DNA from: Chthonomonadaceae bacterium
GTDB lineage: Bacteria; Armatimonadota; Chthonomonadetes; Chthonomonadales; Chthonomonadaceae
Reading direction: 5' to 3'
NCBI GenBank assembly: GCA_025352825.1
Contig: JANXSG010000190.1
Coordinates: 1 to 38,726, forward strand
DNA length: 38,726 nt
Shown here: positions 1 through 38,726 of the stretch, piece after piece
Layout of the letters: every line of letters begins with the position of its first letter
Numbering within the stretch: position 1 is the first letter of the stretch
The notes under the pieces: generated by a model
Told to the model about the DNA's origin: nothing
Databases searched by the model: none
Seen by the model: only the letters and a program-made list of their open reading frames with translations
Made by a program: the position numbers and the translations under genes

Positions 1-494
1 TGAAACATCATTGCGGCGGCTAAGTGCCCCAGCATATTATCCGGCACTTTCAAATCGATTCCAATTGTGATAGCGAGAATAGTGGCGTTCACGGAGTGCT
101 GGAGAAGTCTGTCGGAACTGGTACTAATATCCAGAATCGTAACAATCGGATTTTTGGTACTTAAAAGACTGTCGAGCAGAGCTTCCGTAGCTCGGCGGAT
201 TGCATCTGCGTCCACGGCGAGTTTCTTTGCACCCATCTCCGTGGCAATTTTCGTAAAAGAGCTGCTAAGGAGTTCCTGGCACTTTTGCTTTACCTCAGCT
301 CGAACAAGTTCGGGCTCATTTTCGCTAAATCCATCTCGTATGTAGACAGATTCCACGCGAAACTTAAACAGGCGCGAGATTAGGCTGCTGGTTAGGCGCT
401 GGCCTTTTGACAGCAAAACTCTGCCCTGGCCATCGCGCACATCACGCGCGATGCACTGTCCCTCTCGCACCGATTGAGATGGTACAAGCTGCAT
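1..494 (-). CDS. HD-GYP domain protein, N-terminal part (cut by window edge)
   Basis: An open frame runs leftward from an ATG at 494 off the window with 164 residues visible and no stop. The last 35 residues match the start of an HD-GYP domain: a conserved His in LQHSVNATILA (H133), followed by a helix of the type that leads into the HD metal site. HD-GYP proteins of this type usually hydrolyse cyclic di-GMP; the HD and GYP motifs themselves lie outside the window. Residues 1-60 resemble the short N-terminal domain often found before HD-GYP, with little other similarity I can name. A weak purine-rich ribosome site (AAGGGA) precedes the ATG. It starts 47 bases after the stop of the histidine kinase on the same strand, so it is probably the third gene of that signalling operon. 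Confidence 0.75.
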   Translation of the reverse strand, partial: MQLVPSQSVREGQCIARDVRDGQGRVLLSKGQRLTSSLISRLFKFRVESVYIRDGFSENEPELVRAEVKQKCQELLSSSFTKIATEMGAKKLAVDADAIRRATEALLDSLLSTKNPIVTILDISTSSDRLLQHSVNATILAITIGIDLKVPDNMLGHLAAAMMF

Positions 495-541
495 AACTTT
501 TCCCTTGTCGAAATATGAGGCTTGAGATCAAGCCCGGGTAA

Positions 542-2362
542 TTATCGGCTAGGCTTAAGTTTTACAGGAGAGGGATCCGATGGAAAACGAACCGTGGCGA
601 CTATTCCTTCTCCCTTAGCATCATTTTCTAGTGTGAATGTCCCATGAAGATCACCACGAACCAAAGTCTCTACAATGGAAATACCAAGACTATCGGTATT
701 TCTGGGAGTAAATCCTTCCGGGAGAGCCTTGCCATCGTTAGTCACAATAAGAATTGTTTCCTCGGCGCCACTCTGCAGATGAATACGGATTCTGCCATCA
801 TTCAGCGTGCTAAATCCATGCTCTACGGCATTCTGCACCAGCTCATTTAGTACCAAGGCAACGGATGTAGCCTTGTTCAGAGGAAGAACAAAGTCATCTC
901 CATCGACTTTTGTACGTATAGTCTTGCCCGGTGGCACCACACTTTGCTGTGTCGCATGAAGTATACTCTCTGCGACTTTCTTCATGCTCACGGAGTCTAG
1001 ATCGTCTCTGGTTAGCAGCTCGTGTACACTGGAGATCGCCAGAATTCTGCTCAAAGTATCGTTGAGGGCCTCTTCTACGGTTGTATATTTACTGAATCGC
1101 ATCTCCAGCCGTATTAGACTCACAATCTGCTGGAGATTATTTTTAACTCGGTGATGCATCTCCTGGATGACTGCCGATTTTACCATGAGTTTGGCATGTT
1201 CAATAGCAAGAGCAGCCTGCGAACCAAGCGCTTGCAGAATTACAATCTCTTCCGTACTGAAATTATGTATCTTCTCTGTGTAGCAGTTTAGAACACCGAT
1301 TACCACACCCTGCATCATCAATGGGATACTGGCTATCGAACGTACGCCTGCACGTATGGCAATATCAGGAAAATTGTACTCTTTCGCCCGCTGCACATCC
1401 AGCACGGTGATGGGTCGTTTCTCTGCAACCGCTTTGCCAGATACACTCTCGCCTATTTTCAGGTTGGCTTTTTTTGTATACTCCTGACTATCTGCTTGAG
1501 TTGCTTTGATAACCAGCTCACCTTTTGCTTCGTCTACGAGCATTACCGTACAGATTTTGTATCCCATCGTTCGTGCTGTCATGGTAACAAATAGATGCAG
1601 CAACTCTTCGAGATACATGTTGGATGTTATCGCCTGGCTAACCTCGGATAGTGTGTGAAGCTGAACAGCATGGCGTTCCAGCTGTCGGAATCGGCGCGAT
1701 CTCTCAATAGCGCCTGCCACCTGGTTTGCAATTCCAGAGAGCAGCCGAACCTGACTTTTGGTATAGTCCCTGGGACGTTTAGTACGAACGTTGATGACAC
1801 CCAGAATGTCTCCACGAGTTACGAGAGGAACAGAGAGCATCGATTCATACTCCCCTTCATGCATCTCAGGAAAAAATTTGAACCGATGGTCTTTGTACGC
1901 ATTTTTACTTACGGATACCGGTTTGCGCTCTCGAGCTACCCAGCCAGTGATGCCTTCACCCAGCTTCAAACGAACTTTGCCAATCATATTCGCCGATGCC
2001 TCATCGGCGGCGCGCAGTACCAGCTCTTCCTTTGTAGAATCGAACAAATACATCTGGCACGAATCGGTGCCTGTGATCTGAACAGCGATGTCTGCGGTTA
2101 CTTTGAGCATCGCTTCCAGATCAAAAGCGGAACCGGTTGCTTCCCCCACTCTCCGCAGGGCTTCTGCTTCTCCTCTTTTCTCTTCTAACTCTTCCCGCAT
2201 CTGGTTGAGCAGGAGGGTGGCTTCTCGAAGCTGTTTATCTCGCTGGTCTAGTTCCTCCTGAAGAATTGCGACATCGGGATCGTCACTGCGGCGCAGTGCA
2301 GCAAAGAGACGTCGAGTACGCCAGGGACTTCTCGTTTTGGATATTCTTTCGCGCATTCTCAT
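542..2362 (-). CDS. GAF-GAF sensor histidine kinase, HisKA_2 type
   Basis: A 606-residue soluble sensor kinase with no membrane segment. Residues 28-70 look like a coiled coil (many E, Q, R, L). Two GAF domains follow at about 75-220 and 235-390, then a HisKA_2 dimerisation domain with the phospho-acceptor in MHHRVKNNLQQ (H404) and an HATPase domain with its N box around LNELVQNAVEH (N506) and a G box near LGISIVETL. HisKA_2 kinases commonly signal to ANTAR regulators, as in EutW-EutV, and the gene just upstream encodes one, so the two are probably partners. The GAF ligand is not evident. The start could be 2362 or the ATG two codons later at 2356; the purine-rich AGGAAAGAG is better spaced for the second. 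The gap to the regulator is 20 bases. Confidence 0.9.
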   Translation of the reverse strand: MRMRERISKTRSPWRTRRLFAALRRSDDPDVAILQEELDQRDKQLREATLLLNQMREELEEKRGEAEALRRVGEATGSAFDLEAMLKVTADIAVQITGTDSCQMYLFDSTKEELVLRAADEASANMIGKVRLKLGEGITGWVARERKPVSVSKNAYKDHRFKFFPEMHEGEYESMLSVPLVTRGDILGVINVRTKRPRDYTKSQVRLLSGIANQVAGAIERSRRFRQLERHAVQLHTLSEVSQAITSNMYLEELLHLFVTMTARTMGYKICTVMLVDEAKGELVIKATQADSQEYTKKANLKIGESVSGKAVAEKRPITVLDVQRAKEYNFPDIAIRAGVRSIASIPLMMQGVVIGVLNCYTEKIHNFSTEEIVILQALGSQAALAIEHAKLMVKSAVIQEMHHRVKNNLQQIVSLIRLEMRFSKYTTVEEALNDTLSRILAISSVHELLTRDDLDSVSMKKVAESILHATQQSVVPPGKTIRTKVDGDDFVLPLNKATSVALVLNELVQNAVEHGFSTLNDGRIRIHLQSGAEETILIVTNDGKALPEGFTPRNTDSLGISIVETLVRGDLHGTFTLENDAKGEGIVATVRFPSDPSPVKLKPSR

Positions 2363-2382
2363 CTCTTTCCTGTGCCTGCAGA

Positions 2383-2964
2383 TTAGACGTTATGCGCGAT
2401 GATGATAGCTTCCGCAATTTCACGCATAGACTTGCGAGTGTTCATACTCTGTACTTGAATTCGGCGAAAGGCTTCCTGTTCCTTCAGCCCATACTGATCC
2501 ATGAGGATGCCCTTAGCTCTATCCACGGCTTTGCGGGTTTCGAGCTTATCTTCAAACTCGCTGGCCTGTTCTTCAATCTTTAGATAGGCCTGCCATCGAG
2601 CAAGAGCCACTTCGATCTGCGGCATCAGATCAGCCTCTTTAAACGGTTTTACCAAGTAGGAGAAGACGCCAGCCTCTTTCGCTCGATTGACTAGATCGAT
2701 CTGGCTGTATGCTGTCAGTAGAAGCACAGGCGCGATTTTCTCATCTGCAATAATTTTCGCAGCATCTATTCCATCAAGTACCGGCATTTTAATATCAAGA
2801 ATAACCACATCTGGATTTAGATTACGGGCCGCTTCGACTGCGCTTGCCCCATCTCCTAACTCTGCGATGACATCATATCCGCAGTCTTCCAGCATTTTTT
2901 TAAGGTCTAGCCGAATAATCGGCTCGTCATCTGCGATTACAATACGAAGTTTTTTTTCACTCAC
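2383..2964 (-). CDS. Response regulator with ANTAR RNA-binding domain
   Basis: A 193-residue two-domain regulator. The receiver domain covers about residues 5-122, with the acidic pair D12/D13, phospho-acceptor D57 in VVILDIKMP, T84 and K106 in LVKPF. The C-terminal ANTAR domain (about 135-189, RKAVDRAKGILMDQYGL then EAFRRIQVQSM) is the type that binds paired hexaloop RNA hairpins and prevents transcription termination. The start is GTG, supported by GGAG seven bases upstream; there is no in-frame ATG nearby. It is the first gene of the minus-strand operon with the HisKA_2 kinase and the HD-GYP protein. I did not find a convincing ANTAR target hairpin pair, so its regulon is unknown. Confidence 0.93.
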   Translation of the reverse strand: MSEKKLRIVIADDEPIIRLDLKKMLEDCGYDVIAELGDGASAVEAARNLNPDVVILDIKMPVLDGIDAAKIIADEKIAPVLLLTAYSQIDLVNRAKEAGVFSYLVKPFKEADLMPQIEVALARWQAYLKIEEQASEFEDKLETRKAVDRAKGILMDQYGLKEQEAFRRIQVQSMNTRKSMREIAEAIIIAHNV

Positions 2965-3236
2965 GGCACATCTCCATGTTAAATTTGGCCAGGCGTCATC
3001 TGCCCTGATGCCGCAACTATTTCAAAGGTAGATTTCCAATATCGGATCAGGGTTTGCACGGAATATTTTGAGGATCAAGACTTGAGCTGCAATAACAGTA
3101 AAACGGAGGAAATAAGAAGTAAAAACAAAAGTAAGAGAAAAACGAGAGGCACCCGCCGACAGGATATGTTGAGCACGGCTTCAACTCTGAAGACGTTCAA
3201 TTTTTGATGAGGTATGGTGTTCTGAGTAAGTACTGC

Positions 3237-3265
3237 TTGACGTCCGAACACCACTATTATATAAT
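3237..3265 (+). promoter_or_regulatory. Sigma-70 promoter, TTGACG-17-TATAAT
   Basis: A -35 box TTGACG (3237-3242) and a perfect -10 box TATAAT (3260-3265) are separated by 17 bases. This should drive the plus-strand operon beginning at 3387 and leaves a leader of about 115 bases, which contains the tandem 21-bp repeat at 3308. Confidence 0.65.
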
Positions 3266-3307
3266 AGAATCGAATCATTTGTCAAAGCTATCTACAATCT
3301 TACTTCA

Positions 3308-3349
3308 CATTGTGCGATAATACATCACCATTGTGCGATGATACATCTA
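3308..3349 (+). repeat. Two tandem 21-bp direct repeats in the leader of the 3387 operon
   Basis: Two adjacent copies begin CATTGTGCGATAATACATC and CATTGTGCGATGATACATC, exactly 21 bases apart, and differ at few positions. They lie between the promoter at 3237 and the first gene of the operon. A two-turn spacing puts both copies on the same DNA face, which fits a protein-binding operator, but no binding family can be named from sequence. Confidence 0.55.
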
Positions 3350-3386
3350 ACTCAAACCATTAAACACACAATGAAAGTTTTTATTC

Positions 3387-4391
3387 ATGGATAATAATAC
3401 TCCTGCGCATGAAAGTGAAAGTGTGGATCTAATCGAAGAATTCAAGAGTGATAGCCAAGATGCCATTCCAGCCATAGATTTCGATACTATTCCCTCTCTC
3501 AAAACACCATGGATTCGAACAGATGCGGGTAAAGCGCTGGGCATGGCGCTCTTCTACCTGATATTCTTTCGCGTTTCTATGCTCATAAGTTCTGGCCAAA
3601 TCGGCGTTGTAATCCTTACAACACTTCTCTCACTTCCTCTGCTGCTGCTATTTACTGCATACGGATCTCGTGCTATCTGCACAAAGAATTCACTGATTAT
3701 CAACTTCATCCTGGCGGCCATGGCTACCGTGCCGATGGTTGCAATACCGATCATTGGTGGTGTTTTGGCCCGCCTATATGGCGAGCAAACGATAGTAAAA
3801 ATATACAAATTATATGTCAATCTGTTTCACTTCATACCTGGCCTACAAGGACTTCTTCTGATCTGGATGGCTGTGGTGATTGGAGTCTCCGTAGCCCGGC
3901 TTGTGCGTGAAATGAATATGCTGCTGCCCATATCAATTGCTCTTGCTCTGGTAGATATGTACGCCGTGTTTGGAGGAGGAGTGGTTTCGCAGGCGACGCA
4001 CGGACAGTCACAGACAGCTGTGCGTGCTATGCAGGCATTGACAGTGAAACTTCCCACATCGCATCCTAATGGCGGGGCAGCACCCATGCAGTTGGCTGTT
4101 GGCTTCGCAGACTTTCTTTTTATCGCGCTCTTCTTCTCATGTTTTCAGCGATTCAAGATTCCTTCGAAACGGATACTCATTGCCCTATGTTTATTGCTGA
4201 TTGGGTACATGGCGGTTGTCGCGTTATTCGGGCTGGCGCTTCCTGCGCTGGTGCCGATTGCAGTTGTTATGATTGGGATGAACGTACGACGTTTCAAATA
4301 CAAACGCGATGAATTGTTTGCTCTGATCTATGCTGGTCTTATATGTGCGGTAATTGCCGGTGTATACTCCCTGATGCATCGGAATAAATAG
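3387..4391 (+). CDS. Presenilin-like multi-pass membrane protein (putative aspartyl protease)
   Basis: A 334-residue protein with a polar N-terminal tail of about 45 residues and roughly eight hydrophobic segments. The key feature is a set of motifs arranged like those of presenilin and signal-peptide-peptidase proteases: an aspartate in a membrane segment (D190, LALVDMYAVFGGG, comparable to the YD motif), a second in GFADFLF (D242, comparable to GxGD with Ala for the second Gly), and PAL at 286-288 in the last segments. In that family the two aspartates cut substrates within the membrane. The order and the 52-residue aspartate spacing fit; the overall similarity is faint, so an unrelated transporter-like protein remains possible. 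It is first in a likely operon with nth, which starts three bases after its stop. No substrate is evident. Confidence 0.6.
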   Translation: MDNNTPAHESESVDLIEEFKSDSQDAIPAIDFDTIPSLKTPWIRTDAGKALGMALFYLIFFRVSMLISSGQIGVVILTTLLSLPLLLLFTAYGSRAICTKNSLIINFILAAMATVPMVAIPIIGGVLARLYGEQTIVKIYKLYVNLFHFIPGLQGLLLIWMAVVIGVSVARLVREMNMLLPISIALALVDMYAVFGGGVVSQATHGQSQTAVRAMQALTVKLPTSHPNGGAAPMQLAVGFADFLFIALFFSCFQRFKIPSKRILIALCLLLIGYMAVVALFGLALPALVPIAVVMIGMNVRRFKYKRDELFALIYAGLICAVIAGVYSLMHRNK

Positions 4392-4394
4392 TGT

Positions 4395-5144
4395 ATGATT
4401 AGGATAAAGCAGTTCATGATGTCACACAAGAAAAAAGATTCTGCCGCAGAAACTTTGAAAATTTTAAAGGTGATGTACCCTGATGCCGAGTGTGCTCTGA
4501 CACATTCCAGTCCCTGGCAGCTTCTCTGCGCTACTATTCTCAGTGCACAATGTACGGATGTTAGAGTGAATATGGTGACTCCGAATCTTTTTGCAGCTTA
4601 CCCGACGGCTGAATCTCTCGCGTGTGCTCAGCAAGAAGATATAGAAAAGATTGTTCAAAGTACAGGTTTCTTCAGGCAAAAAACCAAGAGTTTAATTTCA
4701 ATGAGTCAGGATATAATATCACGATTCAATGGGGAGCTCCCCCAGACTATCGAAGAGCTCACTTCACTGCGCGGTGTTGGAAGAAAAACCGCGAACGTTA
4801 TCATTGGAGTCGCTTTTGGTGGTGATGGTGTAGTGGTAGATACTCATGTGAAACGCCTGAGCAAGCGTATCGGCTGGACAAAACAGACCGATCCCGTTAA
4901 AATCGAGCAAGAGTTGATGTACCTCTTTCCCAGAAATGATTGGACATTACTAGGCCATACTCTTATCTGGCATGGCCGTACCGTTTGCATGGCTCGATCG
5001 CCCAAGTGTATGAAATGCCCCATTAATAATCTCTGTAAAGAGGGAATTAAACGGATGACAGCATATGAGAGTGCAGCAAATGAAAAAATAATTCCGCTAG
5101 AAAGTGTAGATCGAATTAAACTTGATGACCATAATTGTCTCTGA
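4395..5144 (+). CDS. nth: Endonuclease III
   Basis: A 249-residue DNA glycosylase/AP lyase of base excision repair that removes oxidised pyrimidines. The helix-hairpin-helix carries the catalytic lysine (K131 in GVGRKTANV), followed by the catalytic aspartate (D149 in VVDTHVKR). The C-terminal 4Fe-4S cluster ligands have the expected C-x6-C-x2-C-x5-C spacing (C198, C205, C208, C214). There is a tail of about 35 residues beyond the usual end of the family. The start at 4395 is three bases from the preceding stop; methionines 8 or 9 would give a length closer to that of E. coli Nth. Its 3' end overlaps the next gene, so the three genes from 3387 are probably cotranscribed. Confidence 0.95.
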   Translation: MIRIKQFMMSHKKKDSAAETLKILKVMYPDAECALTHSSPWQLLCATILSAQCTDVRVNMVTPNLFAAYPTAESLACAQQEDIEKIVQSTGFFRQKTKSLISMSQDIISRFNGELPQTIEELTSLRGVGRKTANVIIGVAFGGDGVVVDTHVKRLSKRIGWTKQTDPVKIEQELMYLFPRNDWTLLGHTLIWHGRTVCMARSPKCMKCPINNLCKEGIKRMTAYESAANEKIIPLESVDRIKLDDHNCL

Positions 5145-6291
5145 ATCATCACTTCCTCAAAACTCTTCAGCTAAAGTTCGTTTAGAATTCCTTGATGGAA
5201 TGCGTGGTTTAGCAGCTTTATATGTTGTGCTTTACCACTCTACGAATGGAACCTGGTCAGATAGAATCCTTCCTTCCTGGTGCAAGATGGCGCACAGGTT
5301 GATGGCCTGGGGACATTTTGCTGTCGCCATCTTCATAGTCCTATCCGGATATTGCTTAATGATTCCTGTAGTACGATCTGCCGACTTCAAGCTCCGAGGC
5401 GGATTTTTCACCTACATCAAACGAAGGGCTCGCAGAATTCTTCCGCCTTACTACGCATCTATCGCTATCTGTCTACTTTTCATTGCGATGGTTCCTGCAC
5501 TTCGACATCCAAACGGCATCGATTGGGATAATGCAATGCCAGCTTTTCGCCCGGATGTACTCATTTCTCATCTTCTGCTGGTGCACAATTTAAACGAGGA
5601 CTGGATTTTTCGCATCAACGGCCCCCTCTGGAGTGTGGCAACCGAATGGCAGATATATTTTGTATTTCCAGCGCTTCTCCTGCCGGTTTGGCGGCGATGG
5701 GGCATCGAGGCATTGGTAATTGCCGGCCTTGCACTAGGCTATGCCCCGCACTATCTTTTTGATGGCAGCTTCGATTCTGCTGCACCCTGGTATATAGGCT
5801 TATTCGCATTGGGTATGGCTGGTGCGGATATCTGTTTCTCAGCAAGGTCAACAGCGATTCGGATGAGGGAACGGGTTAACTGGGGCGCATTCTGCGCTGT
5901 TTCCTGGTTGTTTACAGCCCTGCTAGGAATATCTAACGCAGTGTGGTTCTGGAGCCATTTCTGGATTTCAGATGCTGTGGTTGGCCTATCTACAATGCTG
6001 CTTATTATATTCTGTTTCGAAGCGGTTCGAAATCAAGAAAAGAGAACTAATCCTGCCGCATTACAAATATTGGATTCAAACTTTGCTTTAAAAATAGGTC
6101 ATTTCTCATATAGTCTCTATTTGATGCATCCTCTCGTGCTCGCGCTTACCGTGATAAGTATGCGCGGTGTGATCACTTCAACGCCACTACTCTGGATTTC
6201 AATCCCCCTGGTAGGAGTTCCTCTTTCACTAGTTTTTACCTACATGTTCCACATCGTGTTCGAGCGGAAATTTATGAACACTCCCAGATAG
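5125..6291 (+). CDS. Acyltransferase family 3 membrane protein (OafA/YrhL-like)
   Basis: A polytopic membrane protein of 388 residues with about ten hydrophobic segments. The N-terminal signature RLEFLDGMRGLAALYVVLYH, with the essential His in the first membrane segment, and the IKRRARRILPPYY loop are typical of acyltransferase-3 proteins, which O-acylate extracytoplasmic glycans or lipids. The start is the ATG at 5125, just after a TTG, and overlaps the 3' end of nth by 20 bases, indicating translational coupling. No clear ribosome site is seen. The acceptor substrate cannot be told from sequence, and no surface-polysaccharide genes lie nearby. Confidence 0.88.
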   Translation: MTIIVSESSLPQNSSAKVRLEFLDGMRGLAALYVVLYHSTNGTWSDRILPSWCKMAHRLMAWGHFAVAIFIVLSGYCLMIPVVRSADFKLRGGFFTYIKRRARRILPPYYASIAICLLFIAMVPALRHPNGIDWDNAMPAFRPDVLISHLLLVHNLNEDWIFRINGPLWSVATEWQIYFVFPALLLPVWRRWGIEALVIAGLALGYAPHYLFDGSFDSAAPWYIGLFALGMAGADICFSARSTAIRMRERVNWGAFCAVSWLFTALLGISNAVWFWSHFWISDAVVGLSTMLLIIFCFEAVRNQEKRTNPAALQILDSNFALKIGHFSYSLYLMHPLVLALTVISMRGVITSTPLLWISIPLVGVPLSLVFTYMFHIVFERKFMNTPR

Positions 6292-6406
6292 CAATTCCGG
6301 AGTGTCGATTGTTTTATCAAAATGCTAAAGGAATTATCCGATGCATTGTCGCAAACTTAGAGTAGCTGTGCTGCCATTTGAATTCCAATTCGAGGTTTAG
6401 AGAGAT

Positions 6407-7585
6407 ATGAAAATTACAAAAATAGAGACTCATGTTTGCCATGCACGCATGCGTAACTGGATTTTTGTGAAGGTATACACCGATCAACCAGGGCTCTGGG
6501 GCTGGGGAGAGGCCACTCTGGAGTGGCATACACGTGCAGTAGTTGGCGCTATCGAAGACATCGAGCCGCTTCTTGTAGGTGAAGACCCAACCCGAATTGA
6601 GTATCTATGGCAAATGATGTACCGTCAGCATTTCTGGCATGGAAACGGCATAGTCCGCGGAACGGCGATCAGTGGCATCGATCTGGCGCTCTGGGATATT
6701 CTTGGGAAGATCCATGGAGTTCCCTGCCACAAATTGTGGGGTGGCCCTGTCCGAGACTATGTGAGGCTCTACTGCCATCTGGGCGGCGGCAGAATGGAAG
6801 ATTTCTATGAGACCTCGCCTGCGGACGCATCGCGCTTCGCGGATCTGGCTTTAGAAGCGGTTTCCGAGGGATACACAGCATTCAAGTCAATGGCTGTGCC
6901 GGAAACAGCGCCCATTGAGGGGCTTCGCCCAATCAAGTATGCAGAAGCCTGCGTAAAATCGATGCGGGAAGCTGTGGGAGATGACATCGATATTATGGTG
7001 GACTGCCATGCGCGACCTTCACCCCGAATGGGACTGCTGTTTGCAAAAGCGCTTGAACCGTACGGACTCTACTGGTTCGAGGAGCCTTGCTGGCCGGAAA
7101 GCGTCGACGATATTGCTCTCATCCAGAGGGCTGTCTCTACTCCGATTGCCACCGGTGAACGCCTTGTTTCCCAATACTCCGTTCGTGAATATCTGGAAAA
7201 ACGAGCATGCAGTATACTTCAGTGCGATATAACTCACTGCGGCGGTCTCACCGAGATTCGGCGAATAGCAGCAATGGCGGAAGCGTACCGAGTTGCGCTG
7301 GCTCCTCACAATCCGCAAGGCCCGGTCAGTACTGCAGCTTCATTGGAACTTGGTTTTGCAACACCCTCCTACATCATTTGCGAATCGGTTCATCTGGATG
7401 TTCCCTGGCGTACGGATGTGGTCAGTGAAGGATTTACCGTGGAAAAGAAGGGGCGAATAGTTCGTCCAGGCAATCGCCCCGGCCTTGGTATTGAGATCAA
7501 TGAGGCTGAAGTCGCCAAGCATCCATTTGAACAGGAGTTACCACAGCGAAGCTTCTACGCGGACGGCGCAGTCGGTGATTGGTAG
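6407..7585 (+). CDS. Enolase-superfamily sugar-acid dehydratase, galactonate dehydratase-like
   Basis: A 392-residue member of the mandelate racemase/muconate lactonizing group. An N-terminal capping domain (1-125) precedes the barrel. Metal and acid-base residues are in place: D199 and H201 in MVDCHAR, the glutamate pair in FEEPCWPE (E225/E226), E251 in ATGERL, and H301 in APHNPQG. The DxH arrangement and N-terminal [20 protein letters not shown] resemble D-galactonate dehydratase (DgoD), which dehydrates a sugar acid to a 2-keto-3-deoxy acid. Related dehydratases for other sugar acids look similar, so the substrate is inferred. It probably feeds carbohydrate catabolism, with a secreted esterase gene next downstream beyond a palindromic element. 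Confidence 0.88.
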
Positions 7586-7595
7586 ATTAATTCTA

Positions 7596-7719
7596 CCTCA
7601 CCCCCTGCCCCCTCTCCCATTTTGCTCGTTCCTCGCAAGGGAGAGGGGGTGATTTAATCGCTAAGTTGCACCTTCTCGCAACGAGCTTGCGAGTTTCCGG
7701 GAGAGGGGTTGGGGTGAGG
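7596..7719. repeat. C/G-rich inverted-repeat element
   Basis: The left arm begins CCTCACCCCCTGCCCCCTCT and the right arm ends GGGAGAGGGGTTGGGGTGAGG; they pair with few mismatches around an inner stem built on CTCGTT/AACGAG-like and TCTCGCAACGAGCTTGCGAG sequences. It fills the gap after the dehydratase gene and may also act as a transcript end. Related elements occur at 13888, 20203, 20361, 23153 and 33353. Confidence 0.7.
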
Positions 7720-7761
7720 TGCATTTACACATCACACTATTTCAGGAGGACTATTCAACCA

Positions 7762-9417
7762 ATGCAGCACTTCAATAATAAAATCACATGGGCTGTTTTC
7801 TCGGTGGCAATGATGCTCTCAGCATGTTTCGCTCAGGCGGATGTCACAATTTCAAAGGATGCCAGCCCTTATGAGATAGCCACTTCCGCATATAAGGCAA
7901 CTGTGGCGGCAAATGGCAGTCTGACAAACTTTAGCGCAGGTGGAGAAGAGTTCCTGGAATCGAAAGTGAGTATCTCGCGGGGGAGCTATTTCTATCAAAA
8001 TGGTGTGGTTGAAATCGCCAAAGTGGAAAAGATTGATGATCAGACCATCAAAGCAAGCAGCGACAAAGCGGAAGTGAAATATCATTTTAACGACACTTCG
8101 ACAAATTGGACTATTTCGAACCACACTAAAGACCTTATGGTTTTCTTTGTTATTCTGAACAGAAATGTCCATGCTGCAAGAACATCGTCCGGCAGTTATA
8201 TTAAACTGCCTACTACGGATACATGGCAGAGTTCAAATTTCTATCACGATAAAACCAAAGTATCGATTTCCGGCATTACCAAGGTATGGCCCTGGGAAGC
8301 GGACAGCCAGGTAGTCGAGTTCGACCTTGGTTCGAATGAGACTGAAACAATTTCTCTCACTCCCGGAAATGTCACCGCAGTCGAAACTGCAAAGATTGCA
8401 GCAATATCTCAGCCTAAAGCTCTGATTGAACAGACTCTTACACTGCTCTCACCGAAAAACTATCAGGTATTCCAGCGCCGAAGCCGAACCGAAGGAGCTA
8501 TTTTACTGAGTGGGCGCATACAGCCGCAGACAACCCGCCTGGAAGTGCGTATTACGGGAAATCCGCTGCAGGGAACTCTACTTGGTTCGTGGCAGAATGT
8601 TCCGATTGTCGGGCCTGATCAGGCTTTTAATCAAGAGTTAAAAACTCCTGCGGGCGGCTGGTATAAGGTGGAAGTTCGCGCTCTCAAAGGTGGTAAAGTT
8701 GTAGCGGAATCTGGAGCAGATAAAGTGGGGGTAGGTGAAGTTTTTGTGGGAGCAGGTCAGTCGAACTCCACCAACTCGGGCCAGGAAAAAATACAGCAGA
8801 ATAGTGGTATGGTGTCAGCCTTCAGCGGATCGGATTGGAAGATCGCAAACGATCCCCAGCCCGGAGTGCATGATAAATCTGGAGGGGGAAGTTTTTGGCC
8901 TGCGTTCGGCGATGCGATGTTTACGAAATACCATGTTCCCATCGGGGTAGCTGTCACAGGACATGGTGGAACCAGCGTGAATCAGTGGCAGGCCGATGGA
9001 GAGCTATTTCCATGGATGATGACTCGGATTCGGCAGCTTGGATATCGCGGATTTCGAGCGGTGCTCTGGCATCAGGGCGAGTCCGATACTGGAATGACAT
9101 CCGAAGAGTACGCCCGGAAGATGACTCAGATTATACGTGAATCACAGGATAAAGCCTTCTGGCAGTTCCCCTGGTTCATCGCGCAGGTTTCTTACCACAG
9201 TCCTGAAAATCCGATTTATGCCTCCACACGCGATGCACAGAAGATGTTATGGGATTCAAAAGTTGCTCTGGAAGGCCCGGATACCGATACGCTTACCGGA
9301 GATAATCGCGATTATGCCGGCAAAGGTATTCACTTCAGTCCGAAGGGGCTTCGTGCGCATGGAGAAATGTGGTCCGAGAAAGTCGGTAAATACCTCGATA
9401 GAGTTTTGGCGAAGTGA
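7762..9417 (+). CDS. Secreted SASA-family carbohydrate esterase (sialate O-acetylesterase-like)
   Basis: A 551-residue exported protein. The start at 7762 is chosen because AGGAGGA ends 11 bases before it and the N-terminus is a signal peptide; an upstream in-frame ATG lies inside the palindromic element. LSAC near residue 21 could be a lipobox, or cleavage could follow AQA. The C-terminal half holds SGNH-type blocks: GAGQSN (S334), TGHGGTSVNQW, WHQGESD (437-442), and the catalytic His in GIHFSPKG (H524). These match the DUF303/SASA group that removes acetyl groups from sugars. The N-terminal 300 residues are beta-rich and unassigned. The glycan substrate is unknown. It ends four bases from the convergent ribH. 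Confidence 0.85.
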   Translation: MQHFNNKITWAVFSVAMMLSACFAQADVTISKDASPYEIATSAYKATVAANGSLTNFSAGGEEFLESKVSISRGSYFYQNGVVEIAKVEKIDDQTIKASSDKAEVKYHFNDTSTNWTISNHTKDLMVFFVILNRNVHAARTSSGSYIKLPTTDTWQSSNFYHDKTKVSISGITKVWPWEADSQVVEFDLGSNETETISLTPGNVTAVETAKIAAISQPKALIEQTLTLLSPKNYQVFQRRSRTEGAILLSGRIQPQTTRLEVRITGNPLQGTLLGSWQNVPIVGPDQAFNQELKTPAGGWYKVEVRALKGGKVVAESGADKVGVGEVFVGAGQSNSTNSGQEKIQQNSGMVSAFSGSDWKIANDPQPGVHDKSGGGSFWPAFGDAMFTKYHVPIGVAVTGHGGTSVNQWQADGELFPWMMTRIRQLGYRGFRAVLWHQGESDTGMTSEEYARKMTQIIRESQDKAFWQFPWFIAQVSYHSPENPIYASTRDAQKMLWDSKVALEGPDTDTLTGDNRDYAGKGIHFSPKGLRAHGEMWSEKVGKYLDRVLAK

Positions 9418-9421
9418 CTTG

Positions 9422-9889
9422 TCAGACAATCTTTTTCAGCAAGCTCACCACCTCGATGGCGGCAATGGCCGCCTCGGCGCCTTTGTTCGATTCGGCGCCT
9501 GATCGCTCGTGGGCCTGTTCGAAGTTTTCGACCGTTAGAACGCCGAAGCCAATCGGAATGCCCGTCTCCAACATGATACTGCTCAGGCCAGTATTCACCG
9601 AATCGGCAATAAGATCATAGTGGCTGGTCTCGCCGCGGATCACGCATCCCAGCGCAACAAGAGCATGGTAGTGGCCGGAATTAGCCATCGCCTTAGTGAT
9701 GATCGGAATTTCGTAGCTGCCTGGCACCCACACCACTGTGATCCTGTCCTCCTCCACGCTGCGCGTAGTGAGCGCCTCGATGGCGCCGCGTAACAGCGAG
9801 GAGGTGATATCGTCATGCCAGCTGCTCACCACGATCCCTACCGAAAGATTAGTCTCGTAACCACTGCACCTTACTTCCTTCACCGGCAT
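9422..9889 (-). CDS. ribH: 6,7-dimethyl-8-ribityllumazine synthase
   Basis: A 155-residue protein of normal family length. It condenses 5-amino-6-ribitylamino-uracil with 3,4-dihydroxy-2-butanone 4-phosphate in the penultimate step of riboflavin synthesis. Diagnostic segments are the substrate-binding VVWVPGSYEIP and the catalytic loop GCVIRGETSHYD with its His. The C-terminal AAIAAIEVVSLLKKI is the usual helix. It lies 29 bases after ribBA on the same strand, so the two form an operon. Riboflavin synthase and RibD are not in the window. The stop is four bases from the convergent esterase stop, with no room for a terminator between them. Confidence 0.96.
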   Translation of the reverse strand: MPVKEVRCSGYETNLSVGIVVSSWHDDITSSLLRGAIEALTTRSVEEDRITVVWVPGSYEIPIITKAMANSGHYHALVALGCVIRGETSHYDLIADSVNTGLSSIMLETGIPIGFGVLTVENFEQAHERSGAESNKGAEAAIAAIEVVSLLKKIV

Positions 9890-9918
9890 TTCACTCTCCT
9901 AACACTATACTAAAATTC

Positions 9919-11151
9919 TTATTGCTTCGGATCAGTCGCTGGCAGATCCTTCGGCGCGAACACATGCCCCATACGATCTCGCTTGGTCTGCAGGTACTTG
10001 AGGTTGTGCGGGTTCGGTGCGACCGGAAGTGGGACCCATTCGGTTATCTCCAGCCCATAACCATCCAGTCCAGCGACCTTCGATGGGTTGTTGGTCATAA
10101 AGCGAATTTGTTTCAAACCGAGATCTACCATTACCTGCGCCCCAATGCCGTAGTCGCGCAGATCGGGCTTAAAACCGAGCATCTCATTCGCCTGCACGGT
10201 ATCCGCGCCATTTTCCTGCAGTTCATAAGCACGCAGTTTATTGATAAGTCCGATACCTCGCCCTTCCTGTTCCATATAGATAACGGCACCTCGTCCTTCA
10301 TCCGAGATCATCTGCAGCGCCAAATGCAGCTGGCTGCCACAGTCACAGCGCAGCGAGTCGAGCAGGTCTCCTGTCACGCAGGATGAGTGGACTCTGGTCA
10401 AGGTCGGCTGGCCATCCGAAATATCCCCTTTTACCAATGCGATAACTGGCTGAGGATCTACATTAGACTCATAAGCATGCACCAGAAAATCCCCATACTT
10501 CGCGGTTGGCAACCGAGTGGTAGCGACACGGGTCACCAATCGTTCCGTTCTTCTGCGATATTTGATCAGGTCTGCAACAGCGATAATTTTCAGGTCGAAT
10601 TTTTTTGCAATGTCCATCAGCTCTGGAAGTCGCGCCATCTCGCCGCTCTCTCCCACAATTTCACATAGCACCCCTGCAGGATACAACCCTGCCAGTCTGG
10701 CAAGATCGACTGTCGTTTCAGTGTGGCCAGTTCTGCGCAGCACACCACCCTCTTCTGCTTTCAGTGGAATGATATGTCCTGGTCGAGCTAAGTCGGAAGG
10801 CTGAGCGTTAGGATCGACAAAAACCTGAACTGTACGCGCCCTATCATACGCCGATATACCGGTGGTGGTGCCTTTCAGCGCATCTACAGTGACAGTCATA
10901 GCCGTTCCATGTCGTGCTGAGTTATCGGATACCATTAACCTCAGGTTTAATTCGGCAAGGCGTTTTGCAGTCGTGGGCACGCAGGGTACACCGCGACCAT
11001 ATCGGATCATGAAGTTCATAGCCTCGGGAGTACACTTTTCTGCAGCCATGATGAAGTCGCCTTCATTCTCACGATCTTCATCATCCACTACGATGATCAT
11101 CTTCCCAAGCCGAATATCCTCGATCGCCTCTTCTATGGAACTAAAACTCAT
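9919..11151 (-). CDS. ribBA: Bifunctional DHBP synthase / GTP cyclohydrolase II
   Basis: A 410-residue fusion supplying both precursors of the riboflavin pathway. The N-terminal RibB half (1-205) has DDEDRENEGDF and the His-containing RTGHTETTVDLARLAGL. The C-terminal RibA half has the zinc site C-x10-C-x-C in SSCVTGDLLDSLRCDCGS and the active-site EQEGRGIGL. The usual GISAHDRA appears here as GISAYDRA, a His-to-Tyr change. The ATG at 11151 is preferred because GGAGAG lies about ten bases before it; a TTG at 11172 would add seven residues. Transcription continues to ribH. No FMN riboswitch signature is visible in the upstream sequence. Confidence 0.96.
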   Translation of the reverse strand: MSFSSIEEAIEDIRLGKMIIVVDDEDRENEGDFIMAAEKCTPEAMNFMIRYGRGVPCVPTTAKRLAELNLRLMVSDNSARHGTAMTVTVDALKGTTTGISAYDRARTVQVFVDPNAQPSDLARPGHIIPLKAEEGGVLRRTGHTETTVDLARLAGLYPAGVLCEIVGESGEMARLPELMDIAKKFDLKIIAVADLIKYRRRTERLVTRVATTRLPTAKYGDFLVHAYESNVDPQPVIALVKGDISDGQPTLTRVHSSCVTGDLLDSLRCDCGSQLHLALQMISDEGRGAVIYMEQEGRGIGLINKLRAYELQENGADTVQANEMLGFKPDLRDYGIGAQVMVDLGLKQIRFMTNNPSKVAGLDGYGLEITEWVPLPVAPNPHNLKYLQTKRDRMGHVFAPKDLPATDPKQ

Positions 11152-11433
11152 TGCCGCCGACTCTCCTTGCAATAACTGAAGGCTGCTAACTAATCTTACA
11201 GCCAGTATTAGTCTACCTTAGACCAATAAAAAATACCCGGTTTGCTAAATGGTTATCGTTCTAAATTGCTTGATTTGTAAATTTTCCCGTTTACTCATAT
11301 CCCTTAAACAGTCCGAGTAACCTCTTCTAACTTTACTTATGTGCCAATACCTGTTATAATCTAGCATTAGTTTATAGCTAACTTTTACATTCAGCAGAGT
11401 CACAGACCACAATTCCATCACGCACTCGCGGAC

Positions 11434-11486
11434 TAAGCCTCCTTCCCCAGCGCGTTGTTTTAAATTACGCAGGAGCAGGAGGCTTA
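11434..11486. other. Inverted repeat in the ribBA / zinc-ribbon intergenic region
   Basis: TAAGCCTCCT (11434-11443) pairs with AGGAGGCTTA (11477-11486), with GCG/CGC steps inside. The 408-base gap between the divergent ribBA and zinc-ribbon genes holds nothing else I can name. The hairpin lacks a strong T tract, so it may be a leader structure rather than a terminator. Confidence 0.45.
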
Positions 11487-11559
11487 ACGATTTTGGGCTC
11501 AGAGCTGAACAAATAAATAGGAAATAAAGGCGCGGCCAATGCGCCGGGAGAACCGAATA

Positions 11560-11766
11560 ATGCCACCTGGAGAGATAACAATAAGCTGCCCTGCTTGTAA
11601 CCAACGAATGAGCATTCCTATCGCAGCGGTCAAACGAGACAATTTCTACTGTTCCAAATGTTTTCAGAAAATCCCGCTGTCAGGTGTTCGGCCTGCCACA
11701 TACGATACAGACAGCAGAACTGTACCTGTGCGCCCAAAAAAAAGCAGCCGTCCTGCTCGCAGATAG
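11560..11766 (+). CDS. Small zinc-ribbon protein
   Basis: A 68-residue protein starting at ATG 11560, with GGGAG about ten bases upstream; ATG 11539 would add seven residues. Two CxxC knuckles, CPAC (about residue 10) and CSKC (about 32), form a likely single zinc ribbon. The tail is basic and Pro/Arg-rich (VRPKKSSRPARR), suggesting nucleic-acid contact or a disordered anchor. Small zinc-ribbon proteins of this kind have no assigned function that I can give. It stands alone between ribBA (divergent) and the RRM gene, which has its own promoter. Confidence 0.65.
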   Translation: MPPGEITISCPACNQRMSIPIAAVKRDNFYCSKCFQKIPLSGVRPATYDTDSRTVPVRPKKSSRPARR

Positions 11767-11853
11767 TTGATTTTATACAAAGTGTTCACGAAGCCTGGAT
11801 ATGATTTAGATCAGCTATATTTTGAGGGACAAGAAAATATTTGCAACTATCTA

Positions 11854-11883
11854 TTGACATACCTAATTAGGAGTTGGTATAAT
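11854..11883 (+). promoter_or_regulatory. Perfect sigma-70 promoter, TTGACA-18-TATAAT
   Basis: Both hexamers are exact consensus: TTGACA at 11854-11859 and TATAAT at 11878-11883, 18 bases apart. The expected start of transcription is near 11890, giving a leader of about 217 bases before the RRM gene at 12107. Confidence 0.85.
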
Positions 11884-11889
11884 GACTTA

Positions 11890-12106
11890 TCTGTTCACGA
11901 TGTGAAGCACGATCGAACCTCCGCTCACGCAGCCAAAGGTTGAGGGCTACTGTCAGTCTCCTCCGTTCTGCACGTTCTTCAGGCTCTTTCTTTCACTTCC
12001 TTCTTAGCGGATAGAGCTGGGGTCGCACCCTGGCAATTAACTTGTGTTCCTTCTATCTTAATTAGGGTAGTGAGAACTTGTAGTGAGTCGAAAGGAGCCT
12101 GAAATA
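11890..12106 (+). promoter_or_regulatory. Long 5' leader of the RRM-protein mRNA
   Basis: About 217 untranslated bases lie between the predicted transcription start and the ATG. Long structured leaders are typical of cold-inducible mRNAs, and RRM glycine-rich proteins are often cold-induced, so temperature control is an inference. The ribosome site AAAGGAG sits nine bases before the ATG. Confidence 0.45.
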
Positions 12107-12487
12107 ATGGCAAAACGTATCTATGTGGGCGGCCTGCCCTACTCTGCAACCGAGCAGGATCTTGAGAATCTGTTCGCTTCTTCTGGCACTGTCAAAGAAG
12201 TGAGCGTTGTTACTGACCGTTACACTGGCCAGGCAAAAGGTTTTGGTTTTGTGGAAATGGAGAACGACTCGGAAGCAGAATCAGCAATCAATGCGCTTAA
12301 TGGCACAATGATGGGTGGACGCACACTTACCGTTAACGAGGCCAAGCCTCGTGAAGATCGCCCACGAACGGGTGGCGGCGGCGGTGGATATGGCGGCGGT
12401 GGTGGAAGTCGTGGCGGCGGTGGCGGTGGAAACCGTGGCGGCAGCGGCGGCGGCGGCGGCTACAGTGGTGGCGGAAGCCGCTGGTAG
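12107..12487 (+). CDS. Glycine-rich RNA-binding protein with a single RRM
   Basis: A 126-residue protein. One RRM (residues 1-80) carries RNP2 (RIYVGGL) and RNP1 (KGFGFVEM) with the aromatic residues that stack on RNA. After EAKPREDRPR the tail is almost pure Gly with Arg, Tyr and Ser (RGGGGGG, GGYGGGGG), like plant and cyanobacterial Rbp proteins that act as RNA chaperones in the cold. The ATG at 12107 is chosen for its strong ribosome site AAAGGAG; a GTG at 12083 is less likely. The gene is monocistronic, with a perfect consensus promoter, a long leader and a strong terminator, so it is expected to be highly expressed. Confidence 0.95.
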   Translation: MAKRIYVGGLPYSATEQDLENLFASSGTVKEVSVVTDRYTGQAKGFGFVEMENDSEAESAINALNGTMMGGRTLTVNEAKPREDRPRTGGGGGGYGGGGGSRGGGGGGNRGGSGGGGGYSGGGSRW

Positions 12488-12504
12488 TCTTCCAATAATC
12501 GTGA

Positions 12505-12544
12505 CTGAAAGCCGGATGCTCTTGCATCCGGCTTTCAGTTTTTT
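12505..12544 (+). terminator. Strong intrinsic terminator of the RRM gene
   Basis: A perfect 14-bp stem (CTGAAAGCCGGATG with CATCCGGCTTTCAG), loop CTCTTG, is followed by six T. Confidence 0.95.
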
Positions 12545-12579
12545 ATAATATAGCTTAGCTTCGCCAAGCTATATTATAA
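12543..12579. other. Second hairpin directly after the terminator
   Basis: TTATAATATAGCTT pairs perfectly with AAGCTATATTATAA around the loop AGCTTCGCC. It is AT-rich and lies back-to-back with the terminator; it may be a back-up terminator. Confidence 0.7.
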
Positions 12580-12617
12580 AACTAAACTTACTATAAATAT
12601 TCTCAGGAAACTATGAG

Positions 12618-13724
12618 ATGAGCAGCTCACCCGAATCGCTAGGATTTGAACCGGATCGGCTTGCGGCTGTCGGCAAGGCAGTCGAGCAAGGAATGAAAAA
12701 TAACCTATATCCTTCCGCAGCCTTCGCCGTGCTGCGCCACGGAATGATTGCGGCTAAAGGGCAATTCGGTCACATTCAGCCAGATACAAACCCTGCGCTC
12801 AAAACTGAATTCGATACCATATTTGATATGGCCTCCCTCACCAAAACCATCACAGCCACCCTTCTGCTCATCGCAGTAGAGCGAGGTGAACTACAACTGG
12901 GACAAAGCGTTAGTTTTCACATTCTCGAAGCAGATAAATCGGCCGCAGCAGACTGCACACTCAGGCAGTTAGCCACCCACTCTAGCGGTCTCCCACCCTG
13001 GAAACCTCTCTACAAAACGACTCATCCCACTCCACTTGACGAAATACTATCTACACCTTTAGATCATCTGCCAGGGACCCACTATGCATACAGCGATCTG
13101 GGATATATCCTTATTGGCGAGATACTCACCAGAGTTTGCAGGCAGCCATTGGATCAGCTCGCTCAGGAAAGAATATTCGATCCTGTGGGCATGAAGAATA
13201 GCAGCTATCGGCCCGATCTGTCCCTAAAAAATAAGATTGCTGCTACTAGAAACTGTCCGTGGAGAGGTGAGGAGAAGATACTAATCGGGGAAGTCCACGA
13301 TGCTAATGCTCACAAACTGAATGGGGTGGCAGGACATGCTGGGTTATTTTCAAATGTCCCGGACATGATAAAATTTGCACTGGCACTTCAGTATTCCCCA
13401 AATACTGCGCATCTAAAGACGTCGCCCTTGATTCATCTTCCAACACACCATCTTGTAGAAGACAGTCAGATAGATCCATCGATAGGTGGTCACTCAATTG
13501 GGTGGTTTACCCCACCGAATGGAATGCTGCCCTGTGGTGATCTGCTATCAAATCGCAGCTTTGGGCACACTGGATTCACAGGCACCTCGATAGTATTTGA
13601 TCCGACTTACGATCTCACGATAATACTTCTCACAAATCGAGTATACGTTCCAGGTGAAGGCACGGGCATACTTCGATTGCGGCGAACCATCTCCAATCTC
13701 GTCGCCGGCTCGATTCTGCACTGA
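12618..13724 (+). CDS. Serine hydrolase of the beta-lactamase / AmpC-like family
   Basis: A 368-residue penicillin-recognising fold protein. The three family motifs are present: SxxK as S73-L-T-K76 in MASLTK, YSD at 158-160 (the YxN-position motif), and HTG at 317-319 replacing KTG. This pattern is that of class C-like esterases, D-aminopeptidases and PBP4*-type proteins rather than a clear beta-lactamase. No signal peptide is visible, so it is probably cytoplasmic unless the start is misplaced. It follows the RRM gene after two hairpins and stands alone, with a large nested palindrome downstream. The substrate is unknown. Confidence 0.88.
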   Translation: MSSSPESLGFEPDRLAAVGKAVEQGMKNNLYPSAAFAVLRHGMIAAKGQFGHIQPDTNPALKTEFDTIFDMASLTKTITATLLLIAVERGELQLGQSVSFHILEADKSAAADCTLRQLATHSSGLPPWKPLYKTTHPTPLDEILSTPLDHLPGTHYAYSDLGYILIGEILTRVCRQPLDQLAQERIFDPVGMKNSSYRPDLSLKNKIAATRNCPWRGEEKILIGEVHDANAHKLNGVAGHAGLFSNVPDMIKFALALQYSPNTAHLKTSPLIHLPTHHLVEDSQIDPSIGGHSIGWFTPPNGMLPCGDLLSNRSFGHTGFTGTSIVFDPTYDLTIILLTNRVYVPGEGTGILRLRRTISNLVAGSILH

Positions 13725-13802
13725 AAAATCAATTCCCTGGCATTGATATAGATATTCTACGCCTATTTTTAGAAAGAGCAGTTATTTCAAGATTCTTCAT
13801 TA

Positions 13803-14192
13803 TTAACCACGAAATACACTAAACACACGAAAATCTATCCAGAACAGTCTTTTGCAAAAGTCTCAAAATGGATAATCACTCTTCACGCCCTCACCCCCCG
13901 ACCCCCTCTCCCAAAAACAGGAGAGGGGGGGTGACTATGGCATTGGTTTTTCATTTTTCTATAGAGTTTTGATCTTACTACAAGCACATATCTCGCGAAA
14001 TAGGAGATAGGCAACCAACGATTTAAAGCTCTCCCTCTCCTGTTTTTGGGAGAGGGGGTCGGGGGGTGAGGGCTCAAAGATGTGTTTGCACAGACTTTTG
14101 CAAAGACCTCAGAAGTACATAATTTATCTCAACTTCGGATGGGTATTCTTGGGAACTCCTTTTTTCGTGTGTTTAGTGTATTTCGTGGTTAA
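13803..14192. repeat. Nested palindromic element, possible MITE-like insertion
   Basis: This 390-bp stretch is organised as inverted repeats inside inverted repeats. The outer arms are 31 bp and identical (13803-13833 and 14162-14192; left arm begins TTAACCACGAAATACACTAA). A middle pair is built on TCTTTTGCAAAAGTCT near 13847 and AGACTTTTGCAAAGAC near 14092. The inner arms are 37 bp and identical (13888-13924 and 14036-14072; beginning CCCTCACCCCCCGACCCCCT). No protein is encoded inside. Non-autonomous transposon or repeated stem-loop element are the likely explanations. Confidence 0.8.
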
Positions 14193-14215
14193 CAATAAAG
14201 ACCCGGCGTTATCGA

Positions 14216-15436
14216 CTAACTCGGAATGGACTGAATATTTCGTGTATCGCGCACATTCCAGGCTAGAAGCAGCAGCGTCAATAGAAAACAGAGGGAACCG
14301 TTGATTTGAAGGGCGCGAACAGAATTCAAATGCTGAGCCAGATATCCAATCTCCAGCCCACCCAGTGGAAACATTGCATTAAAGACAAGGTTGTAGACGG
14401 CCATCACTCGGCCTCGCAATGAGTCAGGCACCTGCTCTTGAACGTATGTGTTGCAGCTGATCGCCATTAAAATCATGCTGCAGCCACCGAATACCAGGCA
14501 AAAAAGTGCGAGATAGTAATTTGTTATCACAGAAAACAACACGACACTCACACTAAACATTATCGCGCCGCCATACACCCACACTCGGCGAGGTAAAAGA
14601 TGACTCATCCACGCTAGAAGTATGCCGCCAAGTGCTGCACCAATTCCATTTGCCGACATCATTCCACTGTAACCGCGTGCTCCCTGATGAAAACTGGTGG
14701 CGAATACAGGGAAGAGTGTCGAAAGTGGCCATGTAAAAAATGCGCCGAGACCAATTATAAGCACAGTTCGGTAGACCGATCTATTGTCTCGTATGAATCG
14801 AAATCCTTCCCAGATCGAAGCGTCTATTTCACACTTTCGGGGGGGAGATACGCGCATCATCAACAAAGATATAATAACAGCAATAAAACTGACAGCATTC
14901 AAAGCGAAACAGGCTGCTGCACTATATTTCACCAGAATGATGCCGGCAATGAGCGGACCCAGGAATCGAGCAACATTAAATCTGAGAGAATTTAATGCGA
15001 TGGCATTACTTATGGCAGCTCGCTCATCCACGAGGTCGGTTACCAGAGCCTGCTGTGCTGGCATGTTAAAAGCATTCACTACAGAAGTAATACCCGATAG
15101 TACGACGACATGCCAGGGGAGAATCACCATCCATCGATTAGTGGCAAGGAGCGCTAGAAGAGTCGCAAGTATCATAGATGCGACTTGAGTCCAAAGAAGT
15201 ATGTTGCGGCGGGAGTGGCGATCCGCAAGCTGGCCGCCCCACATAGCAAAGGCTACATATGGAATGGCGCTGGCGCCATTTACGATTCCAAGCCATAGTG
15301 AGGAGTGCGTGAGCTGCCAGACAAGCCATTGCTGAGCAACAGTCTGCATCCAGCTTCCAGCTACGGAAATGCTCTGCCCAACGAAGAAGAGCCTGAAATT
15401 CCTGAAAGAAAAGGCGTATAGCGGTCCGCCGCTCAT
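14216..15436 (-). CDS. MFS transporter, EntS-like exporter
   Basis: A 406-residue major facilitator protein with about twelve hydrophobic segments. The N-terminal FRLFFVGQSISVAGSWMQTV and the loop WGGQLADRHSRRNILLW (motif A type) are typical of the MFS_3 group, which includes enterobactin exporter EntS. Its ATG overlaps the stop of the permease gene in an ATGA, so it is the last gene of the MarR-HlyD-ABC operon and probably adds a second efflux route for the same or a related compound. The stop lies 24 bases from the nested palindrome. Confidence 0.9.
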   Translation of the reverse strand: MSGGPLYAFSFRNFRLFFVGQSISVAGSWMQTVAQQWLVWQLTHSSLWLGIVNGASAIPYVAFAMWGGQLADRHSRRNILLWTQVASMILATLLALLATNRWMVILPWHVVVLSGITSVVNAFNMPAQQALVTDLVDERAAISNAIALNSLRFNVARFLGPLIAGIILVKYSAAACFALNAVSFIAVIISLLMMRVSPPRKCEIDASIWEGFRFIRDNRSVYRTVLIIGLGAFFTWPLSTLFPVFATSFHQGARGYSGMMSANGIGAALGGILLAWMSHLLPRRVWVYGGAIMFSVSVVLFSVITNYYLALFCLVFGGCSMILMAISCNTYVQEQVPDSLRGRVMAVYNLVFNAMFPLGGLEIGYLAQHLNSVRALQINGSLCFLLTLLLLAWNVRDTRNIQSIPS

Positions 15437-16710
15437 TCGTACCGAAGGGCTTCAATGGGATGAAGCGCTGCTGCTTTACTCGCTGGATATATCCCAAAGA
15501 ATATTCCTACCCCAGCAGACACCAATACCGCCGCAGCAATGGCCGAGGTATTGACGATAGTGTTCCAGCCGCCAATTTGGGCTAACAGAATAGATCCAAC
15601 TACTCCCACCACAATTCCGATCACACCTCCGATAAGCGATATAATGGCTGATTCTATCAAGAATTGAAGCAGAATATCTCTTGGGGTAGCTCCGATCGCT
15701 TTTCGAATTCCAATTTCACGAGTGCGTTCGGTGACTGAGACGAGCATAATATTCATAATTCCAATTCCACCGACTATCAGCGAAATGACTGCTACGATTG
15801 ATAGAAGTGAGGTCATAGTGTTTGTGACACTCTGCTGCCGCATCATGAGATCCGTCTGGCTGCGGATATTGAAATCGTCATTATCCGGATAGGGCGGGGG
15901 GATATGATGGCGGTTCCTCAAAAAGTTTGAAATCTGCTCTTGCGCAAGTGGCATCATTGCTGGGCTTATACAGCGAATGGACATATAGTTCAGATACTGA
16001 CGATTTAGAATACGGCGCATGGCCGTGGTGATGGGAGCAACGATAAGATCGTCCTGATCCTGCCCGAATGCTCCTGCCCCCTTCGACGCCAGCATACCCA
16101 CGACTTTGAATTTTTGCCGATTGACGGAGATAGTCAGCCCGGTCAGATCAGTGCCAGGATTTTTGGTGAGATTATCCGCCACGGTGCGCCCAACAACACA
16201 CACTTTTTCACTGCCATCGAGCTCATAAGTGGTAAAATATCTGCCACGATCTACTTCCGCGTTATTTACGTAAAGATAGTCGCTGCTGGTACCTGTGATA
16301 TTGGTAGAGGTGCTTTTATCTCCCAGACGAACCTGCACGTTATCTCGCACTTGTGGAGCAACCGCATCGACTGTTTTAGGAAAGCTTTTGGCAATCATTT
16401 TGGCATCGTCGAGAGTGAGATGGTTAGGCGTTGAAATTTTTGCGGCTGGCGCCGTAGGGTCTGCTGAAGTCGCTGTCTTGGAAATTGCTGCCGAAATTCT
16501 GAGGTGAGAGCTTCCTGGCCAGATCGAAAGCATATTTGTGCCAAGAGCATTCACGGTATCTGTCACTCGTTTGGTAGCTCCCTGACCTATGGCAACCACC
16601 AGGATAACAACACCCACACCGATGATAATGCCAAGCATCGTCAGCATGGTACGCATTTTGTTCGATGATAACCCCCGAAGCGCGATTCTCATCGATTCGA
16701 CTATGTTCAT
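15433..16710 (-). CDS. MacB-like ABC transporter permease
   Basis: A 425-residue FtsX-type permease. One hydrophobic segment near the N-terminus (MRTMLTMLGIIIGVGVVILVVAIGQG) is followed by a large MacB periplasmic core domain (about 50-290) and three C-terminal membrane segments (TSLLSIVAVISLIVGGIGIMN onwards), with the conserved coupling sequence RTREIGIRKAIGA. The start at 16710 (MNIVESM) is chosen for GAAGGTGG four bases upstream; an upstream ATG at 16779 would add an unlikely leader. The ATPase is a separate gene 83 bases upstream, unlike E. coli MacB where both are fused. It overlaps the MFS gene by four bases. Confidence 0.92.
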   Translation of the reverse strand: MNIVESMRIALRGLSSNKMRTMLTMLGIIIGVGVVILVVAIGQGATKRVTDTVNALGTNMLSIWPGSSHLRISAAISKTATSADPTAPAAKISTPNHLTLDDAKMIAKSFPKTVDAVAPQVRDNVQVRLGDKSTSTNITGTSSDYLYVNNAEVDRGRYFTTYELDGSEKVCVVGRTVADNLTKNPGTDLTGLTISVNRQKFKVVGMLASKGAGAFGQDQDDLIVAPITTAMRRILNRQYLNYMSIRCISPAMMPLAQEQISNFLRNRHHIPPPYPDNDDFNIRSQTDLMMRQQSVTNTMTSLLSIVAVISLIVGGIGIMNIMLVSVTERTREIGIRKAIGATPRDILLQFLIESAIISLIGGVIGIVVGVVGSILLAQIGGWNTIVNTSAIAAAVLVSAGVGIFFGIYPASKAAALHPIEALRYE

Positions 16711-16793
16711 TATGCCACCTTCATGTAATCCTGCTTGTGAACTCTGCAACTGCAAATTATTCAATAACTTAGCGCTCAATGAATGTCACGAGC

Positions 16794-17588
16794 TCAATTA
16801 CCTTGAACAGCCACAGTATTTACTGCATTTGGCCTATTTTCACGTTCTGCTCGCATCTTTTCAAGTAGATCAGAAGCTTTCAGCCTGTGCTGAACTAGAT
16901 AATCTTCCACTACCAGTCCATCGCGAATCGTAACCATCCGCTTGCAGTGCTGCCCTATATCTGGCTCATGAGTCACCATGACGATGGTCTTGCCCTCATC
17001 ATTAAGTTCCTGAAAAATGTTCATGATCTCTTCACTCTGCAGACTCGCTAGGTTGCCTGTAGGCTCATCTGCAAGAATGAGAAGAGGATCAGAAGCGAGA
17101 GCCCTTGCGATAGCTACGCGCTGCTGCTGACCTCCGGATAGCTGATTCGATTTGTGGTCAAGTCTGTCGCCCAATCCCACGCGTTCCAGAGCTGCAATAG
17201 CGCTCGCTTCACGATTTTTTCGATGCCCATACACCAGTGGAAGTACTACATTCTCAAGCGCGGTCGTTCTGGGAAGGAGATTAAATCCCTGAAAGACAAA
17301 TCCAATTTTGCGATTTCTGATCTGTGCAAGTTCCACTTCATCCATATCGGCCACCTCAATTCCGTCGAGCTGATACGAACCAGATGTGGGGGCGTCTAAG
17401 CATCCAATGATATGCATCAGAGTGGATTTACCCGATCCGGAAGGTCCCATAATGGCAGTAAATTCACCCATGCGAATATCCAGGTTTAATCCATCAAGAG
17501 CCTGTACTTCCTGATCGCCCATCACATATGTTTTTCTAATATCGCGCAGCCGGAGCATCGCGCGATTCTCATCGTTTGTCACATTCAT
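16794..17588 (-). CDS. MacB/LolD-type ABC transporter ATPase
   Basis: A 264-residue nucleotide-binding subunit. It has Walker [10 protein letters not shown] (about 48-56), signature LSGGQQQR, Walker [13 protein letters not shown] and the switch histidine in VTHEPDI. The closest type is the MacB/LolD/FtsE group that energises mechanotransmission permeases. The ATG at 17588 is preferred over the TTG at 17603. The C-terminal 30 residues extend past the usual end. It sits 93-108 bases after the HlyD gene and 83 before the permease, so the three encode a MacAB-like efflux pump. Confidence 0.93.
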
Positions 17589-17696
17589 AATCGCTTCTTT
17601 CAAGAACGCACGTTTACACAGTTTTTCAATACCTCATTATTTTATCAATCCCTTAAAATAATGGACTGCGGATGTCAGTGAGCAAGAAGGGGCGGA

Positions 17697-19472
17697 CTAC
17701 ATGCCGCCTCTTCTTCCGCCGCCACCTCCGCCAGTAGGCCCAAATGGTGATGGAGCCCCCTGTGGTCCTTTTTTCTTCGAGAAATCTGCCCCAGCAAGTA
17801 TCACAATATCTTTTTCTTTCAATCCGTCCAGGATTTCGGTATTCACGCCGTCGCTCGCACCAGTTTTTACCTTTCGGCTTTCAGGTGTTTTTTTGCCATC
17901 TTTTATTACAAGCACTCCAACAGTCGATCCCTTAGCGCCGACCTTTACTGCTTCCGCAGGTATGAGCAGTACATCCGAGTGGGTGCTTGTTTGAATGGTA
18001 ACACTTGCTGTCATGTCCGGCTTTAAAAGATGACGCTTATCGTGAATAGAGACAGTGACATCATACGTAACCACGCCTTGCTGAATGGTGGAGCCAGAAG
18101 CGATTTTAGTTACTTTCCCTTTTATCCCTTTGCCAGGGAAGGCATCCACATGCACTTCTGCATCCTGGCCAATTTTCATCTTTCCGATATCAGTCTCGTC
18201 CACAAATACATCTACTTGCAGCCGGTTGAGATCAGCAACAATGATAAGTGTCGGCGCGGATAGACCAGCGGCAAGCGTCTCTCCCTGCTGTGATGCCAAC
18301 TGAATAACGGTGCCAGAAATTGGCGAGCGGATGAATGTCTTATCCAGCTGGGCTCGGTAGTAGTCGACTTGAGCTTTAGCTAATCCAACCGCCTCCTGTG
18401 CCTGAAGAACGTCTTGCTGCTTCAGAACATCTTGAGTAATATTCCCCTGAGCTATCTGAAGATTTGCCTGAGCTTGTACCACGGCGGCGCGTGCATCATT
18501 CACATCCGCCAGCTTTGCCTTATCGGAATAGACGCCCGCTTTGGAAGCCTGAAGTGCAGCATCCGCAGACGCTACATTCTGCTGTGCCTGAATCACTGTA
18601 TCTCTTGCGGATTGAATATCTGCGGCTACCTTATTTTTAACCAACTGTATGTTCTGTTCGGCCGATTTCACTTGAGACTGATTCACGATATTCACTGCTT
18701 CCGAAGAATCCACTACTGAAGATGCAACAAATCCTTTTTTTAATAGTTCCTGTTCTCGTTTGAGATTGATGGCAGAGTTGCTGGCATTTGCACGAGCTTG
18801 AGTGAGCTGATCCTGGGCATTCGCAATTTGAAGGTTTGTCCCTGCCTGTACCTGCCGCTGAGTGGATCTAGCGGTAGAAAGTGCAGCCTTAACTGCCGCC
18901 AGAGCTGTCTCCGCTCGGCGTATTTCAGTGGGGGTTTGTGCTAATTGAAGATTCGCACTAGCCTGCACAGATTCAAGCCTCGCTTTCGCTCCGCGCAGCG
19001 CGGACTGAGTTTGAGCAACAGCCTGTGAACTCTGTGTGCGCTGCATACCCACACCGGTCTGCTGCTGGAGCAGTCTGGTACGTGCAGCAGACAAACTCGC
19101 TTCTGCCTGATGAAGTTGTGCCACAATATCTGGTAAATCAAGTTCGGCAATCACCTGATTCGCTTTTACCATGCTGCCGACATCGGCATAGAGTCGCTTT
19201 ATTCTGCCGGTAATTTGAGAGCCGATTTTAACCTGGGCTCCGGTCTCGGCAGTTATACTTCCAGTCGCAGAAACTGTCTCTACTAGGTCCCCCTTCGTTA
19301 CGGGAGTAGTTATAAGATTTGTATTGGGGTCCTCAGATGCGTGGGTTTTAGTCCATCCCCACCACCCGCCACCTGTCAGAATGGCGAGGGTAATCGTAAT
19401 TGGAACTATTCGCGCCTTCTTTTTTGCACGTTTACGTGCAGCTGAATTGGAAGGCACTGGCGTGGCGACCAT
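17697..19472 (-). CDS. MacA-like periplasmic adaptor (HlyD family)
   Basis: A 591-residue membrane fusion protein. A basic N-terminus and one membrane segment (RIVPITITLAILTGGGWWGW) are followed by the first lipoyl half (about 55-115), then a very long Ala/Gln-rich alpha-helical hairpin (about 115-385) rich in QAQ, ARA and LQxA repeats, the second lipoyl half, a beta-barrel (about 400-480) and a C-terminal domain. It ends in GGGGGGRRGGM, an unusual Gly tail. The helical hairpin is longer than in E. coli MacA. GAGGAG lies nine bases before the ATG. It is the second gene of the operon, after the MarR regulator. Confidence 0.92.
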   Translation of the reverse strand: MVATPVPSNSAARKRAKKKARIVPITITLAILTGGGWWGWTKTHASEDPNTNLITTPVTKGDLVETVSATGSITAETGAQVKIGSQITGRIKRLYADVGSMVKANQVIAELDLPDIVAQLHQAEASLSAARTRLLQQQTGVGMQRTQSSQAVAQTQSALRGAKARLESVQASANLQLAQTPTEIRRAETALAAVKAALSTARSTQRQVQAGTNLQIANAQDQLTQARANASNSAINLKREQELLKKGFVASSVVDSSEAVNIVNQSQVKSAEQNIQLVKNKVAADIQSARDTVIQAQQNVASADAALQASKAGVYSDKAKLADVNDARAAVVQAQANLQIAQGNITQDVLKQQDVLQAQEAVGLAKAQVDYYRAQLDKTFIRSPISGTVIQLASQQGETLAAGLSAPTLIIVADLNRLQVDVFVDETDIGKMKIGQDAEVHVDAFPGKGIKGKVTKIASGSTIQQGVVTYDVTVSIHDKRHLLKPDMTASVTIQTSTHSDVLLIPAEAVKVGAKGSTVGVLVIKDGKKTPESRKVKTGASDGVNTEILDGLKEKDIVILAGADFSKKKGPQGAPSPFGPTGGGGGGRRGGM

Positions 19473-19494
19473 ACTATTTATCTCCTCGAATTAT

Positions 19495-20046
19495 CTATGT
19501 AATGTCTTCAATTTCGGTTTTATATGCGAACCGTTTACCGATTCGATCTAAAATCTGAAGGGATTGGATAAATTCTTGTTTTTCGCACGATTCCATCTGT
19601 TCCCACATGTTTCTAAGATGATCCCGGCGTCTTGAATGCCTGGTACTTACCCATTCACGTCCCAGATCACTAAGTTTTAATCTGACGACCCTGCGATCGA
19701 TGGAATCCTGTTGTCGTTCGGCAAGACCTCGTGCTATCAATCTGTCCGCAGCCTGTGTCAGCGCATTTAGTTTGATGCCTAATCTCGCGCCCAGCTGCCC
19801 CATTGGCTCTCCAGAATCAAGATCAATTGCCTGAGAATTTTCGCGGTACAGTGCGGTAACGAGTCGCATCTGGGCAAGAGGAAGCTGCAGTAATGGTAAG
19901 TCTAAATTATGAGAATCAACTAATTGTCGCGTAATATTTGGCATAATACACTCCAGCCAATCCAGTACAGAATCAACATCATTCGTATCTGGAGTGTGAG
20001 TAGATTGGGAAAAGAGTTCCTGTGTGGATGTTACGAGGCAGTGCAT
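19495..20046 (-). CDS. MarR-family transcriptional regulator
   Basis: A 183-residue winged-helix repressor-like protein. The DNA-binding region covers about 85-140: GQLGARLGIKLNALTQAADRLIARGLAERQQDSIDRRVVRLKLSDLG, with the recognition helix and the conserved wing Asp-Arg (DRRVVRL). MarR proteins usually repress their own operon until a ligand releases them. It is the first gene of the efflux operon and ends 22 bases before the HlyD start, so self-regulation of the pump is likely. There is no ribosome site before the ATG; a TATAAT box lies only 15 bases upstream, so the mRNA may be leaderless. Confidence 0.92.
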   Translation of the reverse strand: MHCLVTSTQELFSQSTHTPDTNDVDSVLDWLECIMPNITRQLVDSHNLDLPLLQLPLAQMRLVTALYRENSQAIDLDSGEPMGQLGARLGIKLNALTQAADRLIARGLAERQQDSIDRRVVRLKLSDLGREWVSTRHSRRRDHLRNMWEQMESCEKQEFIQSLQILDRIGKRFAYKTEIEDIT

Positions 20047-20104
20047 GTGATCAACTCACAATTATACGAATCCTGGCTGGAATAGAACAGAGTTAACCAT
20101 TATA
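20046..20104 (-). promoter_or_regulatory. Putative promoter and operator of the MarR efflux operon
   Basis: On the minus strand there are two TATAAT boxes, at 20104-20099 and 20066-20061. Between the nearer box and the start codon lies a palindrome, TGTGA-N5-TCACA (20046-20060). Its place suits a repressor operator; it also resembles a CRP half-site pair with one base less. The -35 matches are poor. Confidence 0.4.
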
Positions 20105-20202
20105 CGTTTGAAATCATAAATAGTTCATATTAGTGAAATATATTTTTTTTGCCCTGTGTCTTTGTGGATAACGCTTACGCGGAAAGACAGATTTTGCCTA
20201 TT

Positions 20203-20266
20203 CCCCCACCTCTTCCCTGATCATGCAAACGATAAAGCTGTTTGAGTTAGGGAAGGGGGAGGTGTC
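20203..20266. repeat. C/G-rich inverted repeat
   Basis: CCCCCACCTCTTCCCT pairs with AGGGAAGGGGGAGGTG around about 33 bases. It is a member of the dispersed palindrome family and lies just upstream of the MarR promoter. Confidence 0.6.
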
Positions 20267-20360
20267 GGAGGATGGTATATTAGAAGCTGAAGTGCGTTCG
20301 GCATGAACACAATCTGCATTGCGAGCGGTATCAAAATCGGTGGAATTCATAAGATTCTTC

Positions 20361-20542
20361 CCTCAGCCCCCGGCCCCCTCTCCCTAAGCTTCGGGAGGGG
20401 GGAGTTATTGTTATTTGGGCTTTATTTTCCACTATTTGGAAACTACGTTGAGATTGGTTTAAAATTATACGCAAAATTGATAAGACCAAGCAAAGTCACC
20501 CCCTCTCCCGAAGCTTCGGGAGAGGGGGCCAGGAGGTAAGGG
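20361..20542. repeat. C/G-rich double palindrome
   Basis: The left arm contains CCCCCTCTCCCTAAGCTTCG with its own hairpin (AAGCTTCGGGAG), and the right arm contains CCCGAAGCTTCGGGAGAGGG. The arms pair over the full element. It ends 18 bases before the stop of the convergent-facing gene at 20560 and may end its transcript. Confidence 0.65.
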
Positions 20543-20559
20543 TCTGAACAGTGTGGGTA

Positions 20560-21681
20560 TTACTCTTTATTTGAAGCTCGCAGATTATTCAGCCAAAACG
20601 AATTGTCTTGATCGACTGCTCCTGCCAGTCCACTGAAATCTATAAACATGATTTGAGTAACTTGATCAAGATCAAGTTTTGAGTTGTTATCTTTTGAATC
20701 GTCTGCAGCATTAAAATCGGCAAAATTTACCGTGATTGCCTTTTTCTCCGAAGATCCGGGAAGGTCTATATTTATAAAATATTTCCCACCGCCGGATTCT
20801 TCAAGCTGAATTCGAATGGTGGTAGGTTTTGAAGAGGCTGCATCAAAATGCAGTTGGGTTTTACCGGCCAGATTTTTTCCATTTACTGCTCTCGCAATAC
20901 CAGCAAGTGTTCCTGCAGACTGGTGATAGTCTGCCTGGAGGCTGGATCCTGTCAGCGGTTTATCTGTCATACGCGTCAGATTCGCTTCGCCAAAAGTGAG
21001 CCATGCTAGTTGAGGGCGAACAAAGCTATCAAAATGATATCCCGACTGATCGACGGATGACGAAACGGCAATTTTTGTTTCACTCACTGTAAAATCGTCT
21101 AGAAATAGGATCTGGTCGCCGTTTTGGATATGCAGTAGTTTAGCTAAGTTAGGATCATCATTCTGAGCGAGAATCTGACCAAAATCTGCAATGCCAATGC
21201 CTTCCACTTTTTCCAAATCTAGCTTGCCATCGGGATCTTTAGGATCGTCTTTGCCAGTTCCCAATGTGAAATCTTCAGGCGCTAATTCGACATGCTGCCA
21301 TCTGTTTTTTGAAACAGAGAACATGGCATTATAATGACCGCCTTCTTTTTCACTTAAAACAAGTATCAGGGAGGTGCTGTGAGTTGGTTTTACCCAGAAC
21401 GATAACGATTGCATTTTACCAATTTTTTCTTCTGGAGTAGGCAACACCATCAAATTGAATTCATTTTTTTTAACGCCATAATCGAATTTAAGCGCAGCCT
21501 TCCCCTCCTTCACGTTGGATGCTTCATGCGTAAGAGAGACCTTTGATGACTGCCCCATCGCCAGCCAGCCACTTTCATCTGTTTCAAAATTAAGCTGCAG
21601 AATGGGTAACTTTTCACAGGTTGCAACGCCAAGCGCCGCAGTCAATAAACCCAATATCATCAATCCACTTTTAATGATCAT
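20560..21681 (-). CDS. Secreted protein with two jelly-roll carbohydrate-binding-like domains
   Basis: A 373-residue exported protein. A signal peptide (MIIKSGLMILGLLTAALGVATC) ends near residue 22; VATC is a weak lipobox. Two similar beta-rich domains follow (about 28-205 and 215-370). Each has the pattern NFETDESGW...LKFDYGV...FWVKPT and ends with DDFTV or LNNLRA, as in CBM11/CIA30-like jelly rolls, and each contains a D-rich loop of the type KDDPKDPDGKLDLEKV / DDSKDNNSKLDLDQV that may bind calcium. A sugar-binding role is inferred; no catalytic domain is present. GGAGG lies six bases before the ATG. It is a single-gene unit. Confidence 0.7.
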   Translation of the reverse strand: MIIKSGLMILGLLTAALGVATCEKLPILQLNFETDESGWLAMGQSSKVSLTHEASNVKEGKAALKFDYGVKKNEFNLMVLPTPEEKIGKMQSLSFWVKPTHSTSLILVLSEKEGGHYNAMFSVSKNRWQHVELAPEDFTLGTGKDDPKDPDGKLDLEKVEGIGIADFGQILAQNDDPNLAKLLHIQNGDQILFLDDFTVSETKIAVSSSVDQSGYHFDSFVRPQLAWLTFGEANLTRMTDKPLTGSSLQADYHQSAGTLAGIARAVNGKNLAGKTQLHFDAASSKPTTIRIQLEESGGGKYFINIDLPGSSEKKAITVNFADFNAADDSKDNNSKLDLDQVTQIMFIDFSGLAGAVDQDNSFWLNNLRASNKE

Positions 21682-21876
21682 ACTTAGCCTCCATTTTAAT
21701 GTCTCGTTTCTGTAAGTCGACTTATAGGAAGTACGTACAATAAAATCTAGGGTTTCACAATTAAAAATAGACAGGTCGAGAGCATAAGATCATCGACCCA
21801 TTTCTTTAAAACGATCCTTCATTGTAGCCACCGAGGTCTTTAACAAGATGTGTCTTGACTGCCTTGCGATTTATTT

Positions 21877-21906
21877 TTGCAATTCGGCATAGCTCACAGG
21901 TACAAT
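21877..21906 (+). promoter_or_regulatory. Putative sigma-70 promoter for mrp
   Basis: TTGCAA (21877-21882) and TACAAT (21901-21906), 18 bases apart, give a transcription start about 35 bases before the ATG at 21948. A TTGACT at 21855 is an alternative -35 but has no good -10. Confidence 0.45.
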
Positions 21907-21947
21907 ACGTTAATGTTACTTATTTGTTGCGTTTAAGGGAGTGTGGA

Positions 21948-23018
21948 ATGCACGATGTTAGTGAAATGATGGTTTTGGATGCACTGCGAGTGGTTCAGGA
22001 TCCAGATCTGCATAGAGATATAGTTTCGCTTGGTTTTGTCAAAGATATAAAGATTTGCGAGGGCAATTTATCCTTTAAAATAGAATTAACTACCCCTGCT
22101 TGCCCTGTAAAAGATCTGCTTAAACAGCAGGCTTATGATGCTGTCATGGCAATCCCCGGTGTGACTCAAGTGGCTCTCGAAATGACCGCACAGGTAAGAG
22201 GTACAAAAACAGCCCCGCAGGATCTACTTCCTGGTGTACGCCACGTCATCGCGGTGGCCAGTGGTAAAGGCGGCGTCGGGAAAAGCACGGTTGCAGTGAA
22301 TCTCGCTGTAGCGCTTTCCCGTACGGGTGCGAAGGTGGCTCTGATGGACGCGGATATATACGGCCCATCACTTCCGCTAATGATGGGAGTAAAGCAGCGC
22401 CCCATGATGAAGGAGACTCCCGAAGGAGCAAAAATGGTGCCCGTAATGGCACATGGAATTTTGATGATGTCCTTAGGGTTTCTGCTGGATGACGATAAGG
22501 CTGTAATATGGCGAGGTCCGATGGTTGCGGGAACGGTGCGTCAGCTTCTAAGTGATGTGCTGTGGGGCGAGCAAGACTATCTCATTGTCGATCTTCCCCC
22601 GGGTACAGGAGATGCTCCCCTAAGCCTGGCTCAGCTAGTACCGCTATCTGGAGTTGTGATCGTGATGACTCCCCAGCAGGTGGCCCAGGATATTGCCAAT
22701 AAGAGTATTCTCATGTTCCGTACCGTTGCTGAAGGGTCTGGTAAATCTATACCCATACTTGGTGTGGTGGAGAATATGAGCGGGTCGGTTTTCGGTACGG
22801 GTGGAGGCGAGACAGCAGCTGCACGTTTAAAGGTGCCTTTTCTAGGTCGAATTCCACTGGAGCAGGAGGTGTGCGCTGCCGGCGATGCCGGGCAGCCGAT
22901 TGTGCTGAGATCACCGGATTCTGCAGCAGCCATTGCAATCAAAGAAATTGCAGGAGCGTTGGCTTCGCAGGTGAGTATCCATCAGTATGAGAAAGATAGT
23001 GCTGTTATAACAGATTAG
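21948..23018 (+). CDS. mrp: Mrp/ApbC-type P-loop ATPase, iron-sulfur carrier family
   Basis: A 356-residue protein of the Mrp/NBP35 family that delivers Fe-S clusters. The N-terminal MIP18/DUF59 domain (1-85) has the conserved Cys in TPACPVKD. The ATPase domain has the deviant Walker A SGKGGVGKS (105-113), DADIYGPS and DLPPGTGD. The C-terminal region, where most Mrp proteins have NMS followed by CxxC (cluster ligands), here reads NMSGSVFGTGGGE (276 on): the CxxC segment is absent. It may therefore work without its own bridging cluster. The start at 21948 has AGGGAG seven bases upstream; an upstream in-frame TTG at 21855 gives an implausible leader. Confidence 0.93.
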   Translation: MHDVSEMMVLDALRVVQDPDLHRDIVSLGFVKDIKICEGNLSFKIELTTPACPVKDLLKQQAYDAVMAIPGVTQVALEMTAQVRGTKTAPQDLLPGVRHVIAVASGKGGVGKSTVAVNLAVALSRTGAKVALMDADIYGPSLPLMMGVKQRPMMKETPEGAKMVPVMAHGILMMSLGFLLDDDKAVIWRGPMVAGTVRQLLSDVLWGEQDYLIVDLPPGTGDAPLSLAQLVPLSGVVIVMTPQQVAQDIANKSILMFRTVAEGSGKSIPILGVVENMSGSVFGTGGGETAAARLKVPFLGRIPLEQEVCAAGDAGQPIVLRSPDSAAAIAIKEIAGALASQVSIHQYEKDSAVITD

Positions 23019-23031
23019 TACCTTAGAAGTT

Positions 23032-23058
23032 AACTTGCGTTCAGAATGAACGCAAGTT
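23032..23058 (+). terminator. Hairpin after mrp
   Basis: AACTTGCGTTC pairs perfectly with GAACGCAAGTT around AGAAT, 14 bases after the mrp stop. The T tract is weak (CTGTTTG), so termination is likely but not certain. Confidence 0.6.
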
Positions 23059-23064
23059 CTGTTT

Positions 23065-23087
23065 GCGCCGGGGTTGAAACCCCGCGC
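23065..23087. repeat. GGGGTT-GAAA-CCCC palindrome
   Basis: GCGCCGGGGTT pairs with AACCCCGCGC (one bulge). Similar palindromes are scattered between genes in many environmental genomes. GCCCAT...ATGGGC a few bases later (23099-23134) forms another weak stem. Confidence 0.5.
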
Positions 23088-23152
23088 TGGATTTGCAAAG
23101 CCCATCTCCGGTCGCTAGACGCTCCCTGCATGGGCTAAATTATCAATTTATT

Positions 23153-23203
23153 CACCTCCCTCTCCTCGCGAGGTACGAGCATCTGGGAGAGGGGCAGGGG
23201 GTG
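23153..23203. repeat. C/G-rich inverted repeat
   Basis: CACCTCCCTCTCC pairs with GGGAGAGGGGCAGGGGGTG, with CTCGCGAG at the centre. It is a short member of the dispersed palindrome family. Confidence 0.6.
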
Positions 23204-23307
23204 TGGTTAAGAGTTTACTTTCGGTTCTGGCTATGCCAATTTGAGATTTGAGAAGTATAATCACAGGTCAACTGCTTCGAACTCAGCAAATAGATTACTG
23301 CACTCAG

Positions 23308-23580
23308 CTATATCAGCCAAGTTGGTGTAGCTGCAGCTCTCAGGGAACGATCCCATAGAGAGAGTACAGCCGGGTTCGAATGTGCTTGAGATATCGCTTC
23401 AGCGGATTTCCATTCAAACACTTCAATAATGGTCTCGTCCTTAGCCCGCATCAGACACCCAGGCTGGTCTGTGATCAATCCCTGTTCGGTCAGGATTTTT
23501 AAATGATCTTTGACCGCAGCTTTTAATATGGCCTGTTTCCCTGGTTTCGGGAGATAAGCCACGATGACACATCTTCCCAT
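23308..23580 (-). CDS. Antibiotic biosynthesis monooxygenase (ABM) domain protein
   Basis: A 90-residue single-domain protein of the dimeric alpha-beta barrel fold (MGRCVIVAYLPKPGKQAILKAAVKDH; then TIIEVFEWKSAEAISQAHSNPAVLSLW). This group includes quinol monooxygenases such as YgiN and many proteins of unknown role. A strong ribosome site AGGAGGT lies before the ATG at 23580. It follows directly after the remains of a mazF-like gene on the same strand, which may once have been cotranscribed with it. The function is uncertain. Confidence 0.75.
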   Translation of the reverse strand: MGRCVIVAYLPKPGKQAILKAAVKDHLKILTEQGLITDQPGCLMRAKDETIIEVFEWKSAEAISQAHSNPAVLSLWDRSLRAAATPTWLI

Positions 23581-23641
23581 TCAGACCTCCTTTTCAGTTG
23601 TCATATGATAACAATCCAGAACAAGCGATGCTCTCTTGAGT

Positions 23642-23794
23642 TCAAGCTTTCGGTATGCCGCGTATCGTAGTAGTGATTGGGGCAATAGTGATGCCTGTCA
23701 AGAAGGTGATAGCCGAACTGCGCGTCAGAACCAGAACCGGACATCGTTTATCGGGGACACGGAATGTGTACCAATAAATCTCTCCTTGCTTCAC
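23642..23794 (-). pseudogene. MazF/PemK-like toxin remnant (truncated)
   Basis: Starting from GTG at 23794, 50 residues are readable before a TGA: VKQGEIYWYTFRVPDKRCPV, then a core with LVLTRSSAIT and TIAPITTTIRGIP. This matches the first half of MazF/PemK ribonucleases (GEIYWV, P-V-L-V-L-TR, AP-ITTTIRGIP). The second half, including the usual DCVVNLD segment, is missing in frame; a shifted frame carries LVLDC, so a frameshift and truncation are likely. Its GTG overlaps the antitoxin's predicted original TGA, the usual toxin-antitoxin arrangement. It is probably inactive. Confidence 0.65.
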
Positions 23795-24023
23795 AGCGCA
23801 CTCCAATCTTGTTCAGTCTCCCACCGTCAAACTCATCAGACTTAGCAGCATGTTGCGCGTAGCCCTGAGCGTGCAATTGCTCTAACACAATTGTTTTTTG
23901 GTTCCGGAGCGCAAGTTCTAAAGCGATGCGTGCAAAATCATTACGAGTAATCGAAAGAGTTCGTGTTGCCTGGTCAATTGCCGCGAGTAAAGACTCGTCA
24001 ACTGCTAGCTCAATAGTTTCCAT
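23791..24023 (-). pseudogene. Ribbon-helix-helix antitoxin of the MazF-like pair, frameshifted
   Basis: The N-terminus METIELAVDESLLAAIDQATR, then ITRNDFARIALELALR, is a ribbon-helix-helix DNA-binding domain. The C-terminal EQLHAQGYAQHAAKSDEFDG is the usual toxin-binding tail. After DEFDG the frame departs from the family; one base later in another frame it reads WETEQDWSAL and stops at 23791, just as the toxin starts. A one-base deletion near 23822 is the simplest explanation. Read in the uninterrupted frame the protein would be 91 residues ending at 23748. It may still bind DNA. Confidence 0.65.
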
Positions 24024-24278
24024 TTATGCTGCCTCTAAAGCTTGTTATTCCATATCGGTGTAGGGTGTGTGGGTTTCTTGGACAAGATCGCCTTGTTAAT
24101 GAACCTTAAGCAGAGTATATCATGAAATTGGTAAACTAACACCCTGAAACAAGCATGATATTCTGTCAGCAGTATACTCCACGCAGCGAGTCCAGTTCAG
24201 GTGGCATAAGTAATCGAAAGTATATTCTAGCTCTAAAAAAATCGGGACAGAATCTCGTTCCTCTTCAGTTCGCATCTG

Positions 24279-24923
24279 CTAATTATCCAGATCAAGCGAA
24301 TCTCTCTTGAGTTCCCGTTTAACTTCGATGACTTTCAGTCGAGCCGCAGCAATATCTTCGACCAGTGTTCGATAGGCTGGCGAAGACGCCGCTCCCCCTT
24401 GTCTCAGGACATAGGATGGATGATAAGTTGCTGCAGCGAATCGTGCATACGGTGTGGTGAACCACTGTCCGCGTTCTTTCAATATTTGGAAATCGGCATG
24501 GATAATATTCGATGCGGATGGTCTTCCCAAACAAAGAATTACTAGAGGTCGGATGATATCGAGTGTCTGCTGAAGCCAGGGCGCACAGGCAGCCGACTCT
24601 TCTGGAGTGGGTGGGCGGTTGATAACTCTCTCTCCTTCAATATTACACGCCCGGCAGCGCACCACATTGCAGATATAAACGTGTTTGCGTGTAATTCCAT
24701 TCTCTGCGAGGCACCCATCCAGAAGCTTCCCAGATCGACCTACAAATGGCCTTCCAGTCTCATCTTCATCCTGCCCGGGACCTTCCCCAATCAAAACAAG
24801 AGGTGCATTCGGATTTCCTTCTCCAAAGACAACGTTTGTTCTTGTTTTGGACAGATCGCAGGCAGTGCAGATCCGTGCTTTTTCAGAGAGCACAGCGAGT
24901 TTTTCTGAGATATCGTCCACCAT
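24279..24923 (-). CDS. Uracil-DNA glycosylase, family 4 (Fe-S type)
   Basis: A 214-residue glycosylase removing uracil from DNA. The active-site motif GEGPGQDEDETGRPFVGRSG is characteristic, and the His-containing TYHPSYVLR is the second motif. Four cysteines suit the 4Fe-4S cluster: C19 and C22 (CTACDL), then CRACN and SAACAPW in the middle. It begins three bases after the stop of the HIT gene, so the two are cotranscribed. The last 15 residues are charged and extra to the family. Normal length. Confidence 0.93.
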   Translation of the reverse strand: MVDDISEKLAVLSEKARICTACDLSKTRTNVVFGEGNPNAPLVLIGEGPGQDEDETGRPFVGRSGKLLDGCLAENGITRKHVYICNVVRCRACNIEGERVINRPPTPEESAACAPWLQQTLDIIRPLVILCLGRPSASNIIHADFQILKERGQWFTTPYARFAAATYHPSYVLRQGGAASSPAYRTLVEDIAAARLKVIEVKRELKRDSLDLDN

Positions 24924-24926
24924 TAG

Positions 24927-25427
24927 TTACTCTAGTTCCTCAATGAGTGCTTGTGCAAGACGCTGATGGACTGCCGAAAGACTCTCTGGGATAACTCTCA
25001 CGTCCGCCAGTACAGGCATAAAATTTGTATCGCCATTCCAACGAGGGACTATGTGCCAGTGGATATGGTCGGCAATTCCTGCCCCTGCTACCCTCCCCAT
25101 ATTCACGCCGAGATTGAACCCATCCGGTTTAAAAGCACGTTTCAGGAGGTTCACGCCAAGACGTGTAAACTGCATCACTTCCAGCATCTCAACATCCGTA
25201 AAATCGTCGAGGCTTGCAGTGTGCTGATACGGTACCACCATCAAATGGCCATTGCTATACGGATAGGCATTTAATATGATGTAGGAGTGCACTCCTCGAT
25301 GTACGATCAGATTCTCCATATCAGAAACTGGGTTCTGCCTGGGAAATTCACAGAAAATGCACCCTTCCATCTTATCGGCATTCTCTATATATTTCAAACG
25401 CCACGGAGCCCATAGCTGATCAGTCAT
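24927..25427 (-). CDS. HIT-family hydrolase/phosphorylase
   Basis: A 166-residue histidine-triad protein acting on nucleotide derivatives, similar to Ap4A phosphorylase-type HIT proteins of bacteria. MTDQLWAPWRLKYI, CIFC (zinc-type pair) and the triad HIHWHIVPRW are diagnostic. The start at 25427 is preferred, with AGAGAGG about five bases upstream; an upstream TTG-type start would add eight residues. It is first in a two-gene operon with the uracil-DNA glycosylase, a pairing that suggests nucleotide-pool or DNA-repair housekeeping. Confidence 0.92.
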   Translation of the reverse strand: MTDQLWAPWRLKYIENADKMEGCIFCEFPRQNPVSDMENLIVHRGVHSYIILNAYPYSNGHLMVVPYQHTASLDDFTDVEMLEVMQFTRLGVNLLKRAFKPDGFNLGVNMGRVAGAGIADHIHWHIVPRWNGDTNFMPVLADVRVIPESLSAVHQRLAQALIEELE

Positions 25428-25680
25428 AGAAACCTCTCTCAAATAGTTCACTAATATCCCAGAATATAATTATGTTCTCTTCTACTACTATTTTCTCCTC
25501 CGGGCAACTTTTCACGAATATTGAACATTCGACACTAACCATGTTTAGTAGAACTAATGTTGCGATGATAAAGAGGCATTCATAGCAGGATTACAGAGAT
25601 CGTATGGTGAATAAAAACAATGATTAACGTAGGAAATTCACTATAAATAAGCCCACTCATACTTTGCAGGACGCTCCTTA

Positions 25681-28600
25681 ATGCCTACTTTTGAAGTCTT
25701 CCTTTCGGGTTTCTTCGCTATCTTTACACATCACCAGTTTCGAGGCAGCGATTTTCTGACCTATCTACAGCGCCCTGCTCCGAGGCGTGCTGGAGACGAA
25801 GCCTCTATTGTTGATAATACAGTTATTAGCCCTCTGCTGGACTTGCTTGGATTTGCTCCTGGAGAGCAGGTTTACAATCAGAATAATAAGAATGGACGCC
25901 CAGACTTCGTACCGACAACCGACGAGTATGGGGACTGTTTCGTTGTGGAAGATAAAAGCACGGCACTCGATTTGACCCTGGATATTGCCGATCCCGAAAG
26001 TAATCTATCTCAACTTTTTGGCTATATGCGTTCGCTCGGCCTGAGTTCCGGATGGCTGACGAATGGCAGACGTTTAATGGTCTGGCAGTTAAGCAATCCC
26101 TTGCAGCTCGAATGTAAGATTGATCTGGACATACCGTTAGCTCTGCGCGAACGGGCATCTGGCGGCGAAAACGGCCTCTCCCCAGCCACAAAGCAGGCGC
26201 TTCTCACACTCTGGGAACGTTTTCGTAAAGAGACGTTTGCGGACTGGGAACTATTGGAAAAAGAAATCGCTACAGAGTTAGATGAGTGGCAGCTTCAAGC
26301 TCTTCCAGTGGGCGGGAATGAAGCCAATCAGGAACTGCTTGTCGATGCGGTTAAGTCGCTCTTGCAAGACCTACAGGTGGATGCACGAAAAAAACTGGAT
26401 GTCCATCTACAGCGTCATGCAGAATACACTGCCACCCGCGACCGGCTGCACGCAGGCGACAGAGAGACAATTCCACAACGTCTGGATATTCTGCGAGAGC
26501 GTGTGTTATCTGAACTGAAACGTTTCGCGCCGCTTGTGGGGTTGGAACCAGATGAAGTCAGTACAATAACGGACAGTCTGTACACACTTGAGCACGATCC
26601 GCGAATATTTCTGAACACAAAAGAACTGTTGTCGACGACACTGAAGACTATCAATGCGGCAAGTATGCGCAAGTTCGCAGATGATAGAAAGGGTGTCAAG
26701 GCATGGTCAAAATTCGATAACGGCCTGGGCGCACTTGGAGGCGCACTACAAGAGTTTGGCGATGTGGCCTTTACCTGGCATCAGAAAGCAGCGCTATATC
26801 AGTACGACTATCGCGAGTCTATCCAGGTTTATGAGAACTATACCATCTGGAAAGCTGTGGTGCAGGAGACGATGCTTGGCGGCCTGGAAGAAGCGCAGCG
26901 GCGCGATGAGTTTGCGCTGCAAGCAACCTACGTCATCTTTATCCGTCTGCTGCTCATTCGTGTCTGTGAGGACAAAGGAATCCTCCCTAATCCAATACTA
27001 TCCGACGGCGGGCTGAAACGCTGGCAGGATGTCATTGAACGATACTTCATCTTTACGACTGGAAATCCTTATAACACACTTTTAGACATCGCGTACCAGA
27101 ACGCGCAGAACATCTACGCGCACTTCTTCACCGGGCGCGAACTATTCAACTGGTACAGCCTTGACCGTCTGCGTTTCATCCGAGTCCTCTACCAACTGAA
27201 TCGATTCAACTTTACAAACGTCGACTCAGACCTCATCGGCACGATCTATAACACCTATGTCGGGCGGCCAGAGAAGAAGTAGAAGGGGCAGTACTATACG
27301 CCTCCACAGATCGTCAACTACATTTTGGACGAGAGCGGTTACGTGATCGGCTCGGGAATTATCGGTTCAAACAAGCGGCTGATTGATCCGGCTTGCGGCA
27401 GTGGTACGTTTCTGGTTGAGGCGGCGAGGCGATTAGTGGCAGCGTACAGTTCAGTCGGTGGGTCGCCGCCTATGCATCTCATCGACAGGGTTCGCGAAAA
27501 CCTATACGGTTTCGACCTTAACCCCTTCGCCTGCTACCTTGCAGAGGTCAACCTGCTCATACAGGTTCTCGACCTGGTAAAGCTGGCTCTTGATGGTAAA
27601 ACGCCCCCGAATCTACAGCGGTTCCACGTCTACAACGTCGATGCTTTGGCTCCTTCCAGTGGAGTGCTCTATTTTGCGCGCTCGAACACGCTGATGGGGG
27701 AAGAGTTAGATATTGTCGATCGCATCAAGGGCCGCCATGAGGAGTATCAGTCAGGATTCGGGTGGGTTGTAGCTAATCCGCCCTATGGGGCTGGCCTGAC
27801 AGAGAGTTACAAACTCTCACTGCGTGAGTGGTGGCCCTCTGTCTTCTATGGCAAACCGGATACCTATGTGTTCTTTTTCGCTCTTGGCCTTCAACTACTT
27901 GGAGCAAACGGGCGGCTAGGTTTCATCACCCCGAACACTTATTTGATGGGAACCAACACTGCGAACTTGCGAGAACAACTGTTATCTGCAGGCCGTATCA
28001 CACAGATTGTGGATTTGCCTTCAGGTATGTGGAGGGATATGAACGTGGACTGCGTGCTGCTTTTTCTCGCGCTAGACAGTGATGAGGAGCGGCGCAAATC
28101 GCAGCAAACGCAAGTTTTCAGTATGAATGTTCGCGATACTCTGGAAAAACTGACCGGGAGAGAGTGGCAGGAAACGTTCACGCAGTCGCAAAGTAAGTGG
28201 ATAGAAGCCCAACAACACGAAATAAATATAAGGTAGACTCCCTTGCTAACCCAGATTGAGGAGGCGTGTCGTGTCAATATAGAAGACGGTCTCTCAACGA
28301 AAATTCAACGTCTTGGTGATATAACTCAGAGTATGCAAGGCATCATTCCGTATAAAACTAAAGCCGAGGGGACATCAAATCTGTACATCAGACCCCAGGT
28401 AGAAGTACCTTTGAATGAATTAGAATGGAAGCCGTTATTGGATGGAAGCGGGTTTGTAGGCAGGTACGAGATGCTTTGGGGCAAAAGTCACCCTTTCTTG
28501 AAATATGGTAAATGGCTATGGTGTCCACGTGAACCGAAATACTTTACTTCAGCTAAGCTGATAGTTCAGTATATGCGTAATCGTGCTTTAAAACGCCGTA

Positions 28601-29478
28601 TTGTCGCCACATATGATGATACCGGGATCTATAATCGTCATAACTTCAGTAATATTATAGCTGGTGATCCAATATATGAACTGAAGTATATACTCGCTTT
28701 ATTCAATTCATCACTTCTGAACTATTGGTATGCACGTCACTATGACAATGTCAACATCAATCCTGATTACTTTCGTACTTTACCAATCTATCCCGCGAGC
28801 ACAGCGGCACAATCCGAAATCATCGTGCAGGTAGATCGGCTGCTGGAGAAACATGCCGCACTGAATGCCCTGCGAGAACAAGGCTATATCATATGCACTC
28901 ACCGTGACGGAACTCATGAAATCGTCATTCCCTATGATGTTCTGCTCGGCCAGATGAAGGATGCAGACCCCAATCTCCCTCTATTCTCTTTATACGATGC
29001 GCAGGCGGTGGGGCTTTTGCGGTTACCCGTGCAGTGCGACCAAGCCGCACAGATTTCGCGAGTATTTACACCGAACAAGTTTCCCAATACCGTCGTACTC
29101 CGTACCAGTAAACTCTGGCTGGAAGTAGACGATGCGGATATACGCCGCTTCCTGCTGAACTACCTGGACCGCCCACAGTGGAAATGTCGATCGTGGGACG
29201 AGATTTCCACCATTGCGCTTCTGCCAGAAACTCCAGCTGCCCTGACGGCATTCTTCACTGAGGAGGCGCGGATCACTGCAGGAATACGGAAGGCATTAGA
29301 AGTGGTGGCTTCAGCAGACACAGAGATTGACCGGCGTGTTCTTGATCTCTACGGCATTACAGACCCGGCAGATCGCCAGCAAATTCTTGGCAGCGCTCCC
29401 GTCGGAGATGATATCGAGACGGAATTGGAAGACTCTGGTGAAGAAGAAGTATCCTCTTCCGAATCCGTTGCAGACTGA
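25681..29478 (+). pseudogene. Type IIG restriction-modification enzyme interrupted by two in-frame TAG codons
   Basis: One frame of 1266 codons from ATG 25681 to TGA 29478 is broken only by TAG at 27280-27282 and TAG at 28234-28236; there is no frameshift. Residues 1-190 form an N-terminal nuclease (RPDFVPTTDEYGDCFVVEDKS, PD-ExK type). A helical connector (about 190-533) follows. Right after the first TAG comes GQYYTPPQIVNYIL, the start of the N6-adenine methyltransferase domain, with motif I DPACGSGTF and motif IV NPPYG. The second TAG precedes the target-recognition region (to about 850-1266). In an intact enzyme these parts would cut and methylate DNA. As read, three separate proteins or none would result; the methylase part has no obvious start. 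A substitution-inactivated gene or read-through are both possible. Confidence 0.85.
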
Positions 29479-29541
29479 TCTTGCGAAAACTAGAAATTTG
29501 CTGCATGCGTTGGGTATGATACGATTGTAGTGAGGAAATAA

Positions 29542-30378
29542 ATGACCGAGCGAGAAAAGTATCTTTTTGACATAAACGGCTATCTGGTGGTGAGAAACAT
29601 ACTCACTGATGCCGAAGTGGTGGGACTCAATGAAGCCATTGAAGCAAATAAGCACGAGCTCCGAGAAGACGGAAATTCGAACACTGCCGGATCTAAATTC
29701 CTGCAAGGTGATCGATAAAGAGGATTTTACACATGTATGCTCACCTGGCCGAAACCCCACTGTTAACCATTTCGAGATATGCTGGCTCACAAACCATCCA
29801 TTCCTTATCTGAACACGATGTTGGGACGAGGGTGGCGCATGGATCACGCTCCCTTTATCTTGTGCGGCGGCTAGGGAGCGGACGGATTAATACTTCACGG
29901 CCCAGGAAGTGAGTTCGATGGGGCGCAATACTATGCCTACAAGAATGGTACGATGCGATGTGGAATGGTCGTATTCCAGTATCAACTGCACGATGTAAAC
30001 CCTGGCGATGGAGGATTTTGCTGTATTCCTGGAAGCCATAAAGCGAACTATAGGTGCCCAAAATCTATTATAGAGTTCGAATCTGATCTCGATCTCATCG
30101 CAAACCCTTCTTGCGAAGCTGGTGATCTAATTATTTTCAACGAAGCTACCACGCATGGCACACTGCCTTGGAAAGGAAAAGACGAACGAAGATCACTGCT
30201 GTACCGATTTTCACCCAAATATCTCCATTTCGCAGGCGGTGAGTATACAAGCACGTTCCCAAGCTGGGTTGATGAGATCACTGAAGCACAGCGTGCTGTG
30301 CTGGAACCGCCCTATATATACAATCACCCTCTCATTGAGAGTGATGGAGTGACGGTTGTCCGGCCGCTAAGGGAGTAG
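29542..30378 (+). pseudogene. Phytanoyl-CoA dioxygenase-like gene with three in-frame stops
   Basis: A single frame of 279 codons is readable from ATG 29542 (GGAA upstream) to TAG 30378 with no frameshift, but it contains TAA at 29716, TAA at 29764 and TAG at 29872. The text across the stops stays recognisable: MTEREKYLFDINGYLVV, MLTWPKPHC, DMLAHKPSIPYLN, GADGLILHG, then MRCGMVVFQYQ, NPGDGGFCCIPGSHKANY and the late His in EATTHGTLPW. These are features of the PhyH family of 2-oxoglutarate/iron oxygenases common in planctomycete- and armatimonadete-like genomes. It follows the restriction-modification gene by 63 bases. Confidence 0.85.
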
Positions 30379-30463
30379 ATCGTAAACCATATGCTATCAC
30401 ACATCATCCAAGGAACGGGAAGTTCGAAGCGATGTTTATTACCCACACAAGAAGGAACAGAAT

Positions 30464-31801
30464 TTGGTTACAGGACTGATAATAATGCTGCTGACTACTA
30501 CCTTAGTTGATTCACATGCCGCCACTAAAATCTCGATATGGAATATCTGGCAAGTAAAGGTATCTCCTGGAACAGTGAAGATTGGCCGCCGGCGGATCCA
30601 GATCAAGGCTGAAACGACACTGGATATTATGCCATCTGAGATGATAACCGTGAAAGATGAGCCATTCTCCATCCTTCCTCTCTACGATGAGAAAGGCGCT
30701 CCATGGGCACGAGGCGCTAAACCGCATGGTCTTGTCACGTTCGAAACAACAGCTCCTGATATGTTGGTAGTAGACAGTTTCAATCTCAAACTGAGTACAG
30801 GTGAAGCAACTCCATTGAAACGCGGATTGGACTATGAAATCGAAATGCGCTGGGCAACATTCGGTCGGCTTGTGGGTGGTTCCATCGGAGCTGATATACC
30901 GGTATATGCAGACTACTCCTACGGGAAGTCTCGGATCGATTCAATCGTTGTTGATGAGGAAGGTGCTGTTTCGGTCGTTCAAGGTAAACCGCATGTTTCT
31001 ACTCCTACTCCGCCACAACTGCAAGGTGGATCGATTGCTTTTGCCAATATTTGGGTTCCCGGCCGACTCACCGCTCTCACGGCTGAAAATATTTACCCGA
31101 TTCTGGAATCAAAGTACCCTGATATGACATCCGGAACTCATGCTCCTGCTGAAACTCTGCTTCCGAAGACCTGGACGAAACTAACCAACGGTCAGCCTTT
31201 GAAGATACTCGCTTGGGGAGACAGCGTGACAGACGGTGGGCAGGCAAGCGATTCCGCGCATCAGTATCAGCGCCGCTTTGAAAGTTTACTGCAGAAAAAA
31301 TTCCCTGCCGCAGCTATCCACCTTTCGACGGTGGCATGGGGTGGCAGGAACACGGACAGCTTCCTTCAGGAGCCGCCTGGTTCCCCTTACAATTTTACGG
31401 AGAAAATAATTGGCACGCATCCCGATTTGATTATCATGGAGTTTGTAAACGATGCGTATATGACTCCTGCGGTTGTGGAACAGAAGTACTCTTATCTGTT
31501 GAAACGCTTTCAGGAGATCGGGGCGGAGTGGATAATCCTTACGCCGCACTATGTCCGCCCGGACTGGATGGGAGTATCGAATGTGCGCGTCGAATCCGAT
31601 CCCAGGCCTTATGTAGCTGGTTTACGCCAGTTTGCTAAGAAGCATAATATTGCTTTGGCGGATGCTTCGCTGCGTTGGGGACATCTGCTCAAAGAGGGAA
31701 TTCCGTATATCACACTCCTCAGCAACTCAATCAACCATCCCGACGACCGCGGCCACGAAATGTTCGCACAATCACTGATAGAGTTTTTCGGCGGACAGTA
31801 G
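30464..31801 (+). CDS. Secreted SGNH/GDSL hydrolase
   Basis: A 445-residue exported esterase-like protein. The start is TTG at 30464, with AAGGA about seven bases upstream and a signal peptide (LIIMLLTTTLVDSHA) right after; no ATG is available upstream in frame. Residues 25-230 are beta-rich and unassigned. The hydrolase domain (about 235-445) has block I WGDSVTDG with the catalytic Ser, an Asn-containing EFVNDAY, and the C-terminal NHPDDRGHEMFA with the Asp-x-x-His pair. The substrate is likely an acylated glycan, by analogy only. It lies between broken genes but is itself intact. Confidence 0.85.
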   Translation: MVTGLIIMLLTTTLVDSHAATKISIWNIWQVKVSPGTVKIGRRRIQIKAETTLDIMPSEMITVKDEPFSILPLYDEKGAPWARGAKPHGLVTFETTAPDMLVVDSFNLKLSTGEATPLKRGLDYEIEMRWATFGRLVGGSIGADIPVYADYSYGKSRIDSIVVDEEGAVSVVQGKPHVSTPTPPQLQGGSIAFANIWVPGRLTALTAENIYPILESKYPDMTSGTHAPAETLLPKTWTKLTNGQPLKILAWGDSVTDGGQASDSAHQYQRRFESLLQKKFPAAAIHLSTVAWGGRNTDSFLQEPPGSPYNFTEKIIGTHPDLIIMEFVNDAYMTPAVVEQKYSYLLKRFQEIGAEWIILTPHYVRPDWMGVSNVRVESDPRPYVAGLRQFAKKHNIALADASLRWGHLLKEGIPYITLLSNSINHPDDRGHEMFAQSLIEFFGGQ

Positions 31802-31916
31802 AACCATAAGAATCGACCATGCGAACAGTTTATGTATTCAGTTCACCTTACTTCATTATGATATCCGCCAAATCCAAACCTACTTACGATGCGTGATATA
31901 GGCGAGGAGACTGAAA

Positions 31917-32111
31917 ATGAAGTTCAATAAAGCTATTATTCGAATCTCTACTTTTTTGGGAGGTATAGGTGGCCATTAAAAGAAATATTTTGAAGGCACC
32001 TGGCTAGGTACAACAGTTGGGCTGTTCGGAGGCTGTGGAATCGGTGTGCAAGATATTAGGCTGAACCAGAAGTATTTGGCCGCCGAGTTGATCGGGCAGT
32101 TCCATACCTGA
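31917..32111 (+). pseudogene. Possible 64-codon small gene with an in-frame TAA
   Basis: From ATG 31917 (strong ribosome site GAGGAG nine bases upstream) the frame reads MKFNKAIIRISTFLGGIGGH, a TAA at 31977, then KKYFEGTWLGTTVGLFGGCG and on to TGA at 32109. It looks like a small hydrophobic, Gly-rich protein with one membrane segment, cut by a stop at codon 21. Alternatively the first 20 codons alone are a leader-like peptide. I recognise no family. Confidence 0.35.
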
Positions 32112-32389
32112 TGGCGCCAGCAGTGCTACGCGTTAGATCGCGTGCAACAAAGCCTAACGCGGATAGCTTTCCCGCAGGGATAGTATTGAAGTTCCGAAGC
32201 CAGGCAAGCGCTCGAACGCATTAGCGGGTGAATAATCTGGAATGTTAAAACGACCTTCTTTGACATGCTCTTGCGTATTCGATCATGAATGCGTGGAGCT
32301 ATTTTTGATTCAATGCGTGATATTCATTTTGATAAAACTACTATCAGTATGGATTGGAGTAACTTCAGAATAATTCTGCATAAAGTCTT

Positions 32390-32925
32390 GAAGTCATGAG
32401 TGAAAACGTTAGTGTATCAGTAGAATTGTGCAGAATAACTGAGCAATCTTTCGAATATCCGATGACATGTTTCGAGAATATATATGCAATCTGTGTGAAA
32501 TCGGAGTAAACATGCGAAAGATTTCCGTATACATGTGAAGGATTGTTGTTAAGCTGCAAAAGACCGAGGTAAAGCAGTGAAGGAATAGTGCAAAACTGTG
32601 AAAGATCCCAGTCAAACTGTGTAGGTTCGGAGTAAAACTGCGAGAAACTGAAGCATTGTTGTAAGAAACTGAAGCATTGTTGTGAGAAACTCGTCCGGTT
32701 TCAAGCGAAACTATAGCTATTTCTCAGGAAAATATGATTATTTCCAACAAAAAATGGTAGTTTCCAGGGAAACCGGTCTTATTCCCTGGGAAATCGACCA
32801 AATACTGTGAGAAATAAGAATTTTTTTGTGGGAAATCAGACATATTCCCGGAGAAAACATCCAGTTGCTGTGAGAAACCGGTGTTATTTTTAGGGAAACC
32901 AGAATAGTTCTTTGGGAAACCGAGC
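32390..32925. repeat. Degenerate array with a 21-bp period
   Basis: A short core, mostly RRGAAA (GGGAAAC, GAGAAAC), recurs with nearly exact 21-base spacing: 32600, 32621, 32642, 32663, 32684, 32705, 32726, 32747, 32767, 32788, 32809, 32830, 32851, 32872, 32893 and 32914 (one step is 20). Weaker copies extend left to about 32390 with steps of 19-23. The 15 bases between cores differ from unit to unit, except two adjacent identical units (GAAACTGAAGCATTGTTGT, from 32644 and 32665). In any frame this gives heptad-like peptides, so short reading frames here are a by-product. It may be a DNA-binding array or decayed minisatellite. Confidence 0.85.
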
Positions 32926-33231
32926 CCACGCTACAGCCGTAGCATACTGAATCTCGAAGCAAAAGATAAATTTATTGTATAGATCACTCGAGGATTTTGA
33001 ATATTTATAAATTTCACCTCCATTCATCAGGCGATATTATGTTTGCTTGAAAAGTAATGACCCATATATCAGTTTTTTAATAATAATACTTGAGATTACC
33101 GTAAAGTGTGTAAAAATAAACTGAATTTTTATATCTCGTGCACAGCACGCAGTGGTAGCGAAGGAAAAAATAAAATGATCATTCCTTTTAAACTTTGAAC
33201 CTACGCGTGAATTCGAGATTTATTTTGGAAT

Positions 33232-33262
33232 TCTCTGTGCCTCTGCGTACTCTGCGCGAGAA
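33232..33262. repeat. CTCTGYG short tandem motif
   Basis: CTCTGTGC, CTCTGCGTA and CTCTGCGCG follow one another. Similar strings occur between genes in many environmental bacteria. The rest of 32930-33350 is AT-rich with no gene or other signal I can name. Confidence 0.4.
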
Positions 33263-33352
33263 ATTGTATTGGATGTTTGTGCTAAAAGTTTCCACAGTTT
33301 TTACAGCAATGCCTAAGTATTAAACAGTTACTTGTGTGCAGGATATTTTTCT

Positions 33353-33414
33353 TATCTCATCCCCTGCCTCTCTCCTTAGTATTCCATCGCAATCTCGGAC
33401 GAGAGGGGAGATAG
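33353..33414. repeat. C/G-rich imperfect inverted repeat
   Basis: ATCTCATCCCCTGCCTCTCT pairs imperfectly with GAGAGGGGAGATAGG. It is an eroded member of the dispersed palindrome family and lies just before the DUF488 gene. Confidence 0.5.
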
Positions 33415-33453
33415 GAACTTCACCCCCGGTTACTGTGAGTTCTAAGATGGTTC

Positions 33454-33462
33454 TGGTATAAT
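33454..33462 (+). promoter_or_regulatory. Extended -10 promoter element TGGTATAAT
   Basis: TGG directly followed by a perfect TATAAT (33457-33462) forms an extended -10 site. It touches the ATG at 33463, so if this promoter is used, translation of the DUF488 gene must begin later, for example at TTG 33496 after GGAG. Confidence 0.45.
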
Positions 33463-33981
33463 ATGCCTGAGTACGGGTGTTGTGGAGTATTGAACTTGCA
33501 GGAACTGTTGACTATCGGCTACGAAGGGCTGAATACCCATCAGTTTATAGGGCTGCTGAAGTTGGGGGATGTGCAGACTGTGGTGGATATTCGCCAGATG
33601 CCGCTGAGCAGGAAACCTGGCTTTTCTAAAAAGTCGCTGTCGCTATTAGTGCAGGCTCATGATATGGACTATATCCATATTGGCGCTCTTGGATGCCCGA
33701 AGGATATCCGAAACGACTACTATTGAGACCGGGACTGGATCGAATATACTGTTCGCTTTAAAACTTATTTGGAAATACAGTTAGAATCGATGACCATCCT
33801 GGCTAAACTTGCAATGGATAAACGCTGCTGCCTGCTCTGTTTTGAAGTTGATCCTAACTATTGCCATCGTCTATTTGTCGCTGAGCGCTTATCGTCTATC
33901 ACAGATACGAGTTTTGAAATACATCACCTCATAAATCAAGAACCAATTCAAACTGCTCCTGTAGTTTCTGATGCGGTTTAG
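33463..33981 (+). pseudogene. DUF488 gene with an in-frame TGA
   Basis: A frame of 173 codons reads LTIGYEGLNTHQFIGLLK, VVDIRQMPLSRKPGF, then GALGCPKDIRNDYY, a TGA at 33724-33726, and continues in the same frame as DRDWIEYTVRF and CCLLCFEVDPNYCHR to TAG 33981. The motifs (TIGYEG, DIR..P.S...GF, LG.PK..R, C-F-E-x-x-x-x-C-HR) are those of DUF488, small proteins of unknown function with a C-x6-CHR site. CGA to TGA at this codon would restore an expected Arg. As read, only the first half would be made, unless the stop is read through. The start is uncertain (see the promoter at 33454). Confidence 0.8.
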
Positions 33982-34198
33982 GCGGATATATTAATCCTAC
34001 AATTAAACTTTGATCCTCAGATCTCACATACAATAGTGCGTTTGACTATTCCGAAGATTGTAGTCACAATTAAGCACTTAAGTTATTAGAACTAATTAGC
34101 AAGTAAATCATATTTGTCGTGGGAATCTGAGCGCCCACTCGTGTGATATTATTCAGAAACGATTAGTGGTTTCTCTGTGCCACAAATAGGGGATCAAT

Positions 34199-37100
34199 TT
34201 GGCTGACCTAATCCAGATGGGTGAATTCATGACCGGTGGCGAAGAGCGGACGGCAATACGCCTTCGCGATAACCTCCCAGGTAATTGGAAGATAATTGCG
34301 AATAAAGTCATTCCTTTTCCTAATGGTGTCAGTCGCGAAATCGATTTCATAATCCTAGGCACAAATCGCATCTTCGTTGTGGATAGCAAAGGTCTTCGTG
34401 GCAAGATTCATGGTACTGATGCATATTGGATTTTAGCTAGCGGTGAAAGCCGTGACAACCCACTCAATAAAGTTGAAATGATTGCCCGAAGCCTGGCGGG
34501 CCGCATCAGAGCTGAAGTTCCCTTTATTAGGGACGGGTTGGGAAACGCGCCTTTTGTAGAAGCCGTCATCGTGTTCTCTGATGCCGATGTAGAATTCTTG
34601 ATACAAGAACCGCGTAGAGATCACATCCTTAAACTAGCAGACTCCGACGCCGCACTCAAGCGGCTAGACCGATTGGGTAAGGACAAAAGTATTGCACCTT
34701 TCCGCGATAAGATTTTGCAACGTTTAAATCTCCTTCCACCGCGTGAAACACTCCCGAAACTCATCAACACTTTCCGTATCATTGAACCGCTTGCTGATGG
34801 ACCACACTATCGTGCCTTCCTAGCGCAGAACGAGGCAGACGCTGCTTCGCCGCGCCGACTTAAGATGTATCGACTAAGCGGTCTTTCTGTGGAGGAACGA
34901 GAAGAGCAAAAGAGACTGATCTTTCGTGATTACAGCGCTTTGGTACGCCTCGCTGAAACCCGACTTACGCCAGGCGTTGATTCGCCATTTAGTTGGGCCG
35001 ACGATCAATATATGATTGTGCCACAACGAATCTTTAATCTGCCTTCGCTTCGGTCGACATATTCTGTCACCGTCAACAATACACCACTTGTTTTTCGCCT
35101 TAAACTGGCTGAGCGGCTGCTATCGGGCCTCAAAACTTTACACACGAATGGCGTCCTCCATCGTAATCTAACTCCAGATAATATATTCGTAGATGCCTCT
35201 ATCGACCCACCACGAATCGGATTCGCTGATTTCGACTTTGCTCGCATTCCAGGTTCTCAATCTATCGCTACGACAATAGATGAACTTATTTCTTACACAC
35301 CTTATCTTGCTCCGGAAATTAAAATTGGAGCGAGTTTTGCCGATGAAACTACAGACGTATTCGCGCTCGGAGTGATATTGCTTGAACTCTTTACCGGGCA
35401 GTCCGCAGATGAATTGCGTGACCATGATGGAAATCTACGTTGCCCGCAACTCACTTCGGATGATCCTCTCTTGACACCTCAGGAGATGGATGATTTGCGT
35501 GACATTCTTAACTTAATGATTGCATCCGATTCTCGTCTGCGTAGCAACGTGGATGACGGATATCAACTAGTAAAAGATCTTCTTGCGTCTCGCCAGAAAC
35601 GCGATGTTTCATCGCCTGCCTCTATCCCGTCTGTCAGAGAAAATCAGAATGCTGCCCAAACGTCGTCCGTTCTTACTTCCATTGGAATTTATCAGCCTAA
35701 CGACTACGTCGGAGAACGATATAAAATCGAGCGAATATTGGGGCAGGGCGTAACGGCAAATACTTACCTCGCCTATGATGATGTGGCTAACGATCTTTAT
35801 GTTTTAAAGCAAATTAGACATCGGGATGAAGCTGACCGTTTAGCCCGGAATGAGTTTGCTGCGCTAAAACGGTTACATCATCCCAACATAGTGCGCGTAG
35901 TAGATGTGTTTTCATCCCGCGATCCATTTCAGTTAAAGATGGAATACGTCGCAGGAGATTCATTATTTGACCTCTGGCAAAGACATGATTTTCCGTGGGA
36001 ATGGGAAAAAGTGGCTACCTTTGGAGACGCTGCTCTGAGCGCACTGGAGTATTTGGAAGAAAAAGGGGTGGCGCATCGAGATATATCTGGCCGAAATGTC
36101 ATGGTACTACCGGACGGAAAGCCAAAGATAATCGATTTCGGATTTGCAAGCCCTGTTAGAGATTTGAATGAAACTCAAGTTGGCACTGCTCTCTATCGCG
36201 CCCCTGAATTGGAACACGGTGAAAGTTGGAACAAAACATGCGATGCTTATGCTATGGCAGTTCTGCTTTACCAAATGCTTTTGGGCGAAATTCCGTTTGA
36301 GCAAACCATAAGCGGGAATTATGATAAAACAGCAGTCCACTCGATGCCGACGATAGTAGGCGGAGATATCGATACAACTCGAAAAGCAGAATTGGGTGGC
36401 GTTCTGCTACGTGCATTATCTTCAGAAAGATCAGCACGATTCGATTCGGTTCACGCGTTTCGAGTCGCATTTCACGAAGCAATCCGCTTCACAACAAGGG
36501 AGGCCGTGGAAGCAATCGGCGAGCGTCGGATCAATTTTTGGGTTCAAAATATTCAAGGATTGTACCGTAACAGTCGAGTCGGGAATGCGGACAACCGTGG
36601 ACTGGACTCGCTTTTCGCTCGTGATACCTACGTTCCAACCAGATTAGATACGGAACTCCGCCCGCGTTTGTTTGGCGACAATCCATTTCAGGACGAAGCG
36701 CGCTACGCCGTGCTTTTATTAAGTGGAAATCCCGGTGATGGGAAAACAGCATTTTTGGAAACCTTGCGCCATGATCTCGAAACTCGTGGTGCAACAACGC
36801 TGCGCGTTGACAAAAACGGTTGGCAATACATTTTAGACGGACACACCTACGCTGCCAATTACGATGCTTCCGAATCTCATAATGGTAAACGCGCAAATGA
36901 ACTACTGGAAGAAATCCTGGAACCTTTTCAAGGAACCGCATTCAACGTTAAAAACTACACTGCTTTGCTGGCAATCAACGATGGAAAGCTACGTGACTTT
37001 TTGCTGAATAATGCACTCTACCCTGAGCTTGGTGAACAGGTACGGCGTTTGCTTGAGCAAACAGGAGAACCTACCGATCCGCGCATAGCATTGATAGACT

Positions 37101-38314
37101 TGAAACAGCGGTCTATAGTGAGTGGTACGCTCGACAAGAACAAAGATGATCTATTCGAATTAACTTTGAACAAACTACTAGATAAGAGTGGATGGCAGGA
37201 CTGCGAATCTTGTCGCGCTCGACAAGCCTGCCCGATGAAGTTTAATCGCGATTCTCTTTCAGATTCGGAAAACGGAGGTACAGTTCGAGGTCGACTTCGC
37301 AATTTGTTGCAAATAATGCATCTAAGAAATGAACGCCATATTACAATGCGAGATATGCGCTCAATGCTGGCATTCATTATTGCGGGCAATGCGACATGCG
37401 AGGAGATTCATGATGCTCTTGAAAGCGGGCGAATTGCCGAAGAAGCTACCAGTCGTCTATATTTCATGGCCGCTTTCAACCCACTCGGTGAAAGTGACGA
37501 AACACTGCAATACCTTGCCGGTTCCGACCCCAGTCGAACTGCTGTACCGCGATTGGATCAGTTCCTATTTTTTCGTCGCAGCCACAACAGACAGGAAGAA
37601 ATTGAACGTGTGCTATTTTCGCTTAAAGAGCGTTCGACTACCCCCTTGCAAGCGCTGCAACCGGTGGCGCTGGGTGCAGAATGGCACGTCGCGCTGAAAC
37701 GACGAGTATTCTTTGAAGGTGATCACGAAGCTTTGAAAATGGAAGCTGTGCCTCTACCCGATCCCCAGTCGCTACTACCATACCGCCACTTCAACGCTTT
37801 TCTGCAAGCCGCATGCAACGAAACCCCACCCAATATATTACGGGATAATATATGCGAAGCTATTTCACGCGCCAATGGAATTGTTGAGTCGTACGATACT
37901 CATTTGTGCGTTCGTACAGCGCGCAATGACTCGCTCGATTTAACTGTGTTTAAGAAATTCCCTGTATCCGAATTTATATGCGAGGTTGGTAAAGCCCCGA
38001 CCTCGCAAGTGGAATCTCTACCGAATACTATTCGATTTAGCCACATAAAAAGTGATGCTGTATTAATAGTAAGCCTGGATCTCTTCGAAATTTTAATGCG
38101 TTTCACAGAAGGGTATCGCGAGGGCATCGAGGAACAGGAGCCATTCATAATTGACCTAGCCCAGTTTCAGAATCGTCTACTTAACCAACGCGCTGTTGAA
38201 CTGCTGCTTCTTGAAGGTGGGCGTCAGATGCATCGCGTTCGTCAACAGCGAGGCAAAATTGAATTATTGCCTCTGCACGAATCTAGCGCAGAAGCGACAA
38301 AAGGAAAACGATGA
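34199..38314 (+). CDS. NERD-pseudokinase-Ser/Thr kinase-NTPase fusion protein, candidate defence protein
   Basis: A 1371-residue multidomain protein, soluble. Residues 10-130 are a NERD nuclease-like domain (E47-I-D49, then VVDSK with D62 and K64). A first kinase fold (about 186-470) has HRN (321-323) for HRD and DFD (344-346) for DFG, so it is probably inactive. A second kinase (508-755) is complete: GQGVTANTY loop, K537, HRD 626-628, DFG 646-648, APE 668-670. From about 770 to the end there is a P-loop NTPase: Walker A GNPGDGKT (843-850) and a cysteine cluster C1002-x2-C1005-x5-C1011. The start is TTG, with AGGGGA six bases upstream. NERD plus kinase recalls PglW of BREX type 2; the C-terminal part recalls DptF-like ATPases. 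It overlaps the next gene by ATGA. Confidence 0.85.
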   Translation: MADLIQMGEFMTGGEERTAIRLRDNLPGNWKIIANKVIPFPNGVSREIDFIILGTNRIFVVDSKGLRGKIHGTDAYWILASGESRDNPLNKVEMIARSLAGRIRAEVPFIRDGLGNAPFVEAVIVFSDADVEFLIQEPRRDHILKLADSDAALKRLDRLGKDKSIAPFRDKILQRLNLLPPRETLPKLINTFRIIEPLADGPHYRAFLAQNEADAASPRRLKMYRLSGLSVEEREEQKRLIFRDYSALVRLAETRLTPGVDSPFSWADDQYMIVPQRIFNLPSLRSTYSVTVNNTPLVFRLKLAERLLSGLKTLHTNGVLHRNLTPDNIFVDASIDPPRIGFADFDFARIPGSQSIATTIDELISYTPYLAPEIKIGASFADETTDVFALGVILLELFTGQSADELRDHDGNLRCPQLTSDDPLLTPQEMDDLRDILNLMIASDSRLRSNVDDGYQLVKDLLASRQKRDVSSPASIPSVRENQNAAQTSSVLTSIGIYQPNDYVGERYKIERILGQGVTANTYLAYDDVANDLYVLKQIRHRDEADRLARNEFAALKRLHHPNIVRVVDVFSSRDPFQLKMEYVAGDSLFDLWQRHDFPWEWEKVATFGDAALSALEYLEEKGVAHRDISGRNVMVLPDGKPKIIDFGFASPVRDLNETQVGTALYRAPELEHGESWNKTCDAYAMAVLLYQMLLGEIPFEQTISGNYDKTAVHSMPTIVGGDIDTTRKAELGGVLLRALSSERSARFDSVHAFRVAFHEAIRFTTREAVEAIGERRINFWVQNIQGLYRNSRVGNADNRGLDSLFARDTYVPTRLDTELRPRLFGDNPFQDEARYAVLLLSGNPGDGKTAFLETLRHDLETRGATTLRVDKNGWQYILDGHTYAANYDASESHNGKRANELLEEILEPFQGTAFNVKNYTALLAINDGKLRDFLLNNALYPELGEQVRRLLEQTGEPTDPRIALIDLKQRSIVSGTLDKNKDDLFELTLNKLLDKSGWQDCESCRARQACPMKFNRDSLSDSENGGTVRGRLRNLLQIMHLRNERHITMRDMRSMLAFIIAGNATCEEIHDALESGRIAEEATSRLYFMAAFNPLGESDETLQYLAGSDPSRTAVPRLDQFLFFRRSHNRQEEIERVLFSLKERSTTPLQALQPVALGAEWHVALKRRVFFEGDHEALKMEAVPLPDPQSLLPYRHFNAFLQAACNETPPNILRDNICEAISRANGIVESYDTHLCVRTARNDSLDLTVFKKFPVSEFICEVGKAPTSQVESLPNTIRFSHIKSDAVLIVSLDLFEILMRFTEGYREGIEEQEPFIIDLAQFQNRLLNQRAVELLLLEGGRQMHRVRQQRGKIELLPLHESSAEATKGKR

Positions 38315-38726
38315 GTATTTCCATCCCTAAAGACATGGTCGGCTATAAATATGATCGACTATGTACCATTGAATATAATAATTTCGATGTAGAAATGTTG
38401 CTGCCAGCCCTATTCTGGCTTGTTTGTTCTAAAGGTCGAGAACGACGAGCTGGCGTAAAAATTGCGAATATCACGATTGAGGGAAGACTTGAAAGTCTAG
38501 TCAGTCATGATAAATTGAAAGGATTTAATGCCGAAGATGGTATACGACTGCTTGATAAATGGGTACGGACAAGCCTGATTAAAACAAGCCGAATAGGGCG
38601 TGCAAAGGATAGGGGTGAACAAATAGCATACGTCCGTCCGCTATCATTTTTAACGTATAAGCCTACTTTACCAACTCAAAGTAGCAGGCTTCGCCAGGTG
38701 CATTCATTTATATATAATCTTTGCCG
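38311..38726 (+). CDS. Protein coupled to the kinase fusion, N-terminal 138 residues (cut by window edge)
   Basis: The ATG at 38311 overlaps the TGA of the kinase fusion gene (ATGA), so the two are translationally coupled. The 138 visible residues are uninterrupted: MSISIPKDMVGYKYDRLCTI at the start, a hydrophobic MLLPALFWLVCSKG segment, and a basic region (RLLDKWVRTSLIKTSRIGRA, then RGEQIAYVRPLSFLTY) that resembles a winged helix. I do not recognise a family. Its tight link suggests it works with the kinase-NTPase, perhaps as the DNA-recognition or effector part. Confidence 0.75.
   Translation, partial: MSISIPKDMVGYKYDRLCTIEYNNFDVEMLLPALFWLVCSKGRERRAGVKIANITIEGRLESLVSHDKLKGFNAEDGIRLLDKWVRTSLIKTSRIGRAKDRGEQIAYVRPLSFLTYKPTLPTQSSRLRQVHSFIYNLC

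Follow-up and report, generated by a model that had tools for sequence, protein, structure and literature searches.

A 21-bp repeat array beside a decayed gene in a Chthonomonadaceae genome belongs to a gene-array unit found in several phyla

Several described systems place tandem repeats beside a gene. In multi-site operators and plasmid iterons, dyad or directional protein sites stand in tandem, phased at about two helical turns, next to the gene that is controlled, and parS or centromere-like arrays (ParABS, ParMRC, TubZR) are likewise rows of protein sites. Type III toxin-antitoxin loci (ToxIN, CptIN, TenpIN) carry a locus-specific tandem-repeat array directly upstream of a gene of about 170–230 codons, and their repeats, of about 34–48 nt, act as RNA. 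CRISPR arrays also combine a constant core with variable intervals; their direct repeats are about 23–50 bp long, with spacers of similar size. Here we describe an array from a 38,726-nt contig of a Chthonomonadaceae bacterium (JANXSG010000190.1, analysed whole and called the window below) that resembles each of these in part. Its kind differs from multi-site operators and iterons in that the motif changes from locus to locus while the 21-bp step is kept, with up to two dozen units per genome.

Tandem 21-bp units occupy positions 32474–32936 of the window, in a stretch of 1.66 kb without a gene (31801–33463), in agreement with an earlier note on this DNA that had placed the array in a gene-poor stretch of about 1.6 kb. 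The strict 21-bp period described there was borne out by autocorrelation: self-match at lag 21 over 32470–32930 was 0.543, compared with 0.265 ± 0.021 (z=13) and a maximum of 0.334 in 2000 dinucleotide-shuffled sequences; harmonics appear at lags 42, 63, 84 and 105. By its 21-bp layout, the left half of the array (32474–32641) consists of about eight units with a plus-strand core of approximately TGYGAARGAT, and these account for the weaker copies that had been noticed to the left. The right half (32642–32936) has 14 units with the core RGAAA (TTTCY on the gene strand). Rather than the sixteen GAAA cores counted before between 32600 and 32914, we find 13 exact ones at 32644–32916 and one degenerate (AAAA at 32749). 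A 20-bp step, reported as the only irregularity, is indeed present in the right half at 32749–32769, but the phase also shifts by +2 within 32600–32644, at the change from the left-half motif TGTGAAAGAT to the right-half motif TGTGAGAAAC. The GAAA core is conserved across units and the intervals, which had been called unrelated, are indeed poorly conserved, although in several right-half units an imperfect TTTC-N4-GAAA inverted repeat spans the unit border.

The same genome holds a second copy of the whole block (C187:14896–16185), 75% identical to that of the window over about 1.3 kb and 80% identical over the right-hand 951 aligned columns, with the distal flank (32937 onwards) shared as far as 33338. 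The left half of the array diverges by 10% between the two copies and the flanks by 17–21%, and the C187 array has one exact 21-bp unit more. GAAA changed at 2 of 56 positions and the remainder at 66 of 239 (Fisher p=3e-5). Two neighbouring units of the window (32643–32663 and 32664–32684), taken earlier for an exact and recent duplicate, are identical at 20 of 21 positions, and since C187 carries the same pair, the duplication is older than the split between the two copies.

A third, more distant copy (C213) shows what the block used to contain, as the left flank there makes up the 5’ end of a gene of 209 codons that is still intact, with the Shine-Dalgarno sequence AAAGGAGG, the sequence MPDYLPSNEFELLAWLQNF... 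and an array 240–366 bp upstream. On the minus strand of the window, 32086–32243 is a decayed 5’ remnant of this family gene (MPDYLP...-fn3), 64% identical to residues 12–53 of the intact C213 homolog in a tblastn-type match; its start codon has changed from ATG to ATT, a frameshift is present and the rest of the gene is missing. Comparison with C213 also reveals a decayed Shine-Dalgarno sequence, AAAGAAGG, at 32253–32260 of the minus strand, and the gap from the gene start to the array (32244–32473) is the counterpart of the 5’ gap at intact loci. The remnant together with its intact counterpart identifies the window array as the upstream region of a gene that is dead in the window. Alignment with the window and C213 shows that the gene is broken in C187 as well, although the array core looks constrained between these two copies. 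The window array, having no living gene, is a relic or solo array, and what the earlier note overlooked is that it belongs upstream of a gene family whose member here has decayed.

Homologs of the 209-aa C213 protein occur in 45 of 291 genomes of the window’s phylum, often many per genome. We took the best-scoring window within 700 bp upstream of the 109 homologs with enough upstream sequence, using other lags as an internal control. Lag 21 was the best of lags 14–30 at 87 of these loci; self-match reached at least 0.5 at lag 21 in 70 of them and at any other lag in at most 2, with the caveat that paralogous loci among the counted arrays are not mutually independent. At this threshold 39 of the 109 loci had no array. 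Among the first 30 loci, the array lay upstream in 20 and downstream in none. Only 2 of 34 control ORFs from the window’s own genome passed the same test, one of them beside a Gly-rich coding repeat and the other in L024, which is the locus of the C213 array. Loss of the period in relatives, which the earlier note had named as grounds for giving up its reading, was therefore not what we saw; the period is conserved.

The link also holds outside this phylum. Before the gene link was discovered, a scan of genome contigs for three TTTC-N4-GAAA motifs at 21-bp steps had given 63 stretches, compared with about 0.001 expected in random sequence, an estimate to be read with care because the true background is increased by tandem repeats and because coding repeats account for several of the 63 matches (for example L189, L217 and L232). 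Many of the stretches come from MAGs of Treponema, Bacteroidales and Planctomycetaceae. Profile recognition found the family gene with the array in the gene-upstream position at L191, L203, L222, L228, L233, L235 and L244, and as a fragment at the array of L226. Of these loci, L228 is from the laboratory strain Pedobacter chitinilyticus CM134L-2. The family is present in all 14 array-bearing genomes tested, with 3–24 matches each, and a lag-21 array scoring at least 0.5 lies upstream of 79 of 84 homologs (Bacteroidota 40/43, Spirochaetota 36/37, Planctomycetota 3/4), with at most 9 at other lags; because the presence of one or more such arrays was what these 14 genomes were selected for, a lower rate may hold in unselected genomes, as it does in the window’s phylum. 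Raising the threshold to at least 0.6 left 76 of the 84 at lag 21 and at most 2 at other lags. The gene-array unit spans at least four phyla, with an invariant 21-bp step and cores that are private to the locus, constrained and often dyad-symmetric.

Some arrays stand apart from this arrangement. In Tannerella sp. Gx481_bin112, two arrays of TTTCACATGAAAC units with similar flanks (L202 and L239) have no recognised family gene in the examined stretch and are apparent solo arrays like that of the window; another, AAGAAAGTGATCTCCGCATTC, from the window’s own order (L159, G016:C1:59273–59424), similarly has no recognised family gene in the stretch examined and is possibly solo. A single array of Planctomycetaceae Ct408_bin98 (L234, 1779–2232) shifts from TTTCAGGTGAAA to TTGCCGGCGCAA units, with both arms changing jointly and the palindrome kept.

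Arrays contain 5–29 units (medians 7 and 10 in the 70-array and 79-array sets, respectively) and stop short of the gene match, upstream of it, by 141 and 81 bp at the median. Every array has a private core of a few conserved bases (3–8 bp). L333, for example, has eight perfect CCGCGG cores separated by variable 15-bp spacers, and others have TGTTGC, ACGTG, TACAA-N5-TTGTA or GGGCC-N2-GGCCC. What the loci have in common is the gene, the upstream place and the 21-bp step, and not the array sequence, with array similarity at 0.32 within a genome and 0.29 between genomes. Paralogs do not share a core, while orthologs at about 70% or more protein identity mostly do; below 60% identity, array similarity showed no signal with protein similarity. 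In four independent ortholog pairs, with the conserved phases defined from one member of each pair, the seven most conserved phases changed at 21 of 266 positions and the others at 136 of 534 (p=8e-10). The family arrays are non-coding, and their cores are constrained while the spacers drift.

In 49 of the 79 arrays and 20 of the 70, the units are more palindromic than column permutation would give. Within the N4 of the TTTC-N4-GAAA set, complementarity is found in 63% of cases for the outer pair and in 20% for the inner pair, which amounts to arms of five around a two-base centre, a layout more in keeping with a dimer site than with an RNA loop. The arms contain 280 G.T and 312 A.C non-Watson-Crick cells, and folding is no better on the gene strand than on the antisense strand (36/79, p=0.31); this strand symmetry argues for double-stranded DNA.

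In our preferred reading, to which we give a probability of roughly 55%, the array lines up putative dyad protein-binding sites in helical phase and acts in cis on the adjacent family gene. A multi-site protein-binding array had been among the candidates of the earlier note, and it fits the reduced change of cores relative to spacers, the constant 21-bp step of about 150 arrays and the many dyad cores, that is, constrained sites at a constant helical phase, as in phased multi-site operators. The array would be the cis-element of a two-part unit made of a 21-bp dyad array and a family gene. Its units would bind a dimeric protein, the two-turn spacing would set all sites on one DNA face, where binding could be cooperative, and an array that overlaps the promoter, or separates it from the start codon, may control its own gene. 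With a different motif at each locus, a locus-specific reader is to be expected, and the simplest candidates are the product of the adjacent gene or a partner that co-evolves with that product.

The family protein itself speaks against this reading in part, as do the 39 homolog loci of the window’s phylum with no array at the 0.5 threshold and the broken genes of the window and C187 beside a core that looks constrained. AlphaFold2 predicts a confident N-terminal helical bundle (three long helices, pLDDT 91 when modelled alone) and a C-terminal fn3-type domain that matches FN3 domains with Z of about 11 over 93 residues at 2.1 Å. However, fn3 is not a typical DNA-binding fold, and a slight acidity of the helical domain (net −1.5) makes direct DNA binding by the family protein a guess. 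Fold searches returned fn3 alone with confidence and listed no DNA-binding fold, an absence that does not exclude one. No significant fold match was found for the helical domain, with Foldseek E-values not significant; it weakly resembles S23-type four-helix bundles and Avd (2rld Z 7.2, 2gsc Z 7.2, 4dwl Z 6.1), at Z values of 6–7 that are common among helical bundles. Family searches gave no known repressor domain, Pfam, NCBIfam and PADLOC gave no family name beyond a weak fn3 match, and PHROGs gave weak matches only, mainly in the fn3 part.

The arrays might instead act as RNA, as a transcribed 5’ leader whose unit hairpins or tandem-repeat RNA regulate the neighbouring gene or bind the protein that it encodes, a reading that we regard as rather unlikely. 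The promoter motif TAnnTTTG is overrepresented in Bacteroidota immediately before the array (18 occurrences, 2.9 expected; 9 on the reverse strand) and less clearly so in the gap between array and gene (7, 3.2 expected), and in 10 of 79 cases no more than 30 bp separate the array from the gene match. These placements suggest that many arrays stand downstream of the promoter and ahead of the ORF, where they could be operators that block or tune transcription, or leader RNA, and so may be transcribed and act as RNA. In 72 of the 79 arrays, moreover, the units fold far better than column-permuted ones, and the order of array and then gene is that generally known from type III toxin-antitoxin loci; here the repeats immediately precede the family gene at 79 of 84 and 70 of 109 loci. 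Yet both strands share this folding advantage, and G.T is no commoner than A.C, so that, unlike in type III systems, there is no RNA-strand bias in pairing or folding; with the outer N4 pair complementary, only 2 nt would remain for a loop, and Rfam gave no credible match, only a sub-threshold histone stem-loop at 18 bits against a gathering score of 34. The protein model of helices and fn3 also appears unlike a ToxN-type fold, and family searches gave no match, an absence that, like the structure lists, does not exclude a ToxN-type endoribonuclease.

We find it less likely still that the arrays are a functionless mutational or selfish by-product, that is, slippage minisatellites made palindromic by hairpin-templated repair and hitch-hiking with a mobile gene. 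Such an origin would agree with the gains and losses of 21 bp seen between the window and C187 and in ortholog pairs, the fast sequence turnover between paralogs, the many dispersed copies per genome and the apparent solo arrays without a gene. At the same time, core changes are 3–10 times rarer than spacer changes in both paralogs and orthologs, and neither the window–C187 comparison nor the ortholog pairs gave equal divergence of core and spacer, an inequality not expected of a neutral minisatellite. Moreover, about 150 arrays with unrelated sequences keep one period, 21, and one place, upstream. A decayed or active heptapeptide-coding minisatellite, also proposed earlier, is very improbable: 21 is divisible by three, some arrays are open in several frames and some pattern matches elsewhere (the L189, L217 and L232 repeats) are truly coding, but codon-phase bias at p<0.05 appeared in only 2 of the 70 and 2 of the 79 upstream arrays (chance level, and no codon-position signal across all 149), some arrays have stops in all six frames, 20- and 22-bp steps break the frame in the window and in C187, and the conserved cores are contiguous runs.

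Of the other known arrangements, an iteron replication origin is rejected by the adjacent protein, for which Pfam, NCBIfam and PHROGs show no Rep domain, and by the 3–24 copies per genome. The cores TTTCACGTGAAA of a few termite-gut arrays (L223 and L225) resemble the parS core by eye; in general, the cores are locus-private and mostly unlike parS, the copies are many and dispersed within a genome, and the adjacent gene is not parA or parB and matches no Par family, so the partition role once suggested is not supported. A CRISPR array is rejected as well, with a whole unit of 21 bp, a core of 3–8 bp, intervals that drift slowly between orthologs and an adjacent gene that is not Cas. A recombination scar, the last of the earlier candidates, found no support. 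Nor did a phage or plasmid origin, as the array DNA had no match in plasmids, protein P0001 none in plasmids or phages, and the L222 protein none in IMG/VR. When viral sequences were scanned for GAAA at 21 bp, most matches were coding or due to chance; three related phage-like IMG/VR contigs (L100, L110 and L153) carry five intergenic, iteron-like 21-bp AGAAAC repeats with variable interval, which, as no family gene was seen there, are analogues at most.

Open-access full-text literature (which leaves aside subscription papers and preprints) yielded no description of the family arrays, and it is on this negative and on the family’s absence from the libraries searched that novelty rests. Tentatively, the loci could form an undescribed multi-phylum gene-array class, with up to two dozen paralogs per genome, private and fast-changing dyad motifs, a fixed 21-bp step and a co-evolving locus-specific factor. 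In that case, nature would supply hundreds of binder-operator pairs that are orthogonal to one another, and reading of the arrays by locus-specific factors would offer ready-made recognition pairs together with a clean case of motif-reader co-evolution. Hundreds of gene-array loci seem to have gone unnoticed in genomes of several phyla, tying a fixed 21-bp geometry, often of dyad units and with no fixed sequence, to one orphan protein family, for which the arrays are a first handle.

The window contains other features of note. Within the distal flank of the repeated block, 33097–33295 is a dispersed CTCTGCG-type repeat, CTCTGTGCCTCTGCGTACTCTGCGCGAGAAATTGTAT..., that also stands alone elsewhere in the genome (G000), without an array, at C245:3644–3840, C158:33751–33952, C130:15517–15593 and C21:44744–44782. 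A Gly-rich GGTGGC-type repeat at 12371–12460 is probably coding. Adjacent ORFs at 27325–29478 encode Eco57I-type N6-methyltransferase and TaqI-like C-terminal specificity domains and are probably a restriction-modification locus; the ORF that precedes them (25681–27282) has no Pfam match. Finally, a 1371-codon ORF at 34199–38314 combines a NERD domain with protein kinase domains.
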